Assembly: GCA_038831005.1 (NCBI GenBank)
Contig: JAWBKZ010000008.1
Location: 1-51,092 of the forward strand
DNA: 51,092 nucleotides
Direction: 5' to 3'
Source of the DNA: Ignisphaera sp.
Lineage (GTDB): Archaea; Thermoproteota; Thermoprotei_A; Sulfolobales; Ignisphaeraceae
Below, one piece after another: positions 1 through 51,092 of this stretch (its first letter is position 1; the number at the start of each line of letters is the position of its first letter). Under the pieces are notes generated by a model. It was not told the DNA's origin and did no database searches. It saw nothing but the letters and a program-made list of their open reading frames with translations. A program made the position numbers and the translations under genes.

Positions 1-160
1 GGTGAAGGAGTTGTTGTTGGTGTTGTTGGTGTTGGTGAAGGAGTTGTTGTTGGTGTTGTTGGTGTTGGTGAAGGAGTTGTTGTTGGTGTTGTTGGTGTTG
101 GTGAAGGAGTTGTTGTTGGTGTTGTTGGTGTTGGTGAAGGAGTTGTTGTTGGTGTTGTTG
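1..160 (-). repeat. 33-nt coding tandem repeat (Thr/Pro stalk)
   Basis: A 33-nt unit begins at 1, 34, 67, 100 and 133 and is perfect until about 160, giving roughly 4.8 copies in the window. Read on the minus strand it encodes TPTTPTTTPSP repeated. It lies in the stalk between the binding domain and the expected membrane anchor. More copies may lie outside the window. The plus-strand Leu/Val-rich reading is only a shadow. Confidence 0.9.
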
Positions 161-2096
161 TTAGTACTGGTCTACCTGATTCTATTCTGAAGCTTTTTGC
201 TTCATATATTGTCCTTCTTAGATATTCGTTATACTTTTTCATAGATATGAGGGCTCCTCCTTCTTCTACTGGCGCTAACCACCATGGTTTTTCAATTGGT
301 TTTCCTGTTGGTGTTAAGAAGAATACCACAGGTACACTACCCCACCATGATGGTAGCCACCATGGTCTCTGTGCATTTGGCCATCCATCCCAGTATTTAT
401 TGTTGTATATCCAGAATACTGGTGTATAGAATAATGGTATTGATGGTAGATCTTCGAATAGTATCTCTTGGATAGCGTAGGCCAGCTCTTTTTCACGTTC
501 AGGATCTATTAGTGATCTCATCATTTCTTCAAATAATGCGTTCAACCTATCGTTTGTATAGCCTATCCATCTAGCCATGTTGCCCCATGGAGAGTATAGA
601 GCATTTCCATAAGAGTTTCTAACATGGCCTACTTCATATGCTCCAGCACTCCAACACAATGTTGCTTCGAATCTACCGTTGGAGAAGCTTTCCCACCAAA
701 CTCTATAGTCAACAGCTTGTACTGCTACTTGTATACCTATATCTTTTAGTGCATCAGATATAAGTGAAGCTATGTTGTTCTCAAGAACAGCTCCTGCAGA
801 CACTAGTATTGTGAATCTCAAGGATGTTCCATCTGGAAGTTCTCTAACACCATCTTTATCTCTATCAACAATTCCTGCAGCATCAAGCATACCTCTTGCT
901 TTAGCTAGATCTTGCTTAAGTAGACAGTCTGGTGTTCCCCAATACTTTTGACATGCTTCACGATTCACATAATCTTCGTATACACCTTCAGCAACAAATC
1001 CAACAACAGGTGCCTGTTTTACTAATCCTAATAAACCATATTCAGTAATATCTTCCCACGGTATAGCCCAGGCAATAGCTCTTCTTACCTCGACTCTCTG
1101 GAAGATAGGTAGATTGAGGTTGAGATATAGCCAGAAACTTGCTCCAGGTATGAAGTATGGCTGTACATCAGACCATGTCTTTATACCATACTTTGTTTTA
1201 AGTTCATCAACATTAGGTACAAATACTCCTGCTCCACCACCTATAATACCTAAAGCATCTATATCGCCTCTGGTTAAAGCTGATACTGCTACTGTAACAT
1301 CTTTATAGTATATGAATGTTAGATACTTAGCTGCAGGAAGACCAAAGATATCTTTACCCCACCAATTATCTATTCTCTCATATACAACCTGAGTAGCATC
1401 TGCGAAATAAAGTTTGTAGGGTCCACTAACGACCTGTTTATCTGGGTCATCATTTCTCCACTGAACTCTCATGCCTTCGCCCATTTCATCAATAAGAGGT
1501 TTGAAGATATGTACCGGTACTGGTCTTATGAATAGTACGCATCCTATAGGGCCTCCAAGCCAATCCATAACTATTTCCTCTCTTGGTGGAGGTTCTTCAC
1601 CTGGTGATCTAGCTATGTAGTACTTTAGTGTTTTATTATCGATTACCTCGTAGTTATATATACACCAGTCTCCCCATAGACCAGCACCTACTTGTCTGCT
1701 TAACTGGTAACCCTCTATTATGTCTCTACTAGTTATGGGTGTTCCATCGCTCCAGCGAGCTTCATCCCTTATGTGTAGCGTTATAGTGATTTCGTCTCCA
1801 TTGAATTCTATCTTATCTATAAGGAATAAGAGCCAGTCCTGGGTTAATGTATTCTGAATAGCTACTGATGGGTATAGAATATGCCAGGCACCCCACTCCA
1901 TACCACCCGTGCCTCCAGGAGCAAAGATGTTCCAGTTTAGTGTTGGTGCACCTATGTTTCCTATAACTAGAGACTCTTCACGTCTTGCTCTTTGCGCATT
2001 TATGTGTGTATTCGCTATAGCAAGAGCTGTGCTTAATAACATCATTAAGATGAAGAGATACACCAGGTGTTTGTTTCTTGAGATCAAAGGATCCAC
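1..2096 (-). CDS. ABC transporter substrate-binding protein, family 5 (partial, C-terminus cut by window edge)
   Basis: Extracellular binding protein of a Dpp/Opp-type ABC importer. The reverse strand is open from GTG at 2096 to base 1. It begins with a hydrophobic signal segment (about residues 12-30), then a mature domain with family 5 features such as RWSDGTPIT and YERIDNWWGKDIFGLPAAKY. The latter aligns by eye with LERVDNWWGKAVFGLPQPKY in the importer binding protein at 12521-14563, so the two are paralogues. The C-terminus enters a Thr/Pro/Ser stalk made of 11-residue repeats and runs off the window; a terminal membrane anchor is expected by analogy. An in-frame TAA at 2115-2117 limits the start to GTG 2096 or TTG 2087. 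No permease is visible on this side, and the ligand is unknown (peptide or oligosaccharide). Confidence 0.85.
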   Translation of the reverse strand, partial: MDPLISRNKHLVYLFILMMLLSTALAIANTHINAQRARREESLVIGNIGAPTLNWNIFAPGGTGGMEWGAWHILYPSVAIQNTLTQDWLLFLIDKIEFNGDEITITLHIRDEARWSDGTPITSRDIIEGYQLSRQVGAGLWGDWCIYNYEVIDNKTLKYYIARSPGEEPPPREEIVMDWLGGPIGCVLFIRPVPVHIFKPLIDEMGEGMRVQWRNDDPDKQVVSGPYKLYFADATQVVYERIDNWWGKDIFGLPAAKYLTFIYYKDVTVAVSALTRGDIDALGIIGGGAGVFVPNVDELKTKYGIKTWSDVQPYFIPGASFWLYLNLNLPIFQRVEVRRAIAWAIPWEDITEYGLLGLVKQAPVVGFVAEGVYEDYVNREACQKYWGTPDCLLKQDLAKARGMLDAAGIVDRDKDGVRELPDGTSLRFTILVSAGAVLENNIASLISDALKDIGIQVAVQAVDYRVWWESFSNGRFEATLCWSAGAYEVGHVRNSYGNALYSPWGNMARWIGYTNDRLNALFEEMMRSLIDPEREKELAYAIQEILFEDLPSIPLFYTPVFWIYNNKYWDGWPNAQRPWWLPSWWGSVPVVFFLTPTGKPIEKPWWLAPVEEGGALISMKKYNEYLRRTIYEAKSFRIESGRPVLTTTPTTTPSPTPTTPTTTPSPTPTTPTTTPSPTPTTPTTTPSPTPTTPTTTPS

Positions 2097-2113
2097 CCGG
2101 TCTGGTTTATTTA

Positions 2114-2121
2114 CTTATATA
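2114..2121 (-). promoter_or_regulatory. TATA box for the left-edge binding protein
   Basis: On the minus strand the sequence reads GGAGTATATAAGTAA, with the TATATAAG core about 20-25 nt before the GTG at 2096. This is the usual archaeal spacing for a leaderless transcript, and no Shine-Dalgarno sequence precedes the start. Both points support GTG 2096. Confidence 0.55.
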
Positions 2122-2207
2122 CTCCTTATTGTAAGCTTAAAAATTTATTTAGCATACCGTAAAAATCTAGATGAGATGAACAAGAGGATAGATAGTAATG
2201 AAAGATG

Positions 2208-3671
2208 CTAGCCCAGGTTCTGAATCAATATATTGAGTTTACTGATGATAGCGTCTTTAAATGTGCTCCTAAGCTTTTCTATATCTACACTATTGTTGCG
2301 AATGGCATTACCAAGTTCACGTGCTTTATCTAGCGTAAATACTGTTTTGCCACCTGTTAGAGGATCTATGAATTCTACAGGCTGACCCACCATATCGAGA
2401 TACCTGTAATATTCTTCGAGAACTATCTCTCTGTTAATGTACTTCTCTACAATACGGTTCACGACTATCCTTAGCAGTTCTCTAACATCTTGATCTGCTA
2501 TAATTGTGTCTCCGTAAAGAGCTATAGCTGGTGCTGCTTCACCCAGCACAAGCTCCATATTTACTGGCGATGCATAAAGATTCGTTATAGCTGGATCCCT
2601 ATAGATTATCCTGGGGTTTGTATTGTTGTATCCTAGAACCGGTATGTAGAAACTCCATCCAGTTCTGTTTAGGAACATCTTATCTTGTGCTTCTGTCAAA
2701 ACCCATCTGATTAGTCTATACATGCCTTCTAGACCATCATCAGTAGTTCTAGCAGCTATAGCTATAGGTGTGAACCAGAATCCTGTCTCATTCCTGGGAA
2801 ATATTATCCGGAGTTTATCGGGAAACATAGAGTAAGCTGTATATGCGTCACCAAACTCCAGAACAGTGAGTAATGCTTTTCCAAAAGATATAGAGTCTCT
2901 CGCTTGACGAGTACCTGTCTCAAGTCTTGAGATAGAACCAAAGATCACGGATATCAATGTCCAGCCTTTCTCCCAACCGTACTTCGATAGAAGTGTATTA
3001 ACTGTATTCATCATTGGTGCTCTATTAGTTACAGGATAGGCTGCTACAACGTTCCCTCCTTTAGTTATTACTGCAACGTATTCAGGTTTGATCAAGTCTA
3101 TCCATGAACTCGGTACCTCTAATCCGTATTTGTTAGCGTAATCAGTGTTAACTAACCATGTGTATGGTACAAAGAACATTGCAATCCAGCACAATCTGCC
3201 ATCATCTGTATACCCCTTGAGGAGTTCTGGTACATCTCTAGCTAATGCAAGGATTTCTGGATCGTCTATTGGGTGTAGAGCTCCTTCTCTACATAGAATA
3301 GTTATGTTGTATCTGTTCTGTCCTATAAATCCATCTACACTTCCATTAATGCCTGCAGCTTTCCATACTTTTGGATCTTCAATCCTTATAAATGATATAT
3401 TCGTTATATTCAGCCTCATTGATGCAGAAGGAAGTACTACACCCACTCTAGGCATACCGCTTTCAGCGAAAAAGTATCTATTAAAATCGTCACAACCCCA
3501 TTGACTCCATGTAGACATAATCTTCAAGGATATAGGCTTAAGCTGTTTAACTTCAGATGTTTCTTGCCGACCTGGTGATATAATGATATTGTATATACCA
3601 AACAATGCTATACCTAAGATGACTACAATTGCTACAACCATTAATACCGCGTTTTTCCTCATACCGATCAC
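2208..3671 (-). CDS. Extracellular solute-binding protein, family 1-like
   Basis: A 487-residue protein with one N-terminal hydrophobic segment (about residues 7-28), which acts as signal or anchor, followed by a large periplasmic-binding-like domain. Recognisable features are IMSTWSQWGCDDFNRYF near the start, the central PYTWLVNTDYANKYGLEVPSSW, typical of family 1 binding proteins, and YRLIRWVLTEAQDKMFL in the second lobe. It has no Thr/Pro stalk, unlike the family 5 proteins here. The first codon is GTG 3671; ATG 3662 is an alternative three codons in. No permease or ATPase gene adjoins it, so it may use a transporter elsewhere. The ligand is unknown (iron, sugar and anion binders share this fold). 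Confidence 0.7.
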   Translation of the reverse strand: MIGMRKNAVLMVVAIVVILGIALFGIYNIIISPGRQETSEVKQLKPISLKIMSTWSQWGCDDFNRYFFAESGMPRVGVVLPSASMRLNITNISFIRIEDPKVWKAAGINGSVDGFIGQNRYNITILCREGALHPIDDPEILALARDVPELLKGYTDDGRLCWIAMFFVPYTWLVNTDYANKYGLEVPSSWIDLIKPEYVAVITKGGNVVAAYPVTNRAPMMNTVNTLLSKYGWEKGWTLISVIFGSISRLETGTRQARDSISFGKALLTVLEFGDAYTAYSMFPDKLRIIFPRNETGFWFTPIAIAARTTDDGLEGMYRLIRWVLTEAQDKMFLNRTGWSFYIPVLGYNNTNPRIIYRDPAITNLYASPVNMELVLGEAAPAIALYGDTIIADQDVRELLRIVVNRIVEKYINREIVLEEYYRYLDMVGQPVEFIDPLTGGKTVFTLDKARELGNAIRNNSVDIEKLRSTFKDAIISKLNILIQNLG

Positions 3672-3759
3672 ATATCTGGAATTCTTTCTACAGAATTTAT
3701 AAAATTTAGAGACACTAGATCGAACAATGTTCTACACATTATCTATCCATGACCGAGAA

Positions 3760-3803
3760 ACATATCATATCAATAAACTGTTTTTTCGTATGATATGATA
3801 TGT
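3760..3803. promoter_or_regulatory. Perfect 13-bp inverted repeat with 18-nt loop
   Basis: ACATATCATATCA (3760-3772) is exactly mirrored by TGATATGATATGT (3791-3803). It sits between the stop of the SpoIIM-family gene (3834) and the start of the binding protein (3671), both on the minus strand. It could terminate the former or act as an operator for the latter; the sequence does not decide. Confidence 0.4.
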
Positions 3804-3833
3804 AGTGATTTGCGGAAACTTGGATGGACATAC

Positions 3834-4418
3834 TTAGTCAATGAGGCTAGAAACTATATATGGTGTTATGAAGGATTCTATGAAGCTGGCGACTAAGAGT
3901 AGTAGAACAATTATCAGGATTATTTTTGGAAGAATCTTCAATGTTTTAGCTATATCTTCTCTATTTCTTTTAAATACATATTTCCAGAAGTCTATACCGA
4001 GCTTAGTTCCAAAAGCTGACGCCATGAGTATTGCTGGAAGTTCGAAAACACCGTGAGGAGCTATAGCTACAAAGCCTAGGAGTGGTGAGCCTCCAGTCAT
4101 AATAACCAACATTATCACCATACCTACAATAAACCCATTGGCAAAAACTATTGCGCCGGGAATAAATACAAGTAGACCTGAGGCTATAGATATGGCCGCA
4201 ACTAGTAGGTTCCTTCTAAATATATAGAAAGCTGTATCAATGCTATAGAATTCTATAGGGATATCTCCGTAAGCTTGCTTGATCATATCATTTACTGTTT
4301 GAAGCTCGTTTGGCTCAAACATCACGAGATATAGTGTAGCAAAAGAGCCTAGAAGCCAACTCACTATGAATATAATGACCATGACCAGGAAAAACATCTT
4401 CAGAGACACAACATTCAC
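3834..4418 (-). CDS. SpoIIM / DUF95 family membrane protein
   Basis: A 194-residue polytopic membrane protein. Hydrophobic segments lie at about residues 7-32, 70-95, 97-120 and 165-190. The family signature is the stretch APHGVFELPAILMASAFGTKLG around residues 120-141, which matches the 'PHG-E-PA' motif of the stage II sporulation protein M (DUF95) family. Archaeal members have nothing to do with sporulation and no firmly known role; they often occur near transport or envelope genes. Here it stands alone between the end of the cobamide operon and a binding protein. Family assignment is confident; function is not. Confidence 0.8.
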   Translation of the reverse strand: MNVVSLKMFFLVMVIIFIVSWLLGSFATLYLVMFEPNELQTVNDMIKQAYGDIPIEFYSIDTAFYIFRRNLLVAAISIASGLLVFIPGAIVFANGFIVGMVIMLVIMTGGSPLLGFVAIAPHGVFELPAILMASAFGTKLGIDFWKYVFKRNREDIAKTLKILPKIILIIVLLLLVASFIESFITPYIVSSLID

Positions 4419-4502
4419 CTCTAGATATGTGCCACAAACTACTGGACTAATATACTGATTTACAGCTATATATTTCTACCTCAATGTATGTCGCTATGAT
4501 GG

Positions 4503-4515
4503 TTGGCTAAGCCAA
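4503..4515. promoter_or_regulatory. Short palindrome TTGGCT-A-AGCCAA
   Basis: A perfect 6-bp inverted repeat with a one-base centre, about 85 nt upstream of the SpoIIM-family start and downstream of the cobamide operon. It may be an operator or chance. Confidence 0.25.
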
Positions 4516-4554
4516 ACTACGTGTATTTGTTTTAATCAGTACTTCAATAGAATG

Positions 4555-4575
4555 GGTTATGGATAATACATAACC
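4555..4575 (-). terminator. Hairpin after the cobamide operon
   Basis: GGTTATG (4555-4561) and CATAACC (4569-4575) form a 7-bp stem with a 7-nt loop, starting 22 nt beyond the stop codon of the last operon gene (4598). No strong T-run follows on the minus strand, so a terminator or 3'-end stabilising role is a guess from position. Confidence 0.3.
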
Positions 4576-4597
4576 ATGTCTTTAGATTCAATTGGTT

Positions 4598-5368
4598 CTA
4601 GTAATCGTATATAGATCTGCATATAGATACAGTTCCTGCACCATCTTCAGCTGGCGTCTTTATTCTCTGACTGATAACATGTAGATCTCTTGACCTTAGT
4701 ATCTCTCTCAAGATTTCTTTTCCCTGCATTTTCTCTGATCTCAAACAATTTATCGGTATCTTGAACGCTATATCCAGTACTTCTCTATCTAGGAGTAGGG
4801 CTACAGCCTTTACACCTATACACTTTGCTATTTCTAGCTCTGGGTATCTACTATAAGCTAACCTGTTAATGGTTTCCTCAAGTTCTTTTTCAACAAGTTT
4901 TAATAGAAAGCTATAGCCAGCGAAAACCTCATCTCCACCACTTCCTGTATAGATACATCTACATCCATCTCTTTTGGCTTCTCTAAGTACTGAATAGAAA
5001 ACTATATCGTTTCTGATCTCTATACATCCACCATCTCTATGCGAGTCAATTCTATCCCTACCTATACACCCAATAACACTGCTCACCAGATTATCGATAT
5101 CTCCTTGATCTATATAGATGTACTTAACATCTATATTGAAGAGCTTAGCTATATGGTTTACATATACAAGATCTTTCGGAAGACCTTGTCTATATACAGC
5201 CGTATAGCCTCTAGGCTTATAGCCAGCTGATATACTTGCTAAAAGCACTAGTGATGTGTCTATTCCACCACTTAAAGCAATACAATCACATCTATACTTC
5301 TCTACAGATTCCACCAGCACATTGAACATCTTCTCTACATATATACTGCAGGGCATGGAGACTCTCAT
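4598..5368 (-). CDS. Asparagine-synthase-like ATP-pyrophosphatase (no glutaminase domain)
   Basis: A 256-residue stand-alone synthetase domain of the PP-loop ATP-pyrophosphatase superfamily. The PP-loop is LSGGIDTS (residues 32-39) and the second asparagine-synthetase signature is TGSGGDEVFAGYSF (141-154). Such domains adenylate a carboxylate or carbonyl. The N-terminal glutamine amidotransferase half of AsnB is absent, so the nitrogen (or sulfur) donor must differ or come from a partner. Its ATG shares one base with the stop of the DUF71 gene (TAATG), and it is the last gene of the cobamide operon, which suggests a corrinoid-related or amide-forming job. The substrate is unknown. True asparagine synthesis is less likely given the length and context. 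Confidence 0.7.
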   Translation of the reverse strand: MRVSMPCSIYVEKMFNVLVESVEKYRCDCIALSGGIDTSLVLLASISAGYKPRGYTAVYRQGLPKDLVYVNHIAKLFNIDVKYIYIDQGDIDNLVSSVIGCIGRDRIDSHRDGGCIEIRNDIVFYSVLREAKRDGCRCIYTGSGGDEVFAGYSFLLKLVEKELEETINRLAYSRYPELEIAKCIGVKAVALLLDREVLDIAFKIPINCLRSEKMQGKEILREILRSRDLHVISQRIKTPAEDGAGTVSICRSIYDY

Positions 5369-5991
5369 TAGATCAGCCTCAAGATAATGTAGCTACCATA
5401 GCTTTCAGATCCTATAGTCTTGTAGCCGAGAGTAGATCTGTGGAGTGGTCCTGTTAAAACTACTGTATGGTATTCGCCTTTTTCTCCTAGAGGATCTACA
5501 CCTATTTTTAGCGCTTTTTCGACAAATAGATCGACATTACTTTTACCTAGTTCTACACCAAGCCATTCACTTAAACTCTCTATACACCCTATTATGAGTG
5601 GTTTTACACCATCATTGAGCTCTCTATAGAGAAGATCAAGAGAATCTAAACCCCATAGAGGTTCAACAAGTGTTGCTCCTACTTCTTTAGCGAGTTTCTC
5701 CATATAGTTCAGATGCTCATCAACATACACATCTCCAGCAACTATAACATCTACCTGAAGCTTCTTAAGCAGATCAACTGTCTCCATAAACTCTCTACCT
5801 CTAGTAAGCCTTGCCACAGTAACCGGTATTTCGGCTAGAAGAAGTGTCTCAATAGATTTACCTATGTTGAGTAGATGTGGACTTGGTCTCGGAAACTCGT
5901 ATACAAGCACTATACCTAGATCCACTTTTCTACCATATCGATAGACAGCGTAGTAGGAATCCTTGCCTCCAGATAGAAAAGCTACATACAT
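5368..5991 (-). CDS. DUF71 / COG2102 ATP-pyrophosphatase (B12-linked subgroup likely)
   Basis: A 207-residue PP-loop protein with the exact motif SGGKDS at residues 7-12. The DUF71 family includes diphthine-ammonia ligase (Dph6), which amidates the diphthine carboxylate. Published comparative genomics splits off a subgroup that clusters with B12 salvage genes. The gene lies 2 nt after the SerK-like gene, inside a run of cobamide genes, so the B12-associated subgroup is the better call. The region GEYHTVVLTGPLH (near residue 170) matches the family's conserved C-terminal block. The exact substrate (for instance a corrinoid side-chain carboxylate) is not established. Confidence 0.75.
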   Translation of the reverse strand: MYVAFLSGGKDSYYAVYRYGRKVDLGIVLVYEFPRPSPHLLNIGKSIETLLLAEIPVTVARLTRGREFMETVDLLKKLQVDVIVAGDVYVDEHLNYMEKLAKEVGATLVEPLWGLDSLDLLYRELNDGVKPLIIGCIESLSEWLGVELGKSNVDLFVEKALKIGVDPLGEKGEYHTVVLTGPLHRSTLGYKTIGSESYGSYIILRLI

Positions 5992-5993
5992 AT

Positions 5994-6686
5994 TCAGACA
6001 CCAAGCTTTTGGAGAAGCTTTAAGGGATAGATTACGTAGAGATTCTTGAGATAGGTCTTGTGGTATGTTGTTCTAGGAGGAAAAGTCTCACTTTTTGTAG
6101 CAACTCTATAGATATCTTCTGGCTCTAGTTTTGGCATCAATACACATATATCTGAATAATAACATTTATCTATGTTTATAGGAATCTTAACCATATCGAA
6201 TAACGTATTTGAGGAACCAAGTTCTTTAAACGCTAGATAAACATCAATTCTATCAATATTCAAAACCATCATTATATCACCCACCTTAACCATCATTTCA
6301 TCGCTACCTCTCTTAACCATAGACTCTAGCTCTTCTACAGTCTTTACCACAGATCTATAGTCTATCAATCTACTTGACCCAATATACATCCATCCACCAA
6401 CATCATCTACATCTCTGTAGTCAGCTAAATAAGCTGGAACTACTTTTATACCAAGAAATTTTAGAGCATTAAGTCTATGATGACCATCGATAACTATAAG
6501 CCTGTTCTTTTCCACAATAATAGGCTTCCTTAAAGCTCCATCAACACTTATTGAGCCTAGAACTCTAGAACTATGTATAGGGTCGATATCTTCGTGAGGA
6601 ACAACATCATCTATGTAGAGTAGAACTAGATCAGCAAGACAATCAATACATGGATTCTCCTGGATTCTATATCTCTTTATTGGCAT
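5994..6686 (-). CDS. ParB/sulfiredoxin-fold protein, SerK-like free amino acid kinase
   Basis: A 230-residue protein with a ParB/Srx-type N-terminal domain. It shows the motif VIDGHHRLNAL (DGHHR at residues 67-71) and an acidic residue, E32, in the early loop. These resemble archaeal SerK, which phosphorylates free L-serine and which automatic annotation often labels 'ParB nuclease'. The gene lies in an operon with cobD (threonine-phosphate decarboxylase) and cbiB, which together need L-threonine phosphate or a serine analogue. I infer that it supplies the phosphorylated amino acid for the aminopropanol linker of cobamides. A DNA-binding ParB role is unlikely because no ParA or HTH is present. 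It ends 2 nt before the DUF71 gene. Confidence 0.65.
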   Translation of the reverse strand: MPIKRYRIQENPCIDCLADLVLLYIDDVVPHEDIDPIHSSRVLGSISVDGALRKPIIVEKNRLIVIDGHHRLNALKFLGIKVVPAYLADYRDVDDVGGWMYIGSSRLIDYRSVVKTVEELESMVKRGSDEMMVKVGDIMMVLNIDRIDVYLAFKELGSSNTLFDMVKIPINIDKCYYSDICVLMPKLEPEDIYRVATKSETFPPRTTYHKTYLKNLYVIYPLKLLQKLGV

Positions 6687-6722
6687 TTTACGCTACCTCA
6701 GAATTGTTAACATGATCTATCA

Positions 6723-7697
6723 CTATATGTTAGCTAAGTATATAAGATGATGTACAGATAACGCCAAGAGATGTAGAACAACTACATAGACTATAGATAC
6801 ATAGATAGAGAGTTTTACAGCTTTTAGTATATCGATATGTGTTGGTAAATGAAATTCTCTACCTATAGTATAGCTCTCAATCTTTTCAAGCTTAACACCT
6901 AGACATCCAGCTGTAGCCGCCATAGGGTTTCCAGCATTTATGCTTTCTGTAGATCTTCTATCTCTTAAATATATGTACCAACTTCTTCGAATAGATCCAC
7001 CAACAATAGAACATAAAGCTAGCGTAATTAGTGCAGTTAATCTTGCTGGAACAAAATTGAGGAATGTATCTACTTTTGCTGAAAACCATCCTATATCCTT
7101 AAACATAGGCTCTCTATAACCTACTGCAGAATCCATTGTATTAGCTAACCTCTGGATTAATGCTCCTATGCAGCCTAGAAAGAGGTAGAAGAATAGTGGT
7201 GATGTAAATCCGTCTACAAGACTCTCAAACAGAGACTCTATAGCGGCTGAAGCTATGTGGCCTTCATAAAGATTTTCAACATTTCTTCTAACGATATTTG
7301 AGACAGTTTTTCGAGCATGCACTATATCTCTATTCTTAAGATGTAGATAAACAGCTTTAACATAGTCTAGAAGCAGTTTTAGTGATAGAGAGACCTTCAA
7401 GAGATATATAGAGAATAATATCCAGAGAACTCTATGTATAGAGTTAAACACATAGAGAACAAACATATATAGAGCTGTATGGATAAAGACTGTGGCAATC
7501 CATAGAGCTACACCCATTAACCTATTCTTCGGAAGCTTTTTGTAGAGAATCATGACGAATCTATACGATGTGTGTACAGGATGTATCTTGTACATTATCC
7601 CGCTGTGGTATGGGTAGAGAAAATCAAGTATAAGAGCGCCTAAGAGTATTGAAGAGAACTCCACTATATCTCTAGGGAGAATCCAATCCAGATCCAT
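6723..7697 (-). CDS. cbiB: Adenosylcobinamide-phosphate synthase CbiB
   Basis: Integral membrane enzyme joining aminopropanol phosphate (or a variant) to adenosylcobyric acid. It has hydrophobic segments along its length and family motifs: HPVH near the N-terminus, a central block with NVENLYEGHIASAAIESLFESLVDG, in which the N-EG-AS-ESF-D pattern stands out, and STESINAGNPMAATAGCLGV late in the protein. The frame opens at ATG 7742, but I prefer ATG 7697, 15 codons in, because AGGTG lies about 7 nt upstream and the overlap with cobS shrinks from 79 to 34 nt. It lies downstream of cobS and 36 nt before the SerK-like gene. Assignment is firm. Confidence 0.88.
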   Translation of the reverse strand: MDLDWILPRDIVEFSSILLGALILDFLYPYHSGIMYKIHPVHTSYRFVMILYKKLPKNRLMGVALWIATVFIHTALYMFVLYVFNSIHRVLWILFSIYLLKVSLSLKLLLDYVKAVYLHLKNRDIVHARKTVSNIVRRNVENLYEGHIASAAIESLFESLVDGFTSPLFFYLFLGCIGALIQRLANTMDSAVGYREPMFKDIGWFSAKVDTFLNFVPARLTALITLALCSIVGGSIRRSWYIYLRDRRSTESINAGNPMAATAGCLGVKLEKIESYTIGREFHLPTHIDILKAVKLSIYVSIVYVVVLHLLALSVHHLIYLANI

Positions 7698-8479
7698 AGA
7701 TCTACACCTATAACATGTATAGTCATAACCATTAGATAGCATAGCTCAGATACAAAGCCCAGCACATCGCCATTAACGAAACCCAGAACCTTACTGGATA
7801 ACACATAGGTAGAGATTACAGCAATAATGAAAGCAACAGCTAGTAACATGATTAATGGAACTACTGTAGTGTGTATAGAGAACATAAGGGCTATAGTTAA
7901 AGCAACTGCTATAGCTATACCGAGAAACACATCTATGTCTCTGACACTATGCTTGAATACTCTACCTATACCTTCTGGAGGTTCTCTACCTAGATAAGAT
8001 AGTGTAGGCATGGAAACTATAGACCATACTTCAGCAGAAATAATCAAAACTATTGATATATCTGGTCTTGTCTTGATCAAGATGCTAAGTATCGATGAAT
8101 ATAGTCCTAAAACAAATAGCACGAATATCGCTATTGCGTAAGAACCTCTATACCTATCTTTAACAACTCTATACGCATCTACACCAAATCTATATGCCAA
8201 GACAGCTTCTGAGAAATCTATAAAACCATCTACATGTAGAAATCCCTGCATAATATAGTGCATAGCTATTACCGTAAACGTCGCTAGAAAAGGTGCATCT
8301 ATATCTACTATATATAGTATATAGAGTGGGAGAATAGTGAATAATCCACGTATCAAACCAATAATCGGGAGAAGGTATAGAGATCCAAAAACAAGAGTAT
8401 TAGATCTCAACCTATGTGGTAAAGGTATTGGTGTTAAAAAGGATAAAAGTGCGAAAAAGTTCTTCAATACTTTAACCAA
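7664..8479 (-). CDS. cobS: Adenosylcobinamide-GDP ribazoletransferase (cobalamin synthase) CobS
   Basis: Last step of cobamide assembly: joins GDP-cobinamide to alpha-ribazole (or its phosphate) at the membrane. The 271-residue protein is mostly hydrophobic and carries the CobS signature HVDGFIDF at residues 82-89, followed by KDRYRGSYA (107-115). It starts at TTG 8479, eight bases inside the end of cobD, with AAGGAGAT about 7 nt upstream on the minus strand. Its length is normal for the family. It runs into cbiB with overlap, so translation is probably coupled. Confidence 0.9.
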   Translation of the reverse strand: MVKVLKNFFALLSFLTPIPLPHRLRSNTLVFGSLYLLPIIGLIRGLFTILPLYILYIVDIDAPFLATFTVIAMHYIMQGFLHVDGFIDFSEAVLAYRFGVDAYRVVKDRYRGSYAIAIFVLFVLGLYSSILSILIKTRPDISIVLIISAEVWSIVSMPTLSYLGREPPEGIGRVFKHSVRDIDVFLGIAIAVALTIALMFSIHTTVVPLIMLLAVAFIIAVISTYVLSSKVLGFVNGDVLGFVSELCYLMVMTIHVIGVDLWIWIGFSLEI

Positions 8480-9515
8480 GAGCTATCTCCTTACTGAGTA
8501 TATCGAGTAACTCATCGTTTTCTTTAGCTTGCCTTATAGCCATCCTAATGAAGCTAGGTCCAAGACCTTTGAAACTAGTGCAGCTTCTTACAGCTATACC
8601 TTTCTTCCGAAGATCTCTAGATATACGGTCGCCTCCCCCAACTTCAACTAGAATGAAATTAGTATCGCTTTCAAATACAGTTAGACCCATATCTATAAGC
8701 TTTCTACTAACTCTCTTCTTCTCATTCTCTATATACCTTCGTGAATACTCTATAAATTCCTTAAATTCGTTCTCGTATTCAACTAAACCCAGAGCTAAAC
8801 ACTCTGCTAAGCTATTTACATTCCACGGCTGTCTAACTATATCTATCTTCCTATACAGTTCATCATCTTCTGTATACAGAAAACCTAGTCTAATGCCTGG
8901 TAGAGAGAGCCATTTAGTTAGAGATCTCACAAAAATAATGTTCTTGGGAAGATCATGCCCTACCTCTATAGAGCATCTACTACAAAGCTCTATATAAGCT
9001 TCATCTACTAGAACTCTAGCTCTACATCTAGAGAGATATGGAATAAGAACATTTTTGTCTATATAGATGCCTAAAGGATTATTGGGATTAGTCACAATTA
9101 TGAGTGTATCCTCATCGAGACATGCTTCATCTAGATGTGATAGATCTAGATAGAATCTCGAGCCATCTCTTCTATAAAATACGCTACGATACTCTATACC
9201 AAGAACATGGGATACATCTTCATATTCACCATAAGAAGGCTCTAGAACAACTACAGTTCTTGGTCTAACTGCAATTAGTGTGAGATTCACTGCCTCTCCA
9301 GCTCCTGCTGTAGGTAGCACATTTTCTTCTCTACATCTATAGAATCTAGCTAGAGCTCTGCGTAGATCTCTATAACTATAGTCTGGATACTTATCAAGAA
9401 CTCTATTCCTAACACATCTATCTATAATGCTATAGACTATTTGTGGAGGTCCTAGAGGATTAAGATTAGAACTAAAATCTATTCTCGCTTCTCTATCTCC
9501 TCCATGGATACGCAT
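8472..9515 (-). CDS. cobD: Threonine-phosphate decarboxylase CobD (PLP enzyme, HisC-like fold)
   Basis: A 347-residue fold-type I PLP enzyme. The N-terminal HGGDREARIDFSSNLNPLGPP is characteristic of CobD rather than HisC. Visible active-site parts are VTNPNNPLG (141-149), VDEAYIEL (170-177) and SLTKWLSLPG with the PLP lysine K201. The family makes (R)-1-aminopropan-2-ol phosphate from L-threonine phosphate. Neighbours cobY, cobS and cbiB agree. A histidinol-phosphate aminotransferase is the main alternative on sequence alone, but the context rules against it. ATG 9515 overlaps cobY by 37 nt. Confidence 0.85.
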   Translation of the reverse strand: MRIHGGDREARIDFSSNLNPLGPPQIVYSIIDRCVRNRVLDKYPDYSYRDLRRALARFYRCREENVLPTAGAGEAVNLTLIAVRPRTVVVLEPSYGEYEDVSHVLGIEYRSVFYRRDGSRFYLDLSHLDEACLDEDTLIIVTNPNNPLGIYIDKNVLIPYLSRCRARVLVDEAYIELCSRCSIEVGHDLPKNIIFVRSLTKWLSLPGIRLGFLYTEDDELYRKIDIVRQPWNVNSLAECLALGLVEYENEFKEFIEYSRRYIENEKKRVSRKLIDMGLTVFESDTNFILVEVGGGDRISRDLRKKGIAVRSCTSFKGLGPSFIRMAIRQAKENDELLDILSKEIALG

Positions 9516-10024
9516 ATCTCTCTAGCCCACTCAAGATCTTCATATGTATCTATATCTCTTAGCTCCTTAACCTCTTCAAAATATATATTCATCCAGTTCC
9601 CACTAGATCTCCTGAAAAACGATATACCAGACTCTCTACAAACACTATCTCTACAAACCATCAATGTAACAACATCTGCTTCACACTTTATTGCCTTAGC
9701 CAGGAACTCCTCAACAATACCTATTGATAGGAAAGGCATATCTGATGGTAGAATAAGTACAGGGAAAGACACTTTATTCAGAATAAAGTCTAGATCGTAA
9801 ACATAACCTGCTCCAGGACATATAACAACCTCAATATCATCACTATCCTCAACATTATGAACATCTTCTGCTCTTAAACAAATATACACCTTCCTCCTCT
9901 CTTTGACACCTTTAGCCACCTCTACAGCAATATCTATTAACCTCTTACCACATACCTTTAGAAAAGGCTTCTTTAAACCACCCAATCTTGAACCTCTACC
10001 ACCAGCCATAACAACTACATCCAA
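9479..10024 (-). CDS. cobY: Adenosylcobinamide-phosphate guanylyltransferase CobY
   Basis: The archaeal, non-orthologous replacement for the GTP-transfer activity of CobU: it activates adenosylcobinamide phosphate to AdoCbi-GDP. The 181-residue protein opens with the nucleotidyltransferase loop VVMAGGRGSRLGGLKKPFLK and has LILPSDMPFL as the metal-binding block. It is the first gene of the operon. The start is TTG at 10024 with GGTGG 7 nt upstream (minus strand). It could be confused with MobA or IspD-type transferases; length and neighbours favour CobY. Confidence 0.83.
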   Translation of the reverse strand: MDVVVMAGGRGSRLGGLKKPFLKVCGKRLIDIAVEVAKGVKERRKVYICLRAEDVHNVEDSDDIEVVICPGAGYVYDLDFILNKVSFPVLILPSDMPFLSIGIVEEFLAKAIKCEADVVTLMVCRDSVCRESGISFFRRSSGNWMNIYFEEVKELRDIDTYEDLEWAREICVSMEEIEKRE

Positions 10025-10119
10025 CTCTATTCCACCACTTCAGAAACTTATCTAATACAAAGAAGAAATTATTACTGTAGACCGAATTACATAGCTTATA
10101 TATCTCTTTGTATCTATTT

Positions 10120-10602
10120 CTATCTTTTGCTACTTTCGCTGATCACAAGTTCTCTAACCTTACTCACAAGTTCTTCTACACTCATCACCATGAGGCCGTA
10201 TCTTCTGTAGATTTCATAATCAGCTGGATCTGCTGCAACTAGTATGTATCCTTTCTCTAGAGCTATAGCTACATTTATCAGATCAACATTATCGGGATTT
10301 ATTGAGTGATGAAGTAGATCGCTCTTCATTAATGCTACTTTACTGACTATTCTATCATCTACATTCACTATATCGTATATCTGTTTCAAAACATCTATGA
10401 CTTGTATTTGTGAGTTAATTCTCTTAATGTAGTAGAGATAGGCTAAAAAATCTATGAGCGATAATATTGAGACATGTATTTTTGTTTTAGCTAATATAAG
10501 TGGAACCAGATTCTTGTACTCACTACTGTGCAGTAGTGCTAAAGCTGGTGCATCAACTAAGAGCTCGAATTTTTCAAGAATATCCTCTATACTGAGGTTC
10601 AA
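10120..10602 (-). CDS. vapC: PIN-domain protein, VapC-type toxin candidate
   Basis: A 160-residue protein with a PIN-like pattern of acids: D17 (LLVDAPAL), D52 in place of the usual Glu (SLIDFLA), D108 (NVDLINVAIA) and D126 (VAADPADYE). PIN toxins are metal-dependent ribonucleases that cut tRNA, rRNA or mRNA. It starts 4 nt inside the preceding small ribbon-helix-helix gene, the standard antitoxin-toxin arrangement. The Glu-to-Asp change at the second acid and a long insert between D52 and D108 make it a divergent member. Activity is unproven. Confidence 0.65.
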   Translation of the reverse strand: MNLSIEDILEKFELLVDAPALALLHSSEYKNLVPLILAKTKIHVSILSLIDFLAYLYYIKRINSQIQVIDVLKQIYDIVNVDDRIVSKVALMKSDLLHHSINPDNVDLINVAIALEKGYILVAADPADYEIYRRYGLMVMSVEELVSKVRELVISESSKR

Positions 10603-10820
10603 CGATTGCTACCTTGCTTACGCTTTATCTGTCTGAAGAACGCTGTAGCTTCTTCAGGATCTATGTCTATACTTATTCTCTCTATGTTTTCTCTAGCTAC
10701 ATTCATATGCCATCTCTTGATGAGCTCGTTTATTAATTCATTGAACGATTGACATCCCATTTTATCCTTAAGCTCTCTAAGCTTTCTCCAAGTCTCTTCA
10801 TCTACAGCTATTGTCTTCAT
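10599..10820 (-). CDS. vapB: Small ribbon-helix-helix antitoxin, VapB-like
   Basis: A 73-residue protein starting MKTIAVDEETWRKLRELKDK, a beta strand then two helices in RHH style, with the conserved SFNELINELI second helix. The basic C-terminal tail is likely the toxin-binding part. It overlaps the GH1 gene before it by 4 nt (ATGA) and the PIN gene after it by 4 nt, so all three are probably co-translated. Antitoxins of this kind also repress their own promoter, but here any promoter would lie inside or ahead of the glycosidase gene. Confidence 0.65.
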   Translation of the reverse strand: MKTIAVDEETWRKLRELKDKMGCQSFNELINELIKRWHMNVARENIERISIDIDPEEATAFFRQIKRKQGSNR

Positions 10821-12361
10821 CTTCTATCACCCATATTGATTAGATGCCTTAGATAGTCTCTAGGTATTGAATTACTCGTCACTATCTGTTTGTAAATATT
10901 GGCAGAATGCCTGGCTCTTCTCTCTTTAGTAATCAGATCTACTTCATATAAACCGAACTTCTGTTTAAAGCCGTGAGTCCATTCGTAGTTGTCTGTAAGT
11001 GCCCAATGAAGATAACCTTTAACATCTATTCCCCTCTCTACAGCCAATAGAATGACATATAAATGGTTTACCAGATACGATGGCCTGAGAATATCTTTAG
11101 AGTCGGATACACCATTCTCAGTTACATATATTACGCTACTACATCTACGCCCTACATCAAGAGCTTCTAAAAGCCCTTCCGGATACATCTCCCATCCCAT
11201 CCCATCACACTTCCTACCTGCTTTCGAAAGCCCATAAGGTATACACGCATATCCATATCCACTTACAGCCTCGAAATCCAGAATAGGATAACCTTCAAAT
11301 CTACCCGGTCGTCTCCTTACAACAATTCTTGTATAGTAGTTTATGCCGAGCCAGTCAAGAGAATGTCCAAGCACCTTAGGATTTAATATTGTTTTACCAT
11401 CTAACACTTCATCAAATCTTCCATGAACTATAGCTTCCAGTAGCAAATGGTTATGAAAATACGAGTAATGCTCACTAGCTCTACTAGATTCTTCATCGCC
11501 TACAGTATGTGAAGGAATTATGTTGTGAACAATACCTACTTCTGCAGAAGAACTAGAATCCTCATCAGCTTTAACGGTATCGAATCTCTTGATAACCCTG
11601 TATGCTAGAGCATGAGCTACAGCGATATTTAGTAAAGCTTTAGGTACGATATCTGGTCTATTAACACCAGGTGGAAAACCACTATAAGTCCCCATATACC
11701 CAAGTTCTACTGGAACCATAGGCTCATTAAATGTAACCCACATATCAACAATATCTCCGAATTTCCATGCAACATAAGCAGCAAATTTTGCGAACTCTAT
11801 TGGAAAACTATCTTCTACAACTCCACGAGGACCCTTGTTTAAACAACTAGCTCTGGCTCTAATGGGGTTATGTATCCAGTAGGGGAAAGTGAAATGCGAG
11901 AGATTCAGTATTACTTTGAATCCCCTGCTCCTAAGGTCCAGTATAATGTTTCTATAAATGTCTATTGCATTATGATCTGCCAACTCATCCAATTGATTAA
12001 GGACTTCATCAGTTACCTTAACATCTCTAACTATACCATATCCATCAAACTCTACATCAACTTCTACAAATTTCGTAGAAAAAGGAAATACCCTGCTCCA
12101 CTCAATACCTAACCTATATAGGTTCAGCCTCATGTGTTCAGCAATCTCGTGATCTACTTTATAGAGCTCCAGATAGTTTACGCCATCTTCAGGAAGATCC
12201 CCACTCACCAGCTTCATGGATATATTTACAGGATCTCTAACCCAATGCCACCAATCAGTATTTACATCTAGATACCTTCTATACTCATCACCCATTTCAA
12301 ACTGGAATCCAGATTCAGACACACCCCATCTGAACCTCTCTGGAAACTCTAAAACACTCAT
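10817..12361 (-). CDS. Family GH1 beta-glycosidase (beta-glucosidase/galactosidase)
   Basis: A 514-residue cytoplasmic retaining glycosidase related to the crenarchaeal LacS/beta-glycosidase group. The N-terminal PERFRWGVSESGFQFEMG is typical. The acid/base is E213 in VTFNEP and the nucleophile is E415 in YVTENGV; the sugar-contact region includes DNYEWTHGF (457-465). No signal peptide is present. It lies head-to-head with an oligosaccharide-type ABC importer, which fits hydrolysis of imported beta-glucosides. The ATG at 12361 directly follows AGGGGAGAGGT, part of which can pair in a CCCC/GGGG hairpin. It is followed by the VapBC-like pair with a 4-nt overlap. Confidence 0.92.
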   Translation of the reverse strand: MSVLEFPERFRWGVSESGFQFEMGDEYRRYLDVNTDWWHWVRDPVNISMKLVSGDLPEDGVNYLELYKVDHEIAEHMRLNLYRLGIEWSRVFPFSTKFVEVDVEFDGYGIVRDVKVTDEVLNQLDELADHNAIDIYRNIILDLRSRGFKVILNLSHFTFPYWIHNPIRARASCLNKGPRGVVEDSFPIEFAKFAAYVAWKFGDIVDMWVTFNEPMVPVELGYMGTYSGFPPGVNRPDIVPKALLNIAVAHALAYRVIKRFDTVKADEDSSSSAEVGIVHNIIPSHTVGDEESSRASEHYSYFHNHLLLEAIVHGRFDEVLDGKTILNPKVLGHSLDWLGINYYTRIVVRRRPGRFEGYPILDFEAVSGYGYACIPYGLSKAGRKCDGMGWEMYPEGLLEALDVGRRCSSVIYVTENGVSDSKDILRPSYLVNHLYVILLAVERGIDVKGYLHWALTDNYEWTHGFKQKFGLYEVDLITKERRARHSANIYKQIVTSNSIPRDYLRHLINMGDRR

Positions 12362-12367
12362 ACCTCT

Positions 12368-12382
12368 CCCCTAAAATTGGGG
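12368..12382 (-). promoter_or_regulatory. Hairpin covering the GH1 ribosome-binding site
   Basis: On the minus strand CCCC-AATTTTA-GGGG lies immediately before AGAGGT-ATG. The GGGG arm is also the 5' part of the ribosome-binding sequence, so folding would hide it. Only 4 bp, so it would be weak at high temperature. Confidence 0.3.
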
Positions 12383-12396
12383 TTCCGTGCTCTCTA

Positions 12397-12414
12397 AACA
12401 TGTTTATGCATGTT
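12397..12414. promoter_or_regulatory. Operator-like palindrome in the GH1/importer divergent region
   Basis: AACATG (12397-12402) and CATGTT (12409-12414) flank TTTATG. It lies between the divergent GH1 gene and the ABC importer, a natural place for a shared sugar-responsive regulator. TATA-like TTTATAAA at 12482-12489 serves the importer side. Confidence 0.35.
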
Positions 12415-12520
12415 GCTACGCTATGAAGATTATAGCTCTATAGCTTATATTTATATGTGCGGTTTATAACTTTTATTAAAATTTATAAACCCATCCAAAC
12501 GTTGTATAATTACAGAACCG

Positions 12521-14563
12521 GTGTTGTATATGGATGTCAAAATTAGGAATAGGATTACTGCATTGATGTTAACATTAGCTGTAGCCATAGCAGTACTATT
12601 ACCATGTATATCCACTCTAAACGCACAGATGCCACCAAGAGAGCAGATGCTCGTTATAGGTGGAGCCTATTGGGAGCCTCCTAAAAAGTTCAATCCATTC
12701 AATTATGGAGGTTCTGTATCAGGTGTAGTTGGATTAATATATGAGCCTCTCTATCTATGGATACCCATTAAGTCTGAAGCTGAGAGATGGTATCCATGGA
12801 TAGCCGCAGAACTACCTAAATGGATTTCAGCTACAGAAGTTGAGATAAAGATTAGGACAGAAGCAAAATGGTGGGACGGTAGAGATGTTACAGCAGAAGA
12901 TGTTAGATTCACATTCTATGATGTTCCAAGAAAAGTTACAACAGCCTCATGGGCTGGTGTAAGAAACTATATAGATGATGTCGTGGTAGTAGATTCTAAA
13001 ACAGTTAGATTCAAACTCAATCCAGATACAGCTAACTATGCAGACTTCCTCTTCCAGCTATACTCTGCACCCATACTACCAAAACACTTCTATGAAAGCT
13101 ATGTGAATCAATATGGAGATGAACTTACAGATCTCGCTAAATGGACTGCTGTTGCTCCAGATAAAGATCCTAGAAAACTTGTTGGAAGCGGAATGTATAA
13201 AGTCTACTCTGTAGCTGATGATCATTTCATTCTAGAGAGAGTTGATAACTGGTGGGGTAAAGCAGTATTTGGGCTACCTCAACCTAAGTACATAAAGGGT
13301 GTTGTTGTCTATAGCAATCAAGTAGCAGCCAATATGCTTGGAGCTGGAGAACTAGACTGGAGCTGCTTCTATATACCTGGAGGACCCGACATGATTAAGA
13401 GAGGTTTAGCAGTATCATACTATAGCAAAGAACCTTACTACCTATCTGCTAACGTAGCATTCCTCTTCGTCAATACACAGAAGAAGCCCTTCGATGATGC
13501 GAAATTCAGAAGAGCTATGTACTATGCAATAAACGTTGATAAGATAATATCTGCAGCATTTGAAGGTGTTGTTATGCCATCTAATCCTGTTGGACTTCTA
13601 CCATACTGGGAGAAATATCTTGCAAAAGATCTTCTAGCAAGATACGACTACAGATACAACCCAGAGAAAGCTAAACAGATCTTAGATGAAGCTGGATACA
13701 AGGATAAAAATGGAGATGGATGGAGGGATATGCCTGATGGTACACCAATAAGTATAAAGATCATAGTTCCATATGGATGGACAGACTGGATGTTCGCCAT
13801 AATCAATATAGCAGAAGATCTAAGAGCCGTAGGTATATATGCTGAAGCTATATTCCCAGACTTCGGTAAATACATAGAGGAAATAGATAAAGCTACATTT
13901 GATGCAGCTATAAACAACTTTGGATCATTCGCAACACCACTACCATACAGTCTATACTACTGGGCATACAACGCAACACCAGGTATATGGACCGGTAGCC
14001 ATGGAAGATACTATAACCCGAAGCTAAACGACTTGATATACCAGTTAGGAAGAACACCACCAGATCAAGAAGCCCAAATCGCTAACATACTTAGACAAAT
14101 ACAGGAAATACTGCTCGAAGAAATGCCTGCACTACCACTATGGTACAACGGATACTGGTTCCTAGCATCAACAAAATACTGGACAGGATGGCCAAATGAA
14201 GAAGATCCATATGGTGTTCCAACTATTTGGAATGGTCAATGGCAACATGGTGGCGTACTAACACTACTTAAACTAAAGTCATCAACTGTAACTCCTTCAC
14301 CAACTCCTTCACCAACTCCTTCACCAACTCCTTCACCAACTCCTTCACCAACTCCAGTGCCTGGTACTGTCACCATAACGGTATCTGTTAAAGAAACTGT
14401 TAAAGAAACTGTAACTGTAAGAGTTGTAGAAACTGTTAAAGAAACTGTTAAAGAAACTGTAACTGAGGTTCCATGGGGTACTGTTGCAGGTATTGTAGTT
14501 GTAGTTGCTATTATATGTATTGTTGGGACATATTTTGGTGCAACTAGATTAGGTAAACGTTAA
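12521..14563 (+). CDS. ABC transporter substrate-binding protein, family 5, membrane-anchored by C-terminal stalk
   Basis: A 680-residue surface binding protein of a Dpp/Opp-type importer. It has a signal segment (about 13-35), then a family 5 domain with KWWDGRDVTAEDVRFTF near 120 and FDDAKFRRAMYYAINVDKI near 325. A Thr/Pro/Ser stalk follows (residues about 588-615), then VKET repeats, then a terminal membrane helix (about 650-672) with a basic end GKR. In crenarchaea such transporters often carry oligosaccharides rather than peptides; the divergent GH1 gene supports beta-glucosides or cello-oligosaccharides. Starts GTG 12521 and ATG 12530 are both possible. It is followed by both permeases and both ATPases, giving a complete system. 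Confidence 0.88.
   Translation: MLYMDVKIRNRITALMLTLAVAIAVLLPCISTLNAQMPPREQMLVIGGAYWEPPKKFNPFNYGGSVSGVVGLIYEPLYLWIPIKSEAERWYPWIAAELPKWISATEVEIKIRTEAKWWDGRDVTAEDVRFTFYDVPRKVTTASWAGVRNYIDDVVVVDSKTVRFKLNPDTANYADFLFQLYSAPILPKHFYESYVNQYGDELTDLAKWTAVAPDKDPRKLVGSGMYKVYSVADDHFILERVDNWWGKAVFGLPQPKYIKGVVVYSNQVAANMLGAGELDWSCFYIPGGPDMIKRGLAVSYYSKEPYYLSANVAFLFVNTQKKPFDDAKFRRAMYYAINVDKIISAAFEGVVMPSNPVGLLPYWEKYLAKDLLARYDYRYNPEKAKQILDEAGYKDKNGDGWRDMPDGTPISIKIIVPYGWTDWMFAIINIAEDLRAVGIYAEAIFPDFGKYIEEIDKATFDAAINNFGSFATPLPYSLYYWAYNATPGIWTGSHGRYYNPKLNDLIYQLGRTPPDQEAQIANILRQIQEILLEEMPALPLWYNGYWFLASTKYWTGWPNEEDPYGVPTIWNGQWQHGGVLTLLKLKSSTVTPSPTPSPTPSPTPSPTPSPTPVPGTVTITVSVKETVKETVTVRVVETVKETVKETVTEVPWGTVAGIVVVVAIICIVGTYFGATRLGKR
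14291..14350 (+). repeat. 12-nt coding tandem repeat (TPSP stalk)
   Basis: Five perfect copies of ACTCCTTCACCA encode TPSP repeated. They are followed by a second 12-nt family, GTTAAAGAAACT (encoding VKET), interspersed to about 14464. Both lie between the binding domain and the C-terminal anchor. Confidence 0.9.
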
Positions 14564-14644
14564 CACAATATTATTTTTTAAAATCATTTTGTTTTGGTGA
14601 ATCATGTGTTCATTAACTATTATAAATCTCTTTAAGTATGATTA

Positions 14645-14674
14645 CTAGGTGATGGATGTCTAGGTGATGGATGT
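14645..14674 (+). repeat. 15-bp tandem duplication carrying the ribosome-binding site of the first permease
   Basis: CTAGGTGATGGATGT occurs twice in direct succession (14645-14659, 14660-14674), ending at the ATG of the first permease. Each copy has an AGGTGAT ribosome-binding sequence; the second is correctly spaced from ATG 14675. A recent slip duplication is likely. Confidence 0.75.
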
Positions 14675-15688
14675 ATGTCGCTCAAAAGATATCTAATAAA
14701 GAGAGGTATCACTTATATTGTTGTTTTTGTTGTAGCTATAACTATTGTATGGGCTCTCGTTAGATTTGCTCCAGGGGATCCGGGACTCACAGCAGTAATG
14801 AGGTCTTTTATGGCTCCAGGTGTTAGATATACAGAAGAACAGATAGAGGAATTTAAACAGAGAGCTAGAGCTATGCTGGGTCTAGATCTACCACTACATG
14901 AACAGTATATACTTTTCTGGGCCAGGTTGCTTCAGGGAGATCTCGGATGGAGTATGTATTATAGTGCACCAGTTGCACCTAAGCTTGTAGAAGTTCTGAC
15001 ATATGATCTGATCCTTATAACTCCTGCAGTAATAGTGAGCTGGTTTTTAGGTAACTGGATAGGAGCTCTAGCAGCAAGACACAGAAAGCTTGATAGAGTG
15101 TTTATACCGATAATATATGTGTTAACCTCTATACCCTACTTCCTACTAGGATTAGCATTTGCCTATATACTTGGTGTTGTATATCCTGTCTTCAAGCCAA
15201 CGATAATGAGGACAGATATAGATCCATTCCTTAGTTCACCAAGTATTGAAACATTTTCGATGTTCATGAAGGCATATACATTGCCATTTCTATCAATGGT
15301 CTTGGTATCTCTTGGTGGATGGGCTTCAGGTATGAGGACTCTCATGATCTATGAGCTTGAATCTAATTATGCACGATTCATGGAGTCTCTAGGTTTCTCA
15401 GAAAGAAAAGTAGCTGGTTATGCATTTAGATATGCCATAAATCCACAGATAACCGGGCTAGGAATACAGATAGGGACTATTATTGTTGCAGGAATAGTAG
15501 TGTCATCAGTATTCAATTACCCAGGTGCTGGTATAGCCCTCATCTACGCTATAAACTTTAGAGATATATTCTTGATACAGGGTATAACGATATTCTATAC
15601 CCTTATGGTTATAGTTGCCAACTTTATAATAGATATCCTATATGCTGTGATAGACCCGAGGATAAGGCTTGGTGTTGTAGGTGCATAG
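14675..15688 (+). CDS. ABC importer permease, DppB/OppB type
   Basis: A 337-residue membrane protein, first permease of the importer. It opens with a membrane helix (about 10-30) followed by VRFAPGDPGLTAVMR, the usual DppB N-terminal block. The coupling-helix region that contacts the ATPase is around YELESNYARFMESLGFSERK with the following helix. About six membrane segments are visible. It lies between the binding protein and the second permease; the gap to the latter is 2 nt. Substrate specificity is set by the binding protein. Confidence 0.9.
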   Translation: MSLKRYLIKRGITYIVVFVVAITIVWALVRFAPGDPGLTAVMRSFMAPGVRYTEEQIEEFKQRARAMLGLDLPLHEQYILFWARLLQGDLGWSMYYSAPVAPKLVEVLTYDLILITPAVIVSWFLGNWIGALAARHRKLDRVFIPIIYVLTSIPYFLLGLAFAYILGVVYPVFKPTIMRTDIDPFLSSPSIETFSMFMKAYTLPFLSMVLVSLGGWASGMRTLMIYELESNYARFMESLGFSERKVAGYAFRYAINPQITGLGIQIGTIIVAGIVVSSVFNYPGAGIALIYAINFRDIFLIQGITIFYTLMVIVANFIIDILYAVIDPRIRLGVVGA

Positions 15689-15690
15689 AT

Positions 15691-16584
15691 ATGAGTGAGA
15701 GAAAGATTATATTGGGATTGCTTAAAAAGAATACCAGATTTTGGGTATGTCTATCACTAGTACTAGTCATAGTAATTTTGGCATTAATAGGGCCTCTTGT
15801 AACTCCCTATAAGCCGAATCAACCCGTAGTGAGAGATGGTAAATACCTACGGTCTTTACCGCCAACTATAGAGCATATGCATCTATTTGGTGTAGATAAT
15901 CTTGGATACGATGTATTTGCAGCATCTGTATATGGTTTAAGGGTTTCGCTTAGTGTTGGCGCTATAGCTGCTATAGTAGCAACAGTTGTTGGTGTGATAC
16001 TGGGTTTGACAGCTGGATATATTGGTGGATGGGCAGATCTAGTGATAGATGGTGCCACAAATGTGCTTCTAGCGATGCCGCCAGTATTCATAATGATAAT
16101 GGTTGGAACATTCTATATAGTTGGTCTAGGGATGCCCGGAAGAGAACTCCAGAATATACTGTTCCTGGGATGCTTGATAGGGCTTCTCTCGTGGCATTGG
16201 ACAGCAAGAGCTGTTAGATCACAAGTTGCTGCACTAAAGGTTAGCGACTTTATAGCTATCTCTAGACTTAGTGGAAACCACCCCATAAAGATTATAGTGA
16301 AAGATGTATTACCCAATATAGCTTCCTACATACTTCTGGTATTCGTTATCCAGTTAGCCAATGCACTATCTACTGCTGTAACTCTTGAGTTTCTAGGGAT
16401 TAAGGCAGCGGAATGGTCTCTATTTGCAAGAGTACAGCAATGGCTCCAGATGGGTGCACTAATAACTGGTGTTTGGTGGGCTTTATTTCTACCTGGAGTA
16501 GTTATAGTTATGTTGATAGCTTCTCTATACATTATTGTTCTAGCTCTTGAAGAAGTGTTCAATCCGAGGTTAAGAAGGGTATAG
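15691..16584 (+). CDS. ABC importer permease, DppC/OppC type
   Basis: A 297-residue second permease. It has an N-terminal helix (about 18-37), the DppC-type HLFGVDNLGYDVFAASVYGLRVSL block, and the long transmembrane core with SWHWTARAVRSQVAALKVSDFIAISRLSG as the ATPase-contact loop. It starts at ATG 15691, 2 nt after the preceding stop. It pairs with the DppB-type protein to form the channel. Confidence 0.9.
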   Translation: MSERKIILGLLKKNTRFWVCLSLVLVIVILALIGPLVTPYKPNQPVVRDGKYLRSLPPTIEHMHLFGVDNLGYDVFAASVYGLRVSLSVGAIAAIVATVVGVILGLTAGYIGGWADLVIDGATNVLLAMPPVFIMIMVGTFYIVGLGMPGRELQNILFLGCLIGLLSWHWTARAVRSQVAALKVSDFIAISRLSGNHPIKIIVKDVLPNIASYILLVFVIQLANALSTAVTLEFLGIKAAEWSLFARVQQWLQMGALITGVWWALFLPGVVIVMLIASLYIIVLALEEVFNPRLRRV

Positions 16585-16597
16585 AGGGGGTGTGTAT

Positions 16598-17566
16598 ATG
16601 AGTTCGGTACTAAAGCTAGAGAAATACAAAGTATATTACAAGACCTTCGTAGATACTGTTAAAGCTGTTGATGGTGTAGATCTCGATATTAGAAGAGGCG
16701 AGATACTTGGAATAATAGGTGAAAGCGGATGTGGAAAATCAACACTTGTACAGTCTCTAGTTCTACCTAAACCACCTATGTTTATAGCTGGAGGTTCAGC
16801 TAAACTATTAGACTCTATAGAGCTCACCAAACTCAGTAGTAAAGAAAGAAGAAAAATACTGCTTACAAAAATAGCACTCATACCTCAATACGTGTTAGAC
16901 GCTATTCCTGTGATCAAAAAGATTAATGTGTTTCTAAGAGATTTAGCAAAAGATAAGAAGATGAAATACGAAGATGTGCTCAATACATTTATCGATAGAC
17001 TTAAGCTAGTTAATCTACCTCAGAAAGTCCTCGATATGTATCCACTTGAGCTCTCTGGAGGAATGAGACAGAGAGTAGTTATAGCATTATCAACTCTATT
17101 TAAACCAGATCTACTCATAGCCGATGAACCTACTTCTGCTCTAGATGTTGTAACACAGAGATATGTACTAGAGCTACTTAGAGATCTAGTTACCCAAAAG
17201 CTTGTAGGATCAATAGTATTCATAACACATGATATATCGTCTATAAGGCAGATAGGTGACAGAATTGCAACAATGTATGCGGGAAAAATAGTTGATGTAG
17301 GGAAGCTAGAAGAAGTAATAAGTTCGCCTCTCCATCCGTATACAGCTATGCTGATAAAATCGGTTCCAAAACTAGAGAACTCGTATAGAGTCTCTAGATT
17401 AGTTGGATTAGCTGGTGCACCACCAAGTCTAGTAAATCCACCGCCAGGCTGTAGATTTCATCCGAGATGTCCATTCGCTATGGATATATGTAGAAGAGAA
17501 GAACCACCTCTAACAAATATGGATAGAGATAGATATGTATCTTGCTGGCTTTATTCAAAGAGGTGA
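16598..17566 (+). CDS. ABC importer ATP-binding protein, DppD/OppD type
   Basis: A cytoplasmic ATPase with Walker A GESGCGKSTLVQ, signature LSGGMRQRVV and Walker B LLIADEPTSALD. The C-terminal block CRFHPRCPFAMDIC is the cysteine-rich tail typical of oligopeptide/dipeptide-type ATPases. The frame opens at GTG 16592, but ATG 16598 fits better because GAGGGGG sits 7 nt upstream. It ends 7 nt before the proposed start of its partner ATPase. Confidence 0.9.
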   Translation: MSSVLKLEKYKVYYKTFVDTVKAVDGVDLDIRRGEILGIIGESGCGKSTLVQSLVLPKPPMFIAGGSAKLLDSIELTKLSSKERRKILLTKIALIPQYVLDAIPVIKKINVFLRDLAKDKKMKYEDVLNTFIDRLKLVNLPQKVLDMYPLELSGGMRQRVVIALSTLFKPDLLIADEPTSALDVVTQRYVLELLRDLVTQKLVGSIVFITHDISSIRQIGDRIATMYAGKIVDVGKLEEVISSPLHPYTAMLIKSVPKLENSYRVSRLVGLAGAPPSLVNPPPGCRFHPRCPFAMDICRREEPPLTNMDRDRYVSCWLYSKR

Positions 17567-17573
17567 TAAGGAT

Positions 17574-18536
17574 ATGTCTGAAGCTGTATTGAAGCTCGAG
17601 AATATTACGAAAATATTTAGGTTGGGCCTCCTGGGTAAAACAACGATAAAGGCAGTCGATAGAGTTAATCTAGATATTGTTAAAGGAGAGATACTTGGTG
17701 TATTAGGGGAATCAGGAAGCGGAAAATCAACAATAGCTAAACTCATTCTCAAGATATATGAACCCACACACGGCAGAATACTGTTTAAAGGAAAAGATAT
17801 AAGGATCTTCAAGGGATCTAGAGGGCTTAAGAACTACTACATGCACGTGCAAGGCGTTTTTCAGGACCCCTACGCGAGTTTTAACCCTAGGAGAAGAGTC
17901 CTCAGCACATTGATAGATACTGTGAAAAACTATTATCCAAAGCTACTTAAGGAGGATTTAGAGAAGATAATAGTGTCATCACTTGAGAAAGTAGGGCTCA
18001 ATATCAGAGACGTTATGGGTAGATATCCTCACGAGTTTAGTGGAGGACAGTTACAGAGGTTATCGATTGCTAGAGCTCTTCTAGTAAATCCAGAGGTCAT
18101 TATAGCTGACGAACCTGTATCGATGGTTGATGCTTCAACAAGAATAGATATACTGAACATATTTATAGATCTAAAGGATAAAGAGGGGAAGACGTTAGTT
18201 ATCATAGGCCACGATCTCGGCTTAACTCGATACGTTAGCGATAGAGTTGTTGTACTCTATAGAGGCCAGGTAGTTGAAGAAGGTATTGCGGATATTCTTT
18301 CAGAACCTGCACACCCATATACGAAAATGCTTGCCGAATCTATACCTAGAATAGATAAGATATGGGGAAGCAAGATACAGTATGGTGTAGGATCTATAGA
18401 ACTAGGTGCTAAAGGTGTTGGATGTGTATTTGCTGATAGATGTCCACATAGACTCGACATCTGTATCAAGAAAGAGCCAGAGTATGTTGATATAGGTAAG
18501 AGTCGTGTAAAATGCTGGCTATACACATCAAAGTGA
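17574..18536 (+). CDS. ABC importer ATP-binding protein, DppF/OppF type
   Basis: Partner ATPase of the importer. It has Walker A GESGSGKSTIAK, signature FSGGQLQRLSIA, Walker B VIIADEPVSMVD and the C-terminal CVFADRCPHRLDIC tail. The frame extends back to 17535, but ATG 17574 follows GAGGTGATAAG and avoids a 32-nt overlap, so it is the likely start. Last gene of the importer; a T-rich stretch (about 18537-18575) between it and the convergent nucleotidyltransferase gene could end transcription from both sides. Confidence 0.9.
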   Translation: MSEAVLKLENITKIFRLGLLGKTTIKAVDRVNLDIVKGEILGVLGESGSGKSTIAKLILKIYEPTHGRILFKGKDIRIFKGSRGLKNYYMHVQGVFQDPYASFNPRRRVLSTLIDTVKNYYPKLLKEDLEKIIVSSLEKVGLNIRDVMGRYPHEFSGGQLQRLSIARALLVNPEVIIADEPVSMVDASTRIDILNIFIDLKDKEGKTLVIIGHDLGLTRYVSDRVVVLYRGQVVEEGIADILSEPAHPYTKMLAESIPRIDKIWGSKIQYGVGSIELGAKGVGCVFADRCPHRLDICIKKEPEYVDIGKSRVKCWLYTSK

Positions 18537-18585
18537 TTTTATTCTATCATCTAACCAAACTTTTCTTTTAGAGATTTTAGAGATG

Positions 18586-19851
18586 CTAATCGTTTGCATC
18601 ATGGTGGATTGGTTTAACCTCATAATTCTCTATGTGGACTCCTAGTGGTATTCTTTCGTGTGGCCATACCTTTACGTTAACCAGTTTACTGAAGGCACCT
18701 ATATGGGTATTATCCCCTATGTAACTGTTTATTAGTGTTACTCCCTTCTCTATATGGACATGTCTCCCAATGATAGAGTTTATTATTTTTACATCGTCTT
18801 CTATAAAGCTTCTATCCATTATAGCTGAGCCAAGTATATGGCAACCAGACTTGATTATACTGTAGTTATCTATAACGGAATCCTCTATATAGACGTTATC
18901 ACCTATATCGGTATGTCTACCTATTAGCGAAACACCTGAGAACTTTACAAGTCCTCTCCTATATCTCTCAATTATATCTTTGTGAAGAACTTTAGAGGCT
19001 TGAGATCTACCCTGCATATATACTCTAGGGAGTTTTTCTTCAGCTTCCAGTATTCTATGATCAGAATGATACAGCAGGAACTTCATTGCCTCGAGATATC
19101 TTTCGGGCGTACCTATGTCGAACCAATACCCATTCTTCATTACGTATCCATAAACTCTGTAGCCAAGCTCTATAAGTTTCGGGATAATGTCTTTTCCGAA
19201 ATCCATTCTACCTGTTTTAAGCATATCCATACCATGGATACTGTTAAAGAAATCTATTACTGTGGGCTGGATTAAGTATATACCTGTGTTAACGAGTTTG
19301 CTGGGAGCTTCTTGAGGCTTTGGTTTCTCAACAAACTTTACGACTTTGTTATCGTTATCGAGTACAGCTACACCAAATTCACTAACATCTTCAACTTCTT
19401 TGAAGACTATAGTCATATCTGCTTCAACACTTTTATGAAATCTATACACATCACCTATATTTAGCTTGAATAGATTATCACATTGAACAACAATAAAAGA
19501 TTCCCTCAAGCTGTAATAATCTACGAGAATTCTCACAGCATCAGCATTACCGAGAGTTTCATACCTAGGCATATACCTAATCCTAACATCATGATCTATG
19601 AAGGGATATCTAGTTCTTATCCAGTAACCTTCTTTAAAGTAGTCATAAACAGATCTATAGTTATAATAACCTCTAACACCTAGATAAACTTCTTCTATAC
19701 CATTCATGGCGAGTTCGAGAATAATCAATTCTAGAATTGGTTTATTAAGTATCCGTATCAAAGCTTTAGAAGTTCCTATAGATAGAGGCCTAAGTCTAAC
19801 AGCTTCACCTCCTATAGGTATTACAGCTATCCGAAGACCATCATTAGTCAA
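18586..19851 (-). CDS. Sugar-1-phosphate nucleotidyltransferase with left-handed beta-helix domain
   Basis: A 421-residue two-domain protein. The N-terminal nucleotidyltransferase domain (about 1-260) starts VIPIGGEAVRLRPLSIGTSKAL. It is a variant of GGxGxRLRPLT in which the middle Gly is replaced, with VEKPKP and NTGIYL as sugar-site motifs. The C-terminal part (about 295-400) has isoleucine-rich hexapeptide repeats of a left-handed beta helix, as in GlgC and GlmU-type enzymes. It lies back-to-back with the glycogen synthase gene (136-nt shared upstream region), so it probably makes the ADP- or UDP-glucose donor. Which nucleotide is used cannot be told from the sequence. Confidence 0.8.
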   Translation of the reverse strand: MTNDGLRIAVIPIGGEAVRLRPLSIGTSKALIRILNKPILELIILELAMNGIEEVYLGVRGYYNYRSVYDYFKEGYWIRTRYPFIDHDVRIRYMPRYETLGNADAVRILVDYYSLRESFIVVQCDNLFKLNIGDVYRFHKSVEADMTIVFKEVEDVSEFGVAVLDNDNKVVKFVEKPKPQEAPSKLVNTGIYLIQPTVIDFFNSIHGMDMLKTGRMDFGKDIIPKLIELGYRVYGYVMKNGYWFDIGTPERYLEAMKFLLYHSDHRILEAEEKLPRVYMQGRSQASKVLHKDIIERYRRGLVKFSGVSLIGRHTDIGDNVYIEDSVIDNYSIIKSGCHILGSAIMDRSFIEDDVKIINSIIGRHVHIEKGVTLINSYIGDNTHIGAFSKLVNVKVWPHERIPLGVHIENYEVKPIHHDAND

Positions 19852-19987
19852 AAGGGAACCCCCTAGATATAATTTAAGAACAACAGTTTATTAAATCTTT
19901 CCAATACTTAGGCATCTAGTATCATATTTCCACTCTATCGCACAGTTTATTATCCCTAGCTCATTAATTTTTTCTGGGTCTAGAGAA

Positions 19988-21565
19988 GTGTATGCACCTA
20001 TATCAATAAAAAAAGTATGGATGCTAAGCTTTGAGTATAGTGGTGTAACAAAACTCGGTGGTTTAGGAGAAGCAGTAGCTCTAATGAGCACAGAGCTCGC
20101 TAATAGAGGATTTGAAGTAACTGTTGTAATGCCATCGCATGGCGTTTATCCAAAGAACTTCAGGGAACTAGATATTGTGTGTAGAGGTGATAGATATGGT
20201 GTTGATGGCAACATTTATCCATATGATCTAGGTTTTCTAGAAGGTTATGTAGATAAGGTTAAGGTTATCCTAATTAGAGGAAGAGATAACCGTACATCTA
20301 GTGTTATAGATGTTTGGCCTCCCTATAGCTATGCTGATGAAAAAGCATGTCTTTTGGCTAGAGGCACACTATGTTTAGCTCAGGCATTGGGTTATCCAGA
20401 TATTGTTCATGTAAATGATTGGCATTCAGCTTTAGCAGGTGCTCTTCTAAAGAGTGTAGCTGAAGTCAATGGATATGCTCTACCCATACTCTATCAAATC
20501 CATCTCAGAGGGTCGCCTTCATATCCATGGCATTACGCTTCTGAAGCATGGCTAGGTATACCGGATATTCTTCAACGTATATGGAGTGTGCATAGACATG
20601 AGTTTCTCTCCACTAGATATTTGTGGGATAGTTGTTGGGGTAATATAGAGTGCTTCATGGTGAAGATAGCTGATGCCATAGCCACAGTAAGTAGATCTGA
20701 AGTAGATAGCCTTGCTCGCGACTATGGTGAATGGATTAGAGGAAAGTGTTGCTACATATATAACTCAACTTCATGGAGCATTAGAGAAGTGGAAGAGATA
20801 GCTAAAAAGGTGTACAGATCTATAGATAGGGTTGAGATTAGGTGGAAAGTTGCCGAAGATGTGATTAACAAGACTCATCTATGGGGCTATATAGATCTAA
20901 AGGATGGCGATATACTTGTTGTATCATCTGGTAGATTGACATCTCAAAAAGGATTCGATACACTTATCCATTCAGCTAGACATCTACCCCATTCTATAAA
21001 GATACTTATCCTCGGAAAAAGCGTAGGAGACTATGGATACGAAAACTATCTAAGAAGCCTATTAGGCGATGTTTTAGGTAAAGTCGCAGTAGTTTATGAT
21101 GGACTGGATCTAGATATGTACAAGTTACTTGTTTATGTATCACATCTATATGTTCTACCATCTAGATATGAGCCTTTCGGTATATCAGGTATAGAGGCTC
21201 TATCTATAGGAACACCTCTAGTTGTGTCTAATACTGGAGGACTTTCAGAATATGTTGGTGATCTAAGGGCTACCCCACTAGGTGTAGGTATCAAGGTTCC
21301 TTCTGGAGATGTCTATGAGCTTGCTAGAGCTATTCAGAGCCTTGGTTATCTCATGTTTTATAGTGAAAGAGGTCGAGGTCTCGAGAGTATAGTTTATAGA
21401 GAACTTAGAGATATAGTGTTGAGAGAACCTAGATATGGAGAGAAGATTAGGGAATTTTCGATAAATTATGTAGATTCTTACTTCAGACCTAAACATACTG
21501 TAAATAGCTTGATATCGTGTTACGAACTTGCACGCCGAATGGCTTACTATAGGGCTTGTACATAG
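19988..21565 (+). CDS. glgA: Glycogen/starch synthase, family GT5
   Basis: A 525-residue GT-B enzyme extending alpha-1,4-glucan from a nucleotide-glucose donor. The donor-binding KLGGL motif is at 22-26 (SGVTKLGGLGEAV); HVNDWHSAL follows near 140. The C-terminal lobe has SSGRLTSQKGFDTLI and PSRYEPFGISGIEAL with the conserved EPFG element. It starts at GTG 19988; the first beta strand (KVWMLSFEY) needs this upstream start rather than the later ATG. First of a seven-gene plus-strand alpha-glucan set counting its divergent nucleotidyltransferase. Confidence 0.88.
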   Translation: MYAPISIKKVWMLSFEYSGVTKLGGLGEAVALMSTELANRGFEVTVVMPSHGVYPKNFRELDIVCRGDRYGVDGNIYPYDLGFLEGYVDKVKVILIRGRDNRTSSVIDVWPPYSYADEKACLLARGTLCLAQALGYPDIVHVNDWHSALAGALLKSVAEVNGYALPILYQIHLRGSPSYPWHYASEAWLGIPDILQRIWSVHRHEFLSTRYLWDSCWGNIECFMVKIADAIATVSRSEVDSLARDYGEWIRGKCCYIYNSTSWSIREVEEIAKKVYRSIDRVEIRWKVAEDVINKTHLWGYIDLKDGDILVVSSGRLTSQKGFDTLIHSARHLPHSIKILILGKSVGDYGYENYLRSLLGDVLGKVAVVYDGLDLDMYKLLVYVSHLYVLPSRYEPFGISGIEALSIGTPLVVSNTGGLSEYVGDLRATPLGVGIKVPSGDVYELARAIQSLGYLMFYSERGRGLESIVYRELRDIVLREPRYGEKIREFSINYVDSYFRPKHTVNSLISCYELARRMAYYRACT

Positions 21566-21652
21566 AGTTCAAAGACAATAGGGGTAAGGTTTTTTATCTT
21601 TAGCCATAGCTAAACGTTTTCTCTAGGACATTAGCTCTAAAGGTAGCTCACA

Positions 21653-23215
21653 TTGGTAATCGTGTCTATAACACCTGAAATAGCTCTAGAGGAAATCAAT
21701 TGTTATGCTGGTGGTCTAGGGGTACTTGAAGGAGATAAATTTATTGAGGCTTCTAAGAATGGATTTGAATACCTTGTGCTAACTTTATTCCATAAGAAAG
21801 GATATGTGGATTACTATGTAACTGATGATGGAAACATCATAGCTAAACCACAGAAACAGCCTATAGATTTGACAAAGTTTATGAAAGCTGAAGAAGAATT
21901 CGTAATCAAGATTAGAGGCGAGAACGTCTATACACGTCCATGGACCTACACAAAGGGTAGAGCTAAGGTAGTATTTTTTGAAGCGACATGTCCTTTGTGG
22001 TTGAGGCAAGCTACTGAGAGAGTATATATCGAGAAAGATGAGGAAAGCAGAATATATAAGTGGACTTTCTTAGCTAAGGCTTCAGCAAAATACATCAAGG
22101 AATTTATAGGCCTAGATAGTGTAGATGTCATAGATCTTAATGAAGCCTATGCATCACTTCTGGTATACGCATTACCGGAGTACAAGAACTTTAGGCTTAT
22201 AGTACATACACCAGGACCCTGGGGACATCCATACATATCTTCTCAAGTTCTTGAAGAAGAATTTGGTATAAGAATTAAACATGATAGTGAAATGATAACT
22301 AGACTAGCTCTTGAAAGAGTTTCAAAAGCTTGCGCAGTATCGAAAAAACATTATGAGGTAACAAAGATTCTCTTTCCTGAATTTGTGCACAAGTTTAGTT
22401 ATGTAACCAATGGTGTTAGTATAGATAGATGGAGACACCCCATAATTAGAGGTCTCGTGGCAGGTAAAGGTATAGAAAATATCTCTTCCGAAGAATTGTG
22501 GCGTACACATCTAGAGGTCAAGAAGGAGCTGATCGAGGATCTTCTAAAGATCTATAAACCAGGGCTAGAAATTGATGAAACAACCCCTATAGTTGTTTGG
22601 TGTAGAAGGATCGTTAGATACAAGAGGCCTTACTTCATTACATGGTTTATAGAGGATATAGGTAGAGATCTAGATGCAGTCTTCGTTATAGGTGGAAAAC
22701 CGCATCCAGATGATAGAGATGGTCTTCATTACGCTAAAAAGTTTTTGGAATTGAGTAAGAAGTACGATAACATTGTATTCATACACGACTACGACATATC
22801 TAAAGCTAAGCTTCTGCTAAGTGGGTGCGATATACATCTCTTTACCCCGTTCCCTGGATGGGAGGCCTGCGGCACAAGCTACATGAAGGCAGCTCTAAAT
22901 GGTATTCCAACGCTTAGTTCAAGAGATGGTGGAGCGCTAGAGCTTATTGTTGATGGATTAAATGGCTGGTTCTTTGGCTCAGAAATCAATGAATTCATAA
23001 ACATTTACAGCGATACAAGAGTAAACGATATCGATAAAGTTGAGTATGAGGAGTTTAGGGAGAAATTGGTAGATGTTTTAAAGAGCTATGGTTCTATTAA
23101 ATACAAAGAGGTAGCTCTTAACGCGCTGAAGAGTTCTGAGAGATTTAGTATCAAGAGAGTTCTCTCTGAACTCTATACACCTATTAAGGAGAACAACAGT
23201 TCTGTATCTGGGTAG
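21653..23215 (+). CDS. Short alpha-glucan phosphorylase, family GT35
   Basis: A 520-residue GT35 enzyme, much shorter than the roughly 800-residue glycogen phosphorylases but like short archaeal maltodextrin phosphorylases. It releases glucose-1-phosphate from alpha-glucan. It shows the N-terminal YAGGLGVLEGD, WCRRIVRYKRPYF, the phosphate/PLP region GKPHPDDRDG, and WEACGTSYMKAALNG with the candidate PLP lysine. It starts at TTG 21653 (GTG 21662 is an alternative). It lies 4 nt before the maltokinase-like gene. Its product could be recycled to nucleotide-glucose by the neighbouring nucleotidyltransferase. Confidence 0.85.
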   Translation: MVIVSITPEIALEEINCYAGGLGVLEGDKFIEASKNGFEYLVLTLFHKKGYVDYYVTDDGNIIAKPQKQPIDLTKFMKAEEEFVIKIRGENVYTRPWTYTKGRAKVVFFEATCPLWLRQATERVYIEKDEESRIYKWTFLAKASAKYIKEFIGLDSVDVIDLNEAYASLLVYALPEYKNFRLIVHTPGPWGHPYISSQVLEEEFGIRIKHDSEMITRLALERVSKACAVSKKHYEVTKILFPEFVHKFSYVTNGVSIDRWRHPIIRGLVAGKGIENISSEELWRTHLEVKKELIEDLLKIYKPGLEIDETTPIVVWCRRIVRYKRPYFITWFIEDIGRDLDAVFVIGGKPHPDDRDGLHYAKKFLELSKKYDNIVFIHDYDISKAKLLLSGCDIHLFTPFPGWEACGTSYMKAALNGIPTLSSRDGGALELIVDGLNGWFFGSEINEFINIYSDTRVNDIDKVEYEEFREKLVDVLKSYGSIKYKEVALNALKSSERFSIKRVLSELYTPIKENNSSVSG

Positions 23216-23219
23216 ACAT

Positions 23220-24632
23220 GTGGAGATAGATCTAGATAAACTAGCTAGATGGTTAAAGAGAGCGAGATGGTGGCCTAAGGATAGAGAGGTAGTCTCTATC
23301 CTGGATCACGAATTCTATAGAGATGGAGAGTACCTCATTCTACTAATTGTTGATGATAATGGATATAGATATTTTGTTCCACTAAAGAAGATGCATAAAG
23401 ATATCCATGTCTCTGTACCTCTGGAGATCAATGGAGATATCTATGTTGAAGCAGATCTTGTAGAACCTTTTCTATTGAGAGCTAGAAACATTATCGATTG
23501 CGAACATCTCTATATTTTACCGAAGTGTATATTCAATAAAGTAGAGCTACTGACCGATTCCTCAAACGTTGTTACGATAGCTTCATCAGATAAAGAAGGA
23601 TGTAGGATTGTTATGAAAAGCTATAGATTGGTTTCTACAGATAGAATTGAGTTGAAGATAGCTAGATACCTGATGGCTAAAGGTTTTAGATATATACCCA
23701 AGATGTATTCTGTATGCAGGTATAGAGGCTACACCATAGGGCTATCTCTAGAGTATGTCGAGGGAGTTAATGGAGGACTACCATTCTATGAATCTCTTCT
23801 AAATCTCTTAAGAAGAGGTATAGAGAGCCACATACACGACCTAGACTATTCTGTGGGAAGAACTATTGCAGAACTACATAAAGTGTTTGCGTTAAGTGAT
23901 GATACCTTCTTCTCTTCAGAACCTTTTACTGTTGAAGATACTGAATTATGGGGGAAAAGACTTGAAGAGATAGCAAATATGCTTCTACATAATCTAGATA
24001 CACTTCATACTGAAGATCGTGTAGATGGTTTCTGGATTGAGGTTGTTGATAAGAGAATCCCTGTATGGATAGATAGAGCGTTTAATGCTTTTGCAATATT
24101 TAGTGAAACTAAGAAGATACTATGTCATAGTGATCTACATCTAGGCCAAATAGTTTACTCAGGTAATAGAGGCTTCACTATAGTTGACTTCGAGGGCGAA
24201 CCTTTATTTCTGTCTAGAGATGGATATCTAAAGTCTCACGGTTTTAGGGATATAGCTTCACTTATTCGGAGCCTAGACTACATACTTTTTGCAGGAGTAA
24301 AGGAGGTCTATGGAATGGATATAGATTCTATTGCAAAAAAGCTTGCTAAATATGGATGGGGTGAAGCAAGGAAATGGAGAGATGCTCATGCTTCATCTAT
24401 ACTGATGAGCTATATCCATAATCTTGCTAGAGAATCTCTTCTAGAAACTGTGTTAGGCTTTAGATCTATACCTAGAGATCTATATAGATACATCACTCCA
24501 TGGTATATCTATAGAGTTTTTTATGAAGCACTATACGAATCTATATATAGACCCCATAATCTGCCGATACCGCTTCACGTACTTATATGGGATCCTGAGG
24601 ATATGGTTATGGGTATAGGTGGTGGGATTTGA
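23220..24632 (+). CDS. Maltokinase-like / aminoglycoside-phosphotransferase-fold sugar kinase
   Basis: A 470-residue protein of the APH/maltokinase (Mak/Pep2) group. The N-terminal about 100 residues look like the maltokinase-specific cap domain. The kinase core has K133 (VMKSY), E144 (ELKIARYL), the catalytic loop HSDLHLGQ with D305 at 303-310, and the metal site VDFEGEP (D323). The HxDLHLGQ plus DFEGEP pair is diagnostic for maltokinase rather than antibiotic kinases. It would make maltose-1-phosphate from maltose and ATP. It starts at GTG 23220 and overlaps the first GH57 gene by 4 nt (TTGA). No GlgE or trehalose synthase gene is in the window, so the fate of the product is unclear. Confidence 0.75.
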   Translation: MEIDLDKLARWLKRARWWPKDREVVSILDHEFYRDGEYLILLIVDDNGYRYFVPLKKMHKDIHVSVPLEINGDIYVEADLVEPFLLRARNIIDCEHLYILPKCIFNKVELLTDSSNVVTIASSDKEGCRIVMKSYRLVSTDRIELKIARYLMAKGFRYIPKMYSVCRYRGYTIGLSLEYVEGVNGGLPFYESLLNLLRRGIESHIHDLDYSVGRTIAELHKVFALSDDTFFSSEPFTVEDTELWGKRLEEIANMLLHNLDTLHTEDRVDGFWIEVVDKRIPVWIDRAFNAFAIFSETKKILCHSDLHLGQIVYSGNRGFTIVDFEGEPLFLSRDGYLKSHGFRDIASLIRSLDYILFAGVKEVYGMDIDSIAKKLAKYGWGEARKWRDAHASSILMSYIHNLARESLLETVLGFRSIPRDLYRYITPWYIYRVFYEALYESIYRPHNLPIPLHVLIWDPEDMVMGIGGGI

Positions 24633-26179
24633 AGGATATAGTCATGTTTTTTGAGGTTCATCAACCATATAGACTTGATAGAAGGATGCACGAAAAATTG
24701 ATTAAGAAGGCGATCAAGGGGTCATTAGATCCTAGAGATATAGAAGATGCCCTGTTTGATCAAGATCTCAATAGACTTGTTATAGAGAGAGCTGCTAGAA
24801 AGTGCTACATACCTGCAACATCTATTATAGCTGAGACCATTAGGAGGTTTATGGGTAGCGATAGAAAGTTTATGGTGTCTTTTGGTATATCTGGTGCATT
24901 CATTGAGCAAGCTCTTCGTTGGGTACCTAAAGTTGTAGATCTTTTTGTAGATCTTGTTGCAACAGGATTAGTGGAGCTTGTTGCTCAAACTTATTACCAT
25001 AGCCTAGCATTCTTGATACCTCCACACTACAAAGAGCTAGAGGATCAGATAAAGAGTCATCTAAAGATTCTTGAAGATATTTTTGGTGTTAAACCTGTTT
25101 CTGTTGAGAATACAGAGTTTATATACAATAACGATCTCGCTTGTAAGCTCTACTCAATGGGTTTTAAGGTGATTCTTACTGAAGGTGTTGAGTGGATTCT
25201 TGGCTGGAGAAGCCCTAATTTTGTTTATAGAGGATATCTATGCGATATAAGGGTTCTAACGAGAAACTATAGACTTAGCGACGATATTGGGTTTAGATTC
25301 AGTAACAATAAGTGGGATCAATATCCATTGACAGCTGATAAATATGCCTTATGGCTAGCCGTTACACCTGGTGATGTAGTAGTTTTGGCAATGGACTACG
25401 AAACCTTTGGTGAACACCACTGGCCTGAATCAGGTATACATGAATTCCTAAGGTATCTTCCCCAAGAGGTTTTGAAGCATAGTCATCTACGTTTCTCTAC
25501 ACCATCTAGAGCAGCATTTGCACATGATACAGTTGATGTATATGATGTACCTCCGTGGGTAACTATTAGCTGGGCTGATGAAAGGGATCTAAGTGCATGG
25601 CTTGGAAACTATATACAGAAAAATTCATTCTCTATGCTTCTAGAGCTCAAGAGATACATCGACGCTATTGATGATCCCTATCTAACACGTATATGGAGGC
25701 TTTTAACAATAAGCGACCACTTCTATTATATGGCTACAAAATTTGGCTCTATGGAAGAAGTTCATCAATACTTCAGTCCCTACAAGAATGCTGTTGATGC
25801 ATATGTTCTTTATGCACAAGCTATATCAATACTATTCTACATTATTGCTGAAAAAGCTAGAGAAAATCCATCGAAGATGCTTAAGAACCTTGTGCTACCA
25901 CCTGAAAAAGCATTCTATTTCAAATGTTTCGATCTCGAATCTCTAAACATTTCTGCAGCATCTGTTAAAGAATTCCTATGGATCTCTAGATCTCTGCCTA
26001 GTGAATGTATTGTATATCACCTTAATAGAGGCGATATACAGAAATGGTTTAGAGAGATCTATATGGTAGATGATATAGCTAATGCTCTAGACGAGATAGC
26101 TAGATCTGATGCTTCTGCTGATGAAAAGAAAAACCTTATGATAAAGGTTATCGAGAATTTTTTGGGGGAGAGGCGATGA
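24629..26179 (+). CDS. Glycoside hydrolase family 57, alpha-amylase type
   Basis: A 516-residue cytoplasmic GH57 enzyme of the short alpha-amylase type known from methanogens. The opening MFFEVHQPYRL is GH57 motif 1. The nucleophile is E163 in ENTEFIYN, and the acid/base is D256 in AMDYETFGEHH. Start is TTG 24629, overlapping the previous stop, with GGTGGG upstream. It overlaps the next GH57 gene by 4 nt. A retaining alpha-1,4-glucan hydrolase is expected; transferase or debranching activity cannot be excluded. Confidence 0.85.
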   Translation: MKDIVMFFEVHQPYRLDRRMHEKLIKKAIKGSLDPRDIEDALFDQDLNRLVIERAARKCYIPATSIIAETIRRFMGSDRKFMVSFGISGAFIEQALRWVPKVVDLFVDLVATGLVELVAQTYYHSLAFLIPPHYKELEDQIKSHLKILEDIFGVKPVSVENTEFIYNNDLACKLYSMGFKVILTEGVEWILGWRSPNFVYRGYLCDIRVLTRNYRLSDDIGFRFSNNKWDQYPLTADKYALWLAVTPGDVVVLAMDYETFGEHHWPESGIHEFLRYLPQEVLKHSHLRFSTPSRAAFAHDTVDVYDVPPWVTISWADERDLSAWLGNYIQKNSFSMLLELKRYIDAIDDPYLTRIWRLLTISDHFYYMATKFGSMEEVHQYFSPYKNAVDAYVLYAQAISILFYIIAEKARENPSKMLKNLVLPPEKAFYFKCFDLESLNISAASVKEFLWISRSLPSECIVYHLNRGDIQKWFREIYMVDDIANALDEIARSDASADEKKNLMIKVIENFLGERR

Positions 26180-28104
26180 GTAGAGTGAACTTCATATTCG
26201 TGTTACATTTCCATCAACCTGTTGGACAACTTGAGTGGGTCTATGAAAGAATATATAACAACTGCTACAAGATTCTACTCGATATATTGTTGGATCATCC
26301 AAAAATTAAGATAGCAGCACATATAAGTGGTCCATTGCTTCTCTATATGCTTGAGAAACATAGTGAATGGATAGATGGTGTTAAAGAACTAGTTAAGAGA
26401 GGTTCTCTAGAGCTTCTAGGGGGAGCTTTTGGTGAGGCTATTCTTCCTGTAATACCTCGTGAAGATATGTATATGCAAATCAGACTATATATAGAGTTAT
26501 TTAGAGAGATTTTTGGGTACAAGCCTAGAGGATTCTGGTTAGCTGAAAGAGTTTGGGAACCTTCTGTTGTAGAACCTCTAGCTATTAACGATATAGAGTA
26601 TACAATTATAGATGACTATATTCTACCGAAAATCGTTAATCGAGATGAAGCTGGATATTCATGGCTAACTGAGAACGATGGGCATAGGTTGAAGATATTC
26701 TTTGTAGATGAGAGAATAAGGTATATACTTCCATGGGAAAGCATTGAATCTGTGATAAAGTATATAGTGAGTAGAGGTAGCGATAAAGGTGATAGATATG
26801 TTCTCTGGGGTAGTGATGCAGAGAAATTCGGTGAATGGAGTCAAAGGGAATGGGCAAGCAAATGGTTGAGAGAGTTTATAGAGAAACTTGAAGAGAATTC
26901 TAGTATAATCAACACCATTACACCTAGCGAATATCTAGATAGATACGGTGTTAAGGGATTGATATATCCTGTGTACGGTAGTTACGATAAGATGATGTAC
27001 TGGAGCTCAAGCTATTTCAGAAACTTTTTTGTGAAGTATAGAGAGAGTAACTATATGCATAAGAGGCTTCTATGGCTTAGAAGAAAGCTGAAGAAGCTTA
27101 ATGCACCCGAAGATGCTTGGAGGTATTACTACTTTGCTCAATGCAATGATGCTTATTGGCACGGTCTCTTCGGAGGTATATATCTACCGCACCTTAGACA
27201 AACAGTTTATGAAAACATGATCAAAGCTGAGGTGATAGCTGAAAACAATTCAAACTATTTCGCTTCAAGAGATATGTATAGCAGTATAGAGGACATAGAT
27301 TTCAATGGAGATAGCGAAGTAGTTATTGAAACAAAACATCTAGATGTTGTTGTAAAGCCTAGCGATGGAGGTACAGTAACAGAGTTAAGCTTTAAGCATC
27401 AGGGATATGAACACAACATTGCATCAACCATGAACCGTTATCTAGAGCCATATCTATCCACAAGCCCTACCTTTAGACCTGATTGGTATCAAAGGAATAT
27501 TGCTCGAGACCATTTATGGAACCCAACAATAAGTTTATGGGACTGGGTAAATAATACACCATTCATTGATCAAAGCAATCTAGCTCTAGGTAAATATCAA
27601 CTGGTGTCAATAGACAATAACAATCTAGTTTTAATGTATCGAGGATACTTCTATGGAAAAGGTATACCCATACCTGTAGAAGTAGCTAAACATATGTATG
27701 TAGACTCTAGAGCACCTTATTTAAAGATAATTCATAGGATTAAAAACATAGGTAACGAGCCTTTCACATCTAGAATAGGGTTCGACTATCATCTAAGTCC
27801 AAAAGTTCCTAGAAGAAGAGGAGAAGAATACCCCATCTATAGGCTTGAGCCAGACATTATTAAGCATCTCGAAGAAGTGTGGATAGGTAGTGGAAGGAGA
27901 ATAGAGTTTAAGGGGATCATAGATCTAGAGTTATCGCTAGATAGAGATGTAGATATATGGGTAGCACCTATAGTAATGCCCACAAGAACTGAGAGAGGGA
28001 TTATGGATATTATCCAGAGTATAGGTATAATGTTCTCTAGAGTCGTGGTTCTTGATCCCGAGAAGAGCTTTGAACTAGGTGTAGAGCTGATGCTCAAGGT
28101 GTAG
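26176..28104 (+). CDS. Glycoside hydrolase family 57, 4-alpha-glucanotransferase type
   Basis: A 642-residue enzyme close in length and layout to the Thermococcus litoralis GH57 4-alpha-glucanotransferase. The catalytic domain begins FVLHFHQPVGQLEWVYE; the nucleophile is E124 (FWLAERVWEP) and the acid/base D214 (WGSDAEKFGEW), almost the same positions as in that enzyme. The C-terminal half (about 385-640) is the beta-sandwich seen in the family (DUF1925/DUF1926). It would move glucan chains between acceptors, giving longer substrates for the phosphorylase. No signal peptide, so cytoplasmic. Confidence 0.87.
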   Translation: MSRVNFIFVLHFHQPVGQLEWVYERIYNNCYKILLDILLDHPKIKIAAHISGPLLLYMLEKHSEWIDGVKELVKRGSLELLGGAFGEAILPVIPREDMYMQIRLYIELFREIFGYKPRGFWLAERVWEPSVVEPLAINDIEYTIIDDYILPKIVNRDEAGYSWLTENDGHRLKIFFVDERIRYILPWESIESVIKYIVSRGSDKGDRYVLWGSDAEKFGEWSQREWASKWLREFIEKLEENSSIINTITPSEYLDRYGVKGLIYPVYGSYDKMMYWSSSYFRNFFVKYRESNYMHKRLLWLRRKLKKLNAPEDAWRYYYFAQCNDAYWHGLFGGIYLPHLRQTVYENMIKAEVIAENNSNYFASRDMYSSIEDIDFNGDSEVVIETKHLDVVVKPSDGGTVTELSFKHQGYEHNIASTMNRYLEPYLSTSPTFRPDWYQRNIARDHLWNPTISLWDWVNNTPFIDQSNLALGKYQLVSIDNNNLVLMYRGYFYGKGIPIPVEVAKHMYVDSRAPYLKIIHRIKNIGNEPFTSRIGFDYHLSPKVPRRRGEEYPIYRLEPDIIKHLEEVWIGSGRRIEFKGIIDLELSLDRDVDIWVAPIVMPTRTERGIMDIIQSIGIMFSRVVVLDPEKSFELGVELMLKV

Positions 28105-28108
28105 CTAT

Positions 28109-29674
28109 TTGGATGTAAGTATATGTGGGAAAGCACTTGTAGAACCTAGATTCTATGGCTCAGTAGAAGGCTACGTGATTGTAGAGCCATTCTCTAGAGA
28201 TCCTCGAGAAACAGTTGTAAAGGTATATGTAAAGAATTATGGTTTTGGTAAGAGGTACACTATAGATCTATTGGTATGTAATGATCTAGTTGAGAGAAGA
28301 AGTGCAAAACTTGAGGTAGGAGAGATTCTAGGATTTGAGGTAGGTGTTAGAGCTAGAGATAGATGTAGTGTGAAGCTTAAGGTAGATGGATATACTATTG
28401 ACTATATAGACCAGATGGTTGTGTACAGCGAGTACTCTAGACCTATATCTATTGTTACTGTTTTTCATCACCATCAACCCCCAAACTATGGCCCAGATAA
28501 ACGCTACTTATCTCTATGGCCCTTCATATATGTTTGGAGACCTATTCTCTCTCCCTATGGATTGGGTCCTTATCATTATCATGCCTCTATCTTGAGCAAG
28601 TATAGGGGATACACATATATAACGTATAATCTAAGTCCATCTCTATTAGCTCAATGGATAGATATAGTCGATAATGGTATTACAACAGTTTCAGGAGAAT
28701 CGATAGAGAGATCATCGGGACTTACACAAATAGTTAGAGAAACTATGGATATGTATAGAAGTCTAGCAGAAAGCAACTCGATAGAGGTTTTAACAAGCAT
28801 ATATGCACACACTATATCAGGCTATATTGTGGATTATCTAGAGCTTGATAGAGTTATCTCAAAAGAACTTGAATATGGATTGAACATATCTAGAAAATTT
28901 CTAGGTAGAGATCCTAGAGGTATTTGGCTCCCCGAAATGTCTTTCTCTATGAAACTTATACACATACTATCATCTCTCAACCTCGAATACACATTTCTAG
29001 ATGAGAGACACCACTTCGTGTCGTCGCAAGGAGATAGAGAAAGCCCATATGAACCCTACATTGTGCAAGATGCTGTAACTGGAGAAAGTATTGTTGTTTT
29101 CTTTAGAGATACAGAACTCAGCAACGATATAGGGTTCAACAATAACTACTGTAGCGAGATTCACGCAATCAAGGGAGCATACACTTTTGTAACCAAACTA
29201 CTGACAAAAGCAATCAGCAATAGAGCTAGAGTTGTGACACTAGCTCTAGATGGAGAAAACTGGATTGTTGCTTCAAGAAATCCACCAGCTACAGCAGTAT
29301 TTCTAGATACTCTCCTAAACCTTTTCACCGAAATGAAGAAGATAGGTATAGCTAGAACTGTACTTCCCAATGAAGTACTTAGAGATAATCCACCTAAACG
29401 GAAACTCACATTTATACCATCAGCAACATGGCTAGGCTCTTACACAAAATGGAGAGGTGAGATCAAGGAGCACGAGGTATTCTGGAGAGAAGTAGAGTCT
29501 AGAGTGAAGGGATTCAAAGAGTATATCAGCAGGTATGGATATGATGAAAAAGCTGAAAAAGCTGAATGGGCTCTATGGCATATACTTGATAGTGATTATT
29601 GGTGGGCAGAATTCTGGAGTAGAGAAATAATATCTCTATGGATTAAAGAATTCGATAAACACATTAAACACTAA
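28109..29674 (+). CDS. Glycoside hydrolase family 57 with N-terminal beta domain
   Basis: A 521-residue protein with about 110 N-terminal residues of beta-type sequence (possible glucan-binding domain), then a GH57 catalytic domain starting TVFHHHQPPNYGPDKR. The nucleophile is E276 in GIWLPEMSFS and the acid/base D381 in LALDGENW. The pattern resembles amylopullulanase-like GH57 members. Starts TTG 28109, 4 nt after the previous stop, with AAGGTG 8 nt upstream. No signal peptide. Together with its two neighbours it gives three different GH57 types in one operon, suggesting hydrolysis, transfer and possibly debranching. Confidence 0.82.
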   Translation: MDVSICGKALVEPRFYGSVEGYVIVEPFSRDPRETVVKVYVKNYGFGKRYTIDLLVCNDLVERRSAKLEVGEILGFEVGVRARDRCSVKLKVDGYTIDYIDQMVVYSEYSRPISIVTVFHHHQPPNYGPDKRYLSLWPFIYVWRPILSPYGLGPYHYHASILSKYRGYTYITYNLSPSLLAQWIDIVDNGITTVSGESIERSSGLTQIVRETMDMYRSLAESNSIEVLTSIYAHTISGYIVDYLELDRVISKELEYGLNISRKFLGRDPRGIWLPEMSFSMKLIHILSSLNLEYTFLDERHHFVSSQGDRESPYEPYIVQDAVTGESIVVFFRDTELSNDIGFNNNYCSEIHAIKGAYTFVTKLLTKAISNRARVVTLALDGENWIVASRNPPATAVFLDTLLNLFTEMKKIGIARTVLPNEVLRDNPPKRKLTFIPSATWLGSYTKWRGEIKEHEVFWREVESRVKGFKEYISRYGYDEKAEKAEWALWHILDSDYWWAEFWSREIISLWIKEFDKHIKH

Positions 29675-29904
29675 ATCATTCCACTATCTAGTTGAGCTAC
29701 ATAATCCATTCTTTAACAATGATGCATCTAACCTAGCAAACATAGCTTACCTATTAATAAACATGTAGAACTAGCTATAATAACATGAACTACTATAGAT
29801 ACCAATTATGTGGAACTGTATGATATTGCTGAGCTATTTTGCTAAGAAGTTAGAAGGTATGTGGACAAAAACCGTGCACATCTTCATAGACTAACTATCG
29901 CTCA
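29675..29904. other. Convergent intergenic region
   Basis: 230 bases between the convergent GH57 and cbiS genes. I see no gene, RNA or clear repeat here. Confidence 0.5.
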
Positions 29905-30876
29905 TTATCTTGAATATCTATCGTATATCTTGCTGAGTATACCACCTATCAATGCAGCAACAATATCGTCTGCTATTGGTGGTAGAAGCTTCAGTATAGG
30001 TGTTTCTCCTCTTTCTTTTAGTCTCTCAATCCAGTAGTACATGAGTAGACCTTTGAACCCGTTTATATATTCTGCTAGAGCTTTACCAACAAGTTCATCA
30101 ACTATGATTCCTGGTGAATCTGATTTATACTCATGTATACTGATACCAGGTAAAATGTTTATGGAGAGTGCTGCTTCCAGCAACCTCATACCTTTTATGA
30201 ATAGCGGTATATTGGGATCTCTAAGAACTCTACTCATTTCCTCTCTTACTTCTTTCTCTATATCGCTATCATCTATGTGGGGTATTCTCGCTTTTGTGTA
30301 AACTTCTTTAGCTATGCCAATGATATTATCAATTCTATCAAAACCTAGAGTCTTAGCAATATATTCTTCTCTAGATATGTTTCTTATGTGTCTAGCTAAA
30401 GCACATATAACAGCCATAGACGAAGCTATACCGACATCTGTAGATATTCCTGCAAATCTCTCATCACCAGCTGGTGCAGCAACTAGAGTTGCATCAGATG
30501 CTGTACCTATAGATGGGCTAGAGATACACATAGGTCCTCCTAAACCCATAACCATACCCTTTACCTCTGATACTGTTCTAAATAGATCTAGAAGACCAAC
30601 ATTATTAAGCGGTTTATCTACAACTACAGCTACATTTATTGTACTGATTCTTCTAGAGCTTTGGGGACCTTCGGTACCTATACAAGATGGTGTATCTATG
30701 CCTAGGGTTACAAATGCTTCAGCCTTTATGTTCTTGTGTATAGAGAATCCGTGGCTACATGAAGATACATCTACAGCTGTAAGGAATATAGAGGATTTTG
30801 AGTAGTCTATACCTATACTTGAGGCTATGTCTCGACAGTAGCTATCTAGATCAACATAGCCAAAGTCTTTTGGCAC
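29905..30876 (-). CDS. cbiS: Bifunctional adenosylcobinamide amidohydrolase / alpha-ribazole phosphatase CbiS
   Basis: Corrinoid salvage enzyme. The N-terminal part (to about residue 190) is CbiZ, which removes the linker from adenosylcobinamide; see ISTINVAVVVDKPL and IGTASDATLVAAPAG. The C-terminal part is CobZ-like alpha-ribazole phosphatase: LPGISIHEYKSDSPGIIVDE, ALAEYINGFKGLL and PIADDIVAALIGGIL. This fusion is known as CbiS in archaea. The first standard start is GTG 30876, but the frame stays open to the cobT stop at 31006 and the extra 43 codons look like the missing CbiZ N-terminus (EYIAISTAGCPKIY) without any ATG, GTG or TTG. The true start is therefore probably non-standard (ATA 31002) or hidden by an indel. 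Confidence 0.85.
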   Translation of the reverse strand: MPKDFGYVDLDSYCRDIASSIGIDYSKSSIFLTAVDVSSCSHGFSIHKNIKAEAFVTLGIDTPSCIGTEGPQSSRRISTINVAVVVDKPLNNVGLLDLFRTVSEVKGMVMGLGGPMCISSPSIGTASDATLVAAPAGDERFAGISTDVGIASSMAVICALARHIRNISREEYIAKTLGFDRIDNIIGIAKEVYTKARIPHIDDSDIEKEVREEMSRVLRDPNIPLFIKGMRLLEAALSINILPGISIHEYKSDSPGIIVDELVGKALAEYINGFKGLLMYYWIERLKERGETPILKLLPPIADDIVAALIGGILSKIYDRYSR

Positions 30877-31005
30877 TCTTCTGAAAACTATATACCTTAT
30901 CTCTGAGTATATCTTTGGGCATCCAGCTGTAGATATAGCTATATATTCTTGCTCAAGATCTATTACAAAAGTATCTTTATCTCTAGTTAGAGTTTTTACT
31001 ATATC

Positions 31006-32085
31006 TCAACCACCTTGTCTTACCAATCTCTCGTACTCTATATATATAGCTTTCACTAGATCAGTCACCTCTATGCCTTTGAGAATAGCTAGAAATGCTG
31101 TTCCTCCAGCACCTACACCTTCTTTAACGAATCCTTCTTCATAAGCTCTAAGCCCATCGAAAGATGCATCACTAAAATCTAGATAGCTATACACAATAGA
31201 CATCTGTGGTGCAACCGACTTTATGAAACTCGTTATCTCTCTACCTTTATCCATAACGATCCATCTAGTTGTTGCTAGAATCATTCTATCTTGTCTAAAC
31301 TCTGGAGACACAGCCTTCATAAGGGCTATTGCTGCCAGCATCTGGGTTCCACCTGCAAGAATTACAAAGCTCTCTGCTTCAAGCGCACCTAGAGCTAGAC
31401 CTGCTACAGATATGTGGAGAGGATCTCCAGCAACATCGTTTACAGTAAATGGATCTCTAGAGCTCTTGAGTCTTTCAATAGCTTTATTAGCGACTAATCT
31501 CTTTAGGTCTACGGGATTATTCTTCATCGAGCTACTGACCAGGTTATAGGCATTATAGCCAAGTCCCTGTAGAATGGCCATAGCTGTTGTAGTTCCACTA
31601 GGTATGCTTTCACCAACTAGTACAACATCTGTTGCAGAACCAAGCATATAGCCTACAGATCTAGCTTCTTCGAATAGTTTTTTCGATGTTCCTCGAGGCA
31701 ACGCATCTTCTACATCTATTCTTCCACCTACACATCTGCTTGGAAGATCTATTACAGGCATTTTTGGGGTTATGTAGGATCCTGTGTTTACAATTATGAA
31801 AGGTGTTCTAGATAGTTGGAGAGATACTCTCGTTATTATTGCTGGTGTTGGTATACCTGTAGGTGTTGTTGGTATTATGTCTAGTGTCACAGGTTTTCCG
31901 TAGTGAACATACTCTACATCAAGTGCTGGTGTAAATAGTGTTGCTATAGGCATAGCTCCAGCTATAGATATATTGGGTATAGTTGAAGTCATAGTTGATC
32001 CTATTGCATAGAGAGCTAGAGTTTTCCCATATCTAATCTTATCTAGAGGGATATCCCCATATATTACCTCAAACCCTTTAACCAT
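31006..32085 (-). CDS. cobT: Archaeal CobT-type nicotinate-nucleotide:base phosphoribosyltransferase
   Basis: A 359-residue protein of the archaeal CobT (UPF0284/TIGR00303) family, which activates the lower-ligand base to alpha-ribazole phosphate for cobamide assembly. Visible features are SIAGAMPIATLFTPALDVEY, the Gly-rich VLVGESIPSGTTTAMAIL and AGDPLHISVAGLALGAL with LAGGTQMLAA. It lies 34 nt after btuD and directly before cbiS in the same reading frame, separated by one TGA. Together with cbiS it forms a salvage and remodelling unit downstream of the corrinoid importer. Confidence 0.87.
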   Translation of the reverse strand: MVKGFEVIYGDIPLDKIRYGKTLALYAIGSTMTSTIPNISIAGAMPIATLFTPALDVEYVHYGKPVTLDIIPTTPTGIPTPAIITRVSLQLSRTPFIIVNTGSYITPKMPVIDLPSRCVGGRIDVEDALPRGTSKKLFEEARSVGYMLGSATDVVLVGESIPSGTTTAMAILQGLGYNAYNLVSSSMKNNPVDLKRLVANKAIERLKSSRDPFTVNDVAGDPLHISVAGLALGALEAESFVILAGGTQMLAAIALMKAVSPEFRQDRMILATTRWIVMDKGREITSFIKSVAPQMSIVYSYLDFSDASFDGLRAYEEGFVKEGVGAGGTAFLAILKGIEVTDLVKAIYIEYERLVRQGG

Positions 32086-32119
32086 ACCGAATCACCTCAA
32101 AAACTGGATCCAGGTCACC

Positions 32120-32902
32120 TTAATTTGATTTAGGTTTCGGAACAACGATTACGGTGTTATCCCCTATCTTTATAACCTCGATCTCTACACCATATACTTC
32201 TTCAACAACCTTATCCATAAACACTTCATGTGGTGATCCGCAAGCCACAATTCTACCTCTATCTAAAAGGACAACAGTATCGCAATATACTGAAGCTAGA
32301 TGGAGATCATGGATAGCTACAACAGTTGCTATACCTTCTCTAACAGTATACCTCTTTACGTAATTGAGTATCTCGAATCTATATCTTATGTCTAGAAATG
32401 CTGAAGGTTCATCGAGCAACAGTATCTTGGGCTTCTTTGCTAATGCATGTGCTATTAACACTCTCTGTAGTTCTCCACTACTTATCTGGTCAAGTTTTCT
32501 CCCAAGGAGATGAACTATATCAAGTTCTCTAGCTATTTCCTCAATAATCTTCAGGTCTTCAGATGATTCAAAATATTGAAGAGTGTTGTGGTAGGGGTAT
32601 CTAGCTGTTGAAAGAAAATCTAGTACAGTCATAGGTAGACTTCTAGATATATATGGTTCTGAATATGCGATAATCTTAGCTATATCCCTAGGGCTGTAAA
32701 GTCTAGAGTCTTTTCCATCGATATAAACCACACCTCTTGTTGGCATCAAGATAGATGCCAAGATCTTCAGGAACGTGGTTTTTCCAGCACCATTAGGACC
32801 TATGATACAAGTCATTTTTCCTGCTTCAATCTTTAGTGTAACGTCTTTTAGTACTGATGTAGAGTTATAGTTGAATGAGACGTTCTCTACCTCTATCTTC
32901 AT
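32120..32902 (-). CDS. btuD: Corrinoid/iron-siderophore-type ABC importer ATPase (BtuD)
   Basis: A 260-residue ATPase with Walker A GPNGAGKTTFLK, Q-loop region around YSEPYI, signature SSGELQRVL and Walker B ILLLDEPSAFLD. It overlaps btuC by 4 nt. The FecE/FhuC/BtuD group cannot be split by sequence alone; cobT and cbiS downstream point to corrinoids. Confidence 0.85.
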   Translation of the reverse strand: MKIEVENVSFNYNSTSVLKDVTLKIEAGKMTCIIGPNGAGKTTFLKILASILMPTRGVVYIDGKDSRLYSPRDIAKIIAYSEPYISRSLPMTVLDFLSTARYPYHNTLQYFESSEDLKIIEEIARELDIVHLLGRKLDQISSGELQRVLIAHALAKKPKILLLDEPSAFLDIRYRFEILNYVKRYTVREGIATVVAIHDLHLASVYCDTVVLLDRGRIVACGSPHEVFMDKVVEEVYGVEIEVIKIGDNTVIVVPKPKSN

Positions 32903-33933
32903 CTCTTACCACTCTTAATGATTAGATATGCAAGAAAAGGTGCACCAATTATGCTTGTTACTACCCCTAACGGGAATTCTCCTTGTCTTGTTGTTACTGC
33001 AAGTATCTTAGCCAAAATATCTGCTGATGTTGCTAGTGAAGCGCCTATGAATATTGATAACGCTAGAGTTACTCTATGATCTGAAGAACCAGCTATCAGT
33101 CGAGCTATATGGGGTGCTGCAAGTCCTATAAACCCAACTATACCTACAACAGCAACTGTTGTACCTGTCAATAAGCTTGCTAGTAGAGCTGATATAATTG
33201 ATAAAAGTTTTGGGTTATAGCCAAGTTGTTTAACAAAGCTATCTCCAAAAACATATGCATTAAGTTTCTTCGGTAGTCCGAAGATGTATATAAAGAATGT
33301 GCAACACAGTAGAGTAGAGGTGAGTATTAAGACGTCTTGAATAAGAGCTGTAGAGGTAGAGCCCATGAGCAGAAGATGATAAGGTGATTTTAGTTTGCTT
33401 TGAACTATATAGAGAAGAACATGAGATAAGCCTGAGAATATAGATGTAATAGCTATGCCCGAGAGTATGAGTGAGTATCCTGTTGAACCAGCTAAAACAC
33501 TTAGAGCTGTAGTTAGAAGGTATCCAGCTATAGCCCCAACAAAAGCTATAACCATCATATAGTACCTATAGGCTATTACTGTAGGCCATATCAGGATAGC
33601 TATTGCTAGAGCTGTTAGAGCTGTTGAAGATAGCCCAAGGATATAGGGTTCAGCTAGAGGATTTCTAGCTATAGACTGTATCAATGTTCCTGAAAGAGCG
33701 AGAATAGCTCCAGTAAGTAGTGCTGTAGATGATCTTGCCCATCTGTAGCGAAGTATTGATTCAGAAATATCTCTACACTCTATCCCAAAAAGACATAGAA
33801 ATACATCTCTGATCGGCAACATAGAAGAACCTATAGATATTGAAACTATGTATATAAGACATAGAATTAGTATAGAGAATATGAGTGAAAAAATAAATCT
33901 CTTAACATTCTGTACATGTATCTCTAGAGCCAT
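32899..33933 (-). CDS. btuC: FecCD-family permease (BtuC)
   Basis: A 344-residue permease of the FecCD family with about ten membrane helices. The N-terminal half includes ARNPLAEPYILGLSSTA, a family signature, and the C-terminal part has VGIVGFIGLAAPHIARLIAGSSDHR, the ATPase-coupling region. It sits 11 nt after btuF and overlaps btuD by 4 nt. B12 uptake is inferred from neighbouring cobamide genes; iron-chelate transport is the alternative. Confidence 0.85.
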   Translation of the reverse strand: MALEIHVQNVKRFIFSLIFSILILCLIYIVSISIGSSMLPIRDVFLCLFGIECRDISESILRYRWARSSTALLTGAILALSGTLIQSIARNPLAEPYILGLSSTALTALAIAILIWPTVIAYRYYMMVIAFVGAIAGYLLTTALSVLAGSTGYSLILSGIAITSIFSGLSHVLLYIVQSKLKSPYHLLLMGSTSTALIQDVLILTSTLLCCTFFIYIFGLPKKLNAYVFGDSFVKQLGYNPKLLSIISALLASLLTGTTVAVVGIVGFIGLAAPHIARLIAGSSDHRVTLALSIFIGASLATSADILAKILAVTTRQGEFPLGVVTSIIGAPFLAYLIIKSGKR

Positions 33934-33944
33934 AATCTATCCAC

Positions 33945-35060
33945 TTACTTATGCATCCTATAGACTATAGGTGTATCTGGTTCACCAAATATCTCTGGAT
34001 AGAGTATCTTAGCGACAAGTACAACAGCTTTACCTACTCTAGGACCAGGTCTAACCAATATATCGTTAGCCTCTTTATCCAATAGATATACCCTACCCTC
34101 TTTAAACGCTTTAGTATCGGCTAGAGGTGTTCCTCTAATCTCTTCTATTATTGCTGTATAGTTTGCACCCATAGCGCTTACTATAATCACATCAGGATTT
34201 TCTGCAATCACGAACTCATAATCAAGTTGAGGCCATCCAGTAAACCTCTGCGCTATATTGATTCCTCCTGCAGTTGATATAACCCATCCAATGAATGTAT
34301 CTCCACCAGCGCTATAGAGTCCCCAGCTAGGTGGACCTGCAAGTTGAAGAACCTTTAGTTTCGCTACATTAGCTTCACCTAGTTTTTGAGTAACGTACCT
34401 TATTTCGTTATCTATATCCTGTATGATTTTTCTAGCTGTATCTTCTACCCCAAATATCTTCGCTATTGTAGCTATATCTTCATATATTTCATAGATATTG
34501 GTTGCTCCAGATCCTTTTATGTACACAATCTTTATTCCTACTTCTTCAACTCTTTCTCTAAGCTGTATATGTGGTCTTGTACCCGAAGATCCTATAACTA
34601 GATCAGGTTTGAGAGCAAGTATCTTCTCTACATCGGGTGTCCAGTAACCACCTATAACAGCTATCTTACCTTCTTCTACAAGTCTCAATACTTCTGGTGG
34701 ATAGTTACAGTAGCTAGTCACACCAACAACTCTATTTCCAAGACCTAGAGCAAACAGTATCTCTGTTATAGATGGAGCTAATGAAACAACTCTCTCTGGA
34801 GTTTTCTCGAAAACAATACTTCTACCTAAAGCATCAACTATAGATATAGGAGTTTCTTGAACAACTGTTAGAGTTTCAATAACTGTTAGAGTTGCATATA
34901 TAGGTGATGGTGTAATTGTTTTCTCAACCACATGTGTATACGTAACAGTAGCAGTAATTGTGGTGATGGTTGTAGGTGCTGTAGTCTGACCAATGTAGTA
35001 GCCTCCTATAAGCATAACTATTGCTATAATAATTATGAGTCCTAGATACTTCATATCCAT
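33945..35060 (-). CDS. btuF: Corrinoid-binding protein of ABC importer (BtuF-like), membrane-anchored
   Basis: A 371-residue class III binding protein. An N-terminal membrane helix (about 6-23) is followed by a Thr-rich linker to about residue 70, then the BtuF/FepB domain: DALGRSIVFEKTPERVVSLAPSITEILFALG, then VIGGYWTPDVEKILALKPDLVIG. The anchor sits at the N-terminus, unlike the C-terminal stalks of the family 5 binding proteins here. A perfect 25-bp palindrome lies 11 nt ahead of its ATG, a likely control point for btuFCD-cobT-cbiS. Confidence 0.85.
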   Translation of the reverse strand: MDMKYLGLIIIIAIVMLIGGYYIGQTTAPTTITTITATVTYTHVVEKTITPSPIYATLTVIETLTVVQETPISIVDALGRSIVFEKTPERVVSLAPSITEILFALGLGNRVVGVTSYCNYPPEVLRLVEEGKIAVIGGYWTPDVEKILALKPDLVIGSSGTRPHIQLRERVEEVGIKIVYIKGSGATNIYEIYEDIATIAKIFGVEDTARKIIQDIDNEIRYVTQKLGEANVAKLKVLQLAGPPSWGLYSAGGDTFIGWVISTAGGINIAQRFTGWPQLDYEFVIAENPDVIIVSAMGANYTAIIEEIRGTPLADTKAFKEGRVYLLDKEANDILVRPGPRVGKAVVLVAKILYPEIFGEPDTPIVYRMHK

Positions 35061-35070
35061 GGCTTACCAC

Positions 35071-35095
35071 ACATATGGCTAGTCTAGCCATATGT
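35071..35095. promoter_or_regulatory. Perfect 25-bp palindrome before btuF
   Basis: ACATATGGCTAG (35071-35082), centre T, CTAGCCATATGT (35084-35095). It fills the gap between the radical SAM stop (35096-35098) and the btuF start (35060), so it can be an operator, an mRNA hairpin in the btuF leader, or a terminator for the upstream gene. Its length and perfect symmetry favour a dimeric regulator. Confidence 0.6.
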
Positions 35096-35901
35096 TCAGC
35101 CCGTATATAAGTTTTGCGTACTGTTTCTATCTAGAGGTCTAGGGTAGATGAGGTAGATTTCTCCCCTCAAGCCACTCGATATAGTTCTACCTCTTACATA
35201 CACATTCTCTAGATATTTTGAGGCTTCTTGTTCTACTCTATCTAGTTCATCTAATGTAGGTTTTCTCCATAGAGCTCCTGGAACAGGTATGAAGGAGTCT
35301 ATTATTAGCAGTATATCTCTGTCTAATGACGCTATGAATTTAGCTAATCTACGTATCTCTTCAACATCATTGAAACCAGGTATCAGGATCGTCTCTATAG
35401 CTATGTTTATACCTGATTCATACATATTGGTTATATTGGTGAGAACTGGTTCTAGAGGAAAACCTGTATATTCTCTGTGTTTCTTTGGATCTATACTCTT
35501 TACACTAGCTATAACTGTGACACGAGGATCTCTAAGTTCTTCAACTAGATCTCTACTCAGACTATAGGAATTTGTAAGCATCTTGATCTCTAGTCCAAGA
35601 TCCTTAAGCATTCTGGTAATCATAGCTATAGCTGGATCTATACTTGGTTCACCACCTCCTAGAACAACTCTCTTCATACCGTATACAGAGATTAGTTCTT
35701 TTGCTAGAGTCTCTAAACCTCTATAGGATAGAAATCCACTAAACCTTAGACTCGAAATGGTTTCACTAGGTAGATGGCAATCCCATATAGATAGCCTTCT
35801 TATACACCCTAGACATCTAAAGTTGCAGTTGTAGAAGTGTATATAGGCTGAAGAATCATAGTCGAAGTAAACTATATGAAAAACATGTGTATAGCTGTCA
35901 T
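35096..35901 (-). CDS. Radical SAM protein, frame interrupted near its N-terminus
   Basis: A COG1180-like radical SAM enzyme (pyruvate-formate-lyase-activase type). The 193 residues from ATG 35677 lack the cluster motif, but the same frame continues upstream and contains FYNCNFRCLGCIRR, with the CX3CX2C iron-sulfur motif at about 35827-35804, then the standard GGGEPSID block. That frame has no start codon. A good start, ATG 35901, is in the neighbouring frame (MTAIHMF) and joins the coding frame if one T is added to the T5 run at 35879-35883. So the gene is frameshifted, read through by -1 slippage, or carries a sequence error. It lies upstream of btuF, downstream of a UroD-like gene. Substrate unknown. 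Confidence 0.7.
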
Positions 35902-35920
35902 TGTTGTGTTCTATAGATGG

Positions 35921-35938
35921 TCACCAAAGCTGTGGTGA
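35921..35938. promoter_or_regulatory. Inverted repeat ahead of the radical SAM start
   Basis: TCACCA (35921-35926) and TGGTGA (35933-35938) flank AAGCTG, about 20 nt upstream of the proposed ATG 35901. Possible operator; weak evidence. Confidence 0.25.
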
Positions 35939-36018
35939 GTTTAAACAAGATATATCTTCTTGTGTATATCTATTCAATTTATTAAATATGTGGGAATAGA
36001 TAGATCTGGCTATATTAT

Positions 36019-37116
36019 CTACTTTCTTTCTATACAGCACCTATAGCAAGCTTCTGCTAGATAAGCTATAATCTCTAGAGGAGCTGGTGGATAAACCTCT
36101 ATATTGATCATCAATCCACTTGATTCTGTCTCTAGCTTCTCTACAGCGTTTCTGATGTAGTTCAAGATCTCTTCTCTAGATTTGTTGAGAATCAGATGCT
36201 CTTTATCGATATTGAGATCTATACATACTTTGCCTCTGAATAGGGAAGCGATATTGTCTATACCGTTAGCGCTATCCTGTATATTCAGCACATCTACATC
36301 CATTTCTAGAAATACATTAGCTAGAGGAACTATGTTGCCATCGCTATGGAAGTATATAACAGCATTCATACTCTTCACCTCATTGAAAAATCTTCTATAG
36401 TATGGTAGAAAGTATTCTCTGAGATGATGCGGCTTTATCAGAGGAGAATCTTGTGCACCTAGATCCTCTAGAAATACAACAACATCAATTCCTCTATATC
36501 TCTTAACCACTTTAAGTAGACCAAGCTTGTATTCCGCAATCTTGTTTAAAGCTATAAGCAACCCCTCGTCACGTCTGTATAGAGCTGGAATAAGCTTGTT
36601 TAGAGGAACTAGATCCATAAGCTTCTGGAACAAGAAATGATGTAGGTTGAAGACTATGAGTCGACCGCGTTCTTTCAGTTTATCGAAATAGTTGAACAGT
36701 TCTTCCCATGGGATTAGAGGTCTAGGATCAGCAAAACCTATAGGATAGCCTGTTTCTGGATCAGGTAGAGACCATTCTCGAACTCTATCTAGATCCTCTA
36801 GAGGATAGCGATGAGGTATACCGACAAACCCCTTTATCCTGAATCTCCAGATCGTTCCATAAACATCTACAGTATATCTATCTTCATAGATGTCTCTGGA
36901 TTCTTCATCAAACCTCAGCTCTTCTGGATCGTAGTCAGGGAAAGCTAGAGGATATTTATTGATTATCTCGATGATCTTTTCTCTATAGATGTTTAGAATG
37001 GGTTGAGAAAGATTGATTCTGCATGGCGTGAACATAGGTTTCTCAAGTCTGGCACACTTCAAGAAGTTTAGTCTATGTATTCTCCAAACCTCTTCAATAC
37101 CTAGGCGAGTTTCCAC
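36019..37116 (-). CDS. Uroporphyrinogen decarboxylase superfamily protein (methyltransferase-like)
   Basis: A 365-residue TIM-barrel protein of the URO-D superfamily, which includes heme-pathway UroD and corrinoid-linked methyltransferases (MtaA, CmuA). Typical blocks are VVVFLEDLGAQDSPLIKPHHLREYFLPYYRR and IYFHSDGNIVPLANVFLEMDVDVLNIQD. The N-terminal arginine motif of true UroD is not evident, and no heme genes adjoin it. It stands upstream of the radical SAM gene and the corrinoid importer, so a role in corrinoid-dependent methyl transfer is a reasonable inference. The substrate is unknown. Confidence 0.7.
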   Translation of the reverse strand: METRLGIEEVWRIHRLNFLKCARLEKPMFTPCRINLSQPILNIYREKIIEIINKYPLAFPDYDPEELRFDEESRDIYEDRYTVDVYGTIWRFRIKGFVGIPHRYPLEDLDRVREWSLPDPETGYPIGFADPRPLIPWEELFNYFDKLKERGRLIVFNLHHFLFQKLMDLVPLNKLIPALYRRDEGLLIALNKIAEYKLGLLKVVKRYRGIDVVVFLEDLGAQDSPLIKPHHLREYFLPYYRRFFNEVKSMNAVIYFHSDGNIVPLANVFLEMDVDVLNIQDSANGIDNIASLFRGKVCIDLNIDKEHLILNKSREEILNYIRNAVEKLETESSGLMINIEVYPPAPLEIIAYLAEACYRCCIERK

Positions 37117-37242
37117 TGAAATTTCATCACCTTTGCAGATCTCTTGCTGGAGCCAGATATAGGATTTACTGTATATCGAGAATTGTGATAAAGATTTGAA
37201 TACGTAGCAACATTCTCTATAGCTATAGGGTGGCTACATTAT

Positions 37243-38838
37243 ATGGCTAGAATACTTATCGTTACAAGTAGATTGGCTGAACCTATTGTTAGAGAAGCTG
37301 TTGCTCTCAGCAACACTAGACACTATGTAGAGATACTTGTGGCACCTGTTGATGTAGCTGCATTTCTGTCTACAGACTATATAGCTAAACTCTTGTTGAG
37401 TAGAGGTATCAAGAAGGGAGATTACGACTATATCCTTGTCCCTGGTCTAGCGAGAGGTTCTGGTAGAGTTGTTGAAGAAGCCATAGGTATAAAGACCTTC
37501 AAGGGATGCACAATAGCTTACGATCTTACCGAGCTACTTAAGCTTGAGGATCTGAGTACCTTATCTGAAGATAGCCCTGCTGATGATATTCTTCAGAAAC
37601 TTTTTATCGATAGGAACAAGAGGTTGTTGATTGAGGTAGAAGAGAAAGCACGTTTAAACGGTTTCTCTGTAGGAAATCTGCATATACCTCTGGTACCTCC
37701 CCCGATAAGAGTTGCATCAGAAGTAGCGTCTGCTCATAGAGTCGATGAGTCATTGCTCTACAAGAGGGTAGTGTATCTAATTGAGAGTGGAGCAGATATT
37801 GTGAGTCTCGGTTTCGAGGCTCTAGAGCCTCATCCTGATGATGTATATAGGATTGTTAGATTCTTGAAGAGAGAGTTTGATGTAGCTATAGCTATCGATA
37901 CACCGATTCCTAGCGAGATATCTAGAGGTGTTGAAGCTGGATGCGATATGGTTATAAACATAGACTTAACTAATATCGATAGAGTTGTAGACTATGTTAA
38001 AGATGTAGCTGTAGCTGTTATTCCTCGAGATCCTTCAACAGGATCTATACCCTTTAGCTCTAGCCAAAGAATTGAGCTATTGATTAAGACAATAGATTAT
38101 GTAAAGAGCTTAGGTGTAGAAAAGATTCTGGCTGATGCTGTACTTGATCCTCCTGGCTCTACATTCAATTCAATGATTGCTTACCATAGCTTCAAGATGC
38201 TACATCCCGAGATCCCTATGTTCATGGGTATAGGCAATGTTACAGAACTAGTTGATATAGATAGTGTAGGTGTTAATGCACTTCTTGTGCTACTTGCACA
38301 AGAGATAGGTGTAAGTATTGTTTTGACTTCTGAATGTAGCACCAAAACCTATGGATCTACAAGAGAAACAAAGATAGCTACACAAATGGCAGCTCTAGCG
38401 AAAACCATGAAAACTATGCCGAAGAATCTAGGTATATCTCTTCTCATTCTTAAAGACAAGAAGAGAGTTAAGGTACCTCTAGATAGTGATGCAGAAATCG
38501 TTACAGCTACCGAAAAAGATACAGAATATGCTCTAGATCCTTTAGGTATCTTTAAGATAGATGTGAATCATGATGAAGGCTTTATAGAGGCTCTCTACAT
38601 AGGCAGAAAGGGAAAGATATTGATAAGAGGTAAAACAGCGAAAGCAATACGAGACGAGATACTATCTAGAGAACTTGTTTCATCTCTCTCACACGCAATA
38701 TACCTAGGTATAGAACTTGCTAAAGCTGAAGAAGCTCTAAGAACAGGTAAAAACTGTATCCAGGAGCTCCCTTTATTCATATTACCGAAACCAATAGAGT
38801 TAAGGAATAGCGGTATCAAGACCTTCGCTAGAAAGTAG
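37243..38838 (+). CDS. Dihydropteroate synthase-related protein (archaeal)
   Basis: A 531-residue protein of the archaeal DHPS-like family (TIGR00284). The first about 150 residues form a separate alpha/beta domain beginning MARILIVTSRLAEPIVREA. The middle (about 180-400) is the pterin-binding TIM barrel, with GADIVSLGFEALEPHPDD, AIDTPIPSEISRGVEAGCD and ADAVLDPPGSTFNSMIAY. The C-terminal about 120 residues are extra. Archaea use pterin cofactors, and these proteins are suspected in pterin or one-carbon chemistry rather than classical folate synthesis. Transcribed divergently from the UroD-like gene. Confidence 0.78.
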   Translation: MARILIVTSRLAEPIVREAVALSNTRHYVEILVAPVDVAAFLSTDYIAKLLLSRGIKKGDYDYILVPGLARGSGRVVEEAIGIKTFKGCTIAYDLTELLKLEDLSTLSEDSPADDILQKLFIDRNKRLLIEVEEKARLNGFSVGNLHIPLVPPPIRVASEVASAHRVDESLLYKRVVYLIESGADIVSLGFEALEPHPDDVYRIVRFLKREFDVAIAIDTPIPSEISRGVEAGCDMVINIDLTNIDRVVDYVKDVAVAVIPRDPSTGSIPFSSSQRIELLIKTIDYVKSLGVEKILADAVLDPPGSTFNSMIAYHSFKMLHPEIPMFMGIGNVTELVDIDSVGVNALLVLLAQEIGVSIVLTSECSTKTYGSTRETKIATQMAALAKTMKTMPKNLGISLLILKDKKRVKVPLDSDAEIVTATEKDTEYALDPLGIFKIDVNHDEGFIEALYIGRKGKILIRGKTAKAIRDEILSRELVSSLSHAIYLGIELAKAEEALRTGKNCIQELPLFILPKPIELRNSGIKTFARK

Positions 38839-39007
38839 AGATGATGGGTATCATTATCAATGAAGAATTAAGATGATGTACAGCATAGGATACAGCATAC
38901 AGACTCTAACTAGATCTGATGGATTGAACCAAGACTTTTAAAGACTTTTATATTGTGTACCTGTATCTATGTATTCTCGGTAGTGTGTCTAAGCTGGGTG
39001 TTGTGTA

Positions 39008-41554
39008 TTGAGTAGCAAATTATCTCGAATCTCTATACCGATCATCACGTCTATGGTTGTTATAGCTAGTGTAGCTGGAATCATTGGTTATATAGCTGGA
39101 GGCTCTAGAGCTCCAGTTACACAAACATATACACATACGTATACATTAACATCACCAGTAACATCGACTAAAACAATCACTATAGGCTCTATAGTTACTG
39201 AAACAACTACATCAATTCTAACATCTACCTTAATATCTACATTGAGAGAAGCTGTAGAAACTACAGCTACACATACTATCACTATGCCTACAACATATAC
39301 ACAAACAGTCATAACCACGAGAACAATTACAGCTACAGCATTGCCCCAGCAAACAGTTGTACCAGAAGGTAGTAGACTCTTCTACTTCTATCTCCCTTGG
39401 GATGATTCTATACAGACAGATATAAGTCTTGCTGATTATCTCCATAAACCTGCTGGTAAGTATGGTCATGTGTATGTGGGTAGCGATGGACATCTCTATG
39501 TCGGTAACCATAGGATAAAGTTCCTAGGCGTTAGTGTAGTGGGTCCAGGAGCTTTTCCGACGAAAGAGGAGGCAGAACTTATAGCTGCTAGATTAGCTAA
39601 ATTTGGTGTAAATCTTGTTAGGTTTCATGCTCTTGACGCTAACTGGGAGCCCTACAACAATATATTTTCTCCTCCAGGTACAACTAGACTGAATCCAACG
39701 AATTTAGATAGAATGGACTATTTCGTTGCTCAACTAAAGAAGAATGGGATCTACATAAACATAAACTTGATGTGCTATAGACAATTCTCATCAGCTGACG
39801 GTCTTCCAAGTGAGGTAAACACTATGGCTGTTAAAGATCAGCATATACTGCCATTCTTCTATGAACCGGCTAGAAAACTTGTGAAAGACTTTGCTAGAGC
39901 TCTTCTAACTCATGTGAATCCCTATACAGGGTTATCATATGCAGAAGATCCTGCAGTAGCTATGATAGAGATTCTTAATGAATATGGAGCTACTTTTGGA
40001 TGGCTTGATGGAGCTGTAGATAGACTTCCAAAGGTTTTTAGAGATGCTTTAAGAGAGAAATGGAATCAGTTCCTCATAGAGAAATACGGTACTACAGAGA
40101 ACTTGGTGAAGGCCTGGGGATCAGACAGTATTCTACCTGGAGAAAATCTAGAGAGTAGAACTGTCGATGTATTTGATCTCAAGGACCTGATACTGAAGAG
40201 ACCTTCACGAAGAGCTCGAGAAGATTGGGCTGAATTTCTGTGGAGACTTGACTACGAGTATTTTATGGATATGTACAATTTCTTGAAGAACGAGCTAGGT
40301 GTTAAAGCCCTTATAGCTGGAACACAATCTGCTTGGGGAGGAATGCCGAACATAATGGCTCAACTAGATATTGTTGATGCACATCACTACTGGAGATATC
40401 CTGTTGGTTCTGGAAACAATTGGTATGTACAGAACGACGCTATGGTGAACTTTCCAGAGTCTAATACCTTATCTCAACTAGCTTTCAGAAGTGTCTATGG
40501 TAAGCCTTTCACAATAAGTGAATATAATCATCCTGCACCAAATATGTATAGAGCTGAAGGTTTTGTATTTCTATCAGCTTATGGAGCTCTTCAAGACTGG
40601 GATGCCTTAATGCCTTATAGCTATGGACCTTATACCTCAGGACATATAGCTATGGCAAGCTGGAACTCTATGATGATGAGAGGTACACTAGACTTTGATC
40701 AAGATCCAGCTAGATGGGCTATGATGATCACAGCATTTATGCTTTTCGTAAGAGGTGATGTATCTCCAGCTAAACATTTTGTAGCTATAGAGATGGATAG
40801 AGAGACAGAGATACAGCTTGTAGCTACACAAAGAGCTAGTGCATGGAATATGCCCAACGGTGTTCATCTAAATATACCATACTATGTGCCTCTAATCCAT
40901 AGAGCTAGACTAGTTGTAGCCAATACAACAAAACCTGTTGACGCTCTTTCACCAAGAGATGTAAAACCACCTGAGGGAAGCATCATAAAGTCTGATACAG
41001 GTGAACTTATATGGGATTGTAGAGATGCTGGAAGATGCGTCTTTATTGTTAATACACCTAGAAGTATAGTTTTGACGGGCTTCATAAGCGGTAAGAAGTT
41101 CGATCTAGGAGATATAGTTATAGAAGTTAAAGATACTTTACTAGATGGTTGGGCAACAATAGCTCTACATGTGCTAGAGGGAACAAGCTTTAGAGATGCC
41201 AGAAAAATACTCATAATAACTATAGGTGCAGCCTTTAACAACAATATGCCTATCTATAACTTCGATAACAGGCAACTCTTATTTAGAACATCATTAAATC
41301 TAACGAAAGATGACTTAAGCAATCTCTATGGAAAAAAGATATCGAACTTCGGTAACTGGGGAAGAGGTCCAACAATTGTTGAAGGTATTGAGGCAACAAT
41401 ATCGATTAAAACAAACAGAAACATTATTGCATGGTCTCTAGATGGTATGGGTAGAAAAACAAGATCGCTTACCATAGTAGCTAAACAAGAATATAGACAG
41501 ATAATATTGTCACCCACATATGGAACAATATGGTATCAAGCTGTAGTATATTGA
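39008..41554 (+). CDS. Membrane-anchored clan GH-A glycosidase, cellulase-like
   Basis: An 848-residue surface enzyme. A membrane helix (about 9-31) is followed by a Thr-rich stalk to about residue 115, then a TIM-barrel glycosidase domain (about 120-560) and a beta-rich C-terminal part. Clan GH-A catalytic residues are visible: acid/base E325 in MIEILNEYG and nucleophile E505 in FTISEYNHPAP, with DAHHYW (457-462) between. Cellulase/mannanase-type (GH5-like) activity is likely. A hyperthermophilic multidomain cellulase of similar size, EBI-244, was described from an Ignisphaera-related enrichment; this may be a relative, but I cannot align them. Starts TTG 39008 with GGTG 7 nt upstream. Confidence 0.75.
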   Translation: MSSKLSRISIPIITSMVVIASVAGIIGYIAGGSRAPVTQTYTHTYTLTSPVTSTKTITIGSIVTETTTSILTSTLISTLREAVETTATHTITMPTTYTQTVITTRTITATALPQQTVVPEGSRLFYFYLPWDDSIQTDISLADYLHKPAGKYGHVYVGSDGHLYVGNHRIKFLGVSVVGPGAFPTKEEAELIAARLAKFGVNLVRFHALDANWEPYNNIFSPPGTTRLNPTNLDRMDYFVAQLKKNGIYININLMCYRQFSSADGLPSEVNTMAVKDQHILPFFYEPARKLVKDFARALLTHVNPYTGLSYAEDPAVAMIEILNEYGATFGWLDGAVDRLPKVFRDALREKWNQFLIEKYGTTENLVKAWGSDSILPGENLESRTVDVFDLKDLILKRPSRRAREDWAEFLWRLDYEYFMDMYNFLKNELGVKALIAGTQSAWGGMPNIMAQLDIVDAHHYWRYPVGSGNNWYVQNDAMVNFPESNTLSQLAFRSVYGKPFTISEYNHPAPNMYRAEGFVFLSAYGALQDWDALMPYSYGPYTSGHIAMASWNSMMMRGTLDFDQDPARWAMMITAFMLFVRGDVSPAKHFVAIEMDRETEIQLVATQRASAWNMPNGVHLNIPYYVPLIHRARLVVANTTKPVDALSPRDVKPPEGSIIKSDTGELIWDCRDAGRCVFIVNTPRSIVLTGFISGKKFDLGDIVIEVKDTLLDGWATIALHVLEGTSFRDARKILIITIGAAFNNNMPIYNFDNRQLLFRTSLNLTKDDLSNLYGKKISNFGNWGRGPTIVEGIEATISIKTNRNIIAWSLDGMGRKTRSLTIVAKQEYRQIILSPTYGTIWYQAVVY

Positions 41555-41917
41555 TTAAGATCTAATACATAGTTCATTAACTATATACATGTTTATTCAA
41601 ACTTTTTTCCAGATAATTGACTACCTTTATATGATAACCCGGTTTATCGATACATCTATAGAAACAGCCATAGAAAGATACATGAGATATTTACTGAATT
41701 TGAATTTATCTCTATATGGAGAACAAGGAACATTAAGGCTACATACCTTTAGCTAGCTACATCATACCCAATATGTCTCCATATTCTAGTTTATCTCGAT
41801 TCCAAGCGTTCTGAATGTATTTCGTTTTAGATAATGTCTATTACCTCTTCGGCTGTAGAGTGATGAATATTTTTAACTGTTGTTCTTTAGTAAATTTGTA
41901 ATCAAACGTTTATTGGT
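41555..41917. other. Intergenic region before nadA
   Basis: 363 bases. It holds a 41-codon open frame from about 41633 (MITRFIDTSIETAIERYMRY at its start) with no recognised family and weak support. The last about 45 bases are A/T-rich and probably carry the nadA promoter (ATATTTTTAACT near 41868). Confidence 0.35.
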
Positions 41918-42856
41918 GTGAAAACCTTGGACATAGTGAATGAGGTATTTAAGCTAAAGAAAGAGACTGGAGCAGTCATCTTGGCACATAACTATCAGTC
42001 TCCTGAAGTTCAAGATGTAGCAGATTTTGTTGGAGATAGCCTCGAACTTTCTGTGAAAGCTCTAGAGAGTAGAGCAAGAGTCATAGTATTTGCAGGTGTA
42101 GACTTTATGGCTGAACAAGCAGCTATACTGAATGAGGATTCTATTGTCCTTCACCCTAATCCAGAAGCCCAATGCCCTATGGCTCAAATGATAACTATTG
42201 AAGAACTTAGAAAGTTCAAGAAGCTTTATCCAGAAGCTCCAGCTATAGTCTATGTTAATAGTCCTGCTATAGTTAAAGCAGAAGCAGATTATGTTGTTAC
42301 TAGCGCTAATGTTGTTGAGCTAGTTAGATCACTATCATCTGATGTAGTTATCTTTGGACCTGATGCTCATCTAGCTCAGTATATAGCTGAAAGAACTGGT
42401 AAAGTTGTTATACCTGTGCCTAGAGATGGATATTGCCCCATACATATTAAGTTTAATGCAAATAATATACAGAAACTCATTAAGATATATGGAAAAGCTT
42501 GTTTTATAGCTCATCCAGAGTGTCCTAAGAGTGTTAGAGATTTAGCACAATTTGTTGGATCTACTAGCCAGATGGTGAAGTATGTAAAGACATCTGGAGA
42601 GAGAGTGTTTATTGTAGGTACAGAGATAGGTATTATTTATAGAATGGTTAAAGAGAATCCTGATAAGATCTTTATACCTGCTTCTACTGAAGCTATTTGT
42701 GAAGATATGAAGAAAATAACTCTTGATAAAGTGTTAAAAAGTTTAAGAGAAAGAGTCTATAGGGTATTAGTGGATAGAGCTATAGCTATAAGAGTTAGAA
42801 AAGCTATTGAGAATACTTTTAATGTTCTTGGGGTTGATGCACCTTGGAAGAGATAG
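41918..42856 (+). CDS. nadA: Quinolinate synthase NadA
   Basis: A 312-residue [4Fe-4S] enzyme condensing iminoaspartate with dihydroxyacetone phosphate to quinolinate. The iron-sulfur cysteines are C86 (EAQCPMAQ), C173 (DGYCPIH) and C261 (TEAICEDM); HNYQ (24-27) and HPECP (199-203) are active-site blocks. Length matches the short archaeal form. It starts at GTG 41918. It overlaps nadC by 13 nt and leads a three-gene NAD operon. Confidence 0.93.
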   Translation: MKTLDIVNEVFKLKKETGAVILAHNYQSPEVQDVADFVGDSLELSVKALESRARVIVFAGVDFMAEQAAILNEDSIVLHPNPEAQCPMAQMITIEELRKFKKLYPEAPAIVYVNSPAIVKAEADYVVTSANVVELVRSLSSDVVIFGPDAHLAQYIAERTGKVVIPVPRDGYCPIHIKFNANNIQKLIKIYGKACFIAHPECPKSVRDLAQFVGSTSQMVKYVKTSGERVFIVGTEIGIIYRMVKENPDKIFIPASTEAICEDMKKITLDKVLKSLRERVYRVLVDRAIAIRVRKAIENTFNVLGVDAPWKR

Positions 42857-43698
42857 CTATAGATAGACTTCTTCAGTTCCTTAAAGACGATCTGTTTTTC
42901 ATAGATGTAACTACAGAGGCTATGATACCGAAGAACTGTAGAGCTAGAGCTATAGTTGTAGCTGAAGATAGAGGTATTGTTGCTGGTAATAATTTTGTTG
43001 CTCCTTTTCTAAAGTATTTCGGTATAGATGTGATTAGATATGTAGAGGATGGAGGGTATATAGATACTGGTGATATTGTTCTAGAGCTGATGGGAGAAGC
43101 AAGAAAGATACTGTCTATAGAGCGTACTATTCTGAACTTCTTAATGATTCTCAGCGGAATAGCTACATATACTAAGAGTATTGTTGAGAGAGTTAGAGAG
43201 ATAAACAGTAGGTTGATTATTGCAGCAACTCGAAAGACTCATCCAGGGCTAGCGTTTTTTGAGAAATATGCTGTATCTGTTGGTGGTGGTTCTACTCATC
43301 GTCTAGGTCTTTTCGATACGGTTTTGATAAAAGATAATCATTTAGCGATAGTTGGTGATGTTAGAAAAGCTGTAGAATTAGCTAGAAAGACTTTAGGATA
43401 TTTCAAGAAGATAGAGGTAGAGGTTAGATCTGCTGAAGAAGCTCTAGAAGCTGCTAAAGCTGGAGCTGATATAGTTATGCTAGATAATATGAGTGTTGAA
43501 GAAGTTGCAAAAGCTATTGAGCTTCTGCGTCTCCATGGACTAAGGGACAAGGTTTTGATAGAGGTTTCTGGAGGTATAGATGAAGATAGTATTGTTGAGT
43601 ATGCTAAACTTGATGTAGATATAGTTTCGCTTAGTAAATTGACTCTAGAAGCACCACCGCTAAAGATGAGTATGGATGTTGTTGAGGTGATTTTGTGA
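42844..43698 (+). CDS. nadC: Nicotinate-nucleotide pyrophosphorylase (quinolinate phosphoribosyltransferase) NadC
   Basis: A 284-residue type II phosphoribosyltransferase converting quinolinate and PRPP to nicotinate mononucleotide and CO2. Signature blocks are IAATRKTHPGLAFFEKYAV, GGGSTHRLGLFDTVLIKDNH, and the barrel repeats EVEVRSAEEALEA and IEVSGGI. Starts TTG 42844 inside nadA; the stop overlaps the GTG of nadX (GTGA). Normal length. Confidence 0.93.
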   Translation: MEEIAIDRLLQFLKDDLFFIDVTTEAMIPKNCRARAIVVAEDRGIVAGNNFVAPFLKYFGIDVIRYVEDGGYIDTGDIVLELMGEARKILSIERTILNFLMILSGIATYTKSIVERVREINSRLIIAATRKTHPGLAFFEKYAVSVGGGSTHRLGLFDTVLIKDNHLAIVGDVRKAVELARKTLGYFKKIEVEVRSAEEALEAAKAGADIVMLDNMSVEEVAKAIELLRLHGLRDKVLIEVSGGIDEDSIVEYAKLDVDIVSLSKLTLEAPPLKMSMDVVEVIL

Positions 43699-44480
43699 TA
43701 AGAGTAGGATTGATTGGTTGTGGAGCAATAGGGTCTAGTATAGCTAGAGTAATTGATGAAGATTTTGATGAAGTAGATCTAGTAGCTGTTTTCGATAGAG
43801 ATATCAATAAAGCTCTAGAGCTGGTGAAGAAGCTTAAGAGATTTAGACCTAGGGTAACTAGTTCTATAGAAGAGATGCTTGAACAATCAATAGATCTGGT
43901 GATAGAGGCGGCTTCACCTGAAGCTGTAGAGAGATATATTGTGGATATAGTTGCTAGAGGTAAGAGTATAGTGGTTTTGAGTTCAGGAGCTTTCCTCAAT
44001 AGAGATCTTCTCCAAAAAACTATCCAGATAGCTGAAAATACTGGAGCTAGAATCTATATACCTAGTGGAGCTATAGGAGGAATAGATATACTGAAAGCAG
44101 CATCTCTTCTAGACATAAATGAACTTGTATTAACAACTAGAAAGAATCCTAAAGCTCTAGGACTAGATAATATAGATAAGCCTCTAACTATTTTTGAAGG
44201 AGATGCTACTGAAGCTGTAAAAAGATTTCCATTAAATATAAACATAGCTGCCACAATAGCTCTAGCAACAAACAAAACACCAATAGTCAAAATAATAGCA
44301 GATCCAAACACAAATGAAAATATACATGAGATATATGCAAAAGGGTTATTCGGTGAAATAAGAATAGAAATACGCAACAAACGAATAGACGAAAAATCAA
44401 GATCAAGCCTAATAACAGTATTCTCAGTACTTCAGCTACTTAAACAACTCTCAAGAAAAAATCTAACCATAGGAACATAA
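43695..44480 (+). CDS. nadX: L-aspartate dehydrogenase NadX
   Basis: A 261-residue NAD(P)-dependent enzyme supplying iminoaspartate to NadA in place of L-aspartate oxidase (NadB). The Rossmann motif is GLIGCGAIGSSIARV (5-19), with IYIPSGAIGGID as the substrate-binding block. Starts GTG 43695, overlapping the nadC stop. NadX instead of NadB means the route does not depend on oxygen or fumarate as electron acceptor, suiting an anaerobe. Confidence 0.9.
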   Translation: MIRVGLIGCGAIGSSIARVIDEDFDEVDLVAVFDRDINKALELVKKLKRFRPRVTSSIEEMLEQSIDLVIEAASPEAVERYIVDIVARGKSIVVLSSGAFLNRDLLQKTIQIAENTGARIYIPSGAIGGIDILKAASLLDINELVLTTRKNPKALGLDNIDKPLTIFEGDATEAVKRFPLNINIAATIALATNKTPIVKIIADPNTNENIHEIYAKGLFGEIRIEIRNKRIDEKSRSSLITVFSVLQLLKQLSRKNLTIGT

Positions 44481-44694
44481 CATAATCAGCAAAACATATC
44501 ACATCAAAGAAAATTCTCTACCTATTCTAGGCAACATAAACTCTATACACCTTATATCAAACTCTATCCCAATCCTATGTTTTATTGAATAAGTTTATTG
44601 ATTCTACTCCATAGATGTAGTATACAGCTTACTACAGATACTCAACTAGATGCTTTATAGCTGTTTTATTTGCTGTATTTTTTGGTGAGTTTGT

Positions 44695-46170
44695 GTGTCC
44701 TCTAAATGCGTATTTATTACTTTTTATAGTGAGCCTATTGAAGCTTTCCTAACTTCTGTTTTTAGGATTCTGGATGTTTTTGATTGTAACAGTATCGCTA
44801 TATTTACATCTGAAGGTCGTGTTGATGAAGCTAAGAGAATTATTGATTTAGTTAGAAGTTATATTCCTAACGGTATTGATCTACATATATATCCTGATTT
44901 TCCTCTACCTAATAACCTTGACAGTTTTGATAATCTTGTTAATAAGATATATGAAAAATTAAGTAATGTTTCGTCTAAAGATGTAGCTATTGTAGCTGTC
45001 TATACAGGGTCTAGAATTGAGGTTTCTGCAACTGTATTAGCTGTATCTAGAATTAGAGAGAATACTGTTCTTGTCTATACACCATTTTTCTGGGGTCCGT
45101 GGAGTAGTCTCTTCTATCCTTTTACTCCTAAGCCTCTAGAACCTCTAGTAATTCTACATCCAGATGCAGAATCTGTTAAAAATCTAGTTAAGCAGTCGAA
45201 TAAACAATATGTACCGAATATACTGAGTAACTTAGGCAATAAAGTATCTGAACTACTTAGCGAGATAGGTAAACAGCTATCGATACTCAGAAAAAGGACA
45301 TCTTATGAACAATACAAAATGAATCTACATTACGCATACAGTACTATGCTGTATCCAGTTGATGTCATGTGTTCAAAAATTAGAGTGTCTATACATGTTG
45401 ACGGTAGTGAGAAGCTTTCAGCTGAAGCTAGAGACTACTGTAGTACCAAAGATGTTGTAGAGATTGTTGATGGACTTGGCAAAGGGTTTATAAAGCTAAG
45501 AGAAAGTGGCTCTATAGATAGTGATAGACTTAATGCTCTCGATCTACTCTTCAAATTCTCATCAATACTAACTCTAGCTGTAGAAGAGTGTAGCTATGGA
45601 TGTAGCGATAATAAAGATCTTCTATTTATAGATGCTCTAAGAACTATAGGTGGTAGCGATAGTATTCTGGTTGATACAAACGTTCTCTACGCATCACTTC
45701 ATACCCAACTCTATGAACATCGTGTAGAAAGGATTAAAGTACCTCTATGTGCTTATGTAGAGCTTCTTAAGCATAGAACTCACTATAGAGAGAACTATGA
45801 AAAACTTAGATCAGAAATAGCGCTTCTAGTTCTAGATGAAGTGAAAACCATAGGTATACCACTAGATAGTAATGCATCTCAACAGCCATGTGAAGTAGGT
45901 ATGGCTTTAGCAAGAGATGCAATAGCGGTTACAGCAGATAGACATGCATATACAGATCTCTTTAAACACCTCAATGTGAAAGCTATTCTAGTATCCCCAA
46001 AGCCTATAAAGAGCATTAGATTCATATATAGAGAGGATATGAGGAGGATATCATATGCCTACTACGCTTTAGCACAACTAAAAGCTCTAACAAGCTATAC
46101 CCCGATAGAGAAGATTCTACAGAATATGAAGATAAATATAGAGTTTAAACAAATACATGATAAACAATAA
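44695..46170 (+). CDS. Probable CARF-PIN fusion protein (CRISPR ancillary nuclease candidate)
   Basis: A 491-residue protein with no standard annotation that I recognise outright. The N-terminal about 150 residues form a Rossmann-like unit: strand CVFITFY (5-11), SIAIFTSEGRVDEAKRIIDL (33-52), and DVAIVAVYTGSRIEVSATVL (96-115), which matches the CARF ligand motif TGG-x-M. A helical and mixed middle (about 180-320) follows. The C-terminus is a PIN nuclease: D327 (LVDTNVLYA), E356 (AYVELLKH), E400 or D391, and D415 (VTADRHAY). CARF domains bind cyclic oligoadenylate made by type III CRISPR complexes; a PIN RNase output would give collateral RNA cutting. It begins GTG 44695 after GGTGA, and the CRISPR array starts 1.3 kb downstream. 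Confidence 0.6.
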   Translation: MSSKCVFITFYSEPIEAFLTSVFRILDVFDCNSIAIFTSEGRVDEAKRIIDLVRSYIPNGIDLHIYPDFPLPNNLDSFDNLVNKIYEKLSNVSSKDVAIVAVYTGSRIEVSATVLAVSRIRENTVLVYTPFFWGPWSSLFYPFTPKPLEPLVILHPDAESVKNLVKQSNKQYVPNILSNLGNKVSELLSEIGKQLSILRKRTSYEQYKMNLHYAYSTMLYPVDVMCSKIRVSIHVDGSEKLSAEARDYCSTKDVVEIVDGLGKGFIKLRESGSIDSDRLNALDLLFKFSSILTLAVEECSYGCSDNKDLLFIDALRTIGGSDSILVDTNVLYASLHTQLYEHRVERIKVPLCAYVELLKHRTHYRENYEKLRSEIALLVLDEVKTIGIPLDSNASQQPCEVGMALARDAIAVTADRHAYTDLFKHLNVKAILVSPKPIKSIRFIYREDMRRISYAYYALAQLKALTSYTPIEKILQNMKINIEFKQIHDKQ

Positions 46171-46950
46171 TGTAGATCTCGCATCATTCTTATCTTATAA
46201 AGCTTGAATGCTCTAAAAAGTCGAAGAATAATATCTTTATGATGATACAACATCTATAAACACTCTCTCATTATAGAATAATATCTCTCAAAACATCATA
46301 TACCGATACAATAATACTATAAAATAAGAACCAGTACAGCAAAACAGTCACCATATTATACATCATTGAGTACCTCTAGTTAAACTAAACAATATTGTTT
46401 ACTATGTATATAATGTTGATACTACTTATTACCCTTCTCCGATACTTCTTAAGACAAGTAAATAGCATTACTGTTGAAGAGAGGCTATATTCTTGATCAA
46501 AAATAGGTTAACAAATACCATCCATACATCAATAAATCTAGTATACATCTTACAGCTTCTAAAGAACGTATAGCAATAAGATATACCTCGAGTCACTCAC
46601 AAGAATAGATCTCTATATATCATGGCTAAGATTTTGATAAATATTGAGATATAGCTTCAATTTACATCAAATAGCTTTACGAAAGCGTTCACTAGCATCA
46701 ATACACTTAATAGCTATAACTCTACACAATTGCTTCAACTTTTTATGAAGCTTGATACTGTTTTTCAGCAACTTTATTCTCGAAGACAATTTATAGTCCA
46801 TACTTAACATATACATAGTTAATAGATTCTATATCAACCATAGCCATGAATTAGATATAGCTTTATAGCCACTATCTATGTAGAGAATCACAGCTATATA
46901 TTGCTATAGATAGCTAACTTCTTACTACTCAATATCATGCATAAAGATTT
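46171..46950. other. Gene-poor region with short decayed minus-strand frames
   Basis: No intact gene seen. Three short minus-strand open stretches stand out: about 46829-46903 (YIAVILYIDSGYKAISNSWL), 46667-46801 (44 codons, basic, with RIKLLKNSIKLHKKLKQL), and about 46505-46605 (EVYLIAIRSLEAVRCILDLL). They are in the same strand and order but different frames, as in a decayed gene. A transposase origin is only a guess. Confidence 0.25.
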
Positions 46951-47460
46951 TCTCAAACATCAAAACTACAATTAGCTATCAATAAACATTGATGTAGATA
47001 AATCAATAACATAGAAGCTATAAAGAAACCGATATCTAATAAACACAATGCTAACACATATCTAACTATAACAAGAACTCTAAGAATCCTAAAGAAACCA
47101 ACAAAACCTAAACTTTCAACTACACCCAACCCCTCAAACACAATATAGTCTAATCACCACCTAACACTATAGCTCTTCTCAACCAACAATAAACCATTAA
47201 CCAAAATAAACAACACAAACAATAAACCATTAACCAAAACATATACTCAACTCTATGCAGGTAATACTTTCAATACTTACTCATTAGAACATATAAATTC
47301 AATTCTTTTCATCACATCATCAGAACATCTACATCAGCTCAACTCTTACTCATTAGAACAACCATTATATAAATCATCAATATAGCTATGAATCTTCTGA
47401 TTAAATTCATAAAAATATTTATAAACCCTAAAAAACACAAATATATAAATGTAAACACAA
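46951..47460 (+). promoter_or_regulatory. CRISPR leader with internal direct repeats
   Basis: A/T-rich, gene-free DNA ending at the first repeat. It holds two direct repeat pairs: a 22-bp unit at 47185-47206 and 47218-47239 (period 33), and CTTACTCATTAGAACA at 47276-47291 and 47345-47360 (period 69). TATA-like stretches at about 47414-47422 and 47442-47450 could start array transcription toward the right. The repeat ends in GAAAG, as in crenarchaeal arrays whose leader lies on this side. Confidence 0.65.
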
Positions 47461-50348
47461 GAAACTCCCAAAAGGGAGTAGAAAGGCAGGTCCAGTTGCT
47501 GTTGTTAGATCCATCGGCAATTTAGCTAAGAAACTCCCAAAAGGGAGTAGAAAGTAGTTATACTAATACTGTTGTTAGCAGCACCTCATGTGGTTGCGCA
47601 GGAAACTCCCAAAAGGGAGTAGAAAGATAGATATCTATAGTAATTGCGTTTGTAATCAGGTTCTGTTGAGAATTCGAAACTCCCAAAAGGGAGTAGAAAG
47701 GCATAGAGCCTACAGCCCCCCGTCTTCACCTCCCCAAGAATAGAGAAACTCCCAAAAGGGAGTAGAAAGTTAATACAATATGATATTTGTCGAATGGTGT
47801 GTCTGTTGGTAATTCGGAAACTCCCAAAAGGGAGTAGAAAGCGGGAGAGGCATGTAGACCACTACACCGCAGCTCTCCACACATAGAAACTCCCAAAAGG
47901 GAGTAGAAAGGTATTAATTCCACCCTCTTTTCCTCCAGTTCTTCAACATCCTTTAAGGAAACTCCCAAAAGGGAGTAGAAAGTCATGTCTGGAAAACATC
48001 TTCACATTTCACCTCTTTTACAGGGGCTAGAAACTCCCAAAAGGGAGTAGAAAGTGGTTTGTATAATTTATTGTATAGTTTATCTAACCAAAAGTAAAAG
48101 AAACTCCCAAAAGGGAGTAGAAAGGACTATATCACAGAACAGGATCTAAAACTAATACTGCATATGCAGAAACTCCCAAAAGGGAGTAGAAAGGATTTAG
48201 TGAGTTTCGAGTGATAACATAGAGCAAGAGATTGGAAACTCCCAAAAGGGAGTAGAAAGTATTCTGTATATTTCATCAGGTGGTAGAACACGGTAAACCG
48301 ACCAGAAACTCCCAAAAGGGAGTAGAAAGATGACCGCAAAAGCCTCCTAATTCTGTGATATAGTGCTTTCTTCTCGAAACTCCCAAAAGGGAGTAGAAAG
48401 ATATCTTTGTCTTTAGTTTACATGTTTCCTCATGTAATCCTGTCGAAACTCCCAAAAGGGAGTAGAAAGTATTTATCTAGATACTTTATCTGCCTCTCAT
48501 AGTTCCTGAAGAAACTCCCAAAAGGGAGTAGAAAGTCTTGTAGATGTAGAAGCTACTAAAAACAAGCTTTATGTAGAAACTCCCAAAAGGGAGTAGAAAG
48601 GAATCTGTAGCATTATATTTAGCATCTGAAATCAATAAAGAAGAAACTCCCAAAAGGGAGTAGAAAGTACGTAATGTACAAATATCCCTACCCCGTCATC
48701 TCCAGAGACCCAATGAAACTCCCAAAAGGGAGTAGAAAGCAATATAATAACCAGTGTTGGTACAAGTGAAATAGATTTAGGAAACTCCCAAAAGGGAGTA
48801 GAAAGGAAGCAGTTAGAAATCTGATATCTACTGTAAGCACAATTATACTTTTGAAACTCCCAAAAGGGAGTAGAAAGGCAACAATGTTGTTCAACTTCCT
48901 ATAAGCCTCAGTATTATAGTAACGGAAACTCCCAAAAGGGAGTAGAAAGCTAGCTAATTCAGCTTCAAGTTTCCTAGCAATCATCCCTCATCCAGAAACT
49001 CCCAAAAGGGAGTAGAAAGCAGATCTCAAAGACTATTTTCTTCACCGTCTTCTCAATCAATTCAGAAACTCCCAAAAGGGAGTAGAAAGCATATGTCTGC
49101 GCAGCTAGAGATGCATCAAAACATATATCTGCGAAACTCCCAAAAGGGAGTAGAAAGCAAACTCGAATAACTCCAGCCCCTCCTTCTCAGCTTCTTCTCT
49201 AAATGAAACTCCCAAAAGGGAGTAGAAAGGTTGTAATCATTGTTGTTCTCACTTGCATAAAATTGATCCTTTCGAAACTCCCAAAAGGGAGTAGAAAGTG
49301 ATGAACCTTGATGACGCTGAAAAGATCTCTATCTTAGCATTGAAACTCCCAAAAGGGAGTAGAAAGATTAGAGAGTAATTCATCTCGTTTATCTGGTTTG
49401 AAAACTGCTAAGAAACTCCCAAAAGGGAGTAGAAAGAGACGATTACAGCAGCACATGGGGGAGGAAGCATGCGCTATGGACTGAGAAACTCCCAAAAGGG
49501 AGTAGAAAGGTTTTTGCTGTTGCTGTTGCTGCTGTTGATGTGGCTGTTGATGAAACTCCCAAAAGGGAGTAGAAAGAGAATACCGGATCCAATGCGGAAG
49601 AAATTCATAATATCTGAACCAGAAACTCCCAAAAGGGAGTAGAAAGAGGGAATTAATTAAAGAAAAGGCAAAGCTTTTAGAGGTGTTAGAGAAGGAAACT
49701 CCCAAAAGGGAGTAGAAAGATCTTCAGCTTCTTTTTCCTTGGTAGTTCAGCTTCATCTATTTCTTGAAACTCCCAAAAGGGAGTAGAAAGCTATAGAATC
49801 CTTGTCAATAGAGCCATGCATAATCAAAACATTTGAAACTCCCAAAAGGGAGTAGAAAGTGCAGTAGTATAATGTGTCATATTCCTTGACAACTACAATA
49901 GAAACTCCCAAAAGGGAGTAGAAAGTCGTAGCAGTAGATCCCTAAAACAACCTCTCTATTTCCCTCGTAGAAACTCCCAAAAGGGAGTAGAAAGTAGAAG
50001 AATAGAGAGTGATATATATCAGAGTGTCATGCCCAGACGAAACTCCCAAAAGGGAGTAGAAAGTCAACTACAACACCACACAACATAGCCGAAACATGTT
50101 GGAACAGGAAACTCCCAAAAGGGAGTAGAAAGTGTGCATCTGGTACCAGATGTTGATGGAAACGGGGGTTTCTATCCACAGAAACTCCCAAAAGGGAGTA
50201 GAAAGTTGTTCACAGAAGTGAATTACTATGCAATGTTGATTGATATGTTTGAAACTCCCAAAAGGGAGTAGAAAGTTTGTAGCAAGTTACGCCGCGTTCA
50301 TGGCTATAACACTCTTCCTCGCAGAAACTCCCAAAAGGGAGTAGAAAG
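47461..50348 (+). CRISPR. CRISPR array, 42 identical 25-nt repeats, 41 spacers
   Basis: The repeat is GAA, then ACTCCC-AAAA-GGGAGT (a perfect 6-bp stem, 4-nt loop), then AGAAAG. I counted 42 copies, first at 47461-47485 and last at 50324-50348, with no mismatch in any copy, including the last. Spacers run from 40 nt (48536-48575) to 49 nt (47627-47675), mostly 44-47. The 25-nt length and 3' GAAAG match crenarchaeal type I-A/III arrays; the crRNA 5' handle would be GTAGAAAG if read left to right. No cas gene is inside the window, so the type is inferred. Minus-strand frames rich in FYSLLGVS or FLLPFGSF across the array are repeat translations, not genes. Confidence 0.98.
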
Positions 50349-50383
50349 GACGATCTTCCTGAACGCTAGGAGCGGGGCAACCA

Positions 50384-50391
50384 CTATATAA
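50384..50391 (+). promoter_or_regulatory. TATA box of the decayed MNT gene
   Basis: CTATATAAG ends about 22 nt before ATG 50412, the spacing expected of a leaderless archaeal transcript. It begins only 36 nt beyond the last CRISPR repeat, so the array has grown, or been placed, right up to this promoter. Confidence 0.45.
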
Positions 50392-50411
50392 GTTTGAAAT
50401 CTATATTAGGT

Positions 50412-50730
50412 ATGCTAAAGAGATAGAAGATTTATTTAAGAATCCACAAAACATCTTATTATCTGTTAAAAAGATATTGAGAAAATTGTGTCAAGGGCTA
50501 AGATCTATCTCTTTAGCTCAGTAGCCAGAGGTAGATATACATATTTAAGCGATATAGATATATCAACAGTTCTCGAAAACCTCCATAATATAGATGTAGA
50601 CACTTTGAAGATATATATTAAGAGTAGGTATAGAGGATACCCAATAGAGCTACACATAGTTGATAGACAAACCTTCGAGAAATGCTGCGTGAAGTTCATT
50701 AAACCAGAAGAGCTTATAGAGATAACATAG
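50412..50730 (+). pseudogene. MNT-type minimal nucleotidyltransferase, frame broken twice
   Basis: The open 80-residue C-terminal part (GTG 50488 onward) has the nucleotidyltransferase core LFSSVARGRYTYLSDIDI, where the usual GS of the GSxARG motif has become SS, and the DxD pair is intact. Upstream, other frames encode the missing N-terminal helix. Reading ATG 50412, with one extra A in AAA near 50417 and one in AAAAA near 50470, gives a continuous MLKEIEDLFKNPQNILLSVK and then KDIEKIVSRAKIYLF. So two single-base losses break the gene, or the sequence has two errors. MNT proteins are antitoxin partners of HEPN toxins; no HEPN gene is seen in the remaining 360 bases. Confidence 0.65.
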
Positions 50731-51092
50731 AGTCTATCAATAATCATCAGCTCGCAAACTACTTTTAGCAGTAGAAAACTAACAGAGTATTACTAATAAT
50801 GCTACAAAGATCGCTATATCCTCCGCATTCTTTTGATCTTTAACCTACGCCGGAATGACATAAATAAAAACCCAAATCAGTATGGTAAGTTAAGCAACCC
50901 CAATAGCTCTATCACCATAAAAATACTGGTCTTAATTCTACCTAGTTAAACTCTATGTAGGTGTATAGGAATTAAAATCGATACACAAATATAGATAGCA
51001 AATAATGGTATATCTGTATACTGAGTACTGATACATTAGTCCATCTATTTTCAATTACTGCATATTCCATAGAATTGCTCTTTTCGTTTCCC
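50731..51092. other. Right-edge region without recognised features
   Basis: 362 A/T-rich bases. I see no gene, tRNA or copy of the CRISPR repeat; both strands are full of stops. Confidence 0.5.

Follow-up and report, generated by a model that had tools for sequence, protein, structure and literature searches.

A CARF–PIN gene between a NAD operon and a CRISPR array

We describe a gene from a hot-spring archaeon whose product is predicted to be a signal-switched RNA-cutting defense enzyme. The gene lies near the end of a 51,092-nucleotide stretch of Ignisphaera DNA (hereafter the window), where 491 codons stay open from a GTG start and the opposite strand is dense in stops (Table 1). This ORF is a real gene encoding both a CARF and a PIN domain, an architecture that a preliminary description had read from the letters alone and that PADLOC, Foldseek, residue conservation and a PIN profile match bear out.

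The start codon is 215 bp downstream of a nadA–nadC–aspDH operon (aspDH, aspartate dehydrogenase). On the other side, the gene is 1.3 kb upstream of a CRISPR array made of 42 identical copies of a 25-nt repeat. The 200–240 bp or so preceding the first repeat are conserved across the five same-repeat arrays of this genome that we compared. This places the gene on the leader side of the array, as had been claimed, and outside the leader itself. An A+T-rich, ORF-free interval of roughly 1 kb (46171-47210) separates its stop codon from the leader. Directly after the array, an 80-aa ORF (50488-50730) carries a nucleotidyltransferase domain (PF01909, E=2.7e-6) and resembles the MNT half of HEPN–MNT toxin–antitoxin pairs; the remaining 340 bp of the window hold no partner ORF for it.

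A scan of the rest of the window recognized no cas gene, in line with the preliminary description. Elsewhere, the genome encodes a complete type I-A set (Csa1, Cas1, Cas2, Cas4, Cas6, Cas3'', Cas3', Cas5a and Cas7). The repeat of the window's array is found 160 times in the genome, spread over several arrays, and a Csa3-like CARF–HTH gene, assigned by similarity, sits beside arrays with this repeat.

Table 1. Positions of the CARF–PIN gene, its domains and conserved residues, and the neighboring CRISPR array. Counts give conservation among aligned homologues.
Feature	Position	Strand	Remarks
CARF–PIN gene	44695..46170	+	491 aa, GTG start; PADLOC CARF_m3–CARF_PIN
N-terminal CARF (Rossmann) domain, residues 1–130	44695..45084	+	AF2 model, Foldseek
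YTGSR, residues 103–107, strand-4 CARF motif	45001..45015	+	R107 in 29/39 homologues
FFWGPWSSLFYPFTPKP signature, residues 131–147, linking CARF domain to middle part	45085..45135	+	W136 and P142 in 38/39
Middle part, residues 148–319	45136..45651	+	conserved R199, N210, C226, C249
PIN nuclease domain, residues 320–437	45652..46005	+	PIN profile match to 3i8o
PIN acid 1, D327 (DTN motif)	45673..45675	+	D in 39/39
PIN acid 2, E356	45760..45762	+	E in 38/39
PIN acid 3, E400	45892..45894	+	D or E in 38/38
PIN acid 4, D415 (TxD motif)	45937..45939	+	D in 38/38
C-terminal tail, residues 438–491, and stop codon	46006..46170	+	conserved Y457
CRISPR leader	47250..47460	+	conserved before all five arrays of the genome that share the repeat
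CRISPR array, 42 perfect repeats GAAACTCCCAAAAGGGAGTAGAAAG, 41 spacers of 40–49 nt	47461..50348	+	

A CARF domain fused to a PIN nuclease domain

The PADLOC model PDLC01984 (CARF_m3–CARF_PIN) matches the protein over its full length (E=7.7e-28, residues 12–471 of 491), and two more PADLOC CARF models match residues 33–129. PDLC01984/PDLC01983 is among the CARF–PIN groups described by Makarova and colleagues (2020). The window protein has diverged within this family: it scores 96 bits, and the protein of another archaeal genome (G041) scores 736 bits. It shares with the family its architecture, the WGPW…YPF.P signature in residues 131–147 and the four PIN acids, and differs in an altered CARF motif and in coming from a genome without detectable type III CRISPR. 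Searches of the whole protein against Pfam and NCBIfam, middle part included, returned no match.

A full-length AF2 model built from a two-row alignment was poor (pLDDT 42) and gives no dimer or PIN geometry, so we folded the sensor domain alone, likewise from a two-row alignment (mean pLDDT 68, pTM 0.65). Up to residue 120, pLDDT is mostly 70–86 and strands and helices alternate in a β-α-β-α order. The CARF reading of the N-terminus held up when this model was compared with the PDB by Foldseek: the first seven matches are Cam1, followed by Csm6 and Csa3, with Cdn1, Card1, Cad1 and the ring nuclease Sis0455 further down and pantothenate synthetases and glycosyltransferases scattered among them. 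The low-confidence full-length model gave the same picture.

The YTGSR motif falls where the preliminary description had placed it, after a Rossmann pattern, at the strand-4/helix-4 turn of the predicted domain. The CARF strand-4 signature has been defined as [DN]X[ST]XXX[RK] (PMC4012209); in the window protein it reads AVYTGSR, with R107 as the expected basic residue and departures at positions 101 and 103. The D and S/T places of the signature are A and Y in the Ignisphaera clade, S/T being found in most homologues.

None of the Pfam PIN models scores against ten family members, and the PIN call was therefore checked by other routes. When a profile of 23 PIN segments (A4) was compared with all PDB sequences, the sole match at E ≤ 10 was chain 3i8o, the PIN domain of MJ1533 (E=0.0043), with an alignment that runs end to end over 115 of 118 positions; a profile of the whole family matched nothing in the PDB. 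The window protein has 59 acids; in an alignment with 39 homologues from several archaeal families, only at D327, E356, E400 and D415 do 95% or more of the sequences keep an acidic residue, and their order and motif context are those expected for a PIN domain (DTN … E … (C)D/E … TxD). These are four of the acids that the preliminary description had listed, whereas D391, its alternative to E400, is kept in 5 of 39 homologues and falls away. Aligned with hhalign against five VapC proteins of the same genome, the PIN part gave a weak match covering motifs 1 and 2 only (P 0.007 versus 0.5–0.6 for controls); against Csa3 it gave no alignment. Judged by these residues and profiles, the C-terminus is a PIN nuclease built on the four acids. 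Two cysteines that flank the active-site motifs, C352 and C399, are kept in 35 of 39 homologues, and one may guess at a stabilizing disulfide between them.

Surveys have recorded the CARF–PIN architecture from 2014 onward (PMC4012209, PMC12669027). Our literature search found no biochemical study of any CARF–PIN protein, consistent with the earlier statement that PIN outputs are rare and biochemically uncharacterized; what is new here is a diverged member of a catalogued family that is retained where no known signal synthase was found. The second group, CARF_m12–CARF_PIN (PDLC01979, about 550 aa), also joins a CARF to a PIN region related to that of the window family, but its CARF belongs to another subfamily and only the C-terminal half aligns. 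Csm6 and Csx1 (CARF–HEPN) resemble the window protein in sensor fold and in the predicted order of N-terminal CARF sensor and C-terminal RNase, but they carry a HEPN RNase (RxxxxH) where the window protein has a PIN domain, and they act with type III complexes. The acid motifs D–E–D/E–D recur in VapC-type PIN toxins and in the PIN of MJ1533 (3i8o); VapC is restrained by an antitoxin, whereas the PIN domain described here is predicted to be fused to a ligand sensor instead. Csa3, a CARF–HTH regulator of type I-A that binds cA4 (PMC8844856), matches the sensor fold and is a transcription factor without a nuclease, unlike the window protein.

Distribution, type III markers and selection

CARF nucleases are seen as type III CRISPR outputs. 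The preliminary description followed this reading and had the protein switched by type III cyclic oligoadenylates, perhaps in trans. However, the genome assembly that holds the window (G000; 99.5% complete, nine contigs) has no match to TIGR02577 (Cas10), PF22335 (Cas10 palm) or PF03787 (type III RAMP), and PF22335 and PF03787 are both negative in seven further carriers of the gene (G003, G007, G008, G041, G078, G079 and G080). Clear full-length or near full-length family members were found by profile search in 34 of 229 genomes of the class, in a patchy pattern, with more distant relatives in Sulfolobaceae-like genomes (f11, f6); a single scan of genome contigs gave one relative, and a search of plasmid and phage sequences gave no family member. 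We found type III markers in 18 of the 34 carriers and in 92 of the 195 other genomes, which is no better than background (Fisher p=0.58 over the 229 genomes, ignoring phylogeny). On the gene tree of the carriers, type III presence switches at least 7–8 times. Neither of two features tested for a type III ancillary effector, Cas10 in the same genome and co-occurrence of the family with type III, was found. Homologues are thus spread in genomes without type III, the outcome that had been named beforehand as speaking against the proposal; it weakens the type III claim and leaves the CARF–PIN claim standing. For this genome, a type III link is not supported.

One might ask whether a type III system is present and was missed, as very divergent Cas10 and RAMP proteins, on an unassembled plasmid or in the missing 0.5% of the assembly. 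The genome is indeed in nine contigs, and PF22335 is blind to a cluster in another genome, G220, where PF03787 does match, which tells us that Cas10 needs scoring by more than one marker. Since two independent marker families are negative in all eight of the genomes above, and since G041 and G078 are single contigs with 99% completeness, we regard this explanation as rather unlikely. The protein that PF22335 misses in G220 (L116) is an 863-aa ORF (4271-6862) in a type III-B-like (Cmr-like) cluster near CARF–PIN, and it is its neighbors that PF03787 matches.

The search for other signal synthases gave no candidate among mCpol and SMODS proteins. No mCpol was found in the genome of the window or in eight type III-less carriers. 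SMODS matches in four genomes resembled CBASS; the one in the window's genome, its sole SMODS match, is a CCA-adding enzyme (CCA tRNA nucleotidyltransferase). For the type III-less carriers, the searches thus gave no match to Cas10, type III RAMP or mCpol and identified no CBASS-type cyclase, the SMODS match resolved being the one in the window's own genome.

We also compared the position of the gene with that of CRISPR loci. CARF–PIN is within 12 kb of Cas10 in three of the ten carriers that have both on one contig (0.18 expected, P ~7e-4), at 7–12 kb and in Sulfolobaceae-like genomes in all three cases, and within 12 kb of type I-A Cas7 in four of 13 carriers with both on one contig (0.55 expected, P ~5e-4). 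In one of these, G008, it adjoins csa3 and is 3 kb from the Cas7 of a type I-A operon; in G042, G228 and G210 it is no more than 7 kb from Cas7. No neighbor genes recur among the relatives and most copies have no cas neighbors, which makes CARF–PIN a solitary gene. Such isolation is what a housekeeping PIN RNase carrying an unrelated Rossmann domain, rather than a defense sensor, would also present; we find this account very improbable, as the fold matches are mainly CARF proteins and not Rossmann enzymes generally, and as the family is patchy (34/229) and closer to CRISPR loci than chance predicts.

Between the closed type III-less genomes G041 and G078, dN/dS is 0.106 over the full gene and 0.095 over its last third, next to 0.097 for a type III-bearing pair (G021–G101). 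CARF–PIN is under purifying selection in these two closed genomes without type III, suggesting that it functions even where no type III system is resident, unless type III was lost only recently in both. This value and the intact window copy, with its four acids, also speak against the gene being an idle or decaying leftover of a lost type III system, which we consider improbable. Broken copies do occur, in G006 (an insertion of about 250 bp) and G042 (two frames), but both genomes have type III, so decay does not track its absence.

A proposed solitary receptor and its possible signals

We favor, with somewhat more than even confidence, the reading that the gene encodes a CARF_m3-family effector that stands alone, a ligand-gated PIN RNase that is probably responsive to cyclic oligoadenylates. 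Dimerization, ligand identity, RNase activity, biological outcome and the source of the ligand in this genome are parts of the model that we infer. By analogy with Csm6 and Csx1, a CARF homodimer would bind a nucleotide second messenger, for which a cyclic oligoadenylate is the likeliest candidate; this would shift the middle part and turn on the metal-dependent C-terminal PIN domain, which would then cut RNA and slow or stop the infected cell. Standing outside any type III operon, the protein could serve as a solitary receptor for whatever signal-making module the lineage holds, carried along while type III loci come and go. In this genome, the ligand might be made by a type III system that is transient or escaped detection; alternatively, the protein might answer another signal. 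Against this model count the lack of Cas10, RAMP and mCpol matches, the background-level co-occurrence with type III, the two departures from the CARF motif and the poor quality of the full-length structure model.

An intact family that is under selection without a known synthase points either to solitary effectors that outlast gaps in type III or to a new source of signal. It is possible, if on the unlikely side, that in type III-less archaea CARF_m3–PIN works without Cas10, responding to the nucleotide of an unrecognized enzyme or to the state of a type I-A system; that would amount to a second-messenger-driven RNase branch independent of type III. A parallel is Csa3, a CARF regulator that is itself a type I-A protein; as with Csa3, the CARF–PIN gene has type I-A loci for company in the window's genome and in G008. 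Acids that stay intact and a low dN/dS where type III is absent, the altered CARF motif of the Ignisphaera clade, the complete type I-A locus that shares the array repeat in this genome and the four copies near Cas7 described above would all fit. At the level of genomes, however, type I-A Cas7 is not significantly more common in carriers (19/34) than in the other genomes (81/195; p=0.14, again ignoring phylogeny), three well-covered carriers (G003, G007 and G181) show neither type III nor type I-A, and the synthase searches came back empty. The stand-alone, probably cyclic-oligoadenylate-responsive effector is our preferred reading.

Several copies elsewhere in the class deserve mention in their own right. 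In G006 (L006/L047; G006:C1:127477-127725), the insertion interrupts the gene inside the WGPW motif; it is strongly structured (fold of -112 kcal/mol including short flanks), matches no Rfam family and may be a small non-autonomous mobile element. In G042 (L054; G042:C1:306100-307393), the split match neighbors an array of 51 repeats and is 6.5 kb from the type I-A Cas7, in a genome that still has type III. Finally, CARF_m12–CARF_PIN proteins of 546–596 aa recur in many genomes of family f9 (L104, L105, L112), some of which (G025, G044 and G054) have no Cas10 match, a second branch on which CARF–nucleases raise the same question.
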